DNA from: a virus
Length of the DNA: 45,483 nucleotides
Direction: 5' to 3' (one strand)
Virus record (IMG/VR): IMGVR_UViG_3300046747_000254
Coordinates: 1 to 45,483 of that record
The position numbers and the translations under genes were made by a program. Under the pieces are notes generated by a model that saw only the letters and a program-made list of their open reading frames with translations, had not been told where the DNA came from and searched no databases. The number at the start of each line of letters is the position of its first letter. The first letter of the stretch is position 1. Positions 1 to 45,483 of this stretch are shown here, piece by piece.

Positions 1-241
1 AGCGGTCATTAGCGGCCATATCAGCCGCTGCCTCGCGTAGGTACAGGATGGTCTGCAACGCGTTGACCAGCTGGAACACGCGCAGCTTCTTTGGGCTCGC
101 CTTCATGCTGTCGCCCGCTGCATAGGCCTTAGCGAGCCAGATAGAAGCGTGCCGCAGGTCGCCCGTTCTGAGATTCATGGCGCACCAGGCCAGGTAGCCA
201 GCGACGCAGCGTTGCTTGCTTGTGAGCGTGTCGAGCGACAT
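1..241 (-). CDS. Small phage protein, C-terminus cut off by the window edge
   Basis: This is the N-terminal 80 residues of a protein that starts at 241 (begins MSLDTLTSKQ) and runs off the left edge. It is a close relative of the complete 86-aa protein at 44309-44569; the last ~40 visible codons are identical in DNA. The ATG overlaps the stop of the upstream gene (TGATG). The sequence looks helical, with a conserved segment around KKLRVFQLVNALQTILYLRE and no catalytic motif. Function unknown. Confidence 0.75.
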   Translation of the reverse strand, partial: MSLDTLTSKQRCVAGYLAWCAMNLRTGDLRHASIWLAKAYAAGDSMKASPKKLRVFQLVNALQTILYLREAAADMAANDR

Positions 242-492
242 CACCAAATCCCCCGGTCGAAGCGCATGTCTGCGAGCAGATTGTTGAGAACGATACGCAT
301 GAGACGCACGCGTGCTTCGAACGGACACCCGCTGATAACGTGCCCCTCGCATCCACGGTCGGACGTGGCGTCAAACGAGGCGTCGAGAGCGAGCTGCGCG
401 AGCTCGATCCAGCCCATACGCATGTTGATCACGGCAAGCGCAAGGTGTCGGCACTGGGTCCGCTGGTAGGAGTTGAGCTTGTGGGCGCTCAT
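241..492 (-). CDS. Small helical protein, paralogue of 44569-44817
   Basis: 83 aa. It shares the pattern MSA-KLN-Y---QCR-LA-AV--MR at the N-terminus and MR-D-RGIW at the C-terminus with the 82-aa protein at 44569-44817, while the middle is poorly conserved. The start overlaps the upstream stop as ATGA. No membrane segment or known catalytic motif is seen. Conserved ends with a variable centre suggest a structural fold or a small binding protein; function unknown. Confidence 0.7.
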   Translation of the reverse strand: MSAHKLNSYQRTQCRHLALAVINMRMGWIELAQLALDASFDATSDRGCEGHVISGCPFEARVRLMRIVLNNLLADMRFDRGIW

Positions 493-677
493 GGCGACAC
501 CTTGCCCTGCGCAGCGCGCCAGTCAGTCGGGTCTTCACCAGCGCGCCATGCGTCATGGAGTGCCAGCGCAAGGTCGACCGCCACAAGGTAGTCGCCTCGC
601 ACGCCAGCGGCCGCAAGCCACTCTGCGAACGTCAGACCCTCACGATTGAGGCGCTGTGGGATGTTGTAGGTACTCAT
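489..677 (-). CDS. Small phage protein with a DAWRAGEDPTDWRA tail
   Basis: 62 aa, starting at the ATG that overlaps the upstream stop (ATGA) at 674-677. The C-terminal half contains LALHDAWRAGEDPTDWRA, a motif I recognise from many small uncharacterised proteins of high-GC phages. An LTFAEWLAAAGV segment precedes it. The right-hand copy of the block carries an unrelated 121-aa gene at this place (44814-45179). Function unknown. Confidence 0.65.
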   Translation of the reverse strand: MSTYNIPQRLNREGLTFAEWLAAAGVRGDYLVAVDLALALHDAWRAGEDPTDWRAAQGKVSP

Positions 678-943
678 GCCCACACCTTGCCCGCGTCGAG
701 CAGTTCGATCTCGCGCTGGTAGCGCATGGCGTTGTCGTTGTGCCTGTCGATGTTGTCGAGCATGCCGGGCAGGGCAGCGGCCAGGATGCGGTAGCAGCCG
801 CCTTCAGCCTTGCGGGCAGCCACAGCGGCCTCGCGGCGAGCCATCTCGATGCGAGCGGTAGCGGCGAGCGTCAGAGCGGTGTCGCGGCGAACCATGAGGC
901 GGTTGCGCTGGACCTTGAGAGCGTTGTCGCGAGCGGTTGTCAT
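674..943 (-). CDS. Basic helical small protein, near-identical to 45176-45445
   Basis: 89 aa, starting MTTARDNALK. The protein is almost identical to the one at 45176-45445, with differences limited to a few residues such as DRHNDNAMRYQREIE versus ERHNDNALRYQRELE. It is rich in Ala, Arg and Glu and predicted as long helices, with an Arg-rich N-terminal half. A GGAAGG ribosome binding site lies upstream of the ATG. It is the first gene of this block after the 944-1635 non-coding stretch. Function unknown; a DNA-binding or coiled-coil role is only a guess. Confidence 0.7.
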   Translation of the reverse strand: MTTARDNALKVQRNRLMVRRDTALTLAATARIEMARREAAVAARKAEGGCYRILAAALPGMLDNIDRHNDNAMRYQREIELLDAGKVWA

Positions 944-1086
944 CGTGTGTGCCTTCCGTGTGGTGCCGACCGTCAGGGCCGACCGTGTGAGTGAGAGTGA
1001 CGAACCATGCCGTAGCAAGCTGAGTGCCAAGGCTAGAGATCGAGCCGAGCAGGGCAGAACCCGAGCGATTGCGGCACGTTAGCGAG

Positions 1087-1148
1087 ACCGGTCATCTGCG
1101 GCCAAAGCGCACTGAGCCAGGCCTGTCACACCGGTCATCTGTGGCCAA
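1087..1148. repeat. Pair of 19-base direct repeats, 43 bases apart
   Basis: ACCGGTCATCTGCGGCCAA at 1087-1105 recurs with one change at 1130-1148. The 43-base start-to-start distance is about four helical turns, so both copies would face the same side of the DNA. This layout is typical of binding sites for a dimeric regulator or replication protein. Confidence 0.8.
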
Positions 1149-1340
1149 TCGCCTAACCCTGCGGAATCGCATGCTGTTCGAGAGCAGGCCCCGAGCTGTG
1201 CCAGTCTTGGCGCACTGGCTACCGCGCTAGCCACCACACCCTGAGGGGGGAGAGGAGAGCGAGGGAGCAGCAGTGTGAACCTGAGCAACACTCCCCATCT
1301 GGGTCTGTGCCGCTCCTTCACATGCCCTATCTGGGTGGCT

Positions 1341-1386
1341 GTCACACTAGCCAGTAACATGTGACATGTAACACTGTGACGTCACA
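1341..1386. promoter_or_regulatory. Cluster of TGTGAC/GTCACA elements
   Basis: GTCACA occurs at 1341-1346 and 1381-1386, and TGTGAC at 1360-1365 and 1375-1380. The last two elements form the perfect 12-base palindrome TGTGACGTCACA (1375-1386). GTAACA(T)GTGAC and GTAACACTGTGAC form a near-direct repeat 15 bases apart. The same GTGAC core is the core of the iterons at 39119-39200, so one protein could bind both places (inference). Confidence 0.5.
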
Positions 1387-1402
1387 ATCAACTGGCGGGG
1401 GT

Positions 1403-1424
1403 ATCTTGCGTGATTGAGCAAGAT
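1403..1424. other. Short perfect hairpin
   Basis: ATCTTGC (1403-1409) and GCAAGAT (1418-1424) form a 7-bp stem with an 8-base loop. No T-run follows on either strand, so it is not a typical Rho-independent terminator. It could be an operator or an RNA element. Confidence 0.35.
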
Positions 1425-1635
1425 TGGGGACCCCGACGAAGGAGCCCTCACACTTACTCACCACCCTTCTGGGGTCTGGTCTGCTCGTCTCCGGCGCTAG
1501 GCCGGTCCACAGAACAAGAGGTGCTTTCTGGGCTTAGTTACCCCTCTAGGGACTACCGTCTCTTTTCGCGCACTTACGGGGACCCCAAGCCGGATAAAAC
1601 TACCAGCGTATTATTGACTGTGGCACAGTGCCTAC

Positions 1636-1932
1636 ATGGGAGAGATGCCGAGAGCCAAGAGAACCCCTGACGAGGACTACGCCGCGTTCCGTGCCCAGTC
1701 GCGCTCTGACGGCACCCACCTGGTATGGCGTGGGACCATCGACGAGCGTGGTCGTCCGCTGTTCCAGGCAGAGGGGCAGAGCTGGGATGCTCGGCGTCTC
1801 GCCTGGTGCCACGAGAACGGCTTCCTGCAGAAGGGCCAGGGGGTAGAGCAGACCTGCGGCTATGAGGGCGCCTGTGTCGACCCTCGGCACCTACGGCCTC
1901 GTGTCAGGACCAGGTTAGAACCCGGCTGCTAG
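1636..1932 (+). CDS. Small HNH-like endonuclease
   Basis: 98 aa, one of only two small plus-strand genes lying among minus-strand accessory genes. The N-terminal half has a LVWRGTIDERGRPLF strand pair, followed by DARRLAWCHENG and a C-terminal CGYEGACVDPRHLRP. The C-x4-C-V-x-P-x-HL end is the Zn/HNH half-site of small phage HNH proteins that usually begin with a C-W-x-W-T-G motif. Known members are nicking or homing-type nucleases. The usual invariant first His region is weak here (RRLAWCHENG), so activity is uncertain. An ATG at 1645 is an alternative start; neither has a good ribosome binding site. Confidence 0.55.
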   Translation: MGEMPRAKRTPDEDYAAFRAQSRSDGTHLVWRGTIDERGRPLFQAEGQSWDARRLAWCHENGFLQKGQGVEQTCGYEGACVDPRHLRPRVRTRLEPGC

Positions 1933-1973
1933 GGGTAGGCTTGTTTGGGAGCAGGGGTAGGGAACCCAGTGGT

Positions 1974-2138
1974 CTACTTCCCCAGCTTCAGGGTCCCTTT
2001 GGCTTGCTCGTGCTCTTCCAGGAGCCTTAGTCCTGCTCGGATCACCTCGCTGACAGTGCCGTAGCGGCCTGCCGCGACCTGGGCGGCTGCGAAGCGCATG
2101 AAGTGCTCGCCGATGACGACGCTCGTGGTCTTCTGCAT
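1974..2138 (-). CDS. ParD-like antitoxin (ribbon-helix-helix), orphan
   Basis: 54 aa. The order of elements matches ParD/CopG-type antitoxins: an N-terminal strand ([13 protein letters not shown]), then [27 protein letters not shown], which is the A-S-G-R-Y-x-x-x-S-E-V-x-R-x-G-L-x-L-L-E signature. Such proteins bind operator DNA as dimers and neutralise a ParE-type ribosome-independent toxin. No ParE-like reading frame is adjacent: the gene follows a W/Y-rich small protein, and beyond it the next gene is on the other strand. It may act as a stand-alone repressor or as an anti-toxin against host or rival ParE (inference). Confidence 0.7.
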
Positions 2139-2142
2139 GGTC

Positions 2143-2370
2143 CTACTTCCCCAGCTTCTCGAGCTCTTGCTCTGTGATGCCCAGCGGTGGCAGGACGTCC
2201 TGCCACTCGCCGCTGCGCAGTCTGTCTAGGCGGTCCGTGGGGCCGCCTGCCTCGTACTGCCAGAGCTTGCCGTGCTCGTCGGTGCCGACCAGCACCAGGC
2301 CGATCTCGCCCTCCATGCGGAACCAGTAGAAACCGGGCCGCGTCGGCGGCAGGGCTGACCACGGGGTCAT
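2143..2370 (-). CDS. Trp/Tyr-rich small phage protein
   Basis: 75 aa. [17 protein letters not shown], then [17 protein letters not shown] and a C-terminal GEWQDVLPP, form a compact beta-rich domain of a type common in phage accessory regions. The start overlaps the upstream stop (ATGA at 2367-2370). It ends KLGK-stop, and the 16 bases over that end are repeated over the stop of the ParD-like gene (1974-1989 and 2143-2158). Function unknown. Confidence 0.65.
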
Positions 2371-2636
2371 TGCTTCCCCGCTCTGCGCACGAGCTCGTCG
2401 ATGGCATCTAACGCCGCGCCGAGCCCGATCTGGCTCTCCAGGCCCCTTCGGATGACCTTCGCCAGCTCCTCGTTCGTTGCCGGCTTGGGGAAGCGCTTGC
2501 GGATGATGGCTCCCAGTGAGATGACGAACGCAACGTGCCGGGAGGGGCCATCCTTCTCCAGCCCAACAATCCACTGCTCGGCCGCCTCGAGCGTCGCCCG
2601 CTCGTCCTCGTCCAGCTCGTCTACCGTGACCTTCAT
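2367..2636 (-). CDS. Hypothetical acidic/helical protein
   Basis: 89 aa, starting MKVTVDELDEDERATLEAAE and predicted mostly helical. A good GAGGAG site precedes the ATG. It begins a run of coupled genes (2636 to 2143) after an 80-base gap (2637-2717) with no clear signal. No motif recognised. Confidence 0.6.
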   Translation of the reverse strand: MKVTVDELDEDERATLEAAEQWIVGLEKDGPSRHVAFVISLGAIIRKRFPKPATNEELAKVIRRGLESQIGLGAALDAIDELVRRAGKQ

Positions 2637-2717
2637 GTTATGCTCCTCGAGCCTCGTCGGCTCTGATCGAGTTGGTGCCTAGACATCGCTGACTCCAGGT
2701 TGTTCAGTCAGAGTCGA

Positions 2718-3104
2718 TCAGGCCCCTTTTCTGGCCTTGCGATGCGCCTTCTTCTTCCGGCGCACCTCCACGGCCTTGTTCCGGCGCATGCGTTGCTCAT
2801 CTCGACGCTTGGCGTCTGCCTTGAGCCATTCGTACTCTGCGGGGCTCACCACGATCTCGTTCATGTTGCACGCTGGGCAGAAGGTCTCGTCGTCATCGGC
2901 GGGCGCCGTGTCGATCGCGTCGGGCATCAGGTCGTCGTCTGACAGCACCTTCAGCTCGGGGTAGTACTTGCCAGCCACCGTCCAGCCGGCCGGCACGGTC
3001 AGCCAGGCTGCGCAGTCGCTGTAGCAAGACTCGCCCCCGAACGTCTCCACGTTGAAGCCGCACTTGTCGCAGGTGAGCCTGGCGATCCCGTACTTGACGC
3101 TCAT
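2718..3104 (-). CDS. Zinc-ribbon-like protein with a basic tail
   Basis: 128 aa; the start at 3104 is chosen because ATG overlaps the upstream stop (ATGA). Cysteine pairs CDKC (residues ~12-15) and CPAC (~76-79), plus a CYSDC segment, suggest one or two metal-binding knuckles. The C-terminus is strongly basic (RRKKKAHRKARK), as expected for a nucleic-acid-binding tail. Function unknown. Confidence 0.6.
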   Translation of the reverse strand: MSVKYGIARLTCDKCGFNVETFGGESCYSDCAAWLTVPAGWTVAGKYYPELKVLSDDDLMPDAIDTAPADDDETFCPACNMNEIVVSPAEYEWLKADAKRRDEQRMRRNKAVEVRRKKKAHRKARKGA

Positions 3105-3199
3105 GGCCTGCTCAACCTGACGACGGAGCTGCTGAGGAACACGATGCTCACGGAGTTGAGCACGACGCCGCACAGCAGGGCGTATTCGATGACTGTCAT
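3101..3199 (-). CDS. 32-aa single-pass membrane peptide
   Basis: It begins MTVIEYALLCGVVLNSVSIV, and residues ~5-27 are hydrophobic enough for one membrane span. ATGA overlaps link it on both sides (3196-3199 and 3101-3104), which is the main reason to call such a small gene. Function unknown. It is one of about eight tiny membrane proteins in the minus-strand unit. Confidence 0.5.
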   Translation of the reverse strand: MTVIEYALLCGVVLNSVSIVFLSSSVVRLSRP

Positions 3200-3354
3200 G
3201 GCTTCTCTCCCGGTCCGTAGCCCGGTGGCGGTCCTGGGTCGTGTCCCAGGCGCTGACAGACCAGCGCGTAGGACGCGTAGTCGGTCTCCACGTTCTTCTC
3301 GTTGGGAAGGTCCACGTAGAACCTGCGCATGGTCGGCGGCTGCCAAGGCTTCAT
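3196..3354 (-). CDS. 52-aa hypothetical protein, Pro/Gly-rich end
   Basis: It starts MKPWQPPTMRRFYVDLP and ends with a Pro/Gly-rich GPPPGYGPGEKP segment. It is linked by four-base ATGA overlaps to both neighbours. No motif recognised. Confidence 0.5.
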   Translation of the reverse strand: MKPWQPPTMRRFYVDLPNEKNVETDYASYALVCQRLGHDPGPPPGYGPGEKP

Positions 3355-3572
3355 GGTGCGCTCCTCAGCTTCTTGATGACTGCCAGCAGGCGCTTGCGAA
3401 AGACCATGTCCTCGCAGTGCTGCTGGTAGCCGGCCTGGTGGCCGTCCCAGTAGTCGCCGTCGGCGAGCGGAGGCGGCACCTCGGCCTCGAGCAGCTCGAG
3501 GATGCGTTTGTGCTCGCGCCTGACAGCCTCTCCCACGCCCCTCTCCACTTCGTCCTGCCAGTCGTATCTCAT
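3351..3572 (-). CDS. Hypothetical protein
   Basis: 73 aa, mostly helical, starting MRYDWQDEVERGVGEAVRRE. It overlaps its neighbours by ATGA at both ends. It sits directly downstream of the HicA-like gene, where a HicB antitoxin would be expected, but no HicB-like beta-alpha domain or DNA-binding motif is recognisable. Function unknown. Confidence 0.6.
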   Translation of the reverse strand: MRYDWQDEVERGVGEAVRREHKRILELLEAEVPPPLADGDYWDGHQAGYQQHCEDMVFRKRLLAVIKKLRSAP

Positions 3573-3766
3573 AGCGGCTTCTCCCCTAGTTCGACTGCCA
3601 GCCTCGAGAACTTGCGCACCTCGAGCGCAGGCGCCTCGCGAAACGAGTAGCTCATGACGTACATCGCGCCTGACCGCTCGTGCTTGAACACGACGTGGCT
3701 GCCGTTGCGTCGCAGTTGGCGAAAGCCACGGCTCTCGATGGCGGACAGGAATGCTTTGGCCTTCAT
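3569..3766 (-). CDS. HicA-like toxin-fold protein
   Basis: 65 aa. The pattern KAFLSAIESRGFRQLRRNGSHVVFKH fits HicA/YcfA proteins: a helix, G-F, then R-x-x-G-S-H with the catalytic His (here H24) on a dsRNA-binding-like fold. HicA toxins cleave mRNA and are normally paired with HicB. Here the C-terminus diverges from the usual G-x-G-x-L-R-x-I-L end (EAPALEVRKFSRLAVELG), and no HicB is seen next to it. It could be a host-takeover RNase or a degenerate relative. Confidence 0.65.
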   Translation of the reverse strand: MKAKAFLSAIESRGFRQLRRNGSHVVFKHERSGAMYVMSYSFREAPALEVRKFSRLAVELGEKPL

Positions 3767-3930
3767 GGCTTCCCCAGGGTCATGCGCAGCATCTTCATCG
3801 GATGCTTGCTGTACACGTTGACGTAGTCAGAGGTGTCGCCCCACAACACGCCGGGCTCCATCACGCCCTCGAGTTCCCAGCACATCTTGCCGCCGAGCTT
3901 GATGTCAACAAACCGGCGAGCGTCCTTCAC
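3763..3930 (-). CDS. 55-aa hypothetical protein
   Basis: It starts at a GTG overlapping the upstream stop (GTGA, 3927-3930); residues begin MKDARRFVDIKLGGKMCWEL. It overlaps the HicA-like gene by ATGA. A HicB role was considered because of its place beside HicA, but its sequence does not show a HicB pattern. Function unknown. Confidence 0.55.
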   Translation of the reverse strand: MKDARRFVDIKLGGKMCWELEGVMEPGVLWGDTSDYVNVYSKHPMKMLRMTLGKP

Positions 3931-4364
3931 TTGAACGCCGGGTCGATGCCGTCCGAGTAGATGAGCTTGATCATCTTGTCGGCGAGGCTGTAGTTGGGCT
4001 CGAAGTTGGCCGGCTGGGCTCTGTTGTTCGCACGCCAGGCCTTCAGGTCCTCCTCGGCGCGCCGCACGTGGTCTGCCGCGTGCCGAATGCGCTCGAGCTC
4101 GGGCTGCCAGGCCGGCTTCGACCATGACACCGCGCCGTCGGCGTGGATGATGAGCTTGTCCTCGTACGGGCACTTCAGCGCGCCGCCGCCAGCGTCCCAC
4201 TGGACGTCGCGGTCGTCGCCCGGCTCCGGCCCAAGTCGCTCCGCATGACCTCCTGACCAGTCCACCTTCTTGCGCGCAGCGTCCGCGCACTGCGGGCAGG
4301 TCTCCCGGTTGCCGATGATGCGGTTGTGAGCTCCGCACTTCCTCTTGAGAACGTCGTATCCCAT
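3927..4364 (-). CDS. Protein with N-terminal zinc knuckle
   Basis: 145 aa. ATG 4364 is preferred over 4376 because a GGAGG site lies just upstream. The N-terminus has CGAHNR then CPQC (residues ~10 and ~24), a probable Zn knuckle. A beta-rich part follows (LIIHADGAVSWSKPAWQPEL), then helices. Function unknown. It is coupled to both neighbours by TGATG and GTGA overlaps. Confidence 0.6.
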   Translation of the reverse strand: MGYDVLKRKCGAHNRIIGNRETCPQCADAARKKVDWSGGHAERLGPEPGDDRDVQWDAGGGALKCPYEDKLIIHADGAVSWSKPAWQPELERIRHAADHVRRAEEDLKAWRANNRAQPANFEPNYSLADKMIKLIYSDGIDPAFK

Positions 4365-4510
4365 CAGCGCCTCCACGGTCGTTGGAAGTCAACGTAGCCG
4401 TACAGCGGCTTGTTGAGCTCGAGGTAGGCTTCGCGAAAGCGCTCGTCGAACTCCTTGCGCAGCCGCTCGGCCTCCTCGGTCCTTTGCTTCTCGGTCCAGA
4501 ACAGCTTCAT
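4364..4510 (-). CDS. 48-aa basic helical protein
   Basis: It starts MKLFWTEKQRTEEAERLRKE, a charged helix, and ends GYVDFQRPWRR. It overlaps upstream by ATGA (4507-4510) and downstream by a single base (TGATG). No motif recognised. Confidence 0.5.
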   Translation of the reverse strand: MKLFWTEKQRTEEAERLRKEFDERFREAYLELNKPLYGYVDFQRPWRR

Positions 4511-4818
4511 TTGGCCTCCAGCCTGGCGATCGCCTTGTCCATCAGCTCGAGAACGTCGGCGTGCTCGTGCGTGTCATTGAAGCCTGTGATGCCACCAGGG
4601 AAGTTCGGATGAAGGAGCTTCTCGGCATCCCATGCGTCCGAGTAGCCGGCGATGCGAGCCAGGGCGCCCGACATGCACCAGCACACGGCCATCGGGCTGT
4701 TCACCGGGATCGGGTCTCCGTGCTTGTCGCGCGCTCCAGCGCCAGTCGTCCAACGCTTCGGGTCGGACAGCAGCTCGCGCGCCTTCTTGATGATGTCCAC
4801 TTCCTTGACTGGACTCAC
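4507..4818 (-). CDS. DUF6197-like protein
   Basis: 103 aa, starting at GTG 4818 behind a GGAGG site and overlapping the upstream stop (GTGA). The layout KKARELLSDPKRWTTGA, then AVCWCMSGALARIAG, then FNDTHEHADVLELMDKAIARLE matches a small family found in actinobacterial and phage genomes (DUF6197 as I recall it) with conserved W-C-x-x-G-A-L and N-D motifs. Function of the family is unknown. Confidence 0.55.
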   Translation of the reverse strand: MSPVKEVDIIKKARELLSDPKRWTTGAGARDKHGDPIPVNSPMAVCWCMSGALARIAGYSDAWDAEKLLHPNFPGGITGFNDTHEHADVLELMDKAIARLEAK

Positions 4819-5039
4819 TTCACACCTCCGGTCCAAAGACGCAGCACGTCTGCCTGTTTTGCCTCTTCGGGCGTGAGCCCGGCCATCTCGTCGATCACCA
4901 CGAAGCCGAGCAGCCGGCCCTGGATGTCCTGTGGCATGCGCCCAGGGTGCGTGACGACCACGCCGGGGACGAGCCGCATCTTGAGGCGCATCAGCTCCCA
5001 GCGGCGCGCGTCCGCCATGATGATCAGCAGGTCAATCAT
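4815..5039 (-). CDS. Hypothetical protein
   Basis: 74 aa from ATG 5039, chosen for the GGAGG immediately upstream. It begins MIDLLIIMADARRWELMRLK, with a beta-rich middle (LVPGVVVTH, GRLLGFVVIDEM). It overlaps upstream by 8 bases and downstream by GTGA. No recognised motif. Confidence 0.6.
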   Translation of the reverse strand: MIDLLIIMADARRWELMRLKMRLVPGVVVTHPGRMPQDIQGRLLGFVVIDEMAGLTPEEAKQADVLRLWTGGVK

Positions 5040-5307
5040 GGTCGCCTCCACCGTCCGGGTCGTAGAATGCGTACGTCCCGTAGAAACCGTTGTCGTCGCC
5101 AGCGTTCTCGTCCTCGAGCGCCAGCGTCATCTTGGGCAGCCTGTGCGGAACGTCGAACTCGTAGTCGCACTTGTCGCACTCGTACCTGAGTGTCTTGCGG
5201 TTGGGGTCGAAGGCGATCATGCACCGCGACCCTGGGTACCGGCAGAGCGGACAGTACGTCTCGAACTGGTCCTTGCCGGCCAGCGGGGGCATGGTGCTGA
5301 GCGTCAC
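5032..5307 (-). CDS. Small zinc-ribbon protein
   Basis: 91 aa, GTG start overlapping the upstream stop. It contains CPLC (residues ~19-22) and CDKC (~44-47), spaced as in a treble-clef or zinc-ribbon domain with beta strands between (TLRYECDKCDYEF). The C-terminus is acidic. Likely a nucleic-acid- or protein-binding Zn protein; exact role unknown. Confidence 0.6.
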   Translation of the reverse strand: MTLSTMPPLAGKDQFETYCPLCRYPGSRCMIAFDPNRKTLRYECDKCDYEFDVPHRLPKMTLALEDENAGDDNGFYGTYAFYDPDGGGDHD

Positions 5308-5540
5308 TTCTTGAGCTCCTGGTCGATCACCTGCTGCATGGACGGCTCGGGCACGCCGAGTGCGGTGGCGAGCGCCTCAAAATGGTCTCCAGTGATGGCG
5401 ATGTACGCCTCGCGCTGGTGAGCCCACCAGACGCAGGTGTACGCCTCGGCGTTGGCCAGGTCGGGCCTCACCACGCGAAAGGCAACGATGTTGTCCAGGC
5501 CGATTACGGTTGTGCCCAGCGTGATCCACTTCGGCCTCAT
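5304..5540 (-). CDS. Hypothetical protein
   Basis: 78 aa from the ATG overlapping the upstream stop (ATGA, 5537-5540). It begins MRPKWITLGTTVIGLDNIVAF; the short beta strands followed by an AYIAITGDHFEALATALG segment resemble small single-domain beta-sheet proteins. No known function. Confidence 0.6.
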   Translation of the reverse strand: MRPKWITLGTTVIGLDNIVAFRVVRPDLANAEAYTCVWWAHQREAYIAITGDHFEALATALGVPEPSMQQVIDQELKK

Positions 5541-5716
5541 GGCGAGATCGCCCATTCGAAGAGTGCCATGGCGCCCACGAGGCCCGCTGCGATGGCCCCC
5601 GCAACCGCGAAGGCGATCTTCCACGCGCGGATGTTGTCGTCCTCCTCGCGCCGCTTGAAGATGTCCTTGCGGTAGTACGACCCGTAGGTGTCGTTCTCGT
5701 CGTCGTGGTAGCTCAT
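5537..5716 (-). CDS. Single-pass membrane protein, 59 aa
   Basis: A charged N-terminal half (SYHDDENDTYGSYYRKD and onward) is followed by a hydrophobic span WKIAFAVAGAIAAGLVGAM (residues ~34-53). It is coupled on both sides by ATGA overlaps. Likely inner-membrane with a cytoplasmic N-terminus. Function unknown. Confidence 0.55.
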   Translation of the reverse strand: MSYHDDENDTYGSYYRKDIFKRREEDDNIRAWKIAFAVAGAIAAGLVGAMALFEWAISP

Positions 5717-5982
5717 GGTTCCTCCAGGAATACGTTGAGCGTGGTCTCGCTCGGGTACACGCGCGTGAACTCGACCTCCTGGTCGTCCGTGAAGGGCGAC
5801 AGGGCAGCCTGGAATAGGTTCATCGGGTGGTCATACCGGCAGCGGTGGTAGACCGGCTCGCTGTTCACCTCGGTGAACGTGATCGCCTCTTTGGTCACCC
5901 TGTCGCTGACCACATCGACGATCTTGAACTCGATCCCGTAGTCGACCAGGTACTGCAGCGCCTCTTGTCCAACCAGCTTCAT
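5713..5982 (-). CDS. Hypothetical protein
   Basis: 89 aa, mixed alpha/beta, starting MKLVGQEALQYLVDYGIEFK. ATGA overlaps at both ends. No motif recognised. Confidence 0.6.
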   Translation of the reverse strand: MKLVGQEALQYLVDYGIEFKIVDVVSDRVTKEAITFTEVNSEPVYHRCRYDHPMNLFQAALSPFTDDQEVEFTRVYPSETTLNVFLEEP

Positions 5983-6140
5983 TTGCCGTCTCCTTCGTGC
6001 ATGGCCTCGAGCTTTTCCAGCCGAGTGTTGATGTGCCTTACGAGGGCAACGACGTTCTCGAGGCTTGTTGTCAGCTGCAGGATGACGCCAGACATCCGCT
6101 CGACGTGCTCGTACAGCTCGGTCAGGCCGTTACTCGGCAT
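5979..6140 (-). CDS. 53-aa coiled-coil protein
   Basis: It begins MPSNGLTELYEHVERMSGVI, and most of the protein is a heptad-like helix ending in RHINTRLEKLEAM. ATG 6140 is chosen for its GGAG site at proper distance; it overlaps the H-NS-like gene by 11 bases. It could oligomerise with itself or with the neighbouring H-NS-like protein (inference). Confidence 0.5.
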   Translation of the reverse strand: MPSNGLTELYEHVERMSGVILQLTTSLENVVALVRHINTRLEKLEAMHEGDGK

Positions 6141-6477
6141 CGAGCATCTCCGCGCTGGCGACGGCCTGCGAGTACGCATCGGTCGGCATCCGACGGTCGT
6201 ACCAGAACGGCCTGTGCCCGTGCCCGCTCCACTCCGCGCCGGTCACCGGGTCGCGCCAGATCTTGGGCTTCCTGTCACGTCCCTGGGCGCCCTCCTTGGC
6301 CGCGCGGTTGCGCCTGCCCTCGATCAGCAGCTTGATCGGAATGCCCTCCGACTTGAGCTGCGTCACCTCCGCTTGAATGCGGGCGATGCGAGCATACACC
6401 TCGTCCTCGAGCTGGCGCGCGATATCCGCCGCCTCTTGCAACAGCTGGTCTCTGGTCTTTGCATTGGTCGAGCTCAT
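6130..6477 (-). CDS. H-NS-like DNA-binding protein
   Basis: 115 aa, close to the usual 100-137 aa of H-NS family proteins. Residues ~8-45 form a helical oligomerisation region (QLLQEAADIARQLEDEVYAR and onward). A basic linker (RRNRAAKEGAQGRDRK) leads to PKIWRDPVTGAEWSGHGHRP (residues ~71-90). That segment matches the H-NS C-terminal signature Y-R-D-P-x-T-G-x-T-W-S-G-x-G-x-x-P, whose loop inserts into the minor groove of AT-rich DNA. H-NS proteins silence transcription; phage copies can alter host or phage silencing. The Q/R-G-R AT-hook core is changed to G-H-G, so affinity may differ. Confidence 0.75.
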   Translation of the reverse strand: MSSTNAKTRDQLLQEAADIARQLEDEVYARIARIQAEVTQLKSEGIPIKLLIEGRRNRAAKEGAQGRDRKPKIWRDPVTGAEWSGHGHRPFWYDRRMPTDAYSQAVASAEMLDAE

Positions 6478-6653
6478 CGTCCGGTCTCCTGTTCTGACTG
6501 TTGCGTGGAACCCGCCCTACCCTTGTTTTCAAGGCTCGGGGCGGTCTGCTGAGTGTCCTGGTCGCCCTGCTGAGCGCCAGGGGAGGGTGGGTAGACGAGC
6601 CGCCCGTAGGAGCAGTTCGCGCGACCACAATCAATGCACCTCGGTGAGCTCAT
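6474..6653 (-). CDS. 59-aa Cys-containing, Gln/Ser-rich protein
   Basis: It starts MSSPRCIDCGRANCSYGRL, with three cysteines (CxxC plus one) like a half zinc finger, followed by a disordered Gln/Ser-rich tail. Coupled by ATGA to both neighbours. Function unknown. Confidence 0.45.
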   Translation of the reverse strand: MSSPRCIDCGRANCSYGRLVYPPSPGAQQGDQDTQQTAPSLENKGRAGSTQQSEQETGR

Positions 6654-6865
6654 ACGATGCCCTTCTTCATGACCTTGCACATCCACCAGCCGCAACCGAA
6701 TGCCACCCAGAGCGCGAGTCGCGGGTTCTCCATGCGCCCCGTGCCCGCGTCGTGGAATGCATCGGTCGCGTAGATTGCCAGCACGATGCCGGTCAGCAGG
6801 AACAGGTTGACGCGCACCCAGCGCTTGACCTTGTGCTCGTCGCCGCTTGCTTCACGAGATGACAC
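6650..6865 (-). CDS. Two-span membrane protein
   Basis: 71 aa from a GTG. Hydrophobic spans lie at residues ~16-33 (WVRVNLFLLTGIVLAIY) and ~51-63 (LALWVAFGCGWWMCKV), with a basic end (MKKGIV). Likely an inner-membrane protein with both termini on one side. Overlaps the upstream gene by 14 bases. Function unknown; a holin-like role is possible but it is far from the endolysin. Confidence 0.5.
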   Translation of the reverse strand: MSSREASGDEHKVKRWVRVNLFLLTGIVLAIYATDAFHDAGTGRMENPRLALWVAFGCGWWMCKVMKKGIV

Positions 6866-7019
6866 GTGGACCCCCCTCTTCTTCCTCGAGCTCGTCGATC
6901 ACAACGTCCAGCCGTGCGCGCCGGTCGCGCTCGGCCATGTAGTCGAGCGACAACGCCATCACGATGAAGCCCTCGATCAGGTGCCATGCCCAGTGCAGGT
7001 AGTGAAGCCAGCTCCCCAT
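6852..7019 (-). CDS. 55-aa membrane-anchored acidic protein
   Basis: ATG 7019 follows a GGAG site. A Trp/His-rich span (WLHYLHWAWHLIEGFIVMAL) is followed by a charged cytoplasmic-type helix (DYMAERDRRARLDVVIDELE). Function unknown. Confidence 0.5.
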   Translation of the reverse strand: MGSWLHYLHWAWHLIEGFIVMALSLDYMAERDRRARLDVVIDELEEEEGGPRVIS

Positions 7020-7020
7020 G

Positions 7021-7242
7021 TCAGCTCTCCACGCGGTGGGTCTTGAGGCCGAGTACACTGCGGCACGCCTGCCCACAGGTGACGCTGAACATGCCATCGC
7101 TCCAGTGGATGCAGGCGTTGTACGGGAGCACGCCCGTCTTGCCGAAATCGCGTCCGCAGTGCGCGCAGGTGCGCTCGTAGAGCTTCTCTGCGCGCTTCGC
7201 AGGCGCCTTCGTTGCTAGTTTGGAGCGCTTCGGAGTGGTCAT
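7021..7242 (-). CDS. Small zinc-finger-like protein
   Basis: 73 aa. A basic N-terminus (MTTPKRSKLATKAPAKR) precedes CAHC (residues 26-29) and CGQAC (56-60), a probable Zn site. No Shine-Dalgarno sequence precedes the ATG, and a candidate promoter ends only a few bases upstream (see 7252-7280), so the message may be nearly leaderless. It is the first gene of the accessory run reading left from here. Confidence 0.6.
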   Translation of the reverse strand: MTTPKRSKLATKAPAKRAEKLYERTCAHCGRDFGKTGVLPYNACIHWSDGMFSVTCGQACRSVLGLKTHRVES

Positions 7243-7251
7243 CGAGTGGGG

Positions 7252-7280
7252 ACGATGCTACAAACGCGGAGGTACGTCAA
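7252..7280 (-). promoter_or_regulatory. Candidate minus-strand promoter
   Basis: On the minus strand TTGACG (7275-7280) is followed after 17 bases by CATCGT (7252-7257). The -35 box is good and the -10 box is weak. The expected start of transcription (~7245) is almost at the ATG of the gene at 7242. One GAGGTAC element (7269-7275) overlaps the -35 box and the palindrome at 7282-7297 lies just behind it, so repression by an XRE protein is plausible. Confidence 0.4.
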
Positions 7281-7281
7281 G

Positions 7282-7297
7282 CTGAGGTACACCTCAG
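7282..7297. promoter_or_regulatory. Operator-like palindrome CTGAGGT-ac-ACCTCAG
   Basis: Perfect 7-base arms with a 2-base centre. The GAGGTAC half-site also occurs at 7269-7275 and, inverted, at 8031-8037 next to the start of the first XRE gene. Placement between the minus promoter and the plus-strand gene at 7310 suggests it controls both. The cognate protein is most likely one of the two XRE proteins (inference). Confidence 0.6.
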
Positions 7298-7309
7298 AAA
7301 GTAGGTTTC

Positions 7310-7537
7310 ATGTCTAAGCCTGTTGCCCGACACATCCTCGATACGCGCGCTGTGAACAAGATCATGAACATCCTGGAAGGCGAGACCGCCGAGACGAAGC
7401 GCCGCATTCTGGACTTCCTCGGCAGCTCCATCGCCCAGCAGGCCAGCGATGAGTTCAAGGCGCTCTGCGAAGCGCAGCAAGTCGCGCATCGCCAGCCCGG
7501 CCTGTTCGATGGCGGCCAGCCGGTGGCTAAGGGCTGA
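7310..7537 (+). CDS. Small protein under the operator, function unknown
   Basis: 75 aa, starting MSKPVARHILDTRAVNKIMN and mostly helical (ILEGETAETKRRILDFLG, SIAQQASDEFKALCEAQQ), with a QPGLFDGGQ tail. It reads opposite to its neighbours and begins 12 bases after the CTGAGGT palindrome, so it is probably regulated by it. A Cro-like or antirepressor role is possible from position only; no helix-turn-helix is evident. Its 3' end overlaps the opposite HNH gene by 11 bases. Confidence 0.55.
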   Translation: MSKPVARHILDTRAVNKIMNILEGETAETKRRILDFLGSSIAQQASDEFKALCEAQQVAHRQPGLFDGGQPVAKG

Positions 7538-7994
7538 GCGCGGCGCGAGCCCTCTCGAGCGTCTGGTTGGTCACGAACAGGTGGTCGGGCGCGATGCAGC
7601 CGGGATCGCCGCAGCTCGTGCGTAGGTAGTGCGGCTTGACGAGCCCGGTGCGTCCCAGCGCCAGCCACATCGCCCTGTCGGCGAGCATCGTGCCGTACTC
7701 GCCCCGGCGCACGAACGGCTTGGGCTTCTCGTGGGAGAGCCGCCAGGGGCCTGTCCAGATCCAACACCCCGGTCGCTCGGGAGAGTGCGAGCAGAAGCGC
7801 TTGAGCCACTCCAGGTCGGCGCAGGAGGCGCTCTCGAGCTTGCGCTGGGCGGAGATCTTCTCCCTGTCCCGGTCGCGCTCCTGGCGCTTCTTCAGCGCGA
7901 ATGCGGCCCGCTCCACCTCGCTCTTGGGCAGGTCCTTGATCCGCTTGCGCAGCGCTCCGAGCGTGTGCTTCCGTCTCCAGCCCTTGCGCGCCAT
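7527..7994 (-). CDS. HNH endonuclease (C-W-x-W-T-G type)
   Basis: 155 aa from ATG 7994, chosen because GGAGG lies five bases upstream. The N-terminal 55 residues are basic and helical. The catalytic module spans GCWIWTG (77-82), RAMWLALGRTG (107-117) and TSCGDPGCIAPDHLF (126-140), where CxxxxC and the late H-L are the Zn/HNH elements. Such proteins are common in high-GC phages and act as nicking or homing nucleases. In the usual family the middle motif is H-R-x-x-W; here it is ADRAMW, so the general-base His may be lacking or supplied elsewhere. Confidence 0.65.
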   Translation of the reverse strand: MARKGWRRKHTLGALRKRIKDLPKSEVERAAFALKKRQERDRDREKISAQRKLESASCADLEWLKRFCSHSPERPGCWIWTGPWRLSHEKPKPFVRRGEYGTMLADRAMWLALGRTGLVKPHYLRTSCGDPGCIAPDHLFVTNQTLERARAALSP

Positions 7995-8041
7995 GCCAAC
8001 CTCCGTGCAAATAGCCCCTCGCCCTGATATGTACCTCAAGA
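7995..8041. promoter_or_regulatory. Divergent control gap between HNH and XRE genes
   Basis: 47 bases separate the opposed starts. A GTACCTC element (8031-8037) abuts the XRE start. GTGCAA (8005-8010), 17 bases, then TATGTA (8028-8033) is a weak candidate plus-strand promoter that would give a nearly leaderless message, fitting the absence of a Shine-Dalgarno site before 8042. The HNH gene side has a strong GGAGG. Confidence 0.4.
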
Positions 8042-8401
8042 ATGCGGAGACCAGAGCTCATTTTGCTAGGCCGTGTACTGGCGGACGCCAGACTGCGCGC
8101 CGGGCTGACCCAGGCCAACGCGGCCGAGTACATGGGGGTGTGCTCCAAGACGATCGGGCAGTGGGAGGTGGGGCTCCGCGCGCCGCCGATCGCCGATGCC
8201 TGCCGGCTGGCAGGTCTGTACAGCATTTCGGTGGGCGAGCTCTTCGGGTCGGCTCTCGACCGCTGGGTACCGCCCACGCTGAAGCTCGCGGAGGTCGAGC
8301 TCTCGGTCCTTCGTCGGCCGATCAACAGGAGAAAGAGTCATGGCAAGAAACTGGCGACTGTGGGCAGGGTTCGTAACCGGAGTCGGGCTGCTGGCGGCTG
8401 A
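8042..8401 (+). CDS. XRE/Cro-type repressor 1
   Basis: 119 aa. Residues ~9-68 form a helix-turn-helix domain: LGRVLADARLRAGLTQANAAEYMGVCSKTIGQWEVGLRAPPIADACRL, shown here in parts as A-R-L-R-A-G-L-T-Q followed by S-K-T-I-G-Q-W-E. This is a lambda-repressor-like fold that binds operator DNA. There is no peptidase domain for SOS cleavage. Position beside the GTACCTC element suggests autoregulation. The last ~20 codons are overlapped by a 26-aa membrane peptide with its own ribosome binding site. Confidence 0.75.
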   Translation: MRRPELILLGRVLADARLRAGLTQANAAEYMGVCSKTIGQWEVGLRAPPIADACRLAGLYSISVGELFGSALDRWVPPTLKLAEVELSVLRRPINRRKSHGKKLATVGRVRNRSRAAGG

Positions 8402-8420
8402 GCTTGCGGCTTTCAGCTGA
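8340..8420 (+). CDS. 26-aa membrane peptide nested at the XRE junction
   Basis: MARNWRLWAGFVTGVGLLAA followed by ELAAFS. An AGGAG site lies nine bases before the ATG, better than the sites of either XRE gene. The frame overlaps the 3' end of XRE 1 and the 5' end of XRE 2. One hydrophobic span (residues ~7-25). It may be a small membrane peptide or a translational bridge that helps ribosomes reach the TTG start of XRE 2. Confidence 0.45.
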   Translation: MARNWRLWAGFVTGVGLLAAELAAFS

Positions 8421-8970
8421 CGAGATTCGGGTACGCATCTGTGGCGCGCTCGAGTACGACGGCGACGACTGGCTCGAGCGCGCCTGCCTCGCTCTAGCGG
8501 CCCACCAGAACCAGATGCGCGGCTGCAGGGCCTACGACCTGTCGACCATCGGCGGGCGGCTGCGCTGCGCCCGTGAGTGCGCCGGCATGCTCCAGCGCGA
8601 CCTCGCCCGGCGCGTGGGGATGACCCAGTACGCCATCTCCAACATGGAGCTCGAGCGGCGCGCCATGCCCGCCACCAAGCTCGCCGGCATCTGCCAGTCC
8701 CTCGGCGTCTCCGAGCGCTGGATGCTCATGCTGAGCGACGAAGGAGGCCCCAAGGCCCGCCACGGCATCCTGCGCTCCGTCCAAACACCGGGACAGGCCA
8801 AGCAGGCCAAGAGGGAGCGAGCCCAGGCCGAGGGCATGGAGCTGGTGCGCGCGCGAAGACTGGCACGCAAGGCCTTGACTTTACCAGTCAACTCACAGCA
8901 AAGTTGCCTCACAACAGAACCCCCTCAAGACATCCGCAGCATCAAAGAAGCCGCGAAGCCACCACGCTAG
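8404..8970 (+). CDS. XRE-type regulator 2
   Basis: 188 aa from TTG 8404, just after the stop of XRE 1; no ATG occurs before residue 38. Residues ~48-110 carry the helix-turn-helix (IGGRLRCARECAGMLQRDLA, then M-T-Q-Y-A-I-S-N-M-E). The N-terminal extension of ~45 residues and the basic C-terminal tail (QAKQAKRERAQAEGMEL, RARRLARKALTL) are not part of the fold. Two tandem XRE genes directly ahead of the capsid operon suggest control of late transcription (inference). Confidence 0.65.
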   Translation: MRLSADEIRVRICGALEYDGDDWLERACLALAAHQNQMRGCRAYDLSTIGGRLRCARECAGMLQRDLARRVGMTQYAISNMELERRAMPATKLAGICQSLGVSERWMLMLSDEGGPKARHGILRSVQTPGQAKQAKRERAQAEGMELVRARRLARKALTLPVNSQQSCLTTEPPQDIRSIKEAAKPPR

Positions 8971-9064
8971 AGCGCCGTAGAACGCAGCTCCTTGGGGGTA
9001 GGTCGGGGTAGGTCCGAGAGCCAGGAAGTCGAGAGATCCCTCTTTTTCCGAGGAATCCCGACCA

Positions 9065-10369
9065 ATGACCCTGACTACAGGCCAGAATTTCGACGTATCG
9101 CGTGCAGACGTGCTTCTCAAGCAGGTGTACGCGGACAAGATCATCGACATGGTCCCCATGAGCCATTTGCTCGCGGAGGACATCCCGTTCGTCGAAGGCG
9201 ACAAGCAGAACGGCAACACCTACCACCAGCCGATCAACCTCTCGTACGAGCTTGGTCTGACGTTCAACAGCGACGGCGGCGTGTTCGACCTGAACAAGCC
9301 CCAGGCCGCGCTGGAGCTCGACGCGCAGATCAACGGCGCCGAGATCGTCAACCGCGTGGCGATGTCCTACGGCATCCTCAACCGCGCGCTCAAGGGCGAC
9401 ACCGGCACCCAGGCCGGCATGCGCGCGTTCATCAACGCGACGAAGTACAAGATGAAGGCGCTCGTCGAGGGCGCCAGCTTCGCTCGCGAGGCGGTTCTTC
9501 TGTACGGCGGTGGCGCGGGCGTGGGCTCGGCCCTCGGCGCGGTCTCCACGATCGTCAGCGCCGTCACCACGACGCTGGTCATCACCATCGCCGAGGCCGA
9601 CTGGGCGAGCGCCCTGTGGGTCGCCTCCAAGGGCGTCGAGCTGGACATCTACTCGACGGCCGGCACCAAGCGCAACAGCGCGGGCTCGGGCGCGACCACG
9701 ATCTACAAGCTGACGGCGATCGACATCGTCCTGTTCAAGCTGACCTTCACCTCGGACGCGACCAACGTCGCTGCCGTGCAGACCACCGACCAGCTGTTCT
9801 TCGCCGGGTCGCGCACCAAGGACATGCTCGGGTATGTCGGCGCCTGCCAGGCGACCTCGACGTTCTGGAACATCGATCCCGTCGCCAACCCGCTCTGGAA
9901 GCCGCAGACCACGGCGGTCGGCGGAACGCTCTCCTTCGAGAGCATCATGCAGGGCTGCACCAAGGTCGCCGACATCGGCTTTGAGGGTCTGCTCAACGTG
10001 TACGTGAGCCCCGGCGGCTGGCAGGACCTTGCCGACGACCAGGCCGCGATGGTGTCCTACGCCAGCAAGAGCAATGGCAAGGTGAAGCTTGGCTTCTCCG
10101 AGCTGCGGTTCGTGTCGCAGACCGGCGAGGTGGCCATCAAGGCCCACAAGCTGATGAAGCGTGGTCTTGCCCTCGGCCTGCCCGACGGCGAGTGCATGCG
10201 CATGGGCTCCACGGACATCACGACCTCCATGCCCGGCGTGGGCAAGATGGTGCGTGAGCTCGAGAACGCCGCTGGTGTCGAGGCCCGCGTGTACACGGAT
10301 CAGGCAGCCTTCTGCCAGAAGCCCGCGTTCATGCACCTCTGGACCGGCATTGTGAACTCGAGCCGCTAA
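9065..10369 (+). CDS. Major capsid protein
   Basis: 434 aa, a usual size for an HK97-fold capsid protein. The N-terminus MTLTTGQNFDVSRADVLLKQ, followed by a long segment on ligand-exposed beta strands (FVEGDKQNGNTYHQPINLSY) and AAMVSYASKSNGKVKLGF near the C-terminus, resembles major capsid proteins of podovirus-like phages. It is the first structural gene of the plus unit, next to the adaptor and nozzle genes. A GAGG site lies ten bases upstream. It forms the icosahedral shell; its scaffold and portal partners are encoded far away on the other strand. Capsid assignment rests on length, position and composition rather than on one diagnostic motif. Confidence 0.75.
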   Translation: MTLTTGQNFDVSRADVLLKQVYADKIIDMVPMSHLLAEDIPFVEGDKQNGNTYHQPINLSYELGLTFNSDGGVFDLNKPQAALELDAQINGAEIVNRVAMSYGILNRALKGDTGTQAGMRAFINATKYKMKALVEGASFAREAVLLYGGGAGVGSALGAVSTIVSAVTTTLVITIAEADWASALWVASKGVELDIYSTAGTKRNSAGSGATTIYKLTAIDIVLFKLTFTSDATNVAAVQTTDQLFFAGSRTKDMLGYVGACQATSTFWNIDPVANPLWKPQTTAVGGTLSFESIMQGCTKVADIGFEGLLNVYVSPGGWQDLADDQAAMVSYASKSNGKVKLGFSELRFVSQTGEVAIKAHKLMKRGLALGLPDGECMRMGSTDITTSMPGVGKMVRELENAAGVEARVYTDQAAFCQKPAFMHLWTGIVNSSR

Positions 10370-10980
10370 TGTCGAACAGCTGGCAGATCGTGGCGGTCAA
10401 GGTCTTCGACAAGCCCGCCAACTACCTCAAGTTGAAGACCACCGAGAGCACGCTTGGCACCACCGCGCTCGGCACCGCCCTGGGCGGCGCTCTCCGCGCG
10501 CGGCGCTTCATCACGAAGTTTGTGAGCACGCTGTTGGCTGTCGCGAGCGGCGTGTACAACGGCAACATCTGGACGGCGGTGGTTTCGGGCGACGGCGTGT
10601 TCCCCACGGGCAACATCGCATGCGTCCAGGCCAACGCCTCTGGAGATACGGTCACCTTCACCTTCGGGACGTTGGCGATCGTGTTCACGGAGGCCGGCAG
10701 CGGCGTGCAGGGCTTCCTGCGCGGCGCGACCAACACCGCGACTGCTGCGGCGCTGGCGGCGGCCATCAACGCGCACCCTGTGCTCGGCGGCGTCATCAAG
10801 GCGACTCCGAGCTCGGGCAACTGCGCGCTGGTCGGCCTGATCCCCACGGCGCTCTTGCAGGGCATCGTCATCACCACCAGCGATGCGACGGCGTTCACGC
10901 TGACGCAGCTGACTGGCGGCGTGCCTGGCACGGCCAGTCTCTTCCCGCAGAGCATCGCGACCTCCAAGATCTCCGTCTGA
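10369..10980 (+). CDS. Probable capsid decoration or minor head protein
   Basis: 203 aa, start overlapping the capsid stop by one base (TAATG), hence coupled expression. The sequence is small-residue and Thr rich and beta-strand prone (GNIWTAVVSGDGVFPTGNIA, TVTFTFGTLAIVF), typical of surface-exposed virion proteins. Its place directly after the capsid gene suggests a cement protein or head fibre. No specific family recognised. A 122-base gap (10981-11102) follows without a clear terminator. Confidence 0.5.
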   Translation: MSNSWQIVAVKVFDKPANYLKLKTTESTLGTTALGTALGGALRARRFITKFVSTLLAVASGVYNGNIWTAVVSGDGVFPTGNIACVQANASGDTVTFTFGTLAIVFTEAGSGVQGFLRGATNTATAAALAAAINAHPVLGGVIKATPSSGNCALVGLIPTALLQGIVITTSDATAFTLTQLTGGVPGTASLFPQSIATSKISV

Positions 10981-11102
10981 CGGAAAAGCGAAAAAGGCAT
11001 CGTAGTAGCGCTGGAGTCGAGGAAGCCCGAAAGACCCATGGACCCGCAAGGGAAGCCAAGCTCTAGACCCAGCCCGTCAGGCACTCTTACAGAAAGCGGT
11101 CG

Positions 11103-12107
11103 ATGTCCGTAGACAACAACGTCTCCAGCTGGACGTCGGCTCAGCTCATCCGGGCTGTTCGCAAGAAGTCTCGACTGCCCGCCAACACGCTCGACGCCAC
11201 AGACGCCGACGTGCTGGAGGTGGCAAGCGAGCAAATCTGGACTTTTGCCCAGTGGGCGCTCGAGCGTGGCGGCGATGGTCGCCTGCTCAATACGTACGAC
11301 CGCGCAGTCGCGGCGAGCATCCCGAGCCCCTCGCGGCCGACGGGAGAGTACTTGCTGCCTCCTCTCGCGGTGGCAGACGCCATCAACAGCGTCACGTGGA
11401 TCTCGCCAGACGGCACCAAAGAGGTCCCCCTCGCCCTGGTCGATCTCGAGCAGCAGCCCAACGTGATGGCGCCGCAGACGACCGGCGAGCCATGGGGTTA
11501 CACGCTCATCGCCGACCGCATCCGTGTCTACCCGCAGCCAAGCACGCTCGGGACGCTGCGCTTCGCCTACCCGCGTCGACACCCGGAGCTTGTTGCCGAC
11601 GCGACGACGGTCGCGCCTGCGGTGGCGTCCGTGACTGCCTCGGCGACCACCGGCTACACGCGGTTTACGTTTGCTACGGCTACCCCCTTCTCGGTAGGTC
11701 AATACGTCGATCTGGTAAACGACCAGTACCCCTACCGCACCATCTTCGCGGACCTGTACGTGGGATCGACCACTGGCCTCTACGTCGAGTGCTACGTGCC
11801 GTACACGTACGTCAGCGCGATCGGCGTGACGTCGATGCGCGTCGTGCGCGCCGGCCAGCTGCCGTTCATCCAGCTGCCGCTCGAGTTCAGAAACCCGCTG
11901 CACTGGCAGGTGGCCGCTGAGCTGCTCAACACGCTTGGCGACGCGCAGGCGGCGCAGGGCGCGTACGCCTCGGCCAATGACGCGCTCGACAAGGTGCTCG
12001 GCCTCTCGCAGCGCCGGGTGAAGGCGACCCGGACAAAGATAGTCAACCGACACTCGCTCGCGCGCGGGCGCATGCGGCGCTTCCACGGTGGAGACCAGTT
12101 TCCTTGA
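11103..12107 (+). CDS. Head-tail adaptor (tail tubular A-like)
   Basis: 334 aa. N-terminal helices (SSWTSAQLIRAVRKKSRLP, DADVLEVASEQIWTFAQW) and the segment GEPWGYTLIADRIRVYPQPS followed by GTLRFAYPRRHPEL are typical of podovirus adaptor proteins that join portal to nozzle. A beta-rich insertion lies at ~150-260, and a C-terminal helical part (LHWQVAAELLNTLGDAQAAQ) is seen in the same family. Followed at once by the nozzle gene (TTGA overlap). Confidence 0.7.
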   Translation: MSVDNNVSSWTSAQLIRAVRKKSRLPANTLDATDADVLEVASEQIWTFAQWALERGGDGRLLNTYDRAVAASIPSPSRPTGEYLLPPLAVADAINSVTWISPDGTKEVPLALVDLEQQPNVMAPQTTGEPWGYTLIADRIRVYPQPSTLGTLRFAYPRRHPELVADATTVAPAVASVTASATTGYTRFTFATATPFSVGQYVDLVNDQYPYRTIFADLYVGSTTGLYVECYVPYTYVSAIGVTSMRVVRAGQLPFIQLPLEFRNPLHWQVAAELLNTLGDAQAAQGAYASANDALDKVLGLSQRRVKATRTKIVNRHSLARGRMRRFHGGDQFP

Positions 12108-14893
12108 CCTACGAAGTACGAGGTGGATTCTCCGGCCTGCTGACCAACGTCGCCGAGACGCGCGCGCCGGGCACGGCTCTGCGTCTCGCGGAGAACGTCG
12201 TCATCCGCCAGCCGGGCGCCGTCGAGCCGCGCCAGGGCTTCGAGGACTACGCCGCCGACTACTCGCTGACGGGCTACGACCTGACGCAGGGCGAGGTGCA
12301 CGGCGACGACATGGTGCTCGAGACCACCGGCTACTGGCGCGCTGCAGACGGCACCGCGCGCTCGATTCGGTTGTGGCCCAACGAGACGCCGATTGCTGTC
12401 GAAAAGTACCGCGACGACTCGTTCAGCGTCGCTCTCGCGCGCGGCAATATGTATCTGCCGCATGGGTCTGGCGTCGCCGTCGCAAACAGCGCCGACGCGA
12501 CGCGGTGGTACACGGCTGGGCTGTCGATGAACTACGCGGTGACCGCGCCGAGCATCTCCAGCACGCACACTGGCGAGCCGGGGCTCCCGCCAGGATTCCA
12601 ATGGAGCTACCGGTGCGTCCTCAAGCGCACAGACTCCAACGGCCTGATTGTTCGCTCGGTTCCCACGGGCGCCATGAACGTCAAAAACGAGAGTGCCACG
12701 GACTACGCCGTGATCACGCTCCCCATGCGGTTTGTATTCTGGGACAGCTCCGACTGGGACTCGCTCGCCAACGAGATCGAGGTGTACCGCACGCGCGCTT
12801 TCCCTAACGCTCTGACGGTCGACGATGAGATGGCGCTCGTTACCACGCTGACCATCGAGGGCGACTCGATCGTCGTCCCGGCTGGCGTTTTTGAAGAGTA
12901 CCTAGACACAGTGGCGGATGAGGCGCGCGGCGCCGCGCTCTACACCTCTCCGTCTCGAGAGGGGTTCGAGGGGCAGAACGACCCGCCACCTGCCTGTGCG
13001 TGCGTCGAGCCGTACCGAGGCCACTTGTTCTTCGGCGACTGTGCAGGGCCACAGCGCATCCTGGTGAGCCATGCGATGAGCGATCGCACCGGCCTTGCCG
13101 ATGGCGTCGGCTGGAGGAACGTCACCGGCACGGCGACGGCGCTGTCCGCAACGATCACCGTGTCCGACGCGACCGGGCTCGAGAAGGGCATGACGCGCAT
13201 CGTCAGCGGCGGCATCATCACGGGCCACATCACGAACATCTCCGGCACGACGCTCACGATGAACATCGTGCAGGCGTCGGGGCTCGGAGCCGGCATCGCC
13301 ATGACGTTCACGGACGCCATCGAGGTAGATGGCGAGTGGGTGCCACTGACGACGAACGACGGTTCCGGCTACGAGATGATCGACCAGACGAACTTCGATA
13401 CCTTCCTGAACTACCTGCACGGCGGCAAGTATTCAGGCTACCGCGTCACACCGCCTGTTGTCGGCCTCGAGCACACGCACATGATTGAGCAGACCGCGCG
13501 CAACGGGTCTGCGTTCACCATGCGCGCGACGCACGGCAAGGAGATGGTGCCGCCGCTGCCGCTCTACGGCGACGACCCGCTCATGTCGAAGAACGACGTC
13601 TACCCAAACATGCTGATGTGGTCGAAGCAGGAGGAGCCAGAGCATGTGGCGCCTGCGAACTACGCGCTGATCGGCGAGAAGACCAAGCGCATTCTGGCGC
13701 TGGCGCACACGCGCGACTCGCTCTTCATCCTCAAGGAGGACGGCATCTGGCGCCTCTCTGGCTACGCTGGCCAGTGGAGCATCGACCCGTTCGACGTGAC
13801 GACGTTCTGCATCCTTCCGAGCAGCGTCAAGCGGCTCAACAATCGGGTGTTCGCGCTGACCAACCGTGGCGTCGTGTCGATCAGCGAGCTTGGTGCCGAA
13901 CCGCTGTCGTTCCCCGTCGCCGACCAGATGCGCAAGATCATCGACGACGTCCGAGAAAACCTCGCAGCGTTCGGTCACTACCAGCTGTCCGGTGTTGACG
14001 GCGTGGCTGCTACGGTCGACGACCGCAACGGTGAGTACCTGCTGATGCTGGGCAACGCGTCCCTCGACCTGAACGGCGCGCAGCTCGCGGTTTACAACGA
14101 GATCTCGACCTCCTGGACGACCTTCTCGTTCGAGGCGGCGGGGACCAGCGGATTCGCGCCTCAGGCGCTCTCGTTGGCTCCCGGACACGCTCCGCTCATC
14201 CTGCACAACGGCGGCATGAAGGTGAGCTCCTACGCCACGGAGACCACGCTCGGCCAGACGACCCGGCGCATGTACGACGGCGCGTCCGTGACAGTCACGG
14301 TCAGCTCGAGCGTGCTGACGACGGCTACCACGGCAACGGTCACCATCTCCGCGCCGCGAACCTTCGTAGCAGGCCGAGACGTGCTCACCGACTCGGCGGG
14401 CACCGCGTTCGATATCACCAGCATCACCAGTACGACCATCTTCGTGGTGACAGTGCCGGACGGCATGGGAGCTCCGGCAACCGGCGCTGGCAGCGTCAGG
14501 CGCGGCTTTTTGTGCGTGGTGCAGCCGCACGGGTTCATGGCCAACCAGCAGGTTGGAAAGCACTGGAATGGGCTCGAGGTAGGTTTCTCGCGCCTACTCG
14601 GCACGGTGAAGCTGGTGGCGACGTTCTCGAGCGCTCAGCCGCTGGTCACGGAAGACGAACAGGACCAGGACCAGGAGTTTGTGTTCTACCGGGTGAGCGG
14701 CGTGGCAGCGCACCACCTCGGCACGATGGCGCGCATCGCGGCGATCCCCGTCAACCACGCGCGCAGCTGGCTCTTGCGTGTGCGCCTGAGCTGGCTGGCG
14801 GTGCGCGGTCTTGTGTCCCTTGAGCTGATGCAGCTCGACGCGCGCACGGTTGCGCCCACGAGGCCCCAGCAGAGCTCGTCGGGGATCACATGA
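12104..14893 (+). CDS. Tail nozzle (tail tubular B-like) protein
   Basis: 929 aa, TTG start overlapping the adaptor stop. The segment at residues ~538-597 (DSLFILKEDGIWRLSGYAG, then VKRLNNRVFALTNRGVVSIS) is the beta-propeller signature of podovirus nozzle proteins. The N-terminus (GGFSGLLTNVAETRAPGTAL, LRLAENVVIRQPGAVEPRQG) is also characteristic. An inserted region with internal Thr/Ile repeats (~340-400 and ~730-790) may form Ig-like decorations. It makes the tip channel of a short tail and is the strongest sign that this is a podovirus. Confidence 0.8.
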   Translation: MTYEVRGGFSGLLTNVAETRAPGTALRLAENVVIRQPGAVEPRQGFEDYAADYSLTGYDLTQGEVHGDDMVLETTGYWRAADGTARSIRLWPNETPIAVEKYRDDSFSVALARGNMYLPHGSGVAVANSADATRWYTAGLSMNYAVTAPSISSTHTGEPGLPPGFQWSYRCVLKRTDSNGLIVRSVPTGAMNVKNESATDYAVITLPMRFVFWDSSDWDSLANEIEVYRTRAFPNALTVDDEMALVTTLTIEGDSIVVPAGVFEEYLDTVADEARGAALYTSPSREGFEGQNDPPPACACVEPYRGHLFFGDCAGPQRILVSHAMSDRTGLADGVGWRNVTGTATALSATITVSDATGLEKGMTRIVSGGIITGHITNISGTTLTMNIVQASGLGAGIAMTFTDAIEVDGEWVPLTTNDGSGYEMIDQTNFDTFLNYLHGGKYSGYRVTPPVVGLEHTHMIEQTARNGSAFTMRATHGKEMVPPLPLYGDDPLMSKNDVYPNMLMWSKQEEPEHVAPANYALIGEKTKRILALAHTRDSLFILKEDGIWRLSGYAGQWSIDPFDVTTFCILPSSVKRLNNRVFALTNRGVVSISELGAEPLSFPVADQMRKIIDDVRENLAAFGHYQLSGVDGVAATVDDRNGEYLLMLGNASLDLNGAQLAVYNEISTSWTTFSFEAAGTSGFAPQALSLAPGHAPLILHNGGMKVSSYATETTLGQTTRRMYDGASVTVTVSSSVLTTATTATVTISAPRTFVAGRDVLTDSAGTAFDITSITSTTIFVVTVPDGMGAPATGAGSVRRGFLCVVQPHGFMANQQVGKHWNGLEVGFSRLLGTVKLVATFSSAQPLVTEDEQDQDQEFVFYRVSGVAAHHLGTMARIAAIPVNHARSWLLRVRLSWLAVRGLVSLELMQLDARTVAPTRPQQSSSGIT

Positions 14894-15261
14894 GCAAGCG
14901 GTCGCTCCGACACGTCAGCTTCAGCGAAGACCCCTTGCAGGCGGCCAAGCAGGCAGCCGAGAATGCCCGCGACGCCAACGTCCTATTCCCGCGCAAGCTG
15001 GACGGGTACCTGGTGCGTATCCCCCGGTACGCGGCGCGCGCGACGACTGGCGCCAAGATCCAGTTCGAGCAGGCGCTCGGCACGAAGCGCCCGTCTGCTG
15101 TCGTGCTGGTCCGCGTGTGCGAGACGAACGACCCTGGCGGTGACCTGGCGGCAGTCGGCCGGCCCAACTTCTACCACGATGCAAAAGGCATCGGCGTCTA
15201 CGAGCCAAGCGGCTTGACGGCGGACACGAAATACGATCTGACTTTCCTCGTACTGGAGTGA
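14890..15261 (+). CDS. Small virion-associated protein
   Basis: 123 aa, ATGA overlap with the nozzle gene. It is a beta-rich domain containing GYLVRIPRYAARATTGAKIQ, PSAVVLVRVCETND and LTADTKYDLTFLVLE. Position among tail genes suggests a minor tail or connector component. No family recognised. Confidence 0.5.
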   Translation: MSKRSLRHVSFSEDPLQAAKQAAENARDANVLFPRKLDGYLVRIPRYAARATTGAKIQFEQALGTKRPSAVVLVRVCETNDPGGDLAAVGRPNFYHDAKGIGVYEPSGLTADTKYDLTFLVLE

Positions 15262-15264
15262 ACC

Positions 15265-16032
15265 ATGGGCTGGATTGGAGACATCGCTGGCGGCACCGCG
15301 AACGTGGTCATGGGACCGCGCAACCGTCGCGATGCCAAGAAGGCTGCCAAGGCCAACCGTGCGTACGTCGGCTCACTCGACTGGGAGCCAACCTACGCAT
15401 CGGCGCAGGCGCCACAGATGCAGGTCTCCGAGTCTCCGGTGGCGCGCTCGTACCTCGAGAGCCTGCTGACCGGGAACAACCCGGACCTGACGATGAGGAA
15501 CGCGCCCAACGCCGACAACACCAAGATGTTGCAGCAGCAGTCCAAGGACCAGATGTACGGGACGGTGCCGGAGATGCTTGCTCGAGAGGCTGCGGAGAAG
15601 CAGCGCCTCAACAGCATGCACGTCGACCAGCCGCCGCCGCTTGAAAATCCGGAGATTTTGCGCGGTCAGAACGCGGCCATGGCAGCCGGGCGTCCAGAGG
15701 ACGTGAAGGCGGGCATCGCGATCGGCTCTCGCATCGGCATCCCGCGCAAGGCAGACCAGGAGACGGCCAAGCGCACCGAGCAGAGGCAGTGGGACCGCCT
15801 GCACCCGGAGTCCGGCACGTACGGCGGGCTGAAGCTTTCCCAGGAAGAGCAGGCCAGGCTGGTTGGCGTCGTGAGCGACCCCAACGCAAGCAACGACGAC
15901 ATCGACGATGCATGGCGCAACACGATGGCGTGGCAGCAGTCTGACTACGCGAACGGAGACAACAGCGTCATCTCGGCGAAGGGCCACAAGATCAAGGCCG
16001 CCGCACAGGGCGACTACCGGCCCAAGAGATAA
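15265..16032 (+). CDS. Probable internal virion/ejection protein 1
   Basis: 255 aa with a GGAG site. The N-terminus MGWIGDIAGGTANVVMGPRN is small-residue rich, and the rest is hydrophilic, Gln/Asn/Lys-rich and likely disordered or helical. It precedes three large low-complexity proteins and follows the nozzle gene, the place where podoviruses keep ejection proteins. Assignment is by position and composition. Confidence 0.45.
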   Translation: MGWIGDIAGGTANVVMGPRNRRDAKKAAKANRAYVGSLDWEPTYASAQAPQMQVSESPVARSYLESLLTGNNPDLTMRNAPNADNTKMLQQQSKDQMYGTVPEMLAREAAEKQRLNSMHVDQPPPLENPEILRGQNAAMAAGRPEDVKAGIAIGSRIGIPRKADQETAKRTEQRQWDRLHPESGTYGGLKLSQEEQARLVGVVSDPNASNDDIDDAWRNTMAWQQSDYANGDNSVISAKGHKIKAAAQGDYRPKR

Positions 16033-16035
16033 GCG

Positions 16036-18045
16036 GTGGCGATCGACTACAGCAAGTGGACAGAGGCTGACACCAGGCTCGTCGACGAAGGCCACGTCAC
16101 CGAGGCCGACCTCAATGCGTGGGGCGGCACCGCCACGCCTACGCAGGTCGCCTCGCTGAAGAGCTCTGGCGCGCAGCCTGGGCAAGGCTTCTTTGCTCCC
16201 GGCGACTTCTCGAACATCGACCCCAACGCGCAGGTGTTCCAGGACTCGCGCGCGTACGACCAGCAGGTCGCCCAGACGAACGCCATCAACGACCGGTACA
16301 AGAGCGACCTGTCGTGGCTCGATCCGAGCTTCCAGGAGCAGCCGGCCTACCTCGGGCCGAGTCAGGGGTCTCGCACCTATGCTGACCCGGCGCTTGTCGC
16401 ACAGCAGCAGCAGACCTACGACCAGTTCGGCTCGTACGTCGGCAAGGACATGGGCTTCGCCAGCGATGCCCGTCAGGTCGACCAGTACAACAACTGGGGA
16501 GGCGTAGCCGCCGGCCAGGGCGCTCCCCAGTTCATGGGGAACTCGCAGCAGCAGGGCTACATCGGCGAGATCAACGGCCTGCAGGGTCCGCAGTGGGAGA
16601 GTCCTGCGCGGCAGCAGCAGGTCTACAACCAGATCCAGAGCATCAAAAACCCTGAGTTCCGTTCCGATGCGGACCAGCGGCAGGTGATGAACGACCTGGG
16701 CTCCATCGCCTCGAGCGGTGGCCACCAGGGGATCGAGTTCGACGACGGCTCGCGCCAGGAAGAGCAGTACGGCCACCTCAAGGAGATCGTCGACAACGGC
16801 GGTCTGACGGCAGCTGAGCGGCTTGCGCGGCAGAAGGCGCGGCTCGACGAGGAGCAGTGGATCCGCGGCCAGCGCGAGGCTGACCAGCAGCAGTTCGCCC
16901 AGCGCGGCATGGATGGCTCGGGCCAGCAGGTGCTCTCGCTCGGCCAGGACCGTCAGGCGGCGGCAAGCCGCATCTCGCTCGCGGACCTGCAGGCAGCAGC
17001 CGATGCGGAGAACCGCAAGCTCAGCGCGATCGGCATGGCGAGCACTGCGGCCGGGCAGATGCGCGGGCAGACGTACGACGAGCAGTCGTACATGGCGAGT
17101 CGCGGCGACAACGCGCTGATCGCCAAGGGCTCGATGGCGAACGAGCTTCGCCAGGACCAGTACCAGGAGTCGATGGGTACTGCCGACGTCGAGCTGCGTC
17201 GCGCCGGGCTCGCCGGAGAGATGGCCAACACGCTGCGCGAGGACCAGTTCCGAGAGCAGGCGTACCAGACCGGTTACGAGCTGGATAAGGTCAACTCCAA
17301 GGCGAACATCACCTCGCAGATGCGCCAGGAGGACTACATGGAGAAGTCCTACAACGACCAGCGCAAGCTCGAGGGCATGAAGCAGCAGACCAACCTGGCC
17401 AACACGCTGCGCTCTGACCAGTTCAACGAGTCTGTCGCGCAGCGCAACAGCGACCTTACTGCGCTGCAGGGCCAGGGCACGATGGCGACGAACATGCGCA
17501 ACGCGAGCTCCCAGGAGTCGCAGTTTCGCGCGTCGTCTGCAGACCGGTTCACGGAGATCAACAACCAGACGTTCAACCAGGCAGACGCCTCGAACAAGGC
17601 ATTCCAGCAGAACGCCTGGCAGTCGATGCAGAACAACCGTCAGATCGCCGACCTCCACACGCTCGACACGAAGGTCGGCGCGGCAGGGACGCTCCAGAAC
17701 AACGACGCGCGCACGAGCAAGGACATTACGGACTACTACCAGAGGCAGGCCGAGATCGACGCGGCCGCGCGCAATCAGGCGCAGTCCGACTTCAACCACA
17801 TCTCCACCTCGGTCATCACCGGTGGCAACACCGGCTCGGCGGCATCTGGCGCAGCCGCAGACTCCAAGACGGCAGCCGGCGCGGGTCAGCTCGGCAACGC
17901 TGGCGACGCGGCGGCGGACGCGGCCTTCGGGGCTCCTTCCAAGTCGACGACGGGCCAGACCGTGGGCGGCACGAACCAGGCTCTCGTCAAGCAAGCATAC
18001 CGGCCCGATCCATACGCCGATGAGACAAGGAACAGGGTGTATTGA
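16036..18045 (+). CDS. Probable ejection protein 2 with six 29-residue repeats
   Basis: 669 aa from a GTG, very rich in Gln, Ala, Ser and Asp. Residues ~338-510 hold six gapless 29-residue units beginning near AAGQMRGQTY, MANELRQDQY, MANTLREDQF, ITSQMRQEDY, LANTLRSDQF and MATNMRNASS; each has an M/L-R at positions 5-6 and an aromatic at position 10 in five of six. This predicts a long regular helical bundle or coiled coil. Position after the nozzle and size suit an internal virion protein released into the host envelope. The C-terminal ~70 residues are Gly/Ala/Ser-rich. Confidence 0.6.
   Translation: MAIDYSKWTEADTRLVDEGHVTEADLNAWGGTATPTQVASLKSSGAQPGQGFFAPGDFSNIDPNAQVFQDSRAYDQQVAQTNAINDRYKSDLSWLDPSFQEQPAYLGPSQGSRTYADPALVAQQQQTYDQFGSYVGKDMGFASDARQVDQYNNWGGVAAGQGAPQFMGNSQQQGYIGEINGLQGPQWESPARQQQVYNQIQSIKNPEFRSDADQRQVMNDLGSIASSGGHQGIEFDDGSRQEEQYGHLKEIVDNGGLTAAERLARQKARLDEEQWIRGQREADQQQFAQRGMDGSGQQVLSLGQDRQAAASRISLADLQAAADAENRKLSAIGMASTAAGQMRGQTYDEQSYMASRGDNALIAKGSMANELRQDQYQESMGTADVELRRAGLAGEMANTLREDQFREQAYQTGYELDKVNSKANITSQMRQEDYMEKSYNDQRKLEGMKQQTNLANTLRSDQFNESVAQRNSDLTALQGQGTMATNMRNASSQESQFRASSADRFTEINNQTFNQADASNKAFQQNAWQSMQNNRQIADLHTLDTKVGAAGTLQNNDARTSKDITDYYQRQAEIDAAARNQAQSDFNHISTSVITGGNTGSAASGAAADSKTAAGAGQLGNAGDAAADAAFGAPSKSTTGQTVGGTNQALVKQAYRPDPYADETRNRVY
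17047..17568 (+). repeat. Six tandem 87-base coding repeats
   Basis: These encode the 29-residue units of the protein above. Unit starts fall at 17047, 17134, 17221, 17308, 17395 and 17482. Conservation is at the protein level; DNA identity between units is moderate. Confidence 0.75.
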
Positions 18046-20041
18046 TGGGACAGCGTTATGACGAGCGGACGGGCCAGTGGGTCGACGACGACGACGCCGA
18101 CATGGGCGACATGTCGTTCAGCCTGGGCGAGATCGACGACTACAACAACTTCGGCCCCGAGGCCGCGCCGCAGCGCGTGGGCAAGGTTCGCCTTCCTGGG
18201 GAGATCAGCGAGGGTCCTCGCGTCCCTGACCGCGACCTGTCGTCCAATGCCGAGACGCAGCTCATCGACGACATGGTCGACGAGCGCGGGGGTGGCGACC
18301 TTGGCGTCGTCGACGGCTCGCCGGACTGGGATGCCACGGACCTCGCCGAGGCCCGCCGGCTTGACGCTGGCGGCGAGGCGCAGGCATCGCCGTGGGCGAA
18401 CAAGGGTGTGCTGCCGGTGAATACGCCGGTTGACGAGACGTGGGGCGGCAACGCGGAGTCGCCTTACCTGCAGCAGGAGGCGATGCGCGCCAAATACGCG
18501 CCGCGCCCTGCGGAGCCGATGGAGGCTCGCGAGCTGCCGGCGGATCCCTACTCCGCGCCCCCGCCCCCTCCAGGCCCGCTGCCGCCGGCTCCTGGTCGCG
18601 GCCCATCGATGCTGCCGCACGGGCCGACCACGGCGCTGAACAGTTCAGCGGACCCCGCTGCCGGAGCCCTCAACCAGCAGGGCGTCAACTTGGACGACCC
18701 CGACCCGATTAGGGCTGCGTGGGCCAAGCGGCGGGAGCTGGCAGCGTCGCAGCCGTCCGCGCCTCCGCGCCCGGAGCCGGAGTACCAGCCCTACTCGAGC
18801 GGTGGGCACCGGCAGAGCCCAGAAGACCTGCAGCGCATGTGGCGCTCTGCCCGTCTGTTCGGCGGCGCTGCCGAGGCGGATAACCGCCTGCAGATGGGCC
18901 TCGCGATGAACGCGCAGGTCGACAAGGCAGACGCAGCCGGCGAGGCGAGCAACTACAAGCGCTGGATCGCCGACCAGAAGGCACGCCTTGGCAACCAGCC
19001 GCTGAGCGAAGCGGGCCAGGAGATGCTGATCGCCGCGCGCATGGCATCTCCAGAGGGCGCGCTCACCGGGACGCGCGCGGACCAGGATGCGCTGCGCTCC
19101 ATTGGCGCCGCTGGCGTGCGCGACAAGGCGATCGACGCGGGCACCAAGAAGACCGTCGTCACGGAGCGCAGCAAGGATGCGCGCCAGACGCGCGACCAGG
19201 ACTTCAGGGGCCAGAACGCCGCCCTCGACGATGAGACCAAGCGTCGCGGACAGGACATCAACGCCGAGAACGTGCGTGTCCAGCAGGCGGGTCGACAGGC
19301 AGATCCGGCGGCTGAGCGCGAAGCGAAGCTCGTCGGCATTTCGAGGGCGGGTGACGTCGGCCGGCGTGAAGCGGAGGACATCCTCGACAGCGGCGACTAC
19401 TCGCACTTGTCTCCAAGCGCGCAGGCGCGTGTGGAGCGCGCGCTCGGTACCGTGGACGCCCAAGGCGGCGACAAGAAGGGCATCGCACGCTACGCGGCGG
19501 CGATTGGCGGCGGCGACGCGCGCACGCAGGAATCGGTCGAGCGCAAGGTGCTCGACCCAGGCACGCACACCGAGCGCCTGAAGCTGCGCGACGAGATTGC
19601 TCAGACTCGGCAGTCCGTGCACGAAGCCAAGAGCGGCTTCGAGACGCTGGCTGCGAACCCAATGGCGCTGCGCGCGTTCACGAACATCGGCGTCGCGGGC
19701 GCCTCCAAGATCGGAAGTATCACAAGCATCGACGGGGCCATGGACTTCGTCAGAAACGCGGCCAAGTCCGGCACGCAGTTCATGATGAGCGAAGACGAGC
19801 AGATTGCTGCTGCGAAGATCGTCCGCATGCTCGCCAAGACTGCCTTCAGCCAGGGCGGCAAGAACCTCACGCAGCACGAGCTCGGTCTGTTCGGCGCCGG
19901 CTCCGGCGTGGACCTGGGCGCGGGCGTCGGCGTCCTCAAGTCGCCCGAGATGCTGCGGCAGTACCTGCAGTCGATCGCGAAGGCGTACGTGACGCGCAGG
20001 AAGAACATCGGCAAAGAGTACAAGGGCCTCGAGGGTGACCT

Positions 20042-20045
<4 letters not shown>
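18045..20045 (+). CDS. Probable ejection protein 3
   Basis: 666 aa. ATG 18045 is preferred over an in-frame TTG three bases earlier; the stop of the previous gene overlaps it by one base (TGATG). The acidic N-terminal ~130 residues are disordered, a Pro-rich stretch follows (APPPPPGPLPPAPGRGP, ~166-182), and the second half is helical, Ala/Arg/Glu rich (e.g. ALRSIGAAGVRDKAIDAGTK, GGKNLTQHELGLFGAGSG). Length and layout fit an internal virion protein. No enzymatic domain seen. Confidence 0.55.
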
Positions 20046-22140
<2,095 letters not shown>

Positions 22141-22144
<4 letters not shown>

Positions 22145-22497
22145 CGACGATTCGCAAAGTATCTGACGGGACCATCGACATCACGTTGCCGGCCACCGGC
22201 ACGGTGGACACGGAGGGCTTGGCGATTCGCGGTCGCTTCCTGTCGGCGCGCGCAGCGTGGACGGGCACGCCTACGGGCGTGTTCAAGCTGCAGGTGTCGT
22301 TCGACAGCGGCGTCACATGGTCCGACGCGCCGGGCATGTCTGCCAACTTCACGGCAAACAGTCAGGCGCAGCCCGCCGGCAGCGCGAGCTCTGCGATCTG
22401 GAGCTTCGTCGACATCCCCGGCGGCTCCTGGCGCATTCGCTACACCGGCACGTCCGTGGGCGGCGCGGCGACGCTGCGATTCGCATGGGCGCCATGA
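22141..22497 (+). CDS. Small beta-sandwich virion protein
   Basis: 118 aa, ATGA overlap with the preceding gene. Alternating strands (KVSDGTIDITLPATGTVDTE, VFKLQVSFDSGVTWSDAPG, GGSWRIRYTGTSVGG) suggest a jelly-roll or Ig-like domain that could decorate the tail. Similar small proteins lie near tail fibre genes in other phages. No specific family assigned. Confidence 0.5.
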
Positions 22498-23009
22498 AGG
22501 CGTTTGTCACGGTGCTCGTGCTGTTCCTGATGGGTTGCGCCGACGAGCCCGACCACTCGGAGCCGTTCGCGCGCTTCACGTCGCGACCCGTGCTCTTGCA
22601 GGCATCGTCTGACCTGCGCGACGCCTGCTTCGAGTCCATCGACCAGTCGATCGCGTTCTTCCGCGAGAGCGGAGTGACGATGGCCATTACCGTCGTCGAC
22701 CCTGGTGCGCCGTCGGTGAACGGCATTCCGGTGCAGGGCGTGATCGGCATCTACCCCGGCGTGCCGCAGAAGCTGCGGTCGCTCGCGGAGACCAAGCGGG
22801 CCTTCACGATCGGCGGCGACATCCTCGCTGCGGACATCGTGCTGCGAGAGGCGAACCCGTCCTCGTGCGAGGCGCTCGCGATTGCGCATGAGCTGGGCCA
22901 CGCGCTCGGGCTCGTCGACACCGACGATGTCGGCAACTTGATGAATGGGACCTTCGGGCTGGGCGGATGGTCGCTCACCGAGGCACAGCTCGAATGGATT
23001 TCGGACTAA
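22494..23009 (+). CDS. Predicted metzincin-like zinc metalloprotease lipoprotein
   Basis: 171 aa, ATG overlapping the previous stop (ATGA). The N-terminus MKAFVTVLVLFLMGCADEPD is a lipoprotein signal with a L-M-G-C lipobox (Cys15); the Met at -2 is unusual. The C-terminal half contains HELGHALGLVD (132-142), i.e. HExxHxxGxxD, with a Met-turn-like NLMNG (148-152). This is the zinc site of metzincins, with Asp as third ligand as in snapalysin. Known members hydrolyse proteins outside the cytoplasm. It lies in the tail-gene cluster, so it could act on the envelope during entry or exclude superinfecting phage. Catalytic Glu133 is present. Confidence 0.75.
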   Translation: MKAFVTVLVLFLMGCADEPDHSEPFARFTSRPVLLQASSDLRDACFESIDQSIAFFRESGVTMAITVVDPGAPSVNGIPVQGVIGIYPGVPQKLRSLAETKRAFTIGGDILAADIVLREANPSSCEALAIAHELGHALGLVDTDDVGNLMNGTFGLGGWSLTEAQLEWISD

Positions 23010-23022
23010 CGGAGAAGTGTAG

Positions 23023-23421
23023 ATGAGGACCACAGCAGCACAGCGAAACATCATGCTCGACGCGCGAACCGCAAGCTTCGCGAGCGGCAAGATCCGAGGC
23101 TTCAGCGGCACGCGCCCGACGGATGCAGACGCTGCGCTGTCGAGCAATACGCAGCTGTTCGAGTGCACGTTCGGAGCGACGGCCTTCGGGTCGGCGTCTG
23201 CCGGCGTGCTCACGGCAAATGCGATCACCAGCGACTCGAACGCGGACGCGACAGGCACCCTGTCGTTCATCCGCTGCTACCAGTCCAACGGCACCACGGC
23301 GCTCGACGACCTATCGGTCGGCGTGGGCTCAGGCGAGGCGCAGTTCGCCACGCTCTCCATCGTCGCGAGCGCGGTGGTCTCCATCAGCTCGTTCACGATC
23401 ACGGCGCCTGTCGGCACCTGA
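23023..23421 (+). CDS. Tail-associated hypothetical protein
   Basis: 132 aa with a GGAG site ahead of ATG. The pattern TRPTDADAALSSNTQLFECT, FGATAFGSASAGVLTANAI, GTLSFIRCYQSNGTTALDD and a C-terminal VSISSFTITAPVG is a small beta domain I recognise from many phage tail loci. It probably binds the fibre that follows. No enzymatic role seen. Confidence 0.55.
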   Translation: MRTTAAQRNIMLDARTASFASGKIRGFSGTRPTDADAALSSNTQLFECTFGATAFGSASAGVLTANAITSDSNADATGTLSFIRCYQSNGTTALDDLSVGVGSGEAQFATLSIVASAVVSISSFTITAPVGT

Positions 23422-23440
23422 GCTGAGGTAGAAGCACCGC

Positions 23441-26437
23441 ATGGCCATTATCGTCAACACCTCCGGGTGGCCGCTCAACGTAGCCAAGCCGTCGCAGGTG
23501 ACGAACGGCCAGTGGTGCTTCACGTTCACGCCCAACTTCGCGTCCGGCGCGGTAGGCACGACGCGGCGCATGTTCCAGATCGGAACCGGCACCGCAGAGC
23601 CGACCAACGCCAACGGCATGGTCGGCTGCTACGGGTTCCTCGGCACGCCGTACATCGTGCACAAGTGGGACACGGCGGGTGGCAACGGCACGGCGATCGC
23701 GGCGACGTGGTCTGCCAGCCAGACGATGACGCTGTACCTCGATACGACCGGCTCTGGTCGTATGCAGCTGTACGGCGCCACGACCGGCAACAGCTCTACC
23801 GCGATGGTCGGCACCAAGAGCTACCCGGCCGGCAATATGTACGTCGGCTCGGACTCGAGCGGCGGCCACGCCTTCACCGGCACGCTGTCCAACGTGTACG
23901 ACTTCGACCATACGGTCGCAGGCGCAGAAGCTGGCCTGACTGGGGCCGCAGCGGGAGCGCAGACGATCACGTCGACGGTCGCAGCAGCTCGTCCAGGGCT
24001 CGACGCTGCGGTGGTCGGGTCGATGCGCGTCAACGCGACGATGGCTGGCGCAGAGGATGGCCTGACGGCTGCGGCCACGGGTGCCTCGACGTCCTCGCCA
24101 CCCAACCCTGGGTACGCTGGCGGCGCGACCCTTGACCTGAGCGCGAGCCAGCCGGTGAGTCTGTTGGGGACGGCCCCCGACTTCATGCGGAATGGGCGCT
24201 GGCGGTTCACGTTCACGCAGACGAGCGAGGGCGCGTCCTTTTCTGGGGTTCTGTTCGGGTTCGCCGGTGCCGGCGCCCTGGGCGACGACCAGGTCTACTG
24301 CAGCAACGCCCTGGGCAGGATCTACGTAGCTGTCGGCGGTGCCTTCACGTACCGCAGCGCCACGTGGTCGTTCAGCCAGCCCGTCACCGTCACCGTCGAC
24401 AACGCAGCGGCCACGTTGGCCATCGCCGGGGCGACCACCGGCAACGGCACGTTCTCGATCAACAGCGGGACGCCCTGGACCTGGTCAGCAGGGGCGCTCG
24501 GCGTCGGCCAGTACGCCGGCACGACGCCGATCGGCAATCGGTTCGTCGGCTCGTTCAGCAACGTCGAAGCCGTGGAAGGTCCCACGGAGGCAGAGCTCGT
24601 CGGAGCGGCCTCTGGCGCACAGACGCTCACCTCTACCGCCGCCGGCGCAGAGGCGGGCCTGACGGGCGCAGCGATCGTCGCGCAGACGTTCGCCAGCACG
24701 GCAGCCGGCGCGGAGGCGGGCCTGACGGGCGCGGCCACCGTCGCGCAGACGATTGCTGGCACGGTCGCGGGTAGCGAGGCTGGCCTGACGGGCGCGGCCA
24801 CCGTCGCGCAGACCTTCGCCTCGACCGTCGCAGCAGCCCGGCCTGGGCTCGACGCGCTCTCCAGCGTCGCGCAGACCATCCCTGGCACCGTCGCCACCTC
24901 CCAGCCCGGCCTGGTCGCCTTTGCGCCCTCCGGCAACGACGTCAACGGCACGGTCGCGGCTGCGCGACTGGGGCTCGACGCAGCCGTTGCCGGCACCATC
25001 GGCGACGCCTTCCCGTTCGTCGTCGCGGCCGCCGAGGCCGGACTCACGGGCACAGCGACGGCGGCGCTGACGATCAGCGGCGCGGTCGCTGGCGGCGAGG
25101 CCGGGCTCACTGGCAGCCTGGCTGGCGCATTCCCGCACATCGGCACCATCGCGGCAGACCGACCTGGCCTGACCGCTGCCGCAGCCGGAGGCGAGGCCAT
25201 CGCCGCGACTGTCGCGGGCGCGCGCGTCGGGCTCACTGCCGCTGCCAACGCGCTCCGCTACAACGTGACCGTCGCCGGTGTGCTCGGGCAGACCGGGTTC
25301 GTGGCTGGCCTGACGGTCGCCGCCACGCCGTCCCTGTCGACCACGCCGACCTTCATGCGGACGGGGCGCTGGCGCTTCTCGTTCACGCAGCGCGTGGGGG
25401 CATCGACGGTCGGCGCGTCGTATCTGTTCGAGGTCGGAGCTGCCGGCAACAGAATGTCGGTCAACAACGACCTGGGCGCCATCTTCCTCGAGGCCAGCGG
25501 CGGCTTCGTTTCGTCCGCGACCATCTCCGCGCCGCAGGGCCAGGCGGTCACAGTCGACGTCGACTGGGTGAACAGCTTGATGACCGTGACCGGTGCCACG
25601 ACCGGTAACGGGGCGTACGCGATCTCCCCGGCCTCCAGCTGGCCGTCCGGCACGCTCGGCATCGGGCAAGACTCCGGCGCGTCGATCGCACCTTTCGACG
25701 GGACCATCTCGAGCGTCGAGAAATGGGGCACCGACGTTCTGGTCGCCGACGTGCGCGTGGCGCTGGCAGCCACCATGGCCGGCGCGGAGGCTGGTCTGAC
25801 GGGCAGCGCGACGGGCAGCGTCGCCGTGCCGGTCATCGGCGTCATCGCCGGCTCCGAGGCTGGTCTAACGGGCGCGTCGTCCGACTACGCGGCGCCGTCC
25901 GACTCGGCCTGGTCTGGCGCGTTCACCGGGCACGCGACCACCTACCCAGCTGCCCCAGCGGACGCCACCGGAGACCCGTCCGGCGGCCTGTTCGTCTCGC
26001 CCACGGTGGCTCTGTCGGTCGCCTTGAGCAGCGCGGGCCCAGCGGGCGGCGCGTTCAGCAGCGGGTCCTCGCAGGCGCGATCGGTGCCAGGAGCGTCCGC
26101 GCTGCCCACGGGGCCTGCGAGTGGCGGTTTTGCGGACATGCAGTTCTCCGACCCGGTGCCGGGCGTCATCGCCGGTGCGGTCAACGCCGCGCCGTCGGGG
26201 CTGGTCGCAGCGCTCTCCGCGATTCGCTTCAACGGCACGGTCGCGGCAGCGCGCCCTGGGCTCGCCGCTGTGGTCACCGGGCTGCGCATCAACGGAACGG
26301 TGGCTGGCGCAGAGGCTGGCCTTGTCGGCTCGACGAGCGAGCTTCCCGACCTGGCCGCTGGGTTCTCTTACTTGGTCAACTCGGCCGGGGCCTATCTGAC
26401 CGACGTGAATGGCTCGCTGCTCTACGGAAAGACCTAA
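23441..26437 (+). CDS. Large fibre protein: three lectin-like domains and AGAEAGLTG repeats
   Basis: 998 aa. Three related beta-sandwich (LamG/concanavalin-like) domains lie at ~1-160, ~229-380 and ~623-765; each begins with a G-[RQ]-W-[RC]-F-[TS]-F-T strand and contains a G-A-T-T-G-N motif. Between and after them run ~20-residue repeats with the core AGAEAGLTGAA or AARPGLDAA (clearest at ~383-620; others at ~160-220 and ~770-815). The C-terminus (FSYLVNSAGAYLTDVNGSLL) is a typical fibre end. Likely a tail fibre that binds surface glycans. No chaperone domain or hydrolase motif seen. Confidence 0.65.
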   Translation: MAIIVNTSGWPLNVAKPSQVTNGQWCFTFTPNFASGAVGTTRRMFQIGTGTAEPTNANGMVGCYGFLGTPYIVHKWDTAGGNGTAIAATWSASQTMTLYLDTTGSGRMQLYGATTGNSSTAMVGTKSYPAGNMYVGSDSSGGHAFTGTLSNVYDFDHTVAGAEAGLTGAAAGAQTITSTVAAARPGLDAAVVGSMRVNATMAGAEDGLTAAATGASTSSPPNPGYAGGATLDLSASQPVSLLGTAPDFMRNGRWRFTFTQTSEGASFSGVLFGFAGAGALGDDQVYCSNALGRIYVAVGGAFTYRSATWSFSQPVTVTVDNAAATLAIAGATTGNGTFSINSGTPWTWSAGALGVGQYAGTTPIGNRFVGSFSNVEAVEGPTEAELVGAASGAQTLTSTAAGAEAGLTGAAIVAQTFASTAAGAEAGLTGAATVAQTIAGTVAGSEAGLTGAATVAQTFASTVAAARPGLDALSSVAQTIPGTVATSQPGLVAFAPSGNDVNGTVAAARLGLDAAVAGTIGDAFPFVVAAAEAGLTGTATAALTISGAVAGGEAGLTGSLAGAFPHIGTIAADRPGLTAAAAGGEAIAATVAGARVGLTAAANALRYNVTVAGVLGQTGFVAGLTVAATPSLSTTPTFMRTGRWRFSFTQRVGASTVGASYLFEVGAAGNRMSVNNDLGAIFLEASGGFVSSATISAPQGQAVTVDVDWVNSLMTVTGATTGNGAYAISPASSWPSGTLGIGQDSGASIAPFDGTISSVEKWGTDVLVADVRVALAATMAGAEAGLTGSATGSVAVPVIGVIAGSEAGLTGASSDYAAPSDSAWSGAFTGHATTYPAAPADATGDPSGGLFVSPTVALSVALSSAGPAGGAFSSGSSQARSVPGASALPTGPASGGFADMQFSDPVPGVIAGAVNAAPSGLVAALSAIRFNGTVAAARPGLAAVVTGLRINGTVAGAEAGLVGSTSELPDLAAGFSYLVNSAGAYLTDVNGSLLYGKT
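24600..25300 (+). repeat. Coding repeats of the fibre gene
   Basis: Units of about 60 bases encode T-V-A-G-x-E-A-G-L-T-G-A-A-T-V-A-Q-T. The strongest DNA similarity is at 24640-24850, where three near-copies follow one another. Such repeats can expand or contract by recombination. Confidence 0.7.
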
Positions 26438-26440
26438 ACC

Positions 26441-27916
26441 ATGCCCATTACAACGGTTGCGTACGCCACGACGACGCGCATGGCCGCGCTCACCGACTAC
26501 TCGGGCGTGGTCACTGGCGTGCTGATCAACAACACGGCGCGGCAAGCCAACAGGGCCGCCATCCAGGCGGCTGTCGACGACTGCGCGGCGAACAGCAAGA
26601 TCCTCGTCGTCCCGCCGGCCACGTACGAGATCCACAACGCCGCCGTCATCCTGCCGGCTGGCTTCCGCCTGCTTGGCACGATGGAGTCGCGCATCGTCCA
26701 GTACAGCCTCGACAAACCCGTGGTGCACGTGGGCGCGGTGCTGGGCACGACCGGCGTCACGGTCGAGCACGTTGTCATCGACGGCCTCTACCTGCGCTAC
26801 AGCGGCACGGCCACGGCAGGCGGAAACGCGCTCGAGCTGCAGAGCACGTACATGTGCGACTTCCGCAACATTCAGATCGGAGACGTGCAATCGACGTACG
26901 CCTCGCGCACCAGCGTGCCGTACATCGGCGTGTTCTGCGACGACGCAACCGGCACCACGCCGTGCTTCAGCTGCAGCTACACGAACATCCGCATCAAGCA
27001 CTTCGGCTACCGGGGCTTTTCGGCCAACCGGCTCAACTACGAGGCTGCGACCGGCAACGTCTGGAACAACATCTACATCGCGGGCGGTAACTCTGCCGGC
27101 AAGCAGGACCTGTCTGCCGTCGCTGGCGCCGATATGTCCCACGGCGCGCTGATCCTCGGCTCGCAGGCGCAGGGCGTGTTCAACCAGCTCAACATCGAGT
27201 GGCTGACCGGCACCGGCATCATCAAGATGGAAGTCTGCGACCAGATGGTCTTCAACAGCGTCAACCTCGAGGGGCTGTCGCTCAAGGCGTCGTCGTCGCG
27301 AGACATTGGCTTCATCGACGTGTACAACGGCTCGTTCACGATCGAGGGCCTGACGATCAACAACTGCATCGCGACCGCCGCGCTCAACGCCTCGACCGCC
27401 AGCATACTGCGCCTCGGGCCGGCGACCGTCGCGCGCGTCAACAACGTCAGGCCGCTGCTCAACACGGGGATCACCACCTCGTTCTACGGCGTGCGCAGCA
27501 ACAGCGCCGCGAGCAGCCGCGTGGACTTCGGCCAGTTCGCCCTGGGCAACGGCGACGCCATGACAGCCTACGACGATGGCACCTTCGCGGCCGGCACGGG
27601 CAACGGCTATGGCCAGCTGACCGACTTCAACGGCGGCGGGATGCACACGCTGGCAGACGCCAACGCCACCATCTACAGCTACCGTGGCGACAGCGTAGTT
27701 CGCGTGCCGGCGACCGCAGTCCGCACGATCATCCTGTCGCGCCAGTGCTCGTCGACCATCACCACGCGCATCCCGCCTGGCACGCGCAAGCGCATCAAGG
27801 CCACGAGCTCCAACTCGGTGGCCGTCCAGAACTACAACGCGGCGGCGCTGGCCACGATTACAACCGGAACGTTCGCCGAGTTCGTGTTCGACGGCACGGA
27901 CTGGCTCCTGGCCTGA
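26441..27916 (+). CDS. Tailspike with parallel beta-helix (pectate-lyase-like) fold
   Basis: 491 aa. The N-terminal helix AIQAAVDDCAANSKILVVPP, followed by TYEIHNAAVILPAGFRLLG, is the standard cap of phage right-handed beta-helix spikes. Repeating strands (FRNIQIGDVQ, YTNIRIKHFGYRG, VWNNIYIAGG, LNIEWLTGTG, FNSVNLEGLSL, EGLTINNCIA) follow through residue ~370. The C-terminal ~110 residues form a separate beta domain. Likely a receptor-binding or depolymerising spike; the catalytic residues and substrate cannot be told from sequence. Confidence 0.75.
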   Translation: MPITTVAYATTTRMAALTDYSGVVTGVLINNTARQANRAAIQAAVDDCAANSKILVVPPATYEIHNAAVILPAGFRLLGTMESRIVQYSLDKPVVHVGAVLGTTGVTVEHVVIDGLYLRYSGTATAGGNALELQSTYMCDFRNIQIGDVQSTYASRTSVPYIGVFCDDATGTTPCFSCSYTNIRIKHFGYRGFSANRLNYEAATGNVWNNIYIAGGNSAGKQDLSAVAGADMSHGALILGSQAQGVFNQLNIEWLTGTGIIKMEVCDQMVFNSVNLEGLSLKASSSRDIGFIDVYNGSFTIEGLTINNCIATAALNASTASILRLGPATVARVNNVRPLLNTGITTSFYGVRSNSAASSRVDFGQFALGNGDAMTAYDDGTFAAGTGNGYGQLTDFNGGGMHTLADANATIYSYRGDSVVRVPATAVRTIILSRQCSSTITTRIPPGTRKRIKATSSNSVAVQNYNAAALATITTGTFAEFVFDGTDWLLA

Positions 27917-27990
27917 CATTCCTGTCACTCTTCTCAAGACCGCCCCAGTTTGGTAAGGTACTCAGGTCTACAGAAAGACAGGTCGCCGCT

Positions 27991-28203
27991 ATGGCCAACA
28001 AGCTCTCACCTCAGGATTGGAAGCGTATTCTTACTGTTCTTGGAGGCGCGGTACTCACCGTGCTCCCGAGCATCTTTCCGCAGTACGCATGGCTTGGAGA
28101 CGCGCTCGGGAAGGTATCCTTCCTGTTGTTCGGCATCGCCGTGCCGTCGCCGGGGCAGTCGGTCGTGGCGACGCAGAGTGCCAGTCCACCCGCCGACCGG
28201 TGA
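27991..28203 (+). CDS. Probable holin
   Basis: 70 aa. A charged start (MANKLSPQDWKR) leads into two hydrophobic stretches, ILTVLGGAVLTVLPSIFP (~13-30) and WLGDALGKVSFLLFGIAVP (~34-52), then a polar tail. Size, two spans and location just upstream of the endolysin fit a small holin. The stop overlaps the next GTG start (GTGA). A 74-base gap upstream (27917-27990) may hold a promoter but none is convincing. Confidence 0.6.
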   Translation: MANKLSPQDWKRILTVLGGAVLTVLPSIFPQYAWLGDALGKVSFLLFGIAVPSPGQSVVATQSASPPADR

Positions 28204-28286
28204 ACGTCTGCAGAGGCGGCCGGCACGTCAAGTGGTGCGACTGCGAGTTCGAAGTAGAAGAGGAGTTGCCGTGGATCAACGACTGA
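28200..28286 (+). CDS. 28-aa Cys/Trp-rich peptide
   Basis: GTG start inside the holin stop (GTGA). It reads MNVCRGGRHVKWCDCEFEVE and ends EELPWIND, with three Cys, an acidic end and no membrane span. Its 3' end overlaps the next small gene by 16 bases. The linked start/stop chain is the only evidence for it. Confidence 0.3.
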   Translation: MNVCRGGRHVKWCDCEFEVEEELPWIND

Positions 28287-28393
28287 AAGACGAAGCGAAG
28301 ACTGCGGCAGTGCCGGTGCTGACGGTGTTCGGCAAGTGGCTGCTGACGCGGCCGCGCATCGCCGAGGTGCTGAAGAAGCTCGGCATCAAGTGA
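28271..28393 (+). CDS. 40-aa lysis-region peptide
   Basis: GTG start eight bases after an AGAGGAG site. It begins MDQRLKDEAKTAAVPVLTVF and ends RPRIAEVLKKLGIK: an amphipathic helix with basic ends and a hydrophobic middle (PVLTVFGKWLL). Its stop overlaps the endolysin start (GTGA). Possible holin partner or spanin substitute; function unknown. Confidence 0.45.
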   Translation: MDQRLKDEAKTAAVPVLTVFGKWLLTRPRIAEVLKKLGIK

Positions 28394-28854
28394 TTCCAGT
28401 CCTGCCTGTTGTGGTGCCGACGGCAGTCATCATGCCGTCGTACCTGGCTGTTGCGTTTGGGGAGATCGGCGTCCGCGAGGACACGCTCCCTGGGCGCTCC
28501 AACCCGCGCATCGCGCGCTACCACGGCGTCACTGCTGGCGGCGAGGCGGTCGACGACGTGGCGTGGTGCGCAAGCTTCCTCGGCTACTGCCTCGAGATGG
28601 GCGGCATGAAGTCCACCAAGAGCAAGGCAGCGGTGAGCTACGCCAGCTACGGCACGGCGACGCTCTACCGCTTCGGCTGCATCCTGGTGTTCGGCAAGAC
28701 CGACCCTGACGCCAAGGGCTCTGGCCACGTCGGCTTCGGCATCGGCCTCACCGGCCACACGGTGTATTGCCTAGGTGGGAATCAGTCGGATGGGGTGACG
28801 ATCGCAGCGCGGGACATCAGGGACGTCCGCACGCTGCGCTGGCCTACCGCCTAG
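28390..28854 (+). CDS. Endolysin, TIGR02594-type (NlpC/P60/CHAP-like)
   Basis: 154 aa from a GTG overlapping the previous stop. The order GVREDTLPGRSNPRIARYH (27-45), VAWCASFLGYCLEMGG (58-72), GSGHVGFGIG (110-119) and YCLGGNQSDGV (126-136) matches the TIGR02594 cysteine peptidase/amidase family, with catalytic Cys60, His113 and Asn131. These enzymes cut peptide bonds in peptidoglycan at lysis. No cell-wall-binding domain and no clear signal peptide, so export depends on the holin. Its stop lies within CTAG shared with the opposite gene. Confidence 0.8.
   Translation: MIPVLPVVVPTAVIMPSYLAVAFGEIGVREDTLPGRSNPRIARYHGVTAGGEAVDDVAWCASFLGYCLEMGGMKSTKSKAAVSYASYGTATLYRFGCILVFGKTDPDAKGSGHVGFGIGLTGHTVYCLGGNQSDGVTIAARDIRDVRTLRWPTA
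28851..28854. other. Shared stop CTAG between converging genes
   Basis: The plus-strand endolysin ends with TAG at 28852-28854, and the minus-strand endonuclease ends with TAG read from 28853-28851. The two large transcription units therefore meet with four overlapping bases and no room for a terminator. Confidence 0.9.
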
Positions 28855-29561
28855 AGCGTGACGTGCTTCCACTTCTGGCCGGCCTTGATGGCCCAGATAG
28901 CGCGGGTGGTCACGCCGTAGAGTCGCCCGATGGATGCGCATGACTCCTTGGCTGCCAGGCGCCGCCTGACGTCGCGCACCTTCTCCTCGTTGAGCTTCGC
29001 CGTCCCGTTGTCGGAGCCGCGACCGCGTGTCTTGTGCTCGGCGAGCCGGTGGTCGGCGCGCGGTGGTGCTACCATGCCCTTGGTGGCGTAGGCGCGCGAG
29101 ACGCCGCTGCGAACGCGCTGCACAAAGCACAACGACACGCCGTGCTCCGTGGCGATTCTCACGAGCGGACCCGTCGCCAAGAACACTGCACGAACGACGT
29201 CGTCCGACGCCGCGCGTTCGACCTCGTCGACATTATCTTGGTGAGTTCCCCAGCGCAGGTTGTCGAGTCTGTTGTTGGTGCGCGTGGCGTCCGGCGAGTG
29301 CAAGCACTCCATCCCGTCAGGGCATGGCCCGACGAACGCCTCGAGGACGAGCCTGTGAACCTTGTGCGTGCGATAGCGCCCAGAGGCGGTGGCCAGCGAT
29401 ACGCGCGCGTATCCGTCCCGCCTGTCCGGCTTCGCGTCCCGCACGCGAGGCGTCGGCAGCAGCACGTGACTCGCGTCTGTCATCCTTGCTACGCGACCGT
29501 GAGAGCTGACCGCGTAGTCAGGCGAGTGCCAGATCGTCGCCCACATCTCTGTGTTGTCCAT
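28851..29561 (-). CDS. HNH homing-type endonuclease (NUMOD4-HNH)
   Basis: 236 aa. Residues ~5-28 (EMWATIWHSPDYAVSSHGRV) are a NUMOD4-type motif (usual form: W-x-x-I-x-x-Y-x-V-S-x-x-G-R-V-x-S). Residues ~67-108 (KVHRLVLEAFVGP, then CLHSPDATRTNNRLDNLRWG) are the HNH_3 catalytic region with V-H-R-L-V-L and H-x-D-x-x-x-x-N-N. The C-terminus (LNEEKVRDVRRRLAAKES, then GVTTRAIWAIKAGQKW) is a DNA-binding repeat. Probably a free-standing homing endonuclease. It is last in the minus unit, after the scaffold gene, with an inverted repeat at its border. Confidence 0.8.
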   Translation of the reverse strand: MDNTEMWATIWHSPDYAVSSHGRVARMTDASHVLLPTPRVRDAKPDRRDGYARVSLATASGRYRTHKVHRLVLEAFVGPCPDGMECLHSPDATRTNNRLDNLRWGTHQDNVDEVERAASDDVVRAVFLATGPLVRIATEHGVSLCFVQRVRSGVSRAYATKGMVAPPRADHRLAEHKTRGRGSDNGTAKLNEEKVRDVRRRLAAKESCASIGRLYGVTTRAIWAIKAGQKWKHVTL

Positions 29562-29569
29562 CGCGCTTC

Positions 29570-29640
29570 ATGGACCCCGACTTATAACAAGTCAACTACT
29601 TGCGAACGCGAATGTTGCCCATCAGGTAGTCGGGGTCCAT
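29570..29640. repeat. 13-base inverted repeat at the scaffold/endonuclease border
   Basis: ATGGACCCCGACT (29570-29582) is the exact reverse complement of 29628-29640; the loop is 45 bases. The right arm lies inside the scaffold gene (codons for M-D-P-D-Y) and the left arm upstream of the endonuclease start. It may act as an RNA hairpin or mark the endonuclease insertion site. Confidence 0.65.
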
Positions 29641-30834
29641 CGAGCGGCGGTGGCGCGGCACCTCGTCCCACTTCTGGCCGTTCGGGGCCACGCCTCGAGC
29701 GCGCTGCTGCGTCTGCTGTGCACGCGGAGGGATGATCGGCTTCTTGACGGGCGGGGCACCTGTGGGCTTGAGCCCGACGAACTTGGCGGCGAACTGGACT
29801 GCCTGCGCGACGTCTTCCTGCGTGATGGACTCGCCAGGCGCGAGCTCGCGCGCGCGCTTGTCCAGCTTCATCTGTGCTGTCGGCACGAAGTCCGGGTGCT
29901 CGATCTTCTGACCAATCAACCCGGCTCGACGCAGGCCCTCGTTCCAGCCCGGCTTGATGACCGACATCCGGTGTTGGTCGACCGCGCGACGGTGCGTCTC
30001 TTCCTGCAGCTCGCTCTGGCGCGCCTCGAGCAGCTTGCGCTGCTGCTCGATCGACCGCTGGTTGCGCTCGTATAGAAACCTCGCGCGCGACGTGGGGTCC
30101 TGCTGCCAGTCGGTGAGGTCCTTGTAGCGACGCTCGAACAGGCGCTGCAGCGTGCCGTGCTCGAGCTCGTCGGAGCGCGACAAGATCTCGTACATCTTGT
30201 CTGGGTCGCGCAGCAGGCGCTCGAAGTAGGCGCCGTTGGCGTGCACCTCCTTCTTGGCCTCGTCGACCTGCCGGCTCATCGCGGCGCGCTCCTCGCCAAT
30301 CTTCGCTAGCCGGGCGGCGATAGCCTTCTGGCCGGAGAAGCTATCCGCGAGCTCCTTGAGATTGACGACGTGCTTCTCGCCGTCGACCTTCACCTCGACG
30401 AACACATCATCGGGCAGGTCATCGCGCTTGTGGGGGCGCTTCTTGGTGCCCTCGAGCTGCTCTGCCGGCGGGTCCTCGGCGTCGAGCTGCTCGGCCTCCT
30501 CTGGCTCGGCCTTGGGCTTCTTGCGCGGCTTCTCCTCGACCTCGTCGTCCTCGGCCGGCTTGCGGGTGCGCGTGCGCGGCGCTTCGTCCTCGTCGTCCTC
30601 CTGGTCGTCGTCGGGCTCGTTGCCGAGTAGCTCGTCGACCTCGGCCTCGGCCTCGCGACGCTCTGCCTTGGTGGGCGGTCCGCGACGCGGCGCCGGCTTG
30701 GGCGCCTTGGCGAGCGCCTCGGCGGCTGCCGCGTCCGGGTCGGTGAACAGCGAGCTGCGCTTGAGCGGCTTGGGGGGTAGCGCTTCGATGCCCGGCTCGA
30801 GGGCTGGCGCTGCTGCGGGTGCTTCGTCACTCAT
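29596..30834 (-). CDS. Capsid scaffold protein
   Basis: 412 aa, highly charged. The N-terminal ~150 residues are Pro/Ala/Asp/Glu/Lys rich and disordered. A short structured piece follows (DVFVEVKVDGEKHVVNLKEL, ~143-162), then long coiled-coil helices (~165-290, e.g. RARFLYERNQRSIEQQRKLL). The C-terminus is basic (RRSMDPDYLMGNIRVRK), as in the capsid-binding end of scaffold proteins. It directly follows the portal gene with an ATGA overlap. It would guide capsid assembly, though the capsid gene is on the opposite strand. Confidence 0.7.
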   Translation of the reverse strand: MSDEAPAAAPALEPGIEALPPKPLKRSSLFTDPDAAAAEALAKAPKPAPRRGPPTKAERREAEAEVDELLGNEPDDDQEDDEDEAPRTRTRKPAEDDEVEEKPRKKPKAEPEEAEQLDAEDPPAEQLEGTKKRPHKRDDLPDDVFVEVKVDGEKHVVNLKELADSFSGQKAIAARLAKIGEERAAMSRQVDEAKKEVHANGAYFERLLRDPDKMYEILSRSDELEHGTLQRLFERRYKDLTDWQQDPTSRARFLYERNQRSIEQQRKLLEARQSELQEETHRRAVDQHRMSVIKPGWNEGLRRAGLIGQKIEHPDFVPTAQMKLDKRARELAPGESITQEDVAQAVQFAAKFVGLKPTGAPPVKKPIIPPRAQQTQQRARGVAPNGQKWDEVPRHRRSMDPDYLMGNIRVRK

Positions 30835-33044
30835 ACGACCGGCTCTCCTGCCGGCGTCTTGGCCGGCTCTGGCTCTTTGGGTGCTACTTGGCTGGGCTCT
30901 TCGCCTTTAGGCGCCGGCTTGGGGCCAGGAGCGGCCTTGCCGGGGATCGTGCCGGGCTGCTCTGTCTGCTGCGGCGGCGGCCCGTTGTCGGTCGGCGGTG
31001 GTGGCGGCATGCCCTGCGCCATCGACGTCATCGCGCGCACCTGCTCGCCGATCGCCCCGGCGGCCGGAAGCACCGGAAGCCCGAGCGCGTGGCACAGGTC
31101 AGGCTGCTCGCGCGACTTGCGCTGCCAGCTCTGGAAGTGCTCGTCGACGTGCGCCTTGAACAGCTCGCACTTCTGCTCATCGTAGCGGATGTCGTTGTTG
31201 AGCATGGTGACGTGCTGCTGGATGTGCAGCAGGTCGTTGTCCCACACGAGCACGGACGCTGGCTCTCCGCGCAGCATCTTCTCGTCCTCTGCCTTGGCCA
31301 TGCGCGTGTGGCTGATCGGCCCCGCAACCATCGGCTGCAGCGTGCCGGTGGACAACACGTTCATGTAGTCCGCGCCGTTGGTGATGTAGCCGCGCTCGCT
31401 GGCATCCTGGGCAATCTGCATCTTGCCAGCCATCGTCTTGCTGATGGGGTTGGCAATCTGCACGTTGATCTGCAGGATGCTCGAAAGGTCCTCGCCCTTG
31501 AACTGCGTGACCGTGCTCGTCTGGTCCTTGCCGGCGATGGCGACCATGACCTCTTCCGACGCGCAGCGCTGGAAGATCTTCAGCAGCACGGTGCCGACGG
31601 CCTCGAGGTTGAGTGCCCAGGCGCGCTCGTCGGAGCTGTTGTATTGGACCGCCATGGCCTGCAGCAGCGCGGCCATGGAGCCCGAGCTGATGTTGTCCTT
31701 GGGGTTGCCGCGCGTGACGCTGTTCACACCCGAGAAGTTTTCGAGCATCTGCTCGAGCTGCTCGCCGACCTTGAACAGACCGTCTGGCAACTGCAGCAGA
31801 TCGATGATTGTCGGCTTCTCTCCGACGCCCATCTCGAGCAGGCCCGCGCCGCCAAAGTCTCCTGCCTGCACCTCGCTACCTGCGGGCGCCGCAACCGTCG
31901 GAATGCCGAACGTGTCGACGCGCGTCATGATCGTGCCGAAGATGACGTTGATGGCCTCGGCCGGCGCCATCAGCATCCATGCGTCGGTGTACGGAATGCT
32001 CGTTCCGACGAACTCGGCAGAGCACATGCGCACGATGGGGATGAGGTCGCCGAACGGACTCGGCACATCCTCGAGCGCCAGCGTGGGCGACACGACCTTG
32101 GAGTACCTGCCGGCGGGGCAACTCGCGCTCGGTCTGATGAACACGTTGAGCACGGCGATAAGGTCGGCCTCAGCCTTGACGTCGTCTTCCTCGTAGCCGT
32201 CGAGCGGGGCAACGCCCCAGTCGAACTGGCCCTGGTCGAGCGTGAACAGCTCGCGCGCCTTTTCCGGGTCCACCTCGGCGAGCTTGGCGACCAGGTCCAT
32301 GCGGTTTTCGTAGGTGCGCCAGATCCACCACGAGGTGTCCTGGTAGCTCCTGGTGCGCTGTCGCGCCATCTCCCAGGGCGTCGTGATGCGGGAGGTAAAC
32401 CAGCCCTGCTTGTTCAGGCCCAGGTTGGCGTCCCAGCCGCCGATCCAAAACGCCTCCCCGCACACCTTCTGCGCTTCGTGCTGGTCGACCAGGTTCTTGT
32501 GCACGCCCAGGTTGAGCGCGTAGTCGAGCAGGTTGGTCGCCATCGGGACCTGGTTCTGTGCCTCGCTGTTGGCGTTGTTGGCGCCAGGCTGCCAGGCCGG
32601 CCTGTCTGCGGTCACCATGGCAATCTGGTGCTTGACCAGGGAGCGCACGTTGTTGGGACGCATGCTGAGCAGCTCGCCCTGCTCGCCTGCCGTCTCGAGG
32701 CGCACAGACGGCTCGCTGACCATGGCCCCGTCGAGACCGTGGTAGGCGCGATAGCAGTCGAACACCAGGCTGGTGTACGAGCTGGTGCCCATCCAGCGCT
32801 CGACGTGCTCGTCGAAGAGCTCGCACACCTTGTTGGCGTAGTCGTCGCTCAAGTACGGGAACAGCGCCCAGTAGTGCTCTGCGAGGTCGAACGGCTCCTC
32901 GGGCTCACCCTCGGCACGGTCGAACTCCTCGAGCTCCGGCATGTCCGACTCGGCCTCGTCCTGCGCCTCCTGGTCGAGCTCTGGCTCGTCTGCAGGTAGG
33001 CCTTTGATCTGCTCTTCGAGAGCGTCGTCGAACTGCGTTTTCAC
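30831..33044 (-). CDS. Portal protein
   Basis: 737 aa from a GTG directly after the upstream stop, typical in size for podovirus portals. An acidic N-terminus (~1-50) precedes a portal-type core: SLVFDCYRAYHGLDGA, NNVRSLVKHQIAMVTADRPA, and a helical region VPMATNLLDYALNLGVHKN. The middle contains TPWEM, the segment IPYTDAWMLMAPAEAINVIF, and IVRMCSAEFVGTSI. The last ~90 residues are Pro/Gln rich (MAQGMPPPPPTDNGPPPQQT). It forms the dodecameric vertex for DNA entry and exit. Neighbours are terminase and scaffold. Confidence 0.8.
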   Translation of the reverse strand: MKTQFDDALEEQIKGLPADEPELDQEAQDEAESDMPELEEFDRAEGEPEEPFDLAEHYWALFPYLSDDYANKVCELFDEHVERWMGTSSYTSLVFDCYRAYHGLDGAMVSEPSVRLETAGEQGELLSMRPNNVRSLVKHQIAMVTADRPAWQPGANNANSEAQNQVPMATNLLDYALNLGVHKNLVDQHEAQKVCGEAFWIGGWDANLGLNKQGWFTSRITTPWEMARQRTRSYQDTSWWIWRTYENRMDLVAKLAEVDPEKARELFTLDQGQFDWGVAPLDGYEEDDVKAEADLIAVLNVFIRPSASCPAGRYSKVVSPTLALEDVPSPFGDLIPIVRMCSAEFVGTSIPYTDAWMLMAPAEAINVIFGTIMTRVDTFGIPTVAAPAGSEVQAGDFGGAGLLEMGVGEKPTIIDLLQLPDGLFKVGEQLEQMLENFSGVNSVTRGNPKDNISSGSMAALLQAMAVQYNSSDERAWALNLEAVGTVLLKIFQRCASEEVMVAIAGKDQTSTVTQFKGEDLSSILQINVQIANPISKTMAGKMQIAQDASERGYITNGADYMNVLSTGTLQPMVAGPISHTRMAKAEDEKMLRGEPASVLVWDNDLLHIQQHVTMLNNDIRYDEQKCELFKAHVDEHFQSWQRKSREQPDLCHALGLPVLPAAGAIGEQVRAMTSMAQGMPPPPPTDNGPPPQQTEQPGTIPGKAAPGPKPAPKGEEPSQVAPKEPEPAKTPAGEPVV

Positions 33045-33455
33045 TTAGCCTCTCTTCTGGCCGAACGGCATGGGGCGCGGTCGCGTCTGTGCGACAGGCG
33101 GCGCCTTGCCGAGGTCGCGGATGTTCTGCTTGCACCAGGCAAGCTCTTCTGTGTGCTGGTCGATCGCGTCCGCGAAGTCCTTGAAGCGCGGGTCCTCGGA
33201 CAACGCCTGGCGCAGCGCCTTCTCGTCTACGTCGAGCTCCCCCTGCAGGTCCTTGAGGCCGGCGGCGAGCTCCTGCTGGAGCAGCAGAATCGATCGGCGC
33301 AGCTCCTGGTCCATCAGCTTGAGCGAGTTGACCTCGCCCCTGAGCATCGACTGCGCGTGCTCGTCGTTGTGCAGCTTCGCCCTCTGGATGTCCCACCAGG
33401 CGTAGACCATGCCCAGCGAGACGAGCACGAACGAGACTACCGTCAGGACGTTCAC
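33045..33455 (-). CDS. Membrane-anchored coiled-coil protein
   Basis: 136 aa from a GTG overlapping the upstream stop. An N-terminal membrane span (VLTVVSFVLVSLGMVYAWW, ~3-21) is followed by a long coiled coil (QSMLRGEVNSLKLMDQELRR and onward to ~75) and a charged helix. It sits between terminase/portal genes but looks like an envelope protein; a role in superinfection exclusion or as an i-spanin-like factor is conceivable, function unknown. Confidence 0.55.
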   Translation of the reverse strand: MNVLTVVSFVLVSLGMVYAWWDIQRAKLHNDEHAQSMLRGEVNSLKLMDQELRRSILLLQQELAAGLKDLQGELDVDEKALRQALSEDPRFKDFADAIDQHTEELAWCKQNIRDLGKAPPVAQTRPRPMPFGQKRG

Positions 33456-33838
33456 TTCTTGCCCTTGCGCGTCTCGGGCTCGTCGTGAGGCGGGTTCTTG
33501 ATCTCCCCACGCACGGCGATCACGGCCTTGCCAAGCGTCGGCTTGCCGGGCTCGGGAAGCGGCACGGGCTCGTCCGCGTCTGCAATCTGCATCGGCTCGG
33601 GGTCGGGCTCGACCACGATCAAGCCGGCGTCGGCTAGCGCGGCAGCCACGCTGCGAGCGACCTTGCCGAACACGCTCGGGTCGTTGTTGGACAGCACGCG
33701 GTCGAGGCGCGCGAGCGTCTCGTCCTGCACGTACTCTTCGGTCTCTTCCCACGCGAGCTCCTTGACGGAGCTGACGGCGATGCCCTCGGCCTCGTAGGCG
33801 ATGCGGGCGACGATGCGGCGGTCTTCTTGAGAAATCAT
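33452..33838 (-). CDS. Hypothetical protein
   Basis: 128 aa, starting MISQEDRRIVARIAYEAEGI. A helical N-terminal half with SSVKELAWEETEEYVQDE is followed by a Pro/Glu-rich linker and a basic tail (EPETRKGKK). ATGA/GTGA overlaps with neighbours. Located between terminase and portal; possibly a packaging accessory. Confidence 0.55.
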   Translation of the reverse strand: MISQEDRRIVARIAYEAEGIAVSSVKELAWEETEEYVQDETLARLDRVLSNNDPSVFGKVARSVAAALADAGLIVVEPDPEPMQIADADEPVPLPEPGKPTLGKAVIAVRGEIKNPPHDEPETRKGKK

Positions 33839-34143
33839 AGCTGGCCTCTAAATCGCTTGTTTTCGATGTCTTTGTGCACGCGGTTGATGGCGTACACGGG
33901 CTTGGATGGGCGGGCGTCCTGGTCGAGGAACTCGATCGAGTCGTAGCCGGTCACGCCATGCAGGATGACGTCGCGGTACATGCCGGGCTCACCATCGACG
34001 GGGACCAGTGCGTAGGCGATACGGACTGGCTGGCGCCTGATCGACTCCGTCGCCTGGTCGACCGGTGACGTAAGCTGGAGCGTTTTTTTGCCAACGGGAG
34101 GTTTTGACGGGAGTGGAGCGGACAACGTAATCACCTCTGACAA
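33835..34143 (-). CDS. Hypothetical protein overlapping the terminase C-terminus
   Basis: 102 aa from a TTG at 34143; the true start could be later. The clear part begins near RIAYALVPVDGEPGMYRDVI (~41-60) and runs to VYAINRVHKDIENKRFRGQL. About 155 bases overlap the 3' end of the terminase gene in another frame. A run of seven A (minus strand, near 34081-34087) lies in the overlap. Function unknown. Confidence 0.5.
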   Translation of the reverse strand: MSEVITLSAPLPSKPPVGKKTLQLTSPVDQATESIRRQPVRIAYALVPVDGEPGMYRDVILHGVTGYDSIEFLDQDARPSKPVYAINRVHKDIENKRFRGQL

Positions 34144-35635
34144 TCTTGTTCTTGGCCGGTGTTGGGTTGCGCCTCTGCTGCACCATCAGCACGAGGTAAA
34201 CGAGCGCGGCGATCAGGTCGTAGTGGCCGAACTCGCCACCTGGCCTCGCGAACGCCTTGCGGTGGCTGGTGGTGTTCTTCCAGACGCCCTTGTCGAGGTG
34301 GGCGATGAGCTTCTTGCAGCGCGGATGGATGATCAGGCGCTCTTCCTCGACCAGGACGCGCAGGTTGTTGACCATCTGGTCGAGCGAGCTCTTCTGCACC
34401 GCGTGGAACACCAGACCGTGCTCGTCGTGCAGGTCTGCAATCAGCTGCGGGTTGTTGTCGGAGTAGCGCATGTACGGCTGCGGACGGTACGAGCCGTTGG
34501 CGCCTCTGCGTACTTTCGACGACCAGCGCTCCTTCTCGATGGCCTTGATTCCGTCAGCCACTGCTCGGCTGTTAGCGCGCGGACGCGCGAACTCATCGAC
34601 GACAACGATGGTGCGAGTCGCGAAGTCCCAGTAGCCAAACACGACAGCAGCAAGATCGTTGAAGCCAGGGTCCAGAACAGTGTACGCATCGAACCACTCC
34701 GGCTCTTCGACCTCACGGACGATGTTCTCTTTGTGGTCTCCGAACTCCGGCACGATCGCCGACAGCTCGTCGATCACGTGCATGCAGAAGTACTCGCGCT
34801 GGCAGGTGCTCGACTCGACGCCGCCGGCCTTCTTGATGAACTCCCTGCGCTCTGCGTGCGTGTACTGGTCTGCGTCGGGCAGCGTGCGCGAGTCGTGCGC
34901 GCCGGCAGAGATGCATTCGGGCACCACGGTCGACGACCAGTAGTGGCCCGGCGTCTTGCTCGGCGTAGACGCGCAGACGATGCGCGCGTGGTTCTTACCG
35001 AGCATCATCGGGTACAGGACTGCGTTCAGCAGGTACTCGAGGTTGTCGTAGAAGCCCGCTTCGTCGAGCAGGCACAGGTCGATGTGCGTGCCGCGCGCGC
35101 CGTCGGGGCGCATGTCCAGGCCGACCACCTCAATCCACGAGCCGTTGGTGAAGTCGAAGCGCTTCTTGGTCTTGCTCCACACCGGTGCCAATGCGGGCGG
35201 GCAGTCCATGATGAACTGACCATGCAGCGGCAGTAGGATCTTGAGCGCTTCCTTCTCCTCGGGCGCGCAGTACACCGTGCGCGTGCCGGGGTTCTTGATG
35301 GCGAACTCGAACGCGAGCAGCAGCAGCAGGACGCTCTTGCCAAAGCGCCTCGAGCTGTCGAGCGCGTAGACGCGGCCCTCGGCCTCGAGGTCGGCCTTCT
35401 TGATCCACTTGCGGATCTTGTTCAGCGCTCGCAGCTGGTTGGGCGTGAGCTTGTAGTCGAGGTCGCCCCTCTTCCAGCTAACCTCGCTGATCTGACGCTG
35501 CACCGCCGTCTGGCTGTTCCAGACGATGACGGGGCTCTTCCACAGAATCTGCGCCCGCTCGACAGCGGTCATCTTCTCGACGCGCGCGAGGTAGTCGGAG
35601 ATGGCCTTCTTGCCGCTCGACAGCGCCTGCGTCAC
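33989..35635 (-). CDS. terL: Terminase large subunit
   Basis: 548 aa from a GTG immediately after the small-subunit stop. ATPase part: a Walker A-like SSRRFGKS (94-101) and Walker B LCLLDEA (187-193), with a coupling segment CASTPSKTPGHYW (~221-233). Nuclease part: VLDPGFND (320-327) and a C-terminal GGEFGHYDLIAALVY (466-480), with the acidic residues expected of an RNase H-like fold. It cuts concatemers and pumps DNA through the portal. The last ~60 residues are basic and overlap the next gene. Confidence 0.9.
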   Translation of the reverse strand: MTQALSSGKKAISDYLARVEKMTAVERAQILWKSPVIVWNSQTAVQRQISEVSWKRGDLDYKLTPNQLRALNKIRKWIKKADLEAEGRVYALDSSRRFGKSVLLLLLAFEFAIKNPGTRTVYCAPEEKEALKILLPLHGQFIMDCPPALAPVWSKTKKRFDFTNGSWIEVVGLDMRPDGARGTHIDLCLLDEAGFYDNLEYLLNAVLYPMMLGKNHARIVCASTPSKTPGHYWSSTVVPECISAGAHDSRTLPDADQYTHAERREFIKKAGGVESSTCQREYFCMHVIDELSAIVPEFGDHKENIVREVEEPEWFDAYTVLDPGFNDLAAVVFGYWDFATRTIVVVDEFARPRANSRAVADGIKAIEKERWSSKVRRGANGSYRPQPYMRYSDNNPQLIADLHDEHGLVFHAVQKSSLDQMVNNLRVLVEEERLIIHPRCKKLIAHLDKGVWKNTTSHRKAFARPGGEFGHYDLIAALVYLVLMVQQRRNPTPAKNKIVRGDYVVRSTPVKTSRWQKNAPAYVTGRPGDGVDQAPASPYRLRTGPRRW

Positions 35636-36256
35636 TCAGCCCTCGTCGGCGGGGTCGAACGGCTTGGGGAGCTCGGCGTACATCTTGGTTAGCGCCTTCT
35701 CCATGTCCACAGCGAGCGGCTCCCCCTCGAACACCTCAGCCAGCGTGCCCTCGAGCTCCTCGGTGAACACACCCTCCTCGTCCTCGACCATGACGCGCGT
35801 GTCGGACGGCAAGAGCGGACTCGGGAACTGCTCAGCTCGAGCCTTGGCGAGCTCCTCAGCAGTCATGTCCCCGGCGTACTCAGGCACGCCCTGGTCCTTC
35901 CCGATACCCTTGTCGGCGGCCATGATCTTGTGCATCGCCAGCAGAGCATCGGTGCTCTCCTTGAACTTGCCCTCCGTCGATGCCCGCTCCGCGTTCATGC
36001 GCAGCCGGTTGAGCAGGTAGGACGTGGAGACGCCCACATAGGTGTCAGCCCCTGCGCGTAGCGCGCGCAAGCGCTCTTCCATCTCGCTGGCCTGGCGCCA
36101 CTTGATGCCGGTCTGCAGCGTGATGTCGACCGCCTCGCACGCGGTCTTGAGCAGCTTGCCCTTCGCGATTTCCCGGGCGAACTCTTCCTTCTTGGGATCG
36201 ATGAAGTAGTCGCTCTGGTCACGCGCGAACGCGGAGACGCGGTTAGGCTTTGACAC
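35636..36256 (-). CDS. terS: Terminase small subunit
   Basis: 206 aa from a GTG. Residues ~20-50 (KKEEFAREIAKGKLLKTACE, AVDITLQTGIKWRQ) form a helix-turn-helix-type DNA-binding region. A central helical part (TSYLLNRLRMNAERASTEGK) suits ring assembly, and the acidic C-terminus (EDEEGVFTEELEGTLAE) would contact the large subunit. Direct adjacency to terL supports the call. It recognises the packaging start. Confidence 0.75.
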   Translation of the reverse strand: MSKPNRVSAFARDQSDYFIDPKKEEFAREIAKGKLLKTACEAVDITLQTGIKWRQASEMEERLRALRAGADTYVGVSTSYLLNRLRMNAERASTEGKFKESTDALLAMHKIMAADKGIGKDQGVPEYAGDMTAEELAKARAEQFPSPLLPSDTRVMVEDEEGVFTEELEGTLAEVFEGEPLAVDMEKALTKMYAELPKPFDPADEG

Positions 36257-36536
36257 GGAGCAGCTCTTTGCCGGTGCCTTCGCCCTTGCTCTCGCCGAGC
36301 AGCATCAGGGTGGTGCGGCACTCGGCGATGCCGCCCGCCAGCACGCCTCGCTCGTACTCGGTGAGGCCCCTGCCCTTGTCGACCTGCTCGCCCAGGGCGT
36401 TGACGATGCCCACGCTGGGGATCTTCTGCGTGAGCTCCGCAGCGCGCTCACACAGCGCGTTGTGGTGCGCCTTGGCCGCGCGGCGCAGCTCGTCTCGAGC
36501 CGCCTCGTAGCCGCGCTTGTAGGCGCTGTCGGTCAC
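36243..36536 (-). CDS. Hypothetical helical protein
   Basis: 97 aa, GTG start overlapping the upstream stop (GTGA). Helical, with RDELRRAAKAHHNALCERAA and a central NALGEQVDKGRGLTEYERGV. It overlaps the terminase small subunit by 14 bases. Function unknown. Confidence 0.6.
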   Translation of the reverse strand: MTDSAYKRGYEAARDELRRAAKAHHNALCERAAELTQKIPSVGIVNALGEQVDKGRGLTEYERGVLAGGIAECRTTLMLLGESKGEGTGKELLRVKA

Positions 36537-36625
36537 AGCTCACCCAGGGCGCGGATGGTCTGGATGTACGCGAACGCGACCAGGCAGGCGCCAATGGCGG
36601 TCCACACGGCGATGACTTTTACCAA
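36533..36625 (-). CDS. 30-aa membrane peptide
   Basis: TTG start overlapping the upstream stop, after a GGTGG site. It begins MVKVIAVWTAIGACLVAFAY, a single span, and ends TIRALGEL. Support is the linked overlap on both sides. Confidence 0.4.
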   Translation of the reverse strand: MVKVIAVWTAIGACLVAFAYIQTIRALGEL

Positions 36626-36768
36626 GCGATCCACCGACAGATGGCCTGCCAAAGCAGGACTACCGCCGCTCCGTTGAGGTTACCGAGCAAGACCCCAAGA
36701 AGGAACACGAACATGCCCGGCGCACTATCGCGTTCCTCCTCGGGCTCCTGGTACTGCACGGCAGCCAC
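36619..36768 (-). CDS. 49-aa membrane protein
   Basis: From GTG 36768 (start uncertain). An acidic N-terminus (AAVQYQEPEEERDSAP) is followed by MFVFLLGVLLGNLNGAAVVL and LWQAICRWIAW, one long or two short spans. The next gene starts inside its end. Function unknown. Confidence 0.45.
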   Translation of the reverse strand: MAAVQYQEPEEERDSAPGMFVFLLGVLLGNLNGAAVVLLWQAICRWIAW

Positions 36769-36824
36769 TGTTGCACCCCATGCGGAGGGTAGTCAACGTG
36801 ATACACCTCGGCGGTAGCAGTTTG

Positions 36825-37229
36825 CTACTCGTGCCCCACTGCCCAGGCGTCGGGGCCTGTCTCGCGATGCATCGGGTAGAACTCAATCTTGATACCGTGG
36901 GTGCCCCGCTTGCACGGCTCCTGCTCGTAGGCGTAGCGGACGACGTCCCGCTTCTTGTCGTCGACCCCGAGGAAGTCGGCGCAGCCATCGCGCACGGACT
37001 TCAGCGCGGTCACCACGCCGTCGTCGTCGAGCGTGCCGGCGCTCAGGCGGGTGAGCCTGACCGTCAGGGGCAGCGGCAGGTCGAGGGCCCGCAGCTGGGC
37101 GCTGAGCGCCAGCAGGACGGTGCTGCGGATCTTCTTGCGCCGCCGCTGCTTCCCCCAGAACTTGCCCTGCGGGCCGTTGGACTCGTTGACGGTTAGGATT
37201 TCCAGATCGAGCTGGGCGAGCGGCGTCAT
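36825..37229 (-). CDS. RusA-like Holliday junction resolvase relative
   Basis: 134 aa from the ATG overlapping the upstream stop. LPLTVRLTRLSAGTLDDDGV (~53-72) followed by LKSVRDGCADFLGVDDKKRD (76-95) resembles the RusA-type pattern D-x-D-N-x-x-K-x-x-x-D-x-x-x-x-x-x-x-D-D, with Asp68-70 and Asp90/91 in the expected places. RusA enzymes cleave four-way junctions. The Asn of the canonical D-D-D-N is Gly here, and the spacing favours a phage-specific RusA-fold family. Fits the replication/recombination neighbourhood. Confidence 0.5.
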   Translation of the reverse strand: MTPLAQLDLEILTVNESNGPQGKFWGKQRRRKKIRSTVLLALSAQLRALDLPLPLTVRLTRLSAGTLDDDGVVTALKSVRDGCADFLGVDDKKRDVVRYAYEQEPCKRGTHGIKIEFYPMHRETGPDAWAVGHE

Positions 37230-37399
37230 TCGCCCCTCTTGGCGAGCAAGCGGTTCACCTCGTCGATCAGCCGTGGAGGGTCCTCGTGGTCCCACCACAT
37301 GCCGTCCTGCTGGATGCTTACCCCGAGGTCTCGCAGCTCGCGCTCGACAAGCGCGTACGCCTGCTCGCGCTTGATCCATTCGTCTACTTGGGTACCCAT
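37226..37399 (-). CDS. 57-aa hypothetical protein
   Basis: It begins MGTQVDEWIKREQAYALVER, a charged helix, then MWWDHEDPPRLIDEVNRLLA. ATGA overlap with the RusA-like gene. Function unknown. Confidence 0.5.
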   Translation of the reverse strand: MGTQVDEWIKREQAYALVERELRDLGVSIQQDGMWWDHEDPPRLIDEVNRLLAKRGE

Positions 37400-37641
37400 A
37401 TGTTGGTCGCTCTCATGTCCAGCTTTTGATCTTCGGCCTTGCCCATGACGAGCTTGACCAGTCGCTTGATGTCGTCGCGGTGCACGGCCAGGGTGACCCC
37501 GGTGCGGTGCGCGAGCTGCTGCACGAACAGGTGCAGCTCTTGGTCCTGAGCTTCCCTCAGCCTGTCGCGCTCATGGGTCAGGTCGATCGTTCGCATCAGC
37601 AGGTCGTGCTGAAACGCCAGCTGGCCCTCGAGCGTCCGCAC
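37384..37641 (-). CDS. Coiled-coil hypothetical protein
   Basis: About 85 aa if GTG 37641 (after GGAG) is used; the open frame continues upstream to 37815 but that part overlaps a better gene. A coiled coil (RTLEGQLAFQHDLLMRTIDL and onward, to ~45) is followed by HRTGVTLAVHRDDIKRLVKL. Start uncertain. Confidence 0.45.
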   Translation of the reverse strand: MRTLEGQLAFQHDLLMRTIDLTHERDRLREAQDQELHLFVQQLAHRTGVTLAVHRDDIKRLVKLVMGKAEDQKLDMRATNIWVPK

Positions 37642-37975
37642 CCTGAGCTCCAAGCCGGCGGCGTTCACGTCGGCGGGCGTTGCGCTCCTCGCGGCCGGCA
37701 GCGTCCATGTTGGCGTAGTTGCGCCGGCAGCGCTCCCGTTCCCGCTCCAGGCGTTCCGCAGCCACCTCCTCAGGGTTCCGGTGAAGCTTCCTCGTCGCAT
37801 ACGCGATAGTACCAAGCTCGTCGGCTGGTATGTCCCCGTTTCGGTGTAGCCTCTGGATGCTTTCCAGGGTTGCCTTATTCGTTTCGCCGGTGTTGACGGC
37901 GAGCCTGGCGACGCTGCGCATGCCCTGGCGCCAGAGCCGGAGCACCCAGAAGTCGGTCTTCTCGGCCTCAGTCAC
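37571..37975 (-). CDS. Basic helical protein
   Basis: 134 aa from GTG 37975 behind a GGAGGTGGAGG site. The N-terminal part TEAEKTDFWVLRLWRQGMRS and VNTGETNKATLESIQRLHRN resembles a helix-turn-helix arrangement. The C-terminal half is extremely Arg-rich (RERCRRNYANMDAAGREERN, ARRRERRRLGAQ). Possibly DNA- or RNA-binding; family not recognised. Confidence 0.5.
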   Translation of the reverse strand: MTEAEKTDFWVLRLWRQGMRSVARLAVNTGETNKATLESIQRLHRNGDIPADELGTIAYATRKLHRNPEEVAAERLERERERCRRNYANMDAAGREERNARRRERRRLGAQGADARGPAGVSARPADANDRPDP

Positions 37976-38555
37976 CCTCCACCTCCTGGCGGGCAAACTT
38001 GACGGCCGGCAGGTCCGCGTGGCGCCAGATCACCGGCAGCGAGGTGTAGTCGCGCATGCGCCGCTGGCTCCACGCGCGCAGCTCGCGCGTCGTCAGCTTC
38101 CCAAAGCCGGAGTGCGCCTTCCAGTTGTCGCTGATGAAGTTGGCGATGGTGAGCATGTCTTCTTCTTCGGTCGCGTCGAGCGCAGCCGTCGCGAGCATGT
38201 GCAGCCGTGTCGCGTTGAGGGCCTCGATCTCGGTCGTGTTGTTGCGGTGGGCAACGAACAGGCGCAGGTCTCCGATCTTCAGCGTGGCCAGGGCCTTGTC
38301 GAGCGCGGCCACGGCATATCCGTCGCTCAGGTCGTTGCCTCGCGGAAGGCCGGACAGCTGCTGTGGCATGGGCGGCACCACCAGCGGCTTGTAGGCGTTC
38401 CTTGTCTCGTGGTCGCGCAGCTCCCCCGCGAGAAGCCCGTGCATGCGCGCCACGTGGCTCTTCTTGCTGTCCCCGCCGTCCAGGATGCTCATGACCAACG
38501 GCGCGTACTTGTCCGCTGCCGCCAGGTACTCTGCTCGCTGCTGTTGTGTGCTCAT
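37968..38555 (-). CDS. Hypothetical protein next to the replication initiator
   Basis: 195 aa from the ATG overlapping the initiator stop (ATGA). Mainly helical (QRAEYLAAADKYAPLVMSIL, AAALDATEEEDMLTIANFIS), ending with basic segments. No Walker motif, so it is not a DnaC-like loader. Its place, where lambda has gene P, suggests a replication partner (inference). Confidence 0.5.
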   Translation of the reverse strand: MSTQQQRAEYLAAADKYAPLVMSILDGGDSKKSHVARMHGLLAGELRDHETRNAYKPLVVPPMPQQLSGLPRGNDLSDGYAVAALDKALATLKIGDLRLFVAHRNNTTEIEALNATRLHMLATAALDATEEEDMLTIANFISDNWKAHSGFGKLTTRELRAWSQRRMRDYTSLPVIWRHADLPAVKFARQEVEGD

Positions 38556-39559
38556 GTGGTAGCCGCCTTTCGTGCCTTGATCTGCCTGACTAGCTCTGCT
38601 GTATCGCGTGCAACTTCTGCGGGGTCGCGCTGCTCCTCGACCACCTGGGTCGGAACGTATGGCTTGCTGCTCGCGTACCGGTCGCCCACGGGCGCCGAAA
38701 CCGAGAAGCCGGGCCAGTGGTCGTCCGGCGAGCCCAGCGCCGCCACGAGGCTCCCAAAGGCGCCAACGAAGCTGGCGTAGGGAACCGACTTGGCCCACTT
38801 GTCCCGAGGGCGCTCCGCCCAGGCGCGGAAGCAGTCCTCGAGCAGCGCCAGCGGGTCGACCGAGCGGAGCTTGGCAGTGTTCTCCAGCTGGCTCGGGAAT
38901 CCGTGTACGTTCTTGCCCGACATATTCGGGTCCACCGAGAACGTGTGCATGTGCAGGTTGCGGAACTTGGCGACGATCTGCTGCGGCAGCGCGGGAGCGT
39001 CTTCGAAAGCTCCGTGCGCTGGGATCGGCCGGATTACCGCCAGTGTAGGTTTTTGTGTGTCTTGCTCATAAACAAGGGTAGGGGAGGCAAGGCTAGGCAG
39101 AGCAGAGCAAGGCAAAGAGTGACCGATCGTGACCGGCTGTGACCGGTCGTGACCGTCTGTCACGTTTTGTGACTTACTAGGGTCACGATCTGTGACTTGA
39201 GGGGTAAGCGGGTAGTTTCCGCAGGCCCGACGAGCCCTGGACTCCTGCTGACGCAGGCGGTCGGACTTGGAGCACTCCTGAGCCTCGATGTAGTTGGGGA
39301 ACACCAGGATCTTGCCACGCACCTCGAGCACTCCGACCCTGATCAGGGCGGCCGTGCCGGTGCGCGCTGGCCCCTCTGGGGCTCCCGTCTGCAGCATCAC
39401 GGCTTCCCATGGCTCGAGGTCGTCCAGGTCGATCGCGCCGGCTCTGTCGGCCTTGCGCAGCAGCGCCATCAGGCAGCACTGCCCATCCCACCCAAGGCGC
39501 ATCCACGAGGTCGTGTCGCGCACGTACAGGCGTACGTAGCTCTCGTTTGACCAATCCAT
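38552..39559 (-). CDS. Replication initiator (winged-helix, O-like)
   Basis: 335 aa. The N-terminal ~110 residues match phage replisome organisers: SYVRLYVRDTTSWMRLGWDG (7-26), CLMALLRKADRAGAIDLDDL (~29-48), LIRVGVLEVRGKILVFPNYI (~72-91) and EAQECSKSDRLRQQESRARR. A variable linker at ~112-190 is encoded over the iterons at 39119-39200, exactly the arrangement of lambda O, where the origin lies inside the gene. The C-terminal part is helical and may bind a helicase loader. It starts replication at the internal origin. Confidence 0.75.
   Translation of the reverse strand: MDWSNESYVRLYVRDTTSWMRLGWDGQCCLMALLRKADRAGAIDLDDLEPWEAVMLQTGAPEGPARTGTAALIRVGVLEVRGKILVFPNYIEAQECSKSDRLRQQESRARRACGNYPLTPQVTDRDPSKSQNVTDGHDRSQPVTIGHSLPCSALPSLASPTLVYEQDTQKPTLAVIRPIPAHGAFEDAPALPQQIVAKFRNLHMHTFSVDPNMSGKNVHGFPSQLENTAKLRSVDPLALLEDCFRAWAERPRDKWAKSVPYASFVGAFGSLVAALGSPDDHWPGFSVSAPVGDRYASSKPYVPTQVVEEQRDPAEVARDTAELVRQIKARKAATT
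39119..39200. other. Putative replication origin: 10-base GTGACCG iterons
   Basis: GTGACCGATC, GTGACCGGCT, GTGACCGGTC, GTGACCGTCT, GTCACGTTTT and GTGACTTACT follow one another at exactly 10-base steps from 39119 to 39178. Further GTCAC and GTGAC elements lie at about 39183 and 39193. The 10-base period puts every copy on one face of the helix. The site lies inside the initiator gene, as in lambda; a purine-rich strand and a somewhat AT-richer stretch (39044-39075) lie beside it. Confidence 0.7.
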
Positions 39560-39799
39560 CTAGCGGTTGCCTTCAGCTGCAACACATGCGAGCTTGAGCT
39601 CTGCCCGGACGAAGGTTGCAGCCATATCGTCCAGGCTCGAGGCTCGAGAGGCTGGCACCTCTCGGGCTTCAGTCGTTTCTGTACCACGAACAGCGACTAC
39701 GTCTACAGCTGCAAAAGCCATGTCCCTCCAAAGCGCGCCGGCCAGGGCGCACACAAAAAGGCCGATCGCGATGCAGGCTACCGAGCTTGGGGGGACCAA
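39560..39799 (-). CDS. Membrane-anchored hypothetical protein
   Basis: 79 aa if TTG 39799 is the start (uncertain). One N-terminal span (VACIAIGLFVCALAGALW, ~7-24) precedes a polar part (TTEAREVPASRASSLDDMAA) and a helix ending at the initiator start. The gap 39800-39971 upstream has TTGACG (minus strand) but no good -10 box. Function unknown. Confidence 0.4.
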   Translation of the reverse strand: MVPPSSVACIAIGLFVCALAGALWRDMAFAAVDVVAVRGTETTEAREVPASRASSLDDMAATFVRAELKLACVAAEGNR

Positions 39800-39971
39800 A
39801 GCTTGGGCCGGGCATCGACGATCGGCCGGGGGGAGCTCGAGACTACTCGCGCGCTCTACGGGTCGTCAACAACCGGGCCAAACATTGCTCACGTGCACTA
39901 TGGGTAGTGGTGGATACTCTCTGCCACACGCCCCTGGTGGGGATGCCAGCTGCTGGGCAGTAGCAACGACC

Positions 39972-40181
39972 TTACTTGTCCCCGATATCGGAGTGAAACG
40001 CGGCGTAGTGCGGTGCCCATGAATCGTCGGCGCCGTCGTCCGCGCAGGCGAGTGCCTCCCGTATCTCCTCGAGCACGTTCTCGTTGCCGTAGAACGTGAG
40101 GTTGTTGACCATCCATCGCAGGTAGCTTTCTGGGAGCGTGTGGATCTCCTTCCCGCGATGCTTGCCAAAGGGCATCTTCAC
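39972..40181 (-). CDS. DUF3820-like small protein
   Basis: 69 aa from GTG 40181, which overlaps the upstream stop (GTGA) and follows GGAGG. MPFGKHRGKEIHTLPESYLR (residues 3-22) followed by WMVNNLTFYGN is the F-G-K-x-x-G-x-x-x-x-x-L-P-x-x-Y-L-x-W signature of a widespread small family often near DNA repair genes (DUF3820 as I recall). Function unknown. Confidence 0.55.
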   Translation of the reverse strand: MKMPFGKHRGKEIHTLPESYLRWMVNNLTFYGNENVLEEIREALACADDGADDSWAPHYAAFHSDIGDK

Positions 40182-40462
40182 CGCTTCACCTCCACCATTG
40201 CGAAACGGTGAGACACCTCCGCTTCGGGCTCCTTCTCGCGCGGCTCGCGTACCATGATGCGGATGCGCTGCTCGGTGACCACCTCGCCGGTGTCGAGAGT
40301 CTTGTCGTAAGCCTCGAAGGGAGGCACCTCCCACAGGTGGATGTCCAGCTCGCCGGGCTGTCCGTTCTTCGCCTTGAACGCGATGCCAATGGACCGCCAC
40401 GTCTCACGCTTGACACCATGGCCGTCGACGAAGGTGCGCACGTACTTGACTGTCAGGCTCAT
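40178..40462 (-). CDS. Beta-rich phage protein
   Basis: 94 aa, ATGA overlap upstream. TWRSIGIAFKAKNGQPGELD and IHLWEVPPFEAYDK form a small beta domain I recognise from other high-GC phages near recombination genes. Possibly ssDNA-related by context only. Confidence 0.55.
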   Translation of the reverse strand: MSLTVKYVRTFVDGHGVKRETWRSIGIAFKAKNGQPGELDIHLWEVPPFEAYDKTLDTGEVVTEQRIRIMVREPREKEPEAEVSHRFAMVEVKR

Positions 40463-40860
40463 GACTGCATCGCCTCTGGCGCGTCGTGTGCGCGCGCCTC
40501 GCCTTGGTGTTTGGGGAACCGATCGCTGGGCGTCCAGCCGTCCTTCCGGGGCTCACAGAAGCGGAACTCGCGGTCGGGGAAGTGCTTCGCGATGTCCGTG
40601 AACACGGCCGACGGGTCGTCGTACTGGACCAGCGCGCAGGCTGACACCTCGTCGCGCATGTCCTCGTCTTCTCCGTCGCGGTCGACGTAGCTCTCTGCGC
40701 TCGCCGCCTCGCGAAGCGGGCCGACAAGGCCTGGCATTGCGTCGATCTTCTCGAGCGCCTTGCGGTCGCGATAGCCGGTCACCCAGAAGTGGAACGGAGG
40801 CTCTGTGCAGCCCTCGTCGGCATAGTTTCCAGTCCACCAGCTCACCCAAAATCTAGTCAT
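40459..40860 (-). CDS. Hypothetical phage protein
   Basis: 133 aa from the ATG overlapping the nuclease stop. MTRFWVSWWTGNYADEG, FHFWVTGYRDR, VSACALVQYDDPSAVFTDIA and HFPDREFRFCEPRKDGW form a conserved layout of a small phage family. Acidic middle (DRDGEDEDMRDEV). Function unknown; coupled to the RecE-like gene. Confidence 0.55.
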   Translation of the reverse strand: MTRFWVSWWTGNYADEGCTEPPFHFWVTGYRDRKALEKIDAMPGLVGPLREAASAESYVDRDGEDEDMRDEVSACALVQYDDPSAVFTDIAKHFPDREFRFCEPRKDGWTPSDRFPKHQGEARAHDAPEAMQS

Positions 40861-41783
40861 GACTCGTCTGCTTTCTTCCATGCGGGCTTCTGTGCGATCA
40901 CGAGACCGGGCGAGCGCGAGCGCGGCCATTCGTTAGCCTCCAGGCAGTGCGCCAGGTCGAGGCAGTTGTTGAACACCCAGTCTGAGCAAGCGTCGAGAAA
41001 GTCTTCCTCCAGCTCGAACACCACGCAGCGGTTGGGGCTGCTCTTCTCGCACGCCAGGATGTAGTGCACGCTGTCCGGGTAGCCGTTCTCGCGCATGCAG
41101 GTGCGCGCAATCTCGGCCTGCTTGTCGTAGCCGTACTCGACGATCACGCGGCGCGAGTACATGCGCTCCATGTGGTCGACGGTCTTGAGGTCCACCGTGA
41201 ATGGGCGGAAGCCAGACAGCGCGCAGCCCTTGAGCGACACGTAGTCAGGCCGGCTCTGCAGCGTCACGCGAGGATCGTTCGGGTTGCTCTGGTCTGCAGG
41301 CGGCCAGTGGCACGTCATGGTGACCTGCTGATCGCACTGCGCGAGCAGCTCCACCGCTTCCTCGTTCTCCTGGAATGCCGCCTTCATCTCCCGGAACATG
41401 AACAGCTCGGTCGACTTGAGCGGTATCTTGCCGGCCGCCTTCTGCTCGGCCAGCCACGCCTTGCCGTACACCTTGGTGGTCTTGAATGCGGCGCCGTCGG
41501 GCTGCACCAGAGGCTGCTGCACGTACGTCTTATCGAACAGGCGCGAGTCATCCATGAACATCTCGAAGGCGATGCCCAGCACGCGCGCGCGGGCTTCCTT
41601 CGCCTTCGCGGCAGGGTCGGGCACGTCGTCGTCTTCGTCGTCGTCAACGTCGACCAGGGCGCGGTGCGCGACGTACTTGTCGAAGTACAGCTTTGGGCTG
41701 ACCGAGAAGTCCTTGAGCTGGTGGTTGCCCACGTTGGTGGACGCGAGGTACTCCGACATTGGCAGGTCAGGAATGATAGCCAT
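40857..41783 (-). CDS. RecE-like exonuclease, PD-(D/E)XK fold
   Basis: 308 aa. Motifs run in the order of the RecE/DUF3799 family: SVSPKLYFDKYV (27-38), LGIAFEMFM (69-77), SRPDYVSL (177-184), TVDLKTV (196-202) and QAEIAR (222-227). Asp180, Asp198 and Lys200 fit the PD-(D/E)XK site. These enzymes chew double-stranded ends 5'-3'. It lies close to the ERF annealing gene, forming a two-component recombination system. The usual H in the G-x-A-x-H motif is Glu here. Confidence 0.75.
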   Translation of the reverse strand: MAIIPDLPMSEYLASTNVGNHQLKDFSVSPKLYFDKYVAHRALVDVDDDEDDDVPDPAAKAKEARARVLGIAFEMFMDDSRLFDKTYVQQPLVQPDGAAFKTTKVYGKAWLAEQKAAGKIPLKSTELFMFREMKAAFQENEEAVELLAQCDQQVTMTCHWPPADQSNPNDPRVTLQSRPDYVSLKGCALSGFRPFTVDLKTVDHMERMYSRRVIVEYGYDKQAEIARTCMRENGYPDSVHYILACEKSSPNRCVVFELEEDFLDACSDWVFNNCLDLAHCLEANEWPRSRSPGLVIAQKPAWKKADES

Positions 41784-41785
41784 GG

Positions 41786-42124
41786 CTAGTTCGCCTCCTT
41801 GCCGGCGTGGTCGTGCTCTTTGGCGGCTTCCTGCGCAGCCTCGCGGGCATCCCAGATCTTCATGGCCTGCTCCATGGTGATCTCCCCCCGCGTCATGAGG
41901 TACGCTTCAGGCAGGCGCTCGAGAGCGCGCAGCACGTGCTCCCTGGTGAACACCGCAGCCGGGCACCGGGCGACAAGCTTCACGCCCAGGTCGAGCAGCG
42001 CAAGGCCGGTGATCTGGTTAGGCTCCATGCCGGCGCTGCAGAGCGCCATGTTGACGGCGGCGCCGGTCATCACGAGCGCATCCATTGCCAGGCTGCTCAG
42101 GTCTTCTTTTTTGTCGGTGGTCAT
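41786..42124 (-). CDS. Hypothetical protein between ERF and nuclease genes
   Basis: 112 aa from ATG 42124 (GGAAGG upstream). Acid-basic helical protein: MTTDKKEDLSSLAMDALVMT, TREHVLRALERLPEAYL and DAREAAQEAAKEHDHAGKEA. Between the two recombination genes, so perhaps linked to their function. No family recognised. Confidence 0.55.
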   Translation of the reverse strand: MTTDKKEDLSSLAMDALVMTGAAVNMALCSAGMEPNQITGLALLDLGVKLVARCPAAVFTREHVLRALERLPEAYLMTRGEITMEQAMKIWDAREAAQEAAKEHDHAGKEAN

Positions 42125-42128
42125 GGTC

Positions 42129-42953
42129 TTACCTTCCCTGCTGCCGGAGCTTGGAGGCCTCGGCGTTGAATGCTGCTTTGGTGGTGGTGGGGTCGATGCC
42201 AAGAGCCTCGCAGCGCTTACCGTAGGCGTTCCAAGCGGGCCGCTTGAACTCGTCGGAGATCTCCCGCATCTGGGGGTCATGCGTCCCGTCGTCGCCCGCG
42301 ATAAGCCAGCCGGCCCACTCGATCAGCCCTTGTACGTTGGGCATGTTGGCCAGGTCGGAGATGTGGCGATTGACGACGCGCACGCGATCGTCGGTCGCTT
42401 GCGCCTTGCCGTCGCGCTTGCCTTGCATGGTCTCCACGCGCGCCTGAGTGGACTGCTGCGGGCGCTCGTCGCGGTTGTTGACGTTGTGCTCCGGGTCCTC
42501 TTCAGCACTGCCCGCAACGCCCATCAGGCGAAGCAGCGCGGTACGGTCAAGCGCGGTGGACGCGATGAAGCCCGCTTTGTCGTTCGCCTGCGTGAGGCAC
42601 TGGTAGGACATCACCGTCGCCTGCCCAGACGCAGCGTGCGCCAGCTGGAAGGATGCTCGCCATACGAGGAACAGCTGCGGTCCACTCTTGCCAGCGAGCT
42701 CAAGCGGGTGGACGAGCTCAAGGCTGTTTTGCACGAGCGTGAGCCCGCATTCGAGCATGGCCTTGCGAACGTGGTGCACGACGTGCTCGTGCCCGACATA
42801 GTTGTAGTTGCCACCGCCCCCCTCGGTTTTGCGACCCTCTTTCAATAGCGTGCCCGTGACGCGCTTGCGCGCCTCGACCAGCGCGGCGTGTAAGGTGCCG
42901 CGCGCGTGGATGGGATCGGCAGCAAGTGCCGCGTTGCGTTCGTTCTCGGTCAT
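42129..42953 (-). CDS. erf: ERF-family single-strand annealing protein
   Basis: 274 aa from the ATG overlapping the upstream stop (ATGA). The ERF core shows NYNYVGHEHVVHHVRKAMLE (49-68), then CGLTLVQNSLELV, QLAHAASGQATVMSYQ and the key DKAGFIASTALDRTALLRL (125-143). ERF proteins (as in P22) anneal complementary strands. Residues ~190-274 form a C-terminal tail likely to bind partners. Works with the RecE-like exonuclease. Confidence 0.8.
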   Translation of the reverse strand: MTENERNAALAADPIHARGTLHAALVEARKRVTGTLLKEGRKTEGGGGNYNYVGHEHVVHHVRKAMLECGLTLVQNSLELVHPLELAGKSGPQLFLVWRASFQLAHAASGQATVMSYQCLTQANDKAGFIASTALDRTALLRLMGVAGSAEEDPEHNVNNRDERPQQSTQARVETMQGKRDGKAQATDDRVRVVNRHISDLANMPNVQGLIEWAGWLIAGDDGTHDPQMREISDEFKRPAWNAYGKRCEALGIDPTTTKAAFNAEASKLRQQGR

Positions 42954-43048
42954 GGACAATACCCCAGGTAGCTAGCGATTGAGAGCAAGACGCCCAGCAG
43001 GACGAGCGTGATCAGGACGGCGCGTGTGATGTCAGAACGAGATGTCAT
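42950..43048 (-). CDS. 32-aa membrane peptide
   Basis: It begins MTSRSDITRAVLITLVLLGV, with a single span LITLVLLGVLLSIASYLG. It overlaps erf by ATGA and the upstream gene by 17 bases. Support is the linked overlaps. Confidence 0.45.
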   Translation of the reverse strand: MTSRSDITRAVLITLVLLGVLLSIASYLGYCP

Positions 43049-43256
43049 CGGGGCGCTCTACGGCGATCAGCTCGAGTATCTCATCATCGGTCTTGCGCGC
43101 GTCTGCTGCCGCCTCACGCGCCAGCGTCAACAGCGCCTGATAGGACGGCAGGCACTGCATGACGGCCGCGCTGACCGCTGCCTGTGCCTCTTCCGGTGTG
43201 TGGCCAAGTACGGTCAACGCATTGAAAAGCCGATACTCTAGTTGGGTTAGTCGCAC
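43032..43256 (-). CDS. Hypothetical helical protein
   Basis: 74 aa from a GTG six bases after GGAGG. MRLTQLEYRLFNALTVLGHT, then PEEAQAAVSAAVMQ and REAAADARKTDDEILELIAV. Mostly helical. Function unknown. Confidence 0.6.
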   Translation of the reverse strand: MRLTQLEYRLFNALTVLGHTPEEAQAAVSAAVMQCLPSYQALLTLAREAAADARKTDDEILELIAVERPDDISF

Positions 43257-43344
43257 GAGATACCTCCAAAGGCGTGGTTATGGATTGACGTAGCAACAGC
43301 TCGACGCGTTGCAGTTCAGCGCGCGTCATGTGCGGGCGGGTCAC
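43114..43344 (-). CDS. Doubtful overlapping ORF
   Basis: 76 codons from a GTG overlapping the upstream stop (GTGA). Only the first ~35 codons (TRAELQRVELLLRQSITTPL) look protein-like; the rest overlaps the gene at 43032-43256 in another frame for 143 bases. It may be a short remnant or a chance frame. Confidence 0.25.
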   Translation of the reverse strand: MTRPHMTRAELQRVELLLRQSITTPLEVSRATNPTRVSAFQCVDRTWPHTGRGTGSGQRGRHAVPAVLSGAVDAGA

Positions 43345-43703
43345 GGATTGAAGCTCGCGATCTTGCCCAGGATGCGAAAAGCACGCGCCTCGAACTCGTC
43401 GGGCGAGCTTTCGAGCATGCTCAGCACGGACTGCCTGAACTCTGCAAACTCTGCCTTAGCCTCGTCCAACTGGGCGTTGACCACGTCGATCTTGTCCACC
43501 AGACCGTCATGCCTGGCTTGCAGGTCGCTGTACTCAGCTTCGAAAGCGCGCGCCTGTTCCTCTTGCTCAATGATCGGTTCGCTGGCCACTTCAGCCACAC
43601 GGGCCCATGCGTCCTGCTCGTAGCAGGGCAAAAGGTGCAGCTCTGTTTGCTCGGCGCAGCAAGCTCCCTGGTAGGCGTTGAACAGTTTGCTCGTGTCAAT
43701 CAT
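43341..43703 (-). CDS. Coiled-coil hypothetical protein
   Basis: 120 aa. A Cys-containing N-terminus (CCAEQTELHLLPCYEQD) precedes a long coiled coil (EQEEQARAFEAEYSDLQARH and onward to ~90). ATG overlaps the upstream stop (ATGA). Function unknown. Confidence 0.6.
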   Translation of the reverse strand: MIDTSKLFNAYQGACCAEQTELHLLPCYEQDAWARVAEVASEPIIEQEEQARAFEAEYSDLQARHDGLVDKIDVVNAQLDEAKAEFAEFRQSVLSMLESSPDEFEARAFRILGKIASFNP

Positions 43704-43807
43704 GGCATTTCTCCGTTTCCGACTAGGTAGATGACAAAGCCCCAGAAACCAGCGCTGATCGCGGTTGTGTAGAGCGCGAGCGCGAGCATGCGCAGGACGT
43801 AGCCCAT
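43700..43807 (-). CDS. 35-aa membrane peptide
   Basis: ATG follows a GGAGGGG site. MGYVLRMLALALYTTAISAG, then FWGFVIYLVGNGEMP: one or two short spans. Overlaps both neighbours (TAATG and ATGA). Confidence 0.5.
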   Translation of the reverse strand: MGYVLRMLALALYTTAISAGFWGFVIYLVGNGEMP

Positions 43808-44004
43808 TAGCCCCTCCATCCCTTGAGCAGGTTTGCGACCGCGTCTGCGCGTGTGAGTCCGACAGCTTGCGCGCACAGCTCAGGCCAGTTGCCGCGCTTG
43901 TCTGTCGTGTAGAGCATGGCTGTCCACGCCTCGACGGTCGCGTATGTCTGGCTCGCGATGCAGTGCTGGTGTGTGGCGCATGCCAGGCTGATGCGAAAGA
44001 TCAT
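43807..44004 (-). CDS. Hypothetical protein
   Basis: About 65 aa from ATG 44004 (ATGA overlap), or 67 aa from 44010. ISLACATHQHCIASQTYATV and LTRADAVANLLKGWRG. Small, possibly metal binding (His/Cys). Function unknown. Confidence 0.5.
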   Translation of the reverse strand: MIFRISLACATHQHCIASQTYATVEAWTAMLYTTDKRGNWPELCAQAVGLTRADAVANLLKGWRG

Positions 44005-44246
44005 GCCCATGGCTTCACGTCGCTTCCCATGCGTAGGACGCACACCTTGCGTAGGTTGCCATAGCGAACGTTCAGCTCTCGCACACCAAGCTCACGCAAG
44101 CCCTGAGCGTTGATGTACGTGTCGGGCGCGTTGTACGAGCGAAGCACGAAGTCAGCCCCGACGTTGAGCGCAGCCAGGACATCTTTCTTGCTCTTGTAGT
44201 CGCGCCCGTAGGCGGGGATTAGCGTTGCGTGTGTCATGACAGGCAT
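44001..44246 (-). CDS. Small phage protein (TLIPAYGRDYKSKK type)
   Basis: 81 aa. HATLIPAYGRDYKSKKDVLA followed by ALNVGADFVLR and YINAQGLRELGVRELNVRYG is a pattern I know from many phage genomes (a small protein found near DNA-replication genes). It begins a coupled run reading left. A 62-base gap (44247-44308) upstream holds a perfect 6-bp hairpin GTCGCC-gta-GGCGAC (44265-44279). Function unknown. Confidence 0.6.
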   Translation of the reverse strand: MPVMTHATLIPAYGRDYKSKKDVLAALNVGADFVLRSYNAPDTYINAQGLRELGVRELNVRYGNLRKVCVLRMGSDVKPWA

Positions 44247-44308
44247 GTGGTGATTCCTTGCGGTGTCGCCGTAGGCGACCGATAGAAGCGACGTGAGCTA
44301 GGAGTGTG

Positions 44309-44569
44309 TCAGATTGTGGAGAATGGCGAGCGGTCATTAGCGGCCATATCAGCCGCTGCCTCGCGTAGGTACAGGATGGTCTGCAACGCGTTGACCAGCT
44401 GGAACACGCGCAGCTTCTTTGGGCTCGCCTTCATGCTGTCGCCAGCCGCATAGGCCTTGGACAGCCACATGGAAGCGAAGCGCAGGCTGCCCTGCTTGAT
44501 GCAGTCCGCGCACGCGGCCAGGTAGCCCGCGATGCAGCGCTGCTTGCTTGTGAGTGTGTCGAGCGCCAT
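44309..44569 (-). CDS. Small phage protein, complete copy of the 1-241 gene
   Basis: 86 aa, starting MALDTLTSKQ. Nearly the same protein as the one cut at the left window edge, with changes mainly in residues ~15-40. It ends ADMAANDRSPFSTI. TAATG overlap upstream. Helical; function unknown. Confidence 0.7.
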   Translation of the reverse strand: MALDTLTSKQRCIAGYLAACADCIKQGSLRFASMWLSKAYAAGDSMKASPKKLRVFQLVNALQTILYLREAAADMAANDRSPFSTI

Positions 44570-44817
44570 TACCAGATCCCCCTGTCAACGCGCATGGCGC
44601 CGAGCAGCAAGTTGAGGGCGATACGCATGTCGCGGACACGTGACTCGACGTCATGCGGGACGACCGCTAGGCCAAAATCGGCCGCATCAGACTCGTCATA
44701 GGACAGGTCAAGCATGTCCTGCGCACGGGACACGTTACCCGTGCGCATGTAGACGACGGCACGCGCCAGCGTACGGCACTGGCTCACAGCGTAGGCGTTG
44801 AGCTTGGGGGCGCTCAT
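44569..44817 (-). CDS. Small helical protein, paralogue of 241-492
   Basis: 82 aa. MSAPKLNAYAVSQCRTLARA and a C-terminal MRIALNLLLGAMRVDRGIW match the left-end paralogue, while residues ~30-60 differ. ATGA overlap upstream. Function unknown. Confidence 0.7.
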   Translation of the reverse strand: MSAPKLNAYAVSQCRTLARAVVYMRTGNVSRAQDMLDLSYDESDAADFGLAVVPHDVESRVRDMRIALNLLLGAMRVDRGIW

Positions 44818-45179
44818 GGCGACGCCTTGACCAGCTGGCGACGAAGCTCGTCGGGCGTGCCTTTGGCGAAGTCGCACCACTCGTCGCAGTGCCAGCCAGC
44901 GGCACGAGAGCGCCAGCACTGGGTGTAGAGCGTCGGGACAGTCGCTGCGTCGTTGGCGACGTAGCTAGAGCGCTCGGAGAGGCGAAACACGTCACCCGGA
45001 TAGGCGCGCAGCCCGAACGTTTCCGGGAACGTGGCGATCGCAGCTCGGATGAGCGCTAGGCCAGGCTTGTAGGGCGGGGCGACGTCGTGAGCGCATGCCT
45101 TGCGGCGTAGCCCGACGAGTGAGGCAGCGCGGTCAGCGGCGTATTCCTGCGCCGGGGTAAGGCCTGTGGGACGGTTCAT
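44814..45179 (-). CDS. Protein present only in the right copy of the block
   Basis: 121 aa from the ATG overlapping the upstream stop. It begins MNRPTGLTPAQEYAADRAAS and contains ALIRAAIATFPETFGLRAYP and WRSRAAGWHCDEWCDFAKG, with Cys/His/Trp residues that may bind metal. It takes the place of the unrelated 62-aa gene in the left copy. Family not recognised. Confidence 0.6.
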   Translation of the reverse strand: MNRPTGLTPAQEYAADRAASLVGLRRKACAHDVAPPYKPGLALIRAAIATFPETFGLRAYPGDVFRLSERSSYVANDAATVPTLYTQCWRSRAAGWHCDEWCDFAKGTPDELRRQLVKASP

Positions 45180-45445
45180 GCCCACACCTTGCCCGCGTCG
45201 AGCAGTTCCAGTTCACGCTGGTAGCGGAGAGCGTTGTCGTTGTGGCGCTCGATGTTGTCGAGCATGCCGGGCAACGCAGCGGCAAGGATGCGGTAGCAGC
45301 CGCCTTCAGCCTTGCGTGCGGCCACCGCAGCCTCGCGGCGAGCCATCTCGATACGGGCGGTAGCGGCGAGCGTCAGAGCGGTGTCGCGGCGAACCATGAG
45401 GCGGTTGCGCTGGACCTTGAGAGCGTTGTCGCGAGCGGTTGTCAT
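45176..45445 (-). CDS. Basic helical small protein, near-identical to 674-943
   Basis: 89 aa; see the entry at 674-943. The 5' part and the upstream 38 bases are identical to the left copy. Confidence 0.7.
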   Translation of the reverse strand: MTTARDNALKVQRNRLMVRRDTALTLAATARIEMARREAAVAARKAEGGCYRILAAALPGMLDNIERHNDNALRYQRELELLDAGKVWA

Positions 45446-45483
45446 CGTGTGTGCCTTCCGTGTGGTGCCGACCGTCAGGGCCG

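Follow-up and report, generated by a model that had tools for sequence, protein, structure and literature searches.

We propose that an array of short repeats in this viral genome is the replication origin of the phage, that it lies in the linker-coding part of the phage's own initiator (replisome-organizer-type) gene, and that it is bound by the product of the same gene; we would put the probability of this reading at about 0.86. The window analyzed here is the whole viral record of 45,483 bp. The proposal is built on the array itself, on the conservation of its DNA over the encoded protein, on an architecture that recurs among relatives, on a tract of pentamers, on a predicted winged-helix domain, on a helicase gene neighboring the initiator gene in relatives, and on a layout that is also found in phages Tuc2009 and r1t.

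A motif count in the window located eight GTSAC cores (39119-39196), which lie antisense within a 335-aa open reading frame (38552-39559, minus strand). On the plus strand, GTGAC occurs at 39119, 39129, 39139, 39149, 39169 and 39192, and GTCAC at 39159 and 39182. The earlier note had described six contiguous 10-base GTGAC/GTCAC units at 39119-39200, and this description was confirmed: the first six cores (39119-39169) are contiguous and follow each other at exact 10-bp steps, and beyond them come one 13-bp step and two further cores. Read on the coding strand, the order is GTCAC-10-GTGAC-13-GTCAC-10-GTGAC-10-GTCAC-10-GTCAC-10-GTCAC-10-GTCAC, that is, two pairs that alternate and then four cores head to tail (Table 1). 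TRF reported a period of 10/20. In simulated sequences (200 first-order Markov versions of the window), runs of GTSAC at 10-bp steps reached two at most. Clusters of at least four GTSAC per 50 bp number two in the window, compared with 0.02 on average in 100 simulations; GTGAC as such is below expectation when the entire window is counted (86 occurrences, with 127 expected). The spacers between the cores are unlike one another, both in the window and in relatives, and the array as a whole is placed between a predicted winged-helix domain and the C-terminal part of the encoded protein. A minimum of GC skew had been suggested as a check; the cumulative minimum, at about 40.5-42 kb, is weakly consistent with an origin here and is confounded by gene direction.

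Table 1. Features of the putative origin and of the gene that contains it (positions of the window)
Feature	Position	Strand	Basis
Gene of 335 aa for a candidate replication initiator (replisome organizer); its linker-coding part contains the putative origin	38552..39559	-	N-terminal homologs in 61 readable viral loci; PF09681/phrog_1408 matches in relatives; DnaB downstream in 7 of 10 tested
N-terminal winged-helix domain (residues 1-114), presumed to bind the iterons	39218..39559	-	AlphaFold2 model for the fold
Alternating half of the array: GTCAC, GTGAC, GTCAC, GTGAC (steps 10, 13, 10)	39159..39196	-	Motif positions; same alternation in eight relatives
Head-to-tail half of the array: four coding-strand GTCAC at 10-bp steps	39119..39153	-	Motif positions, TRF, family logo
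Nine phase-locked pentamers, candidate opening or strand-register element	39073..39117	-	Lag-5 identity, family alignment, controls

We searched viral contigs by DNA pattern only, requiring four GTGAC at 10-bp steps, and obtained at least 120 stretches. Among the matches listed, 43 of 120 had diverse spacers, and 32 of these 43 lay antisense in a long open reading frame; many of the 32 look like replication initiators. At least 13 of the loci found by DNA pattern carry homologs of the N-terminal domain (phmmer E-values from 3e-47 to 4e-8). The reverse search, with an alignment of the N-terminal domain alone, gave 63 loci, of which 61 were readable through the linker, with protein identities of 33-67%. 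Three or more GTSAC cores immediately follow the N-terminal domain in all but three of the readable loci. The exceptions with fewer than three linker cores are L300, which is truncated, L304, which uses GTTAC, and L326, which has none; in L330 the cores are mixed with GTAAC. Thus nearly all relatives selected by protein keep the array, and the conservation of iterons alongside the protein, whose absence the earlier note had named as refuting its reading, was borne out. The family logo shows GTCAC at -30, -20, -10 and 0, and the same arrangement as in the window, alternating pairs and then a tandem run, is seen in L296, L310, L317, L321, L325, L328, L333 and L356. Outside the viral contigs, the N-terminal domain was found in two of 379 sampled genomes of one phylum, that of a MAG with a relative, and this MAG is one of the two.

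These searches also recovered many stretches that look like satellites. Spacers were near-identical in the remaining 77 of the 120 listed GTGAC stretches, and a control pattern, (GTCAG N5)x4, returned 68 stretches, 57 of them of the same satellite-like kind. This leaves some room for the idea that the array arose by chance or by slippage and has no function. However, the spacers of our arrays are diverse, and the repeats are conserved at one position of the gene across proteins that share only 33-67% identity, so that this idea is refuted for the family and we give it practically no credence.

The repeats might also be a by-product of selection on the protein, namely a low-complexity Val-Thr/His/Ser linker that is maintained as a peptide and whose codons repeat incidentally; in many relatives the array does encode a recurring VTxxHxxSxx. 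The cores were compared with synonymous-codon shuffles. In 57 non-redundant loci, there were 7.53 cores per 300 nt, about twice the 3.80 of the shuffles, and the window has eight cores against 2.4 in its own shuffles, none of 200 reaching as many. Of the roughly 370 spacings of up to 60 bp between neighboring cores, exactly 10 bp accounts for 232 and 11 bp for 16. Each of the three reading frames is used by some of the arrays (24/12/4), repeats that recur every 10 bp cannot hold a peptide in frame, and the tract that follows has a period of 5, not 3. The core excess over the shuffles, the 10-bp spacing and the use of all three frames indicate that the constraint is on the DNA and not on the linker peptide, and selection of the repeats as peptide is largely refuted and hardly credible.

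Directly after the last GTCAC, and phase-locked to the iterons, there is a tract of pentamers that had been overlooked in the earlier note. On the coding strand of the window, it reads CTTTG CCTTG CTCTG CTCTG CCTAG CCTTG CCTCC CCTAC CCTTG. Its lag-5 identity is 0.70, a value that none of 100 synonymous shuffles attained. In 40 aligned loci, there is a distinctive T at +5, and C occurs at +6, +11, +16, +21, +26, +31 and +36 in 97, 85, 82, 85, 75, 78 and 68%, respectively. The lag-5 identity of the family over 45 nt is 0.51, compared with 0.38 in synonymous shuffles and 0.27 elsewhere in the same genes, and values of at least 0.5 were reached by 59% of the loci compared with 0.44% of control segments. 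Unlike classical unwinding elements, the tract of the window's family is not AT-rich. In other families, initiator-like genes that carry GTGAC arrays often show a short-period tract at this position, with a period of 5, 6 or 7. We also noticed a C-rich hairpin of the form CCCCCTWAxCCCCCxxGGGGG after the repeat tract in L301, L308, L321 and L341, in which the single G run could pair with either C run; the same form occurs in other initiator families, in L365 (Pseudomonas phage P7869) and L366 (Rac ydaU). We considered this hairpin as a third origin element and rejected it: the family shows an enrichment (5, with 0.8 expected from synonymous shuffles), yet the window lacks it.

The encoded protein was examined at the level of sequence and of fold. 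An AlphaFold2 model from 60 sequences predicts the N-terminal domain with a mean pLDDT of 83.7 and with the element order of a winged helix. The window protein had no significant match in Pfam, the lambda-O-type families included (the top hit was an insignificant IS66 at E 0.046), it did not reach the curated cut-off of PF09681, and PHROGs gave no match. In Pfam there was also no sign of an AAA+ domain and no match to a Rep family such as RepE or TrfA. A tblastn search with the window protein against named phages and plasmids and a scan of viral contigs with this single sequence were likewise without a match. Among the relatives, however, seven of 60 matched PF09681 (Phage_rep_org_N) at E-values up to 0.1 (best 7.5e-6), and six of 60 matched phrog_1408, a replication initiation protein. 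A fold search against the PDB gave generic matches, mostly to winged helices of the CRP/FNR type, and none at E < 0.001; matches to viral folds were similarly weak (none at E < 0.001), and the best of those with a name include several replisome organisers or replication initiators. The nearest detectable family relationship is a weak one, to PF09681: it runs through those seven relatives and agrees with the predicted winged helix and with the viral fold matches named replisome organiser, whereas the window protein itself is unmatched. The C-terminal parts, compared by eye, differ between relatives, so that the N-terminal domain seems to move as a unit with its sites. By eye, the translations show a GIY-YIG-like stretch in L097 and L319 and an HNH-like one in L307, placed after the N-terminal domain and before the array; this has the look of a nuclease insertion beside the origin.

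A DnaB helicase gene lies downstream of the initiator gene in seven of 10 relatives tested. The gene that follows the initiator gene in the window (37968-38555) had no recognisable match to a P-loop protein, helicase or loader, unlike most relatives tested; in the closest relative, L296, the downstream gene has a weak P-loop match (NPHP3_N, E 5e-4).

The initiators of phages Tuc2009 and TP901-1 bind direct repeats in their own genes, which serve as the phage origin, and ORF11 of r1t is homologous to the initiator of Tuc2009 (PMC8965321); Tuc2009 and r1t are lactococcal phages of the P335 group. The rep gene of Tuc2009 (orf16), which is annotated as 'contains origin of replication', has four CAACCA at 11 bp and then pentamers of the AGGWW type, with a lag-5 identity of 0.71 (0 of 1000 shuffles as high). 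In orf11 of r1t, four GGAACC at 11 bp are likewise followed by pentamers, and the lag-5 identity varies over 0.58-0.68 with the choice of segment. In TP901-1 rep, which has been published as an origin gene, our scan showed no simple 9-12-bp k-mer array. The likeness of Tuc2009 and r1t to the window is that the origin or putative origin is in the initiator gene and consists of four 6-bp iterons in the linker region and then, at once, 5-nt repeats. The window shows two features of an origin of this kind: helix-phased direct repeats in the initiator gene after the N-terminal domain, and a short-period tract directly downstream, the latter a feature that we derived from these two phages rather than from the literature. 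There are also differences: the cores are CAACCA and GGAACC rather than GTSAC, the period is 11 rather than 10, no alternating half is seen in Tuc2009 and r1t, their pentamers are AT-richer, and the proteins of the window's family have no significant similarity to r1t ORF11 (hhalign probability 19%). Rac ydaU, from the prophage with oriJ, was considered as a possible validated case and set aside: its repeats are of another kind, a GTSAC array is lacking, and the sources consulted do not locate oriJ within ydaU.

The earlier note had compared the window with the lambda origin, the classical case of an origin within an initiator gene. The lambda iterons, to which O binds as dimers, are inverted repeats and lie beside a 40-bp A+T-rich region (PMC5043065). 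The parallel in layout holds, in that the iterons are inside the initiator gene, O in lambda, and adjoin the DNA to be opened (PMC5043065). Calling the protein 'O-like' with iterons in its linker is likewise apt by function and layout only: the window protein lacks a significant Pfam match, the lambda-O type included, and homology to lambda O was not found. The 10-bp period, which had been singled out as much tighter than that of lambda, is not unusual either. A control pattern with an 11-bp period, (GTGAC N6)x4, returned 106 stretches, many of them in other initiator-like genes, so that 10 bp is not unique, and periods of 10 or 11 bp are found in many initiator genes of phages. Iterons of plasmids are usually about 17-22 bp, whereas the unit in the window is a 5-bp core at 10 bp and the initiator has no Rep-family match. 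Short repeats that are bound as single-stranded DNA by initiators are known from the DnaA-trio, from TTATT of E. coli, from the DUE repeats of V. cholerae ori2 and from plasmid Rep proteins (PMC10797057). By analogy, the window pentamers would be the counterpart of the DnaA-trio, TTATT and ori2 DUE repeats, which also stand beside double-strand binding sites; they differ from them in unit length and sequence, and the window protein has no sign of AAA+.

Alternatively, the initiator or another phage regulator might use the array as an autoregulatory operator or for copy control, with the true origin elsewhere. Self-regulation of genes is common among the initiators of iteron replicons, and the other GTSAC cluster of the window, at 1341-1386, would suit such a role, being apparently intergenic and overlapping a promoter-like match. 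However, the array itself is deep in the gene, about 360 bp from the start and not at a promoter, it is followed by conserved phase-locked pentamers, and the same layout is present in the origin-annotated rep of Tuc2009. We therefore consider an operator at the array improbable. The cluster at 1341-1386 had been taken as a recurrence of the GTGAC core. It is real (counting this one, the window has two GTSAC clusters where 0.02 would be expected) and has four GTSAC and two GTAAC at spacings of 13, 7, 7, 8 and 5 bp, none of them 10; the units are TGTNACA-like, and a TGTGACGTCACA palindrome lies inside a larger imperfect inverted repeat. Given the irregular spacing and the finding that 411 kb of relatives' flanks held no counterpart outside the initiator gene, it probably does not repeat the element of the array, and we treat it as a separate one, perhaps an operator or a secondary initiator site.

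It is also conceivable that GTSAC is bound by a host factor or another shared factor instead of the N-terminal domain of the initiator, with the same origin function. GTSAC at 10 or 11 bp does occur in initiator genes whose N-termini lack significant similarity to the window's family, as a shared factor would predict. On the other hand, the core differs between initiator genes (CAACCA in Tuc2009, GGAACC in r1t, GTTAC/GTAAC in phi11 and likewise in L304 and L330, and GTCAG in another family), as expected for recognition by each initiator, and we regard a shared factor as very improbable. Several of these other families are of interest in themselves. L122-L227 include several initiator-like families with GTGAC at an 11-bp period in the same antisense orientation. 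In the GTCAG control, none of the non-satellite stretches was antisense in a long open reading frame, and four were sense-strand in another initiator-like family; L235, L256, L279 and L293, with a GKVFxSLWxGS-type N-terminus, carry GTCAG at 10-bp steps on the sense strand, and the gene of a related-looking protein, L121, has GTCAC, so that the core may switch within one family. A family of E. coli and Pseudomonas phages (WLRLWHDMPNDPKW; L363 3501-4571, L365 3501-4400) has, besides the linker array, a second GTCAC run at 10-11 bp inside the region that codes for the N-terminal domain (coding positions 128-159).

Returning to the array as an origin bound by its own gene product, we infer that this product binds the array, that the array acts as origin, that the DNA opens at the pentamers and that a helicase is recruited, and these steps could proceed as follows. 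The winged-helix N-terminal domain would bind the GTSAC iterons with one protomer per 10 bp, all on one face of the helix. The half proximal to the gene start, with its alternating orientation, would provide paired sites, and the other half runs head to tail toward the pentamers downstream. Once assembled on the array, the protomers may distort or wrap the DNA and open the adjacent tract, the 5-nt repeats might serve as a register for an initiator or loader that binds one exposed strand, and the C-terminal part would finally recruit the replicative helicase.

The individual element in the window is a variant of the intragenic origins that are already known. Any novelty may lie in the two-part layout as a general arrangement with phase-locked short repeats, and even here the literature on lactococcal origins may already note the pentamers. 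We tentatively suggest, at somewhat less than even odds, that phage initiator genes of many lineages share a two-part origin code, in which helical-turn iterons ending head-to-tail are followed by phase-locked repeats, and that these 5-nt repeats (6- or 7-nt in other families) would be a strand-selective register for the opened DNA, analogous to the DnaA-trio in proteins that show no sign of AAA+. If this is true, phage origins could be read directly from sequence. Origins are unmapped in most phages known from metagenomes only, and a DNA rule that holds in Tuc2009 and r1t would name the origin, its orientation and the likely opening site from the sequence alone. It would also turn many anonymous 'helix-turn-helix protein' genes into testable pairs of initiator and origin, and the pentamers, in phase with the iterons, are relevant to the question of how initiators that lack an AAA+ domain achieve DNA opening and strand choice.

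Two other features of the window were observed. Upstream of the initiator gene and in the same direction, there are recombination genes, one Exonuclease VIII-like (40857-41783) and one Erf-like (42129-42959). In addition, a 63-bp tandem repeat of about 3-4 copies is found at 24641-24894, within a long open reading frame (23441-26437).
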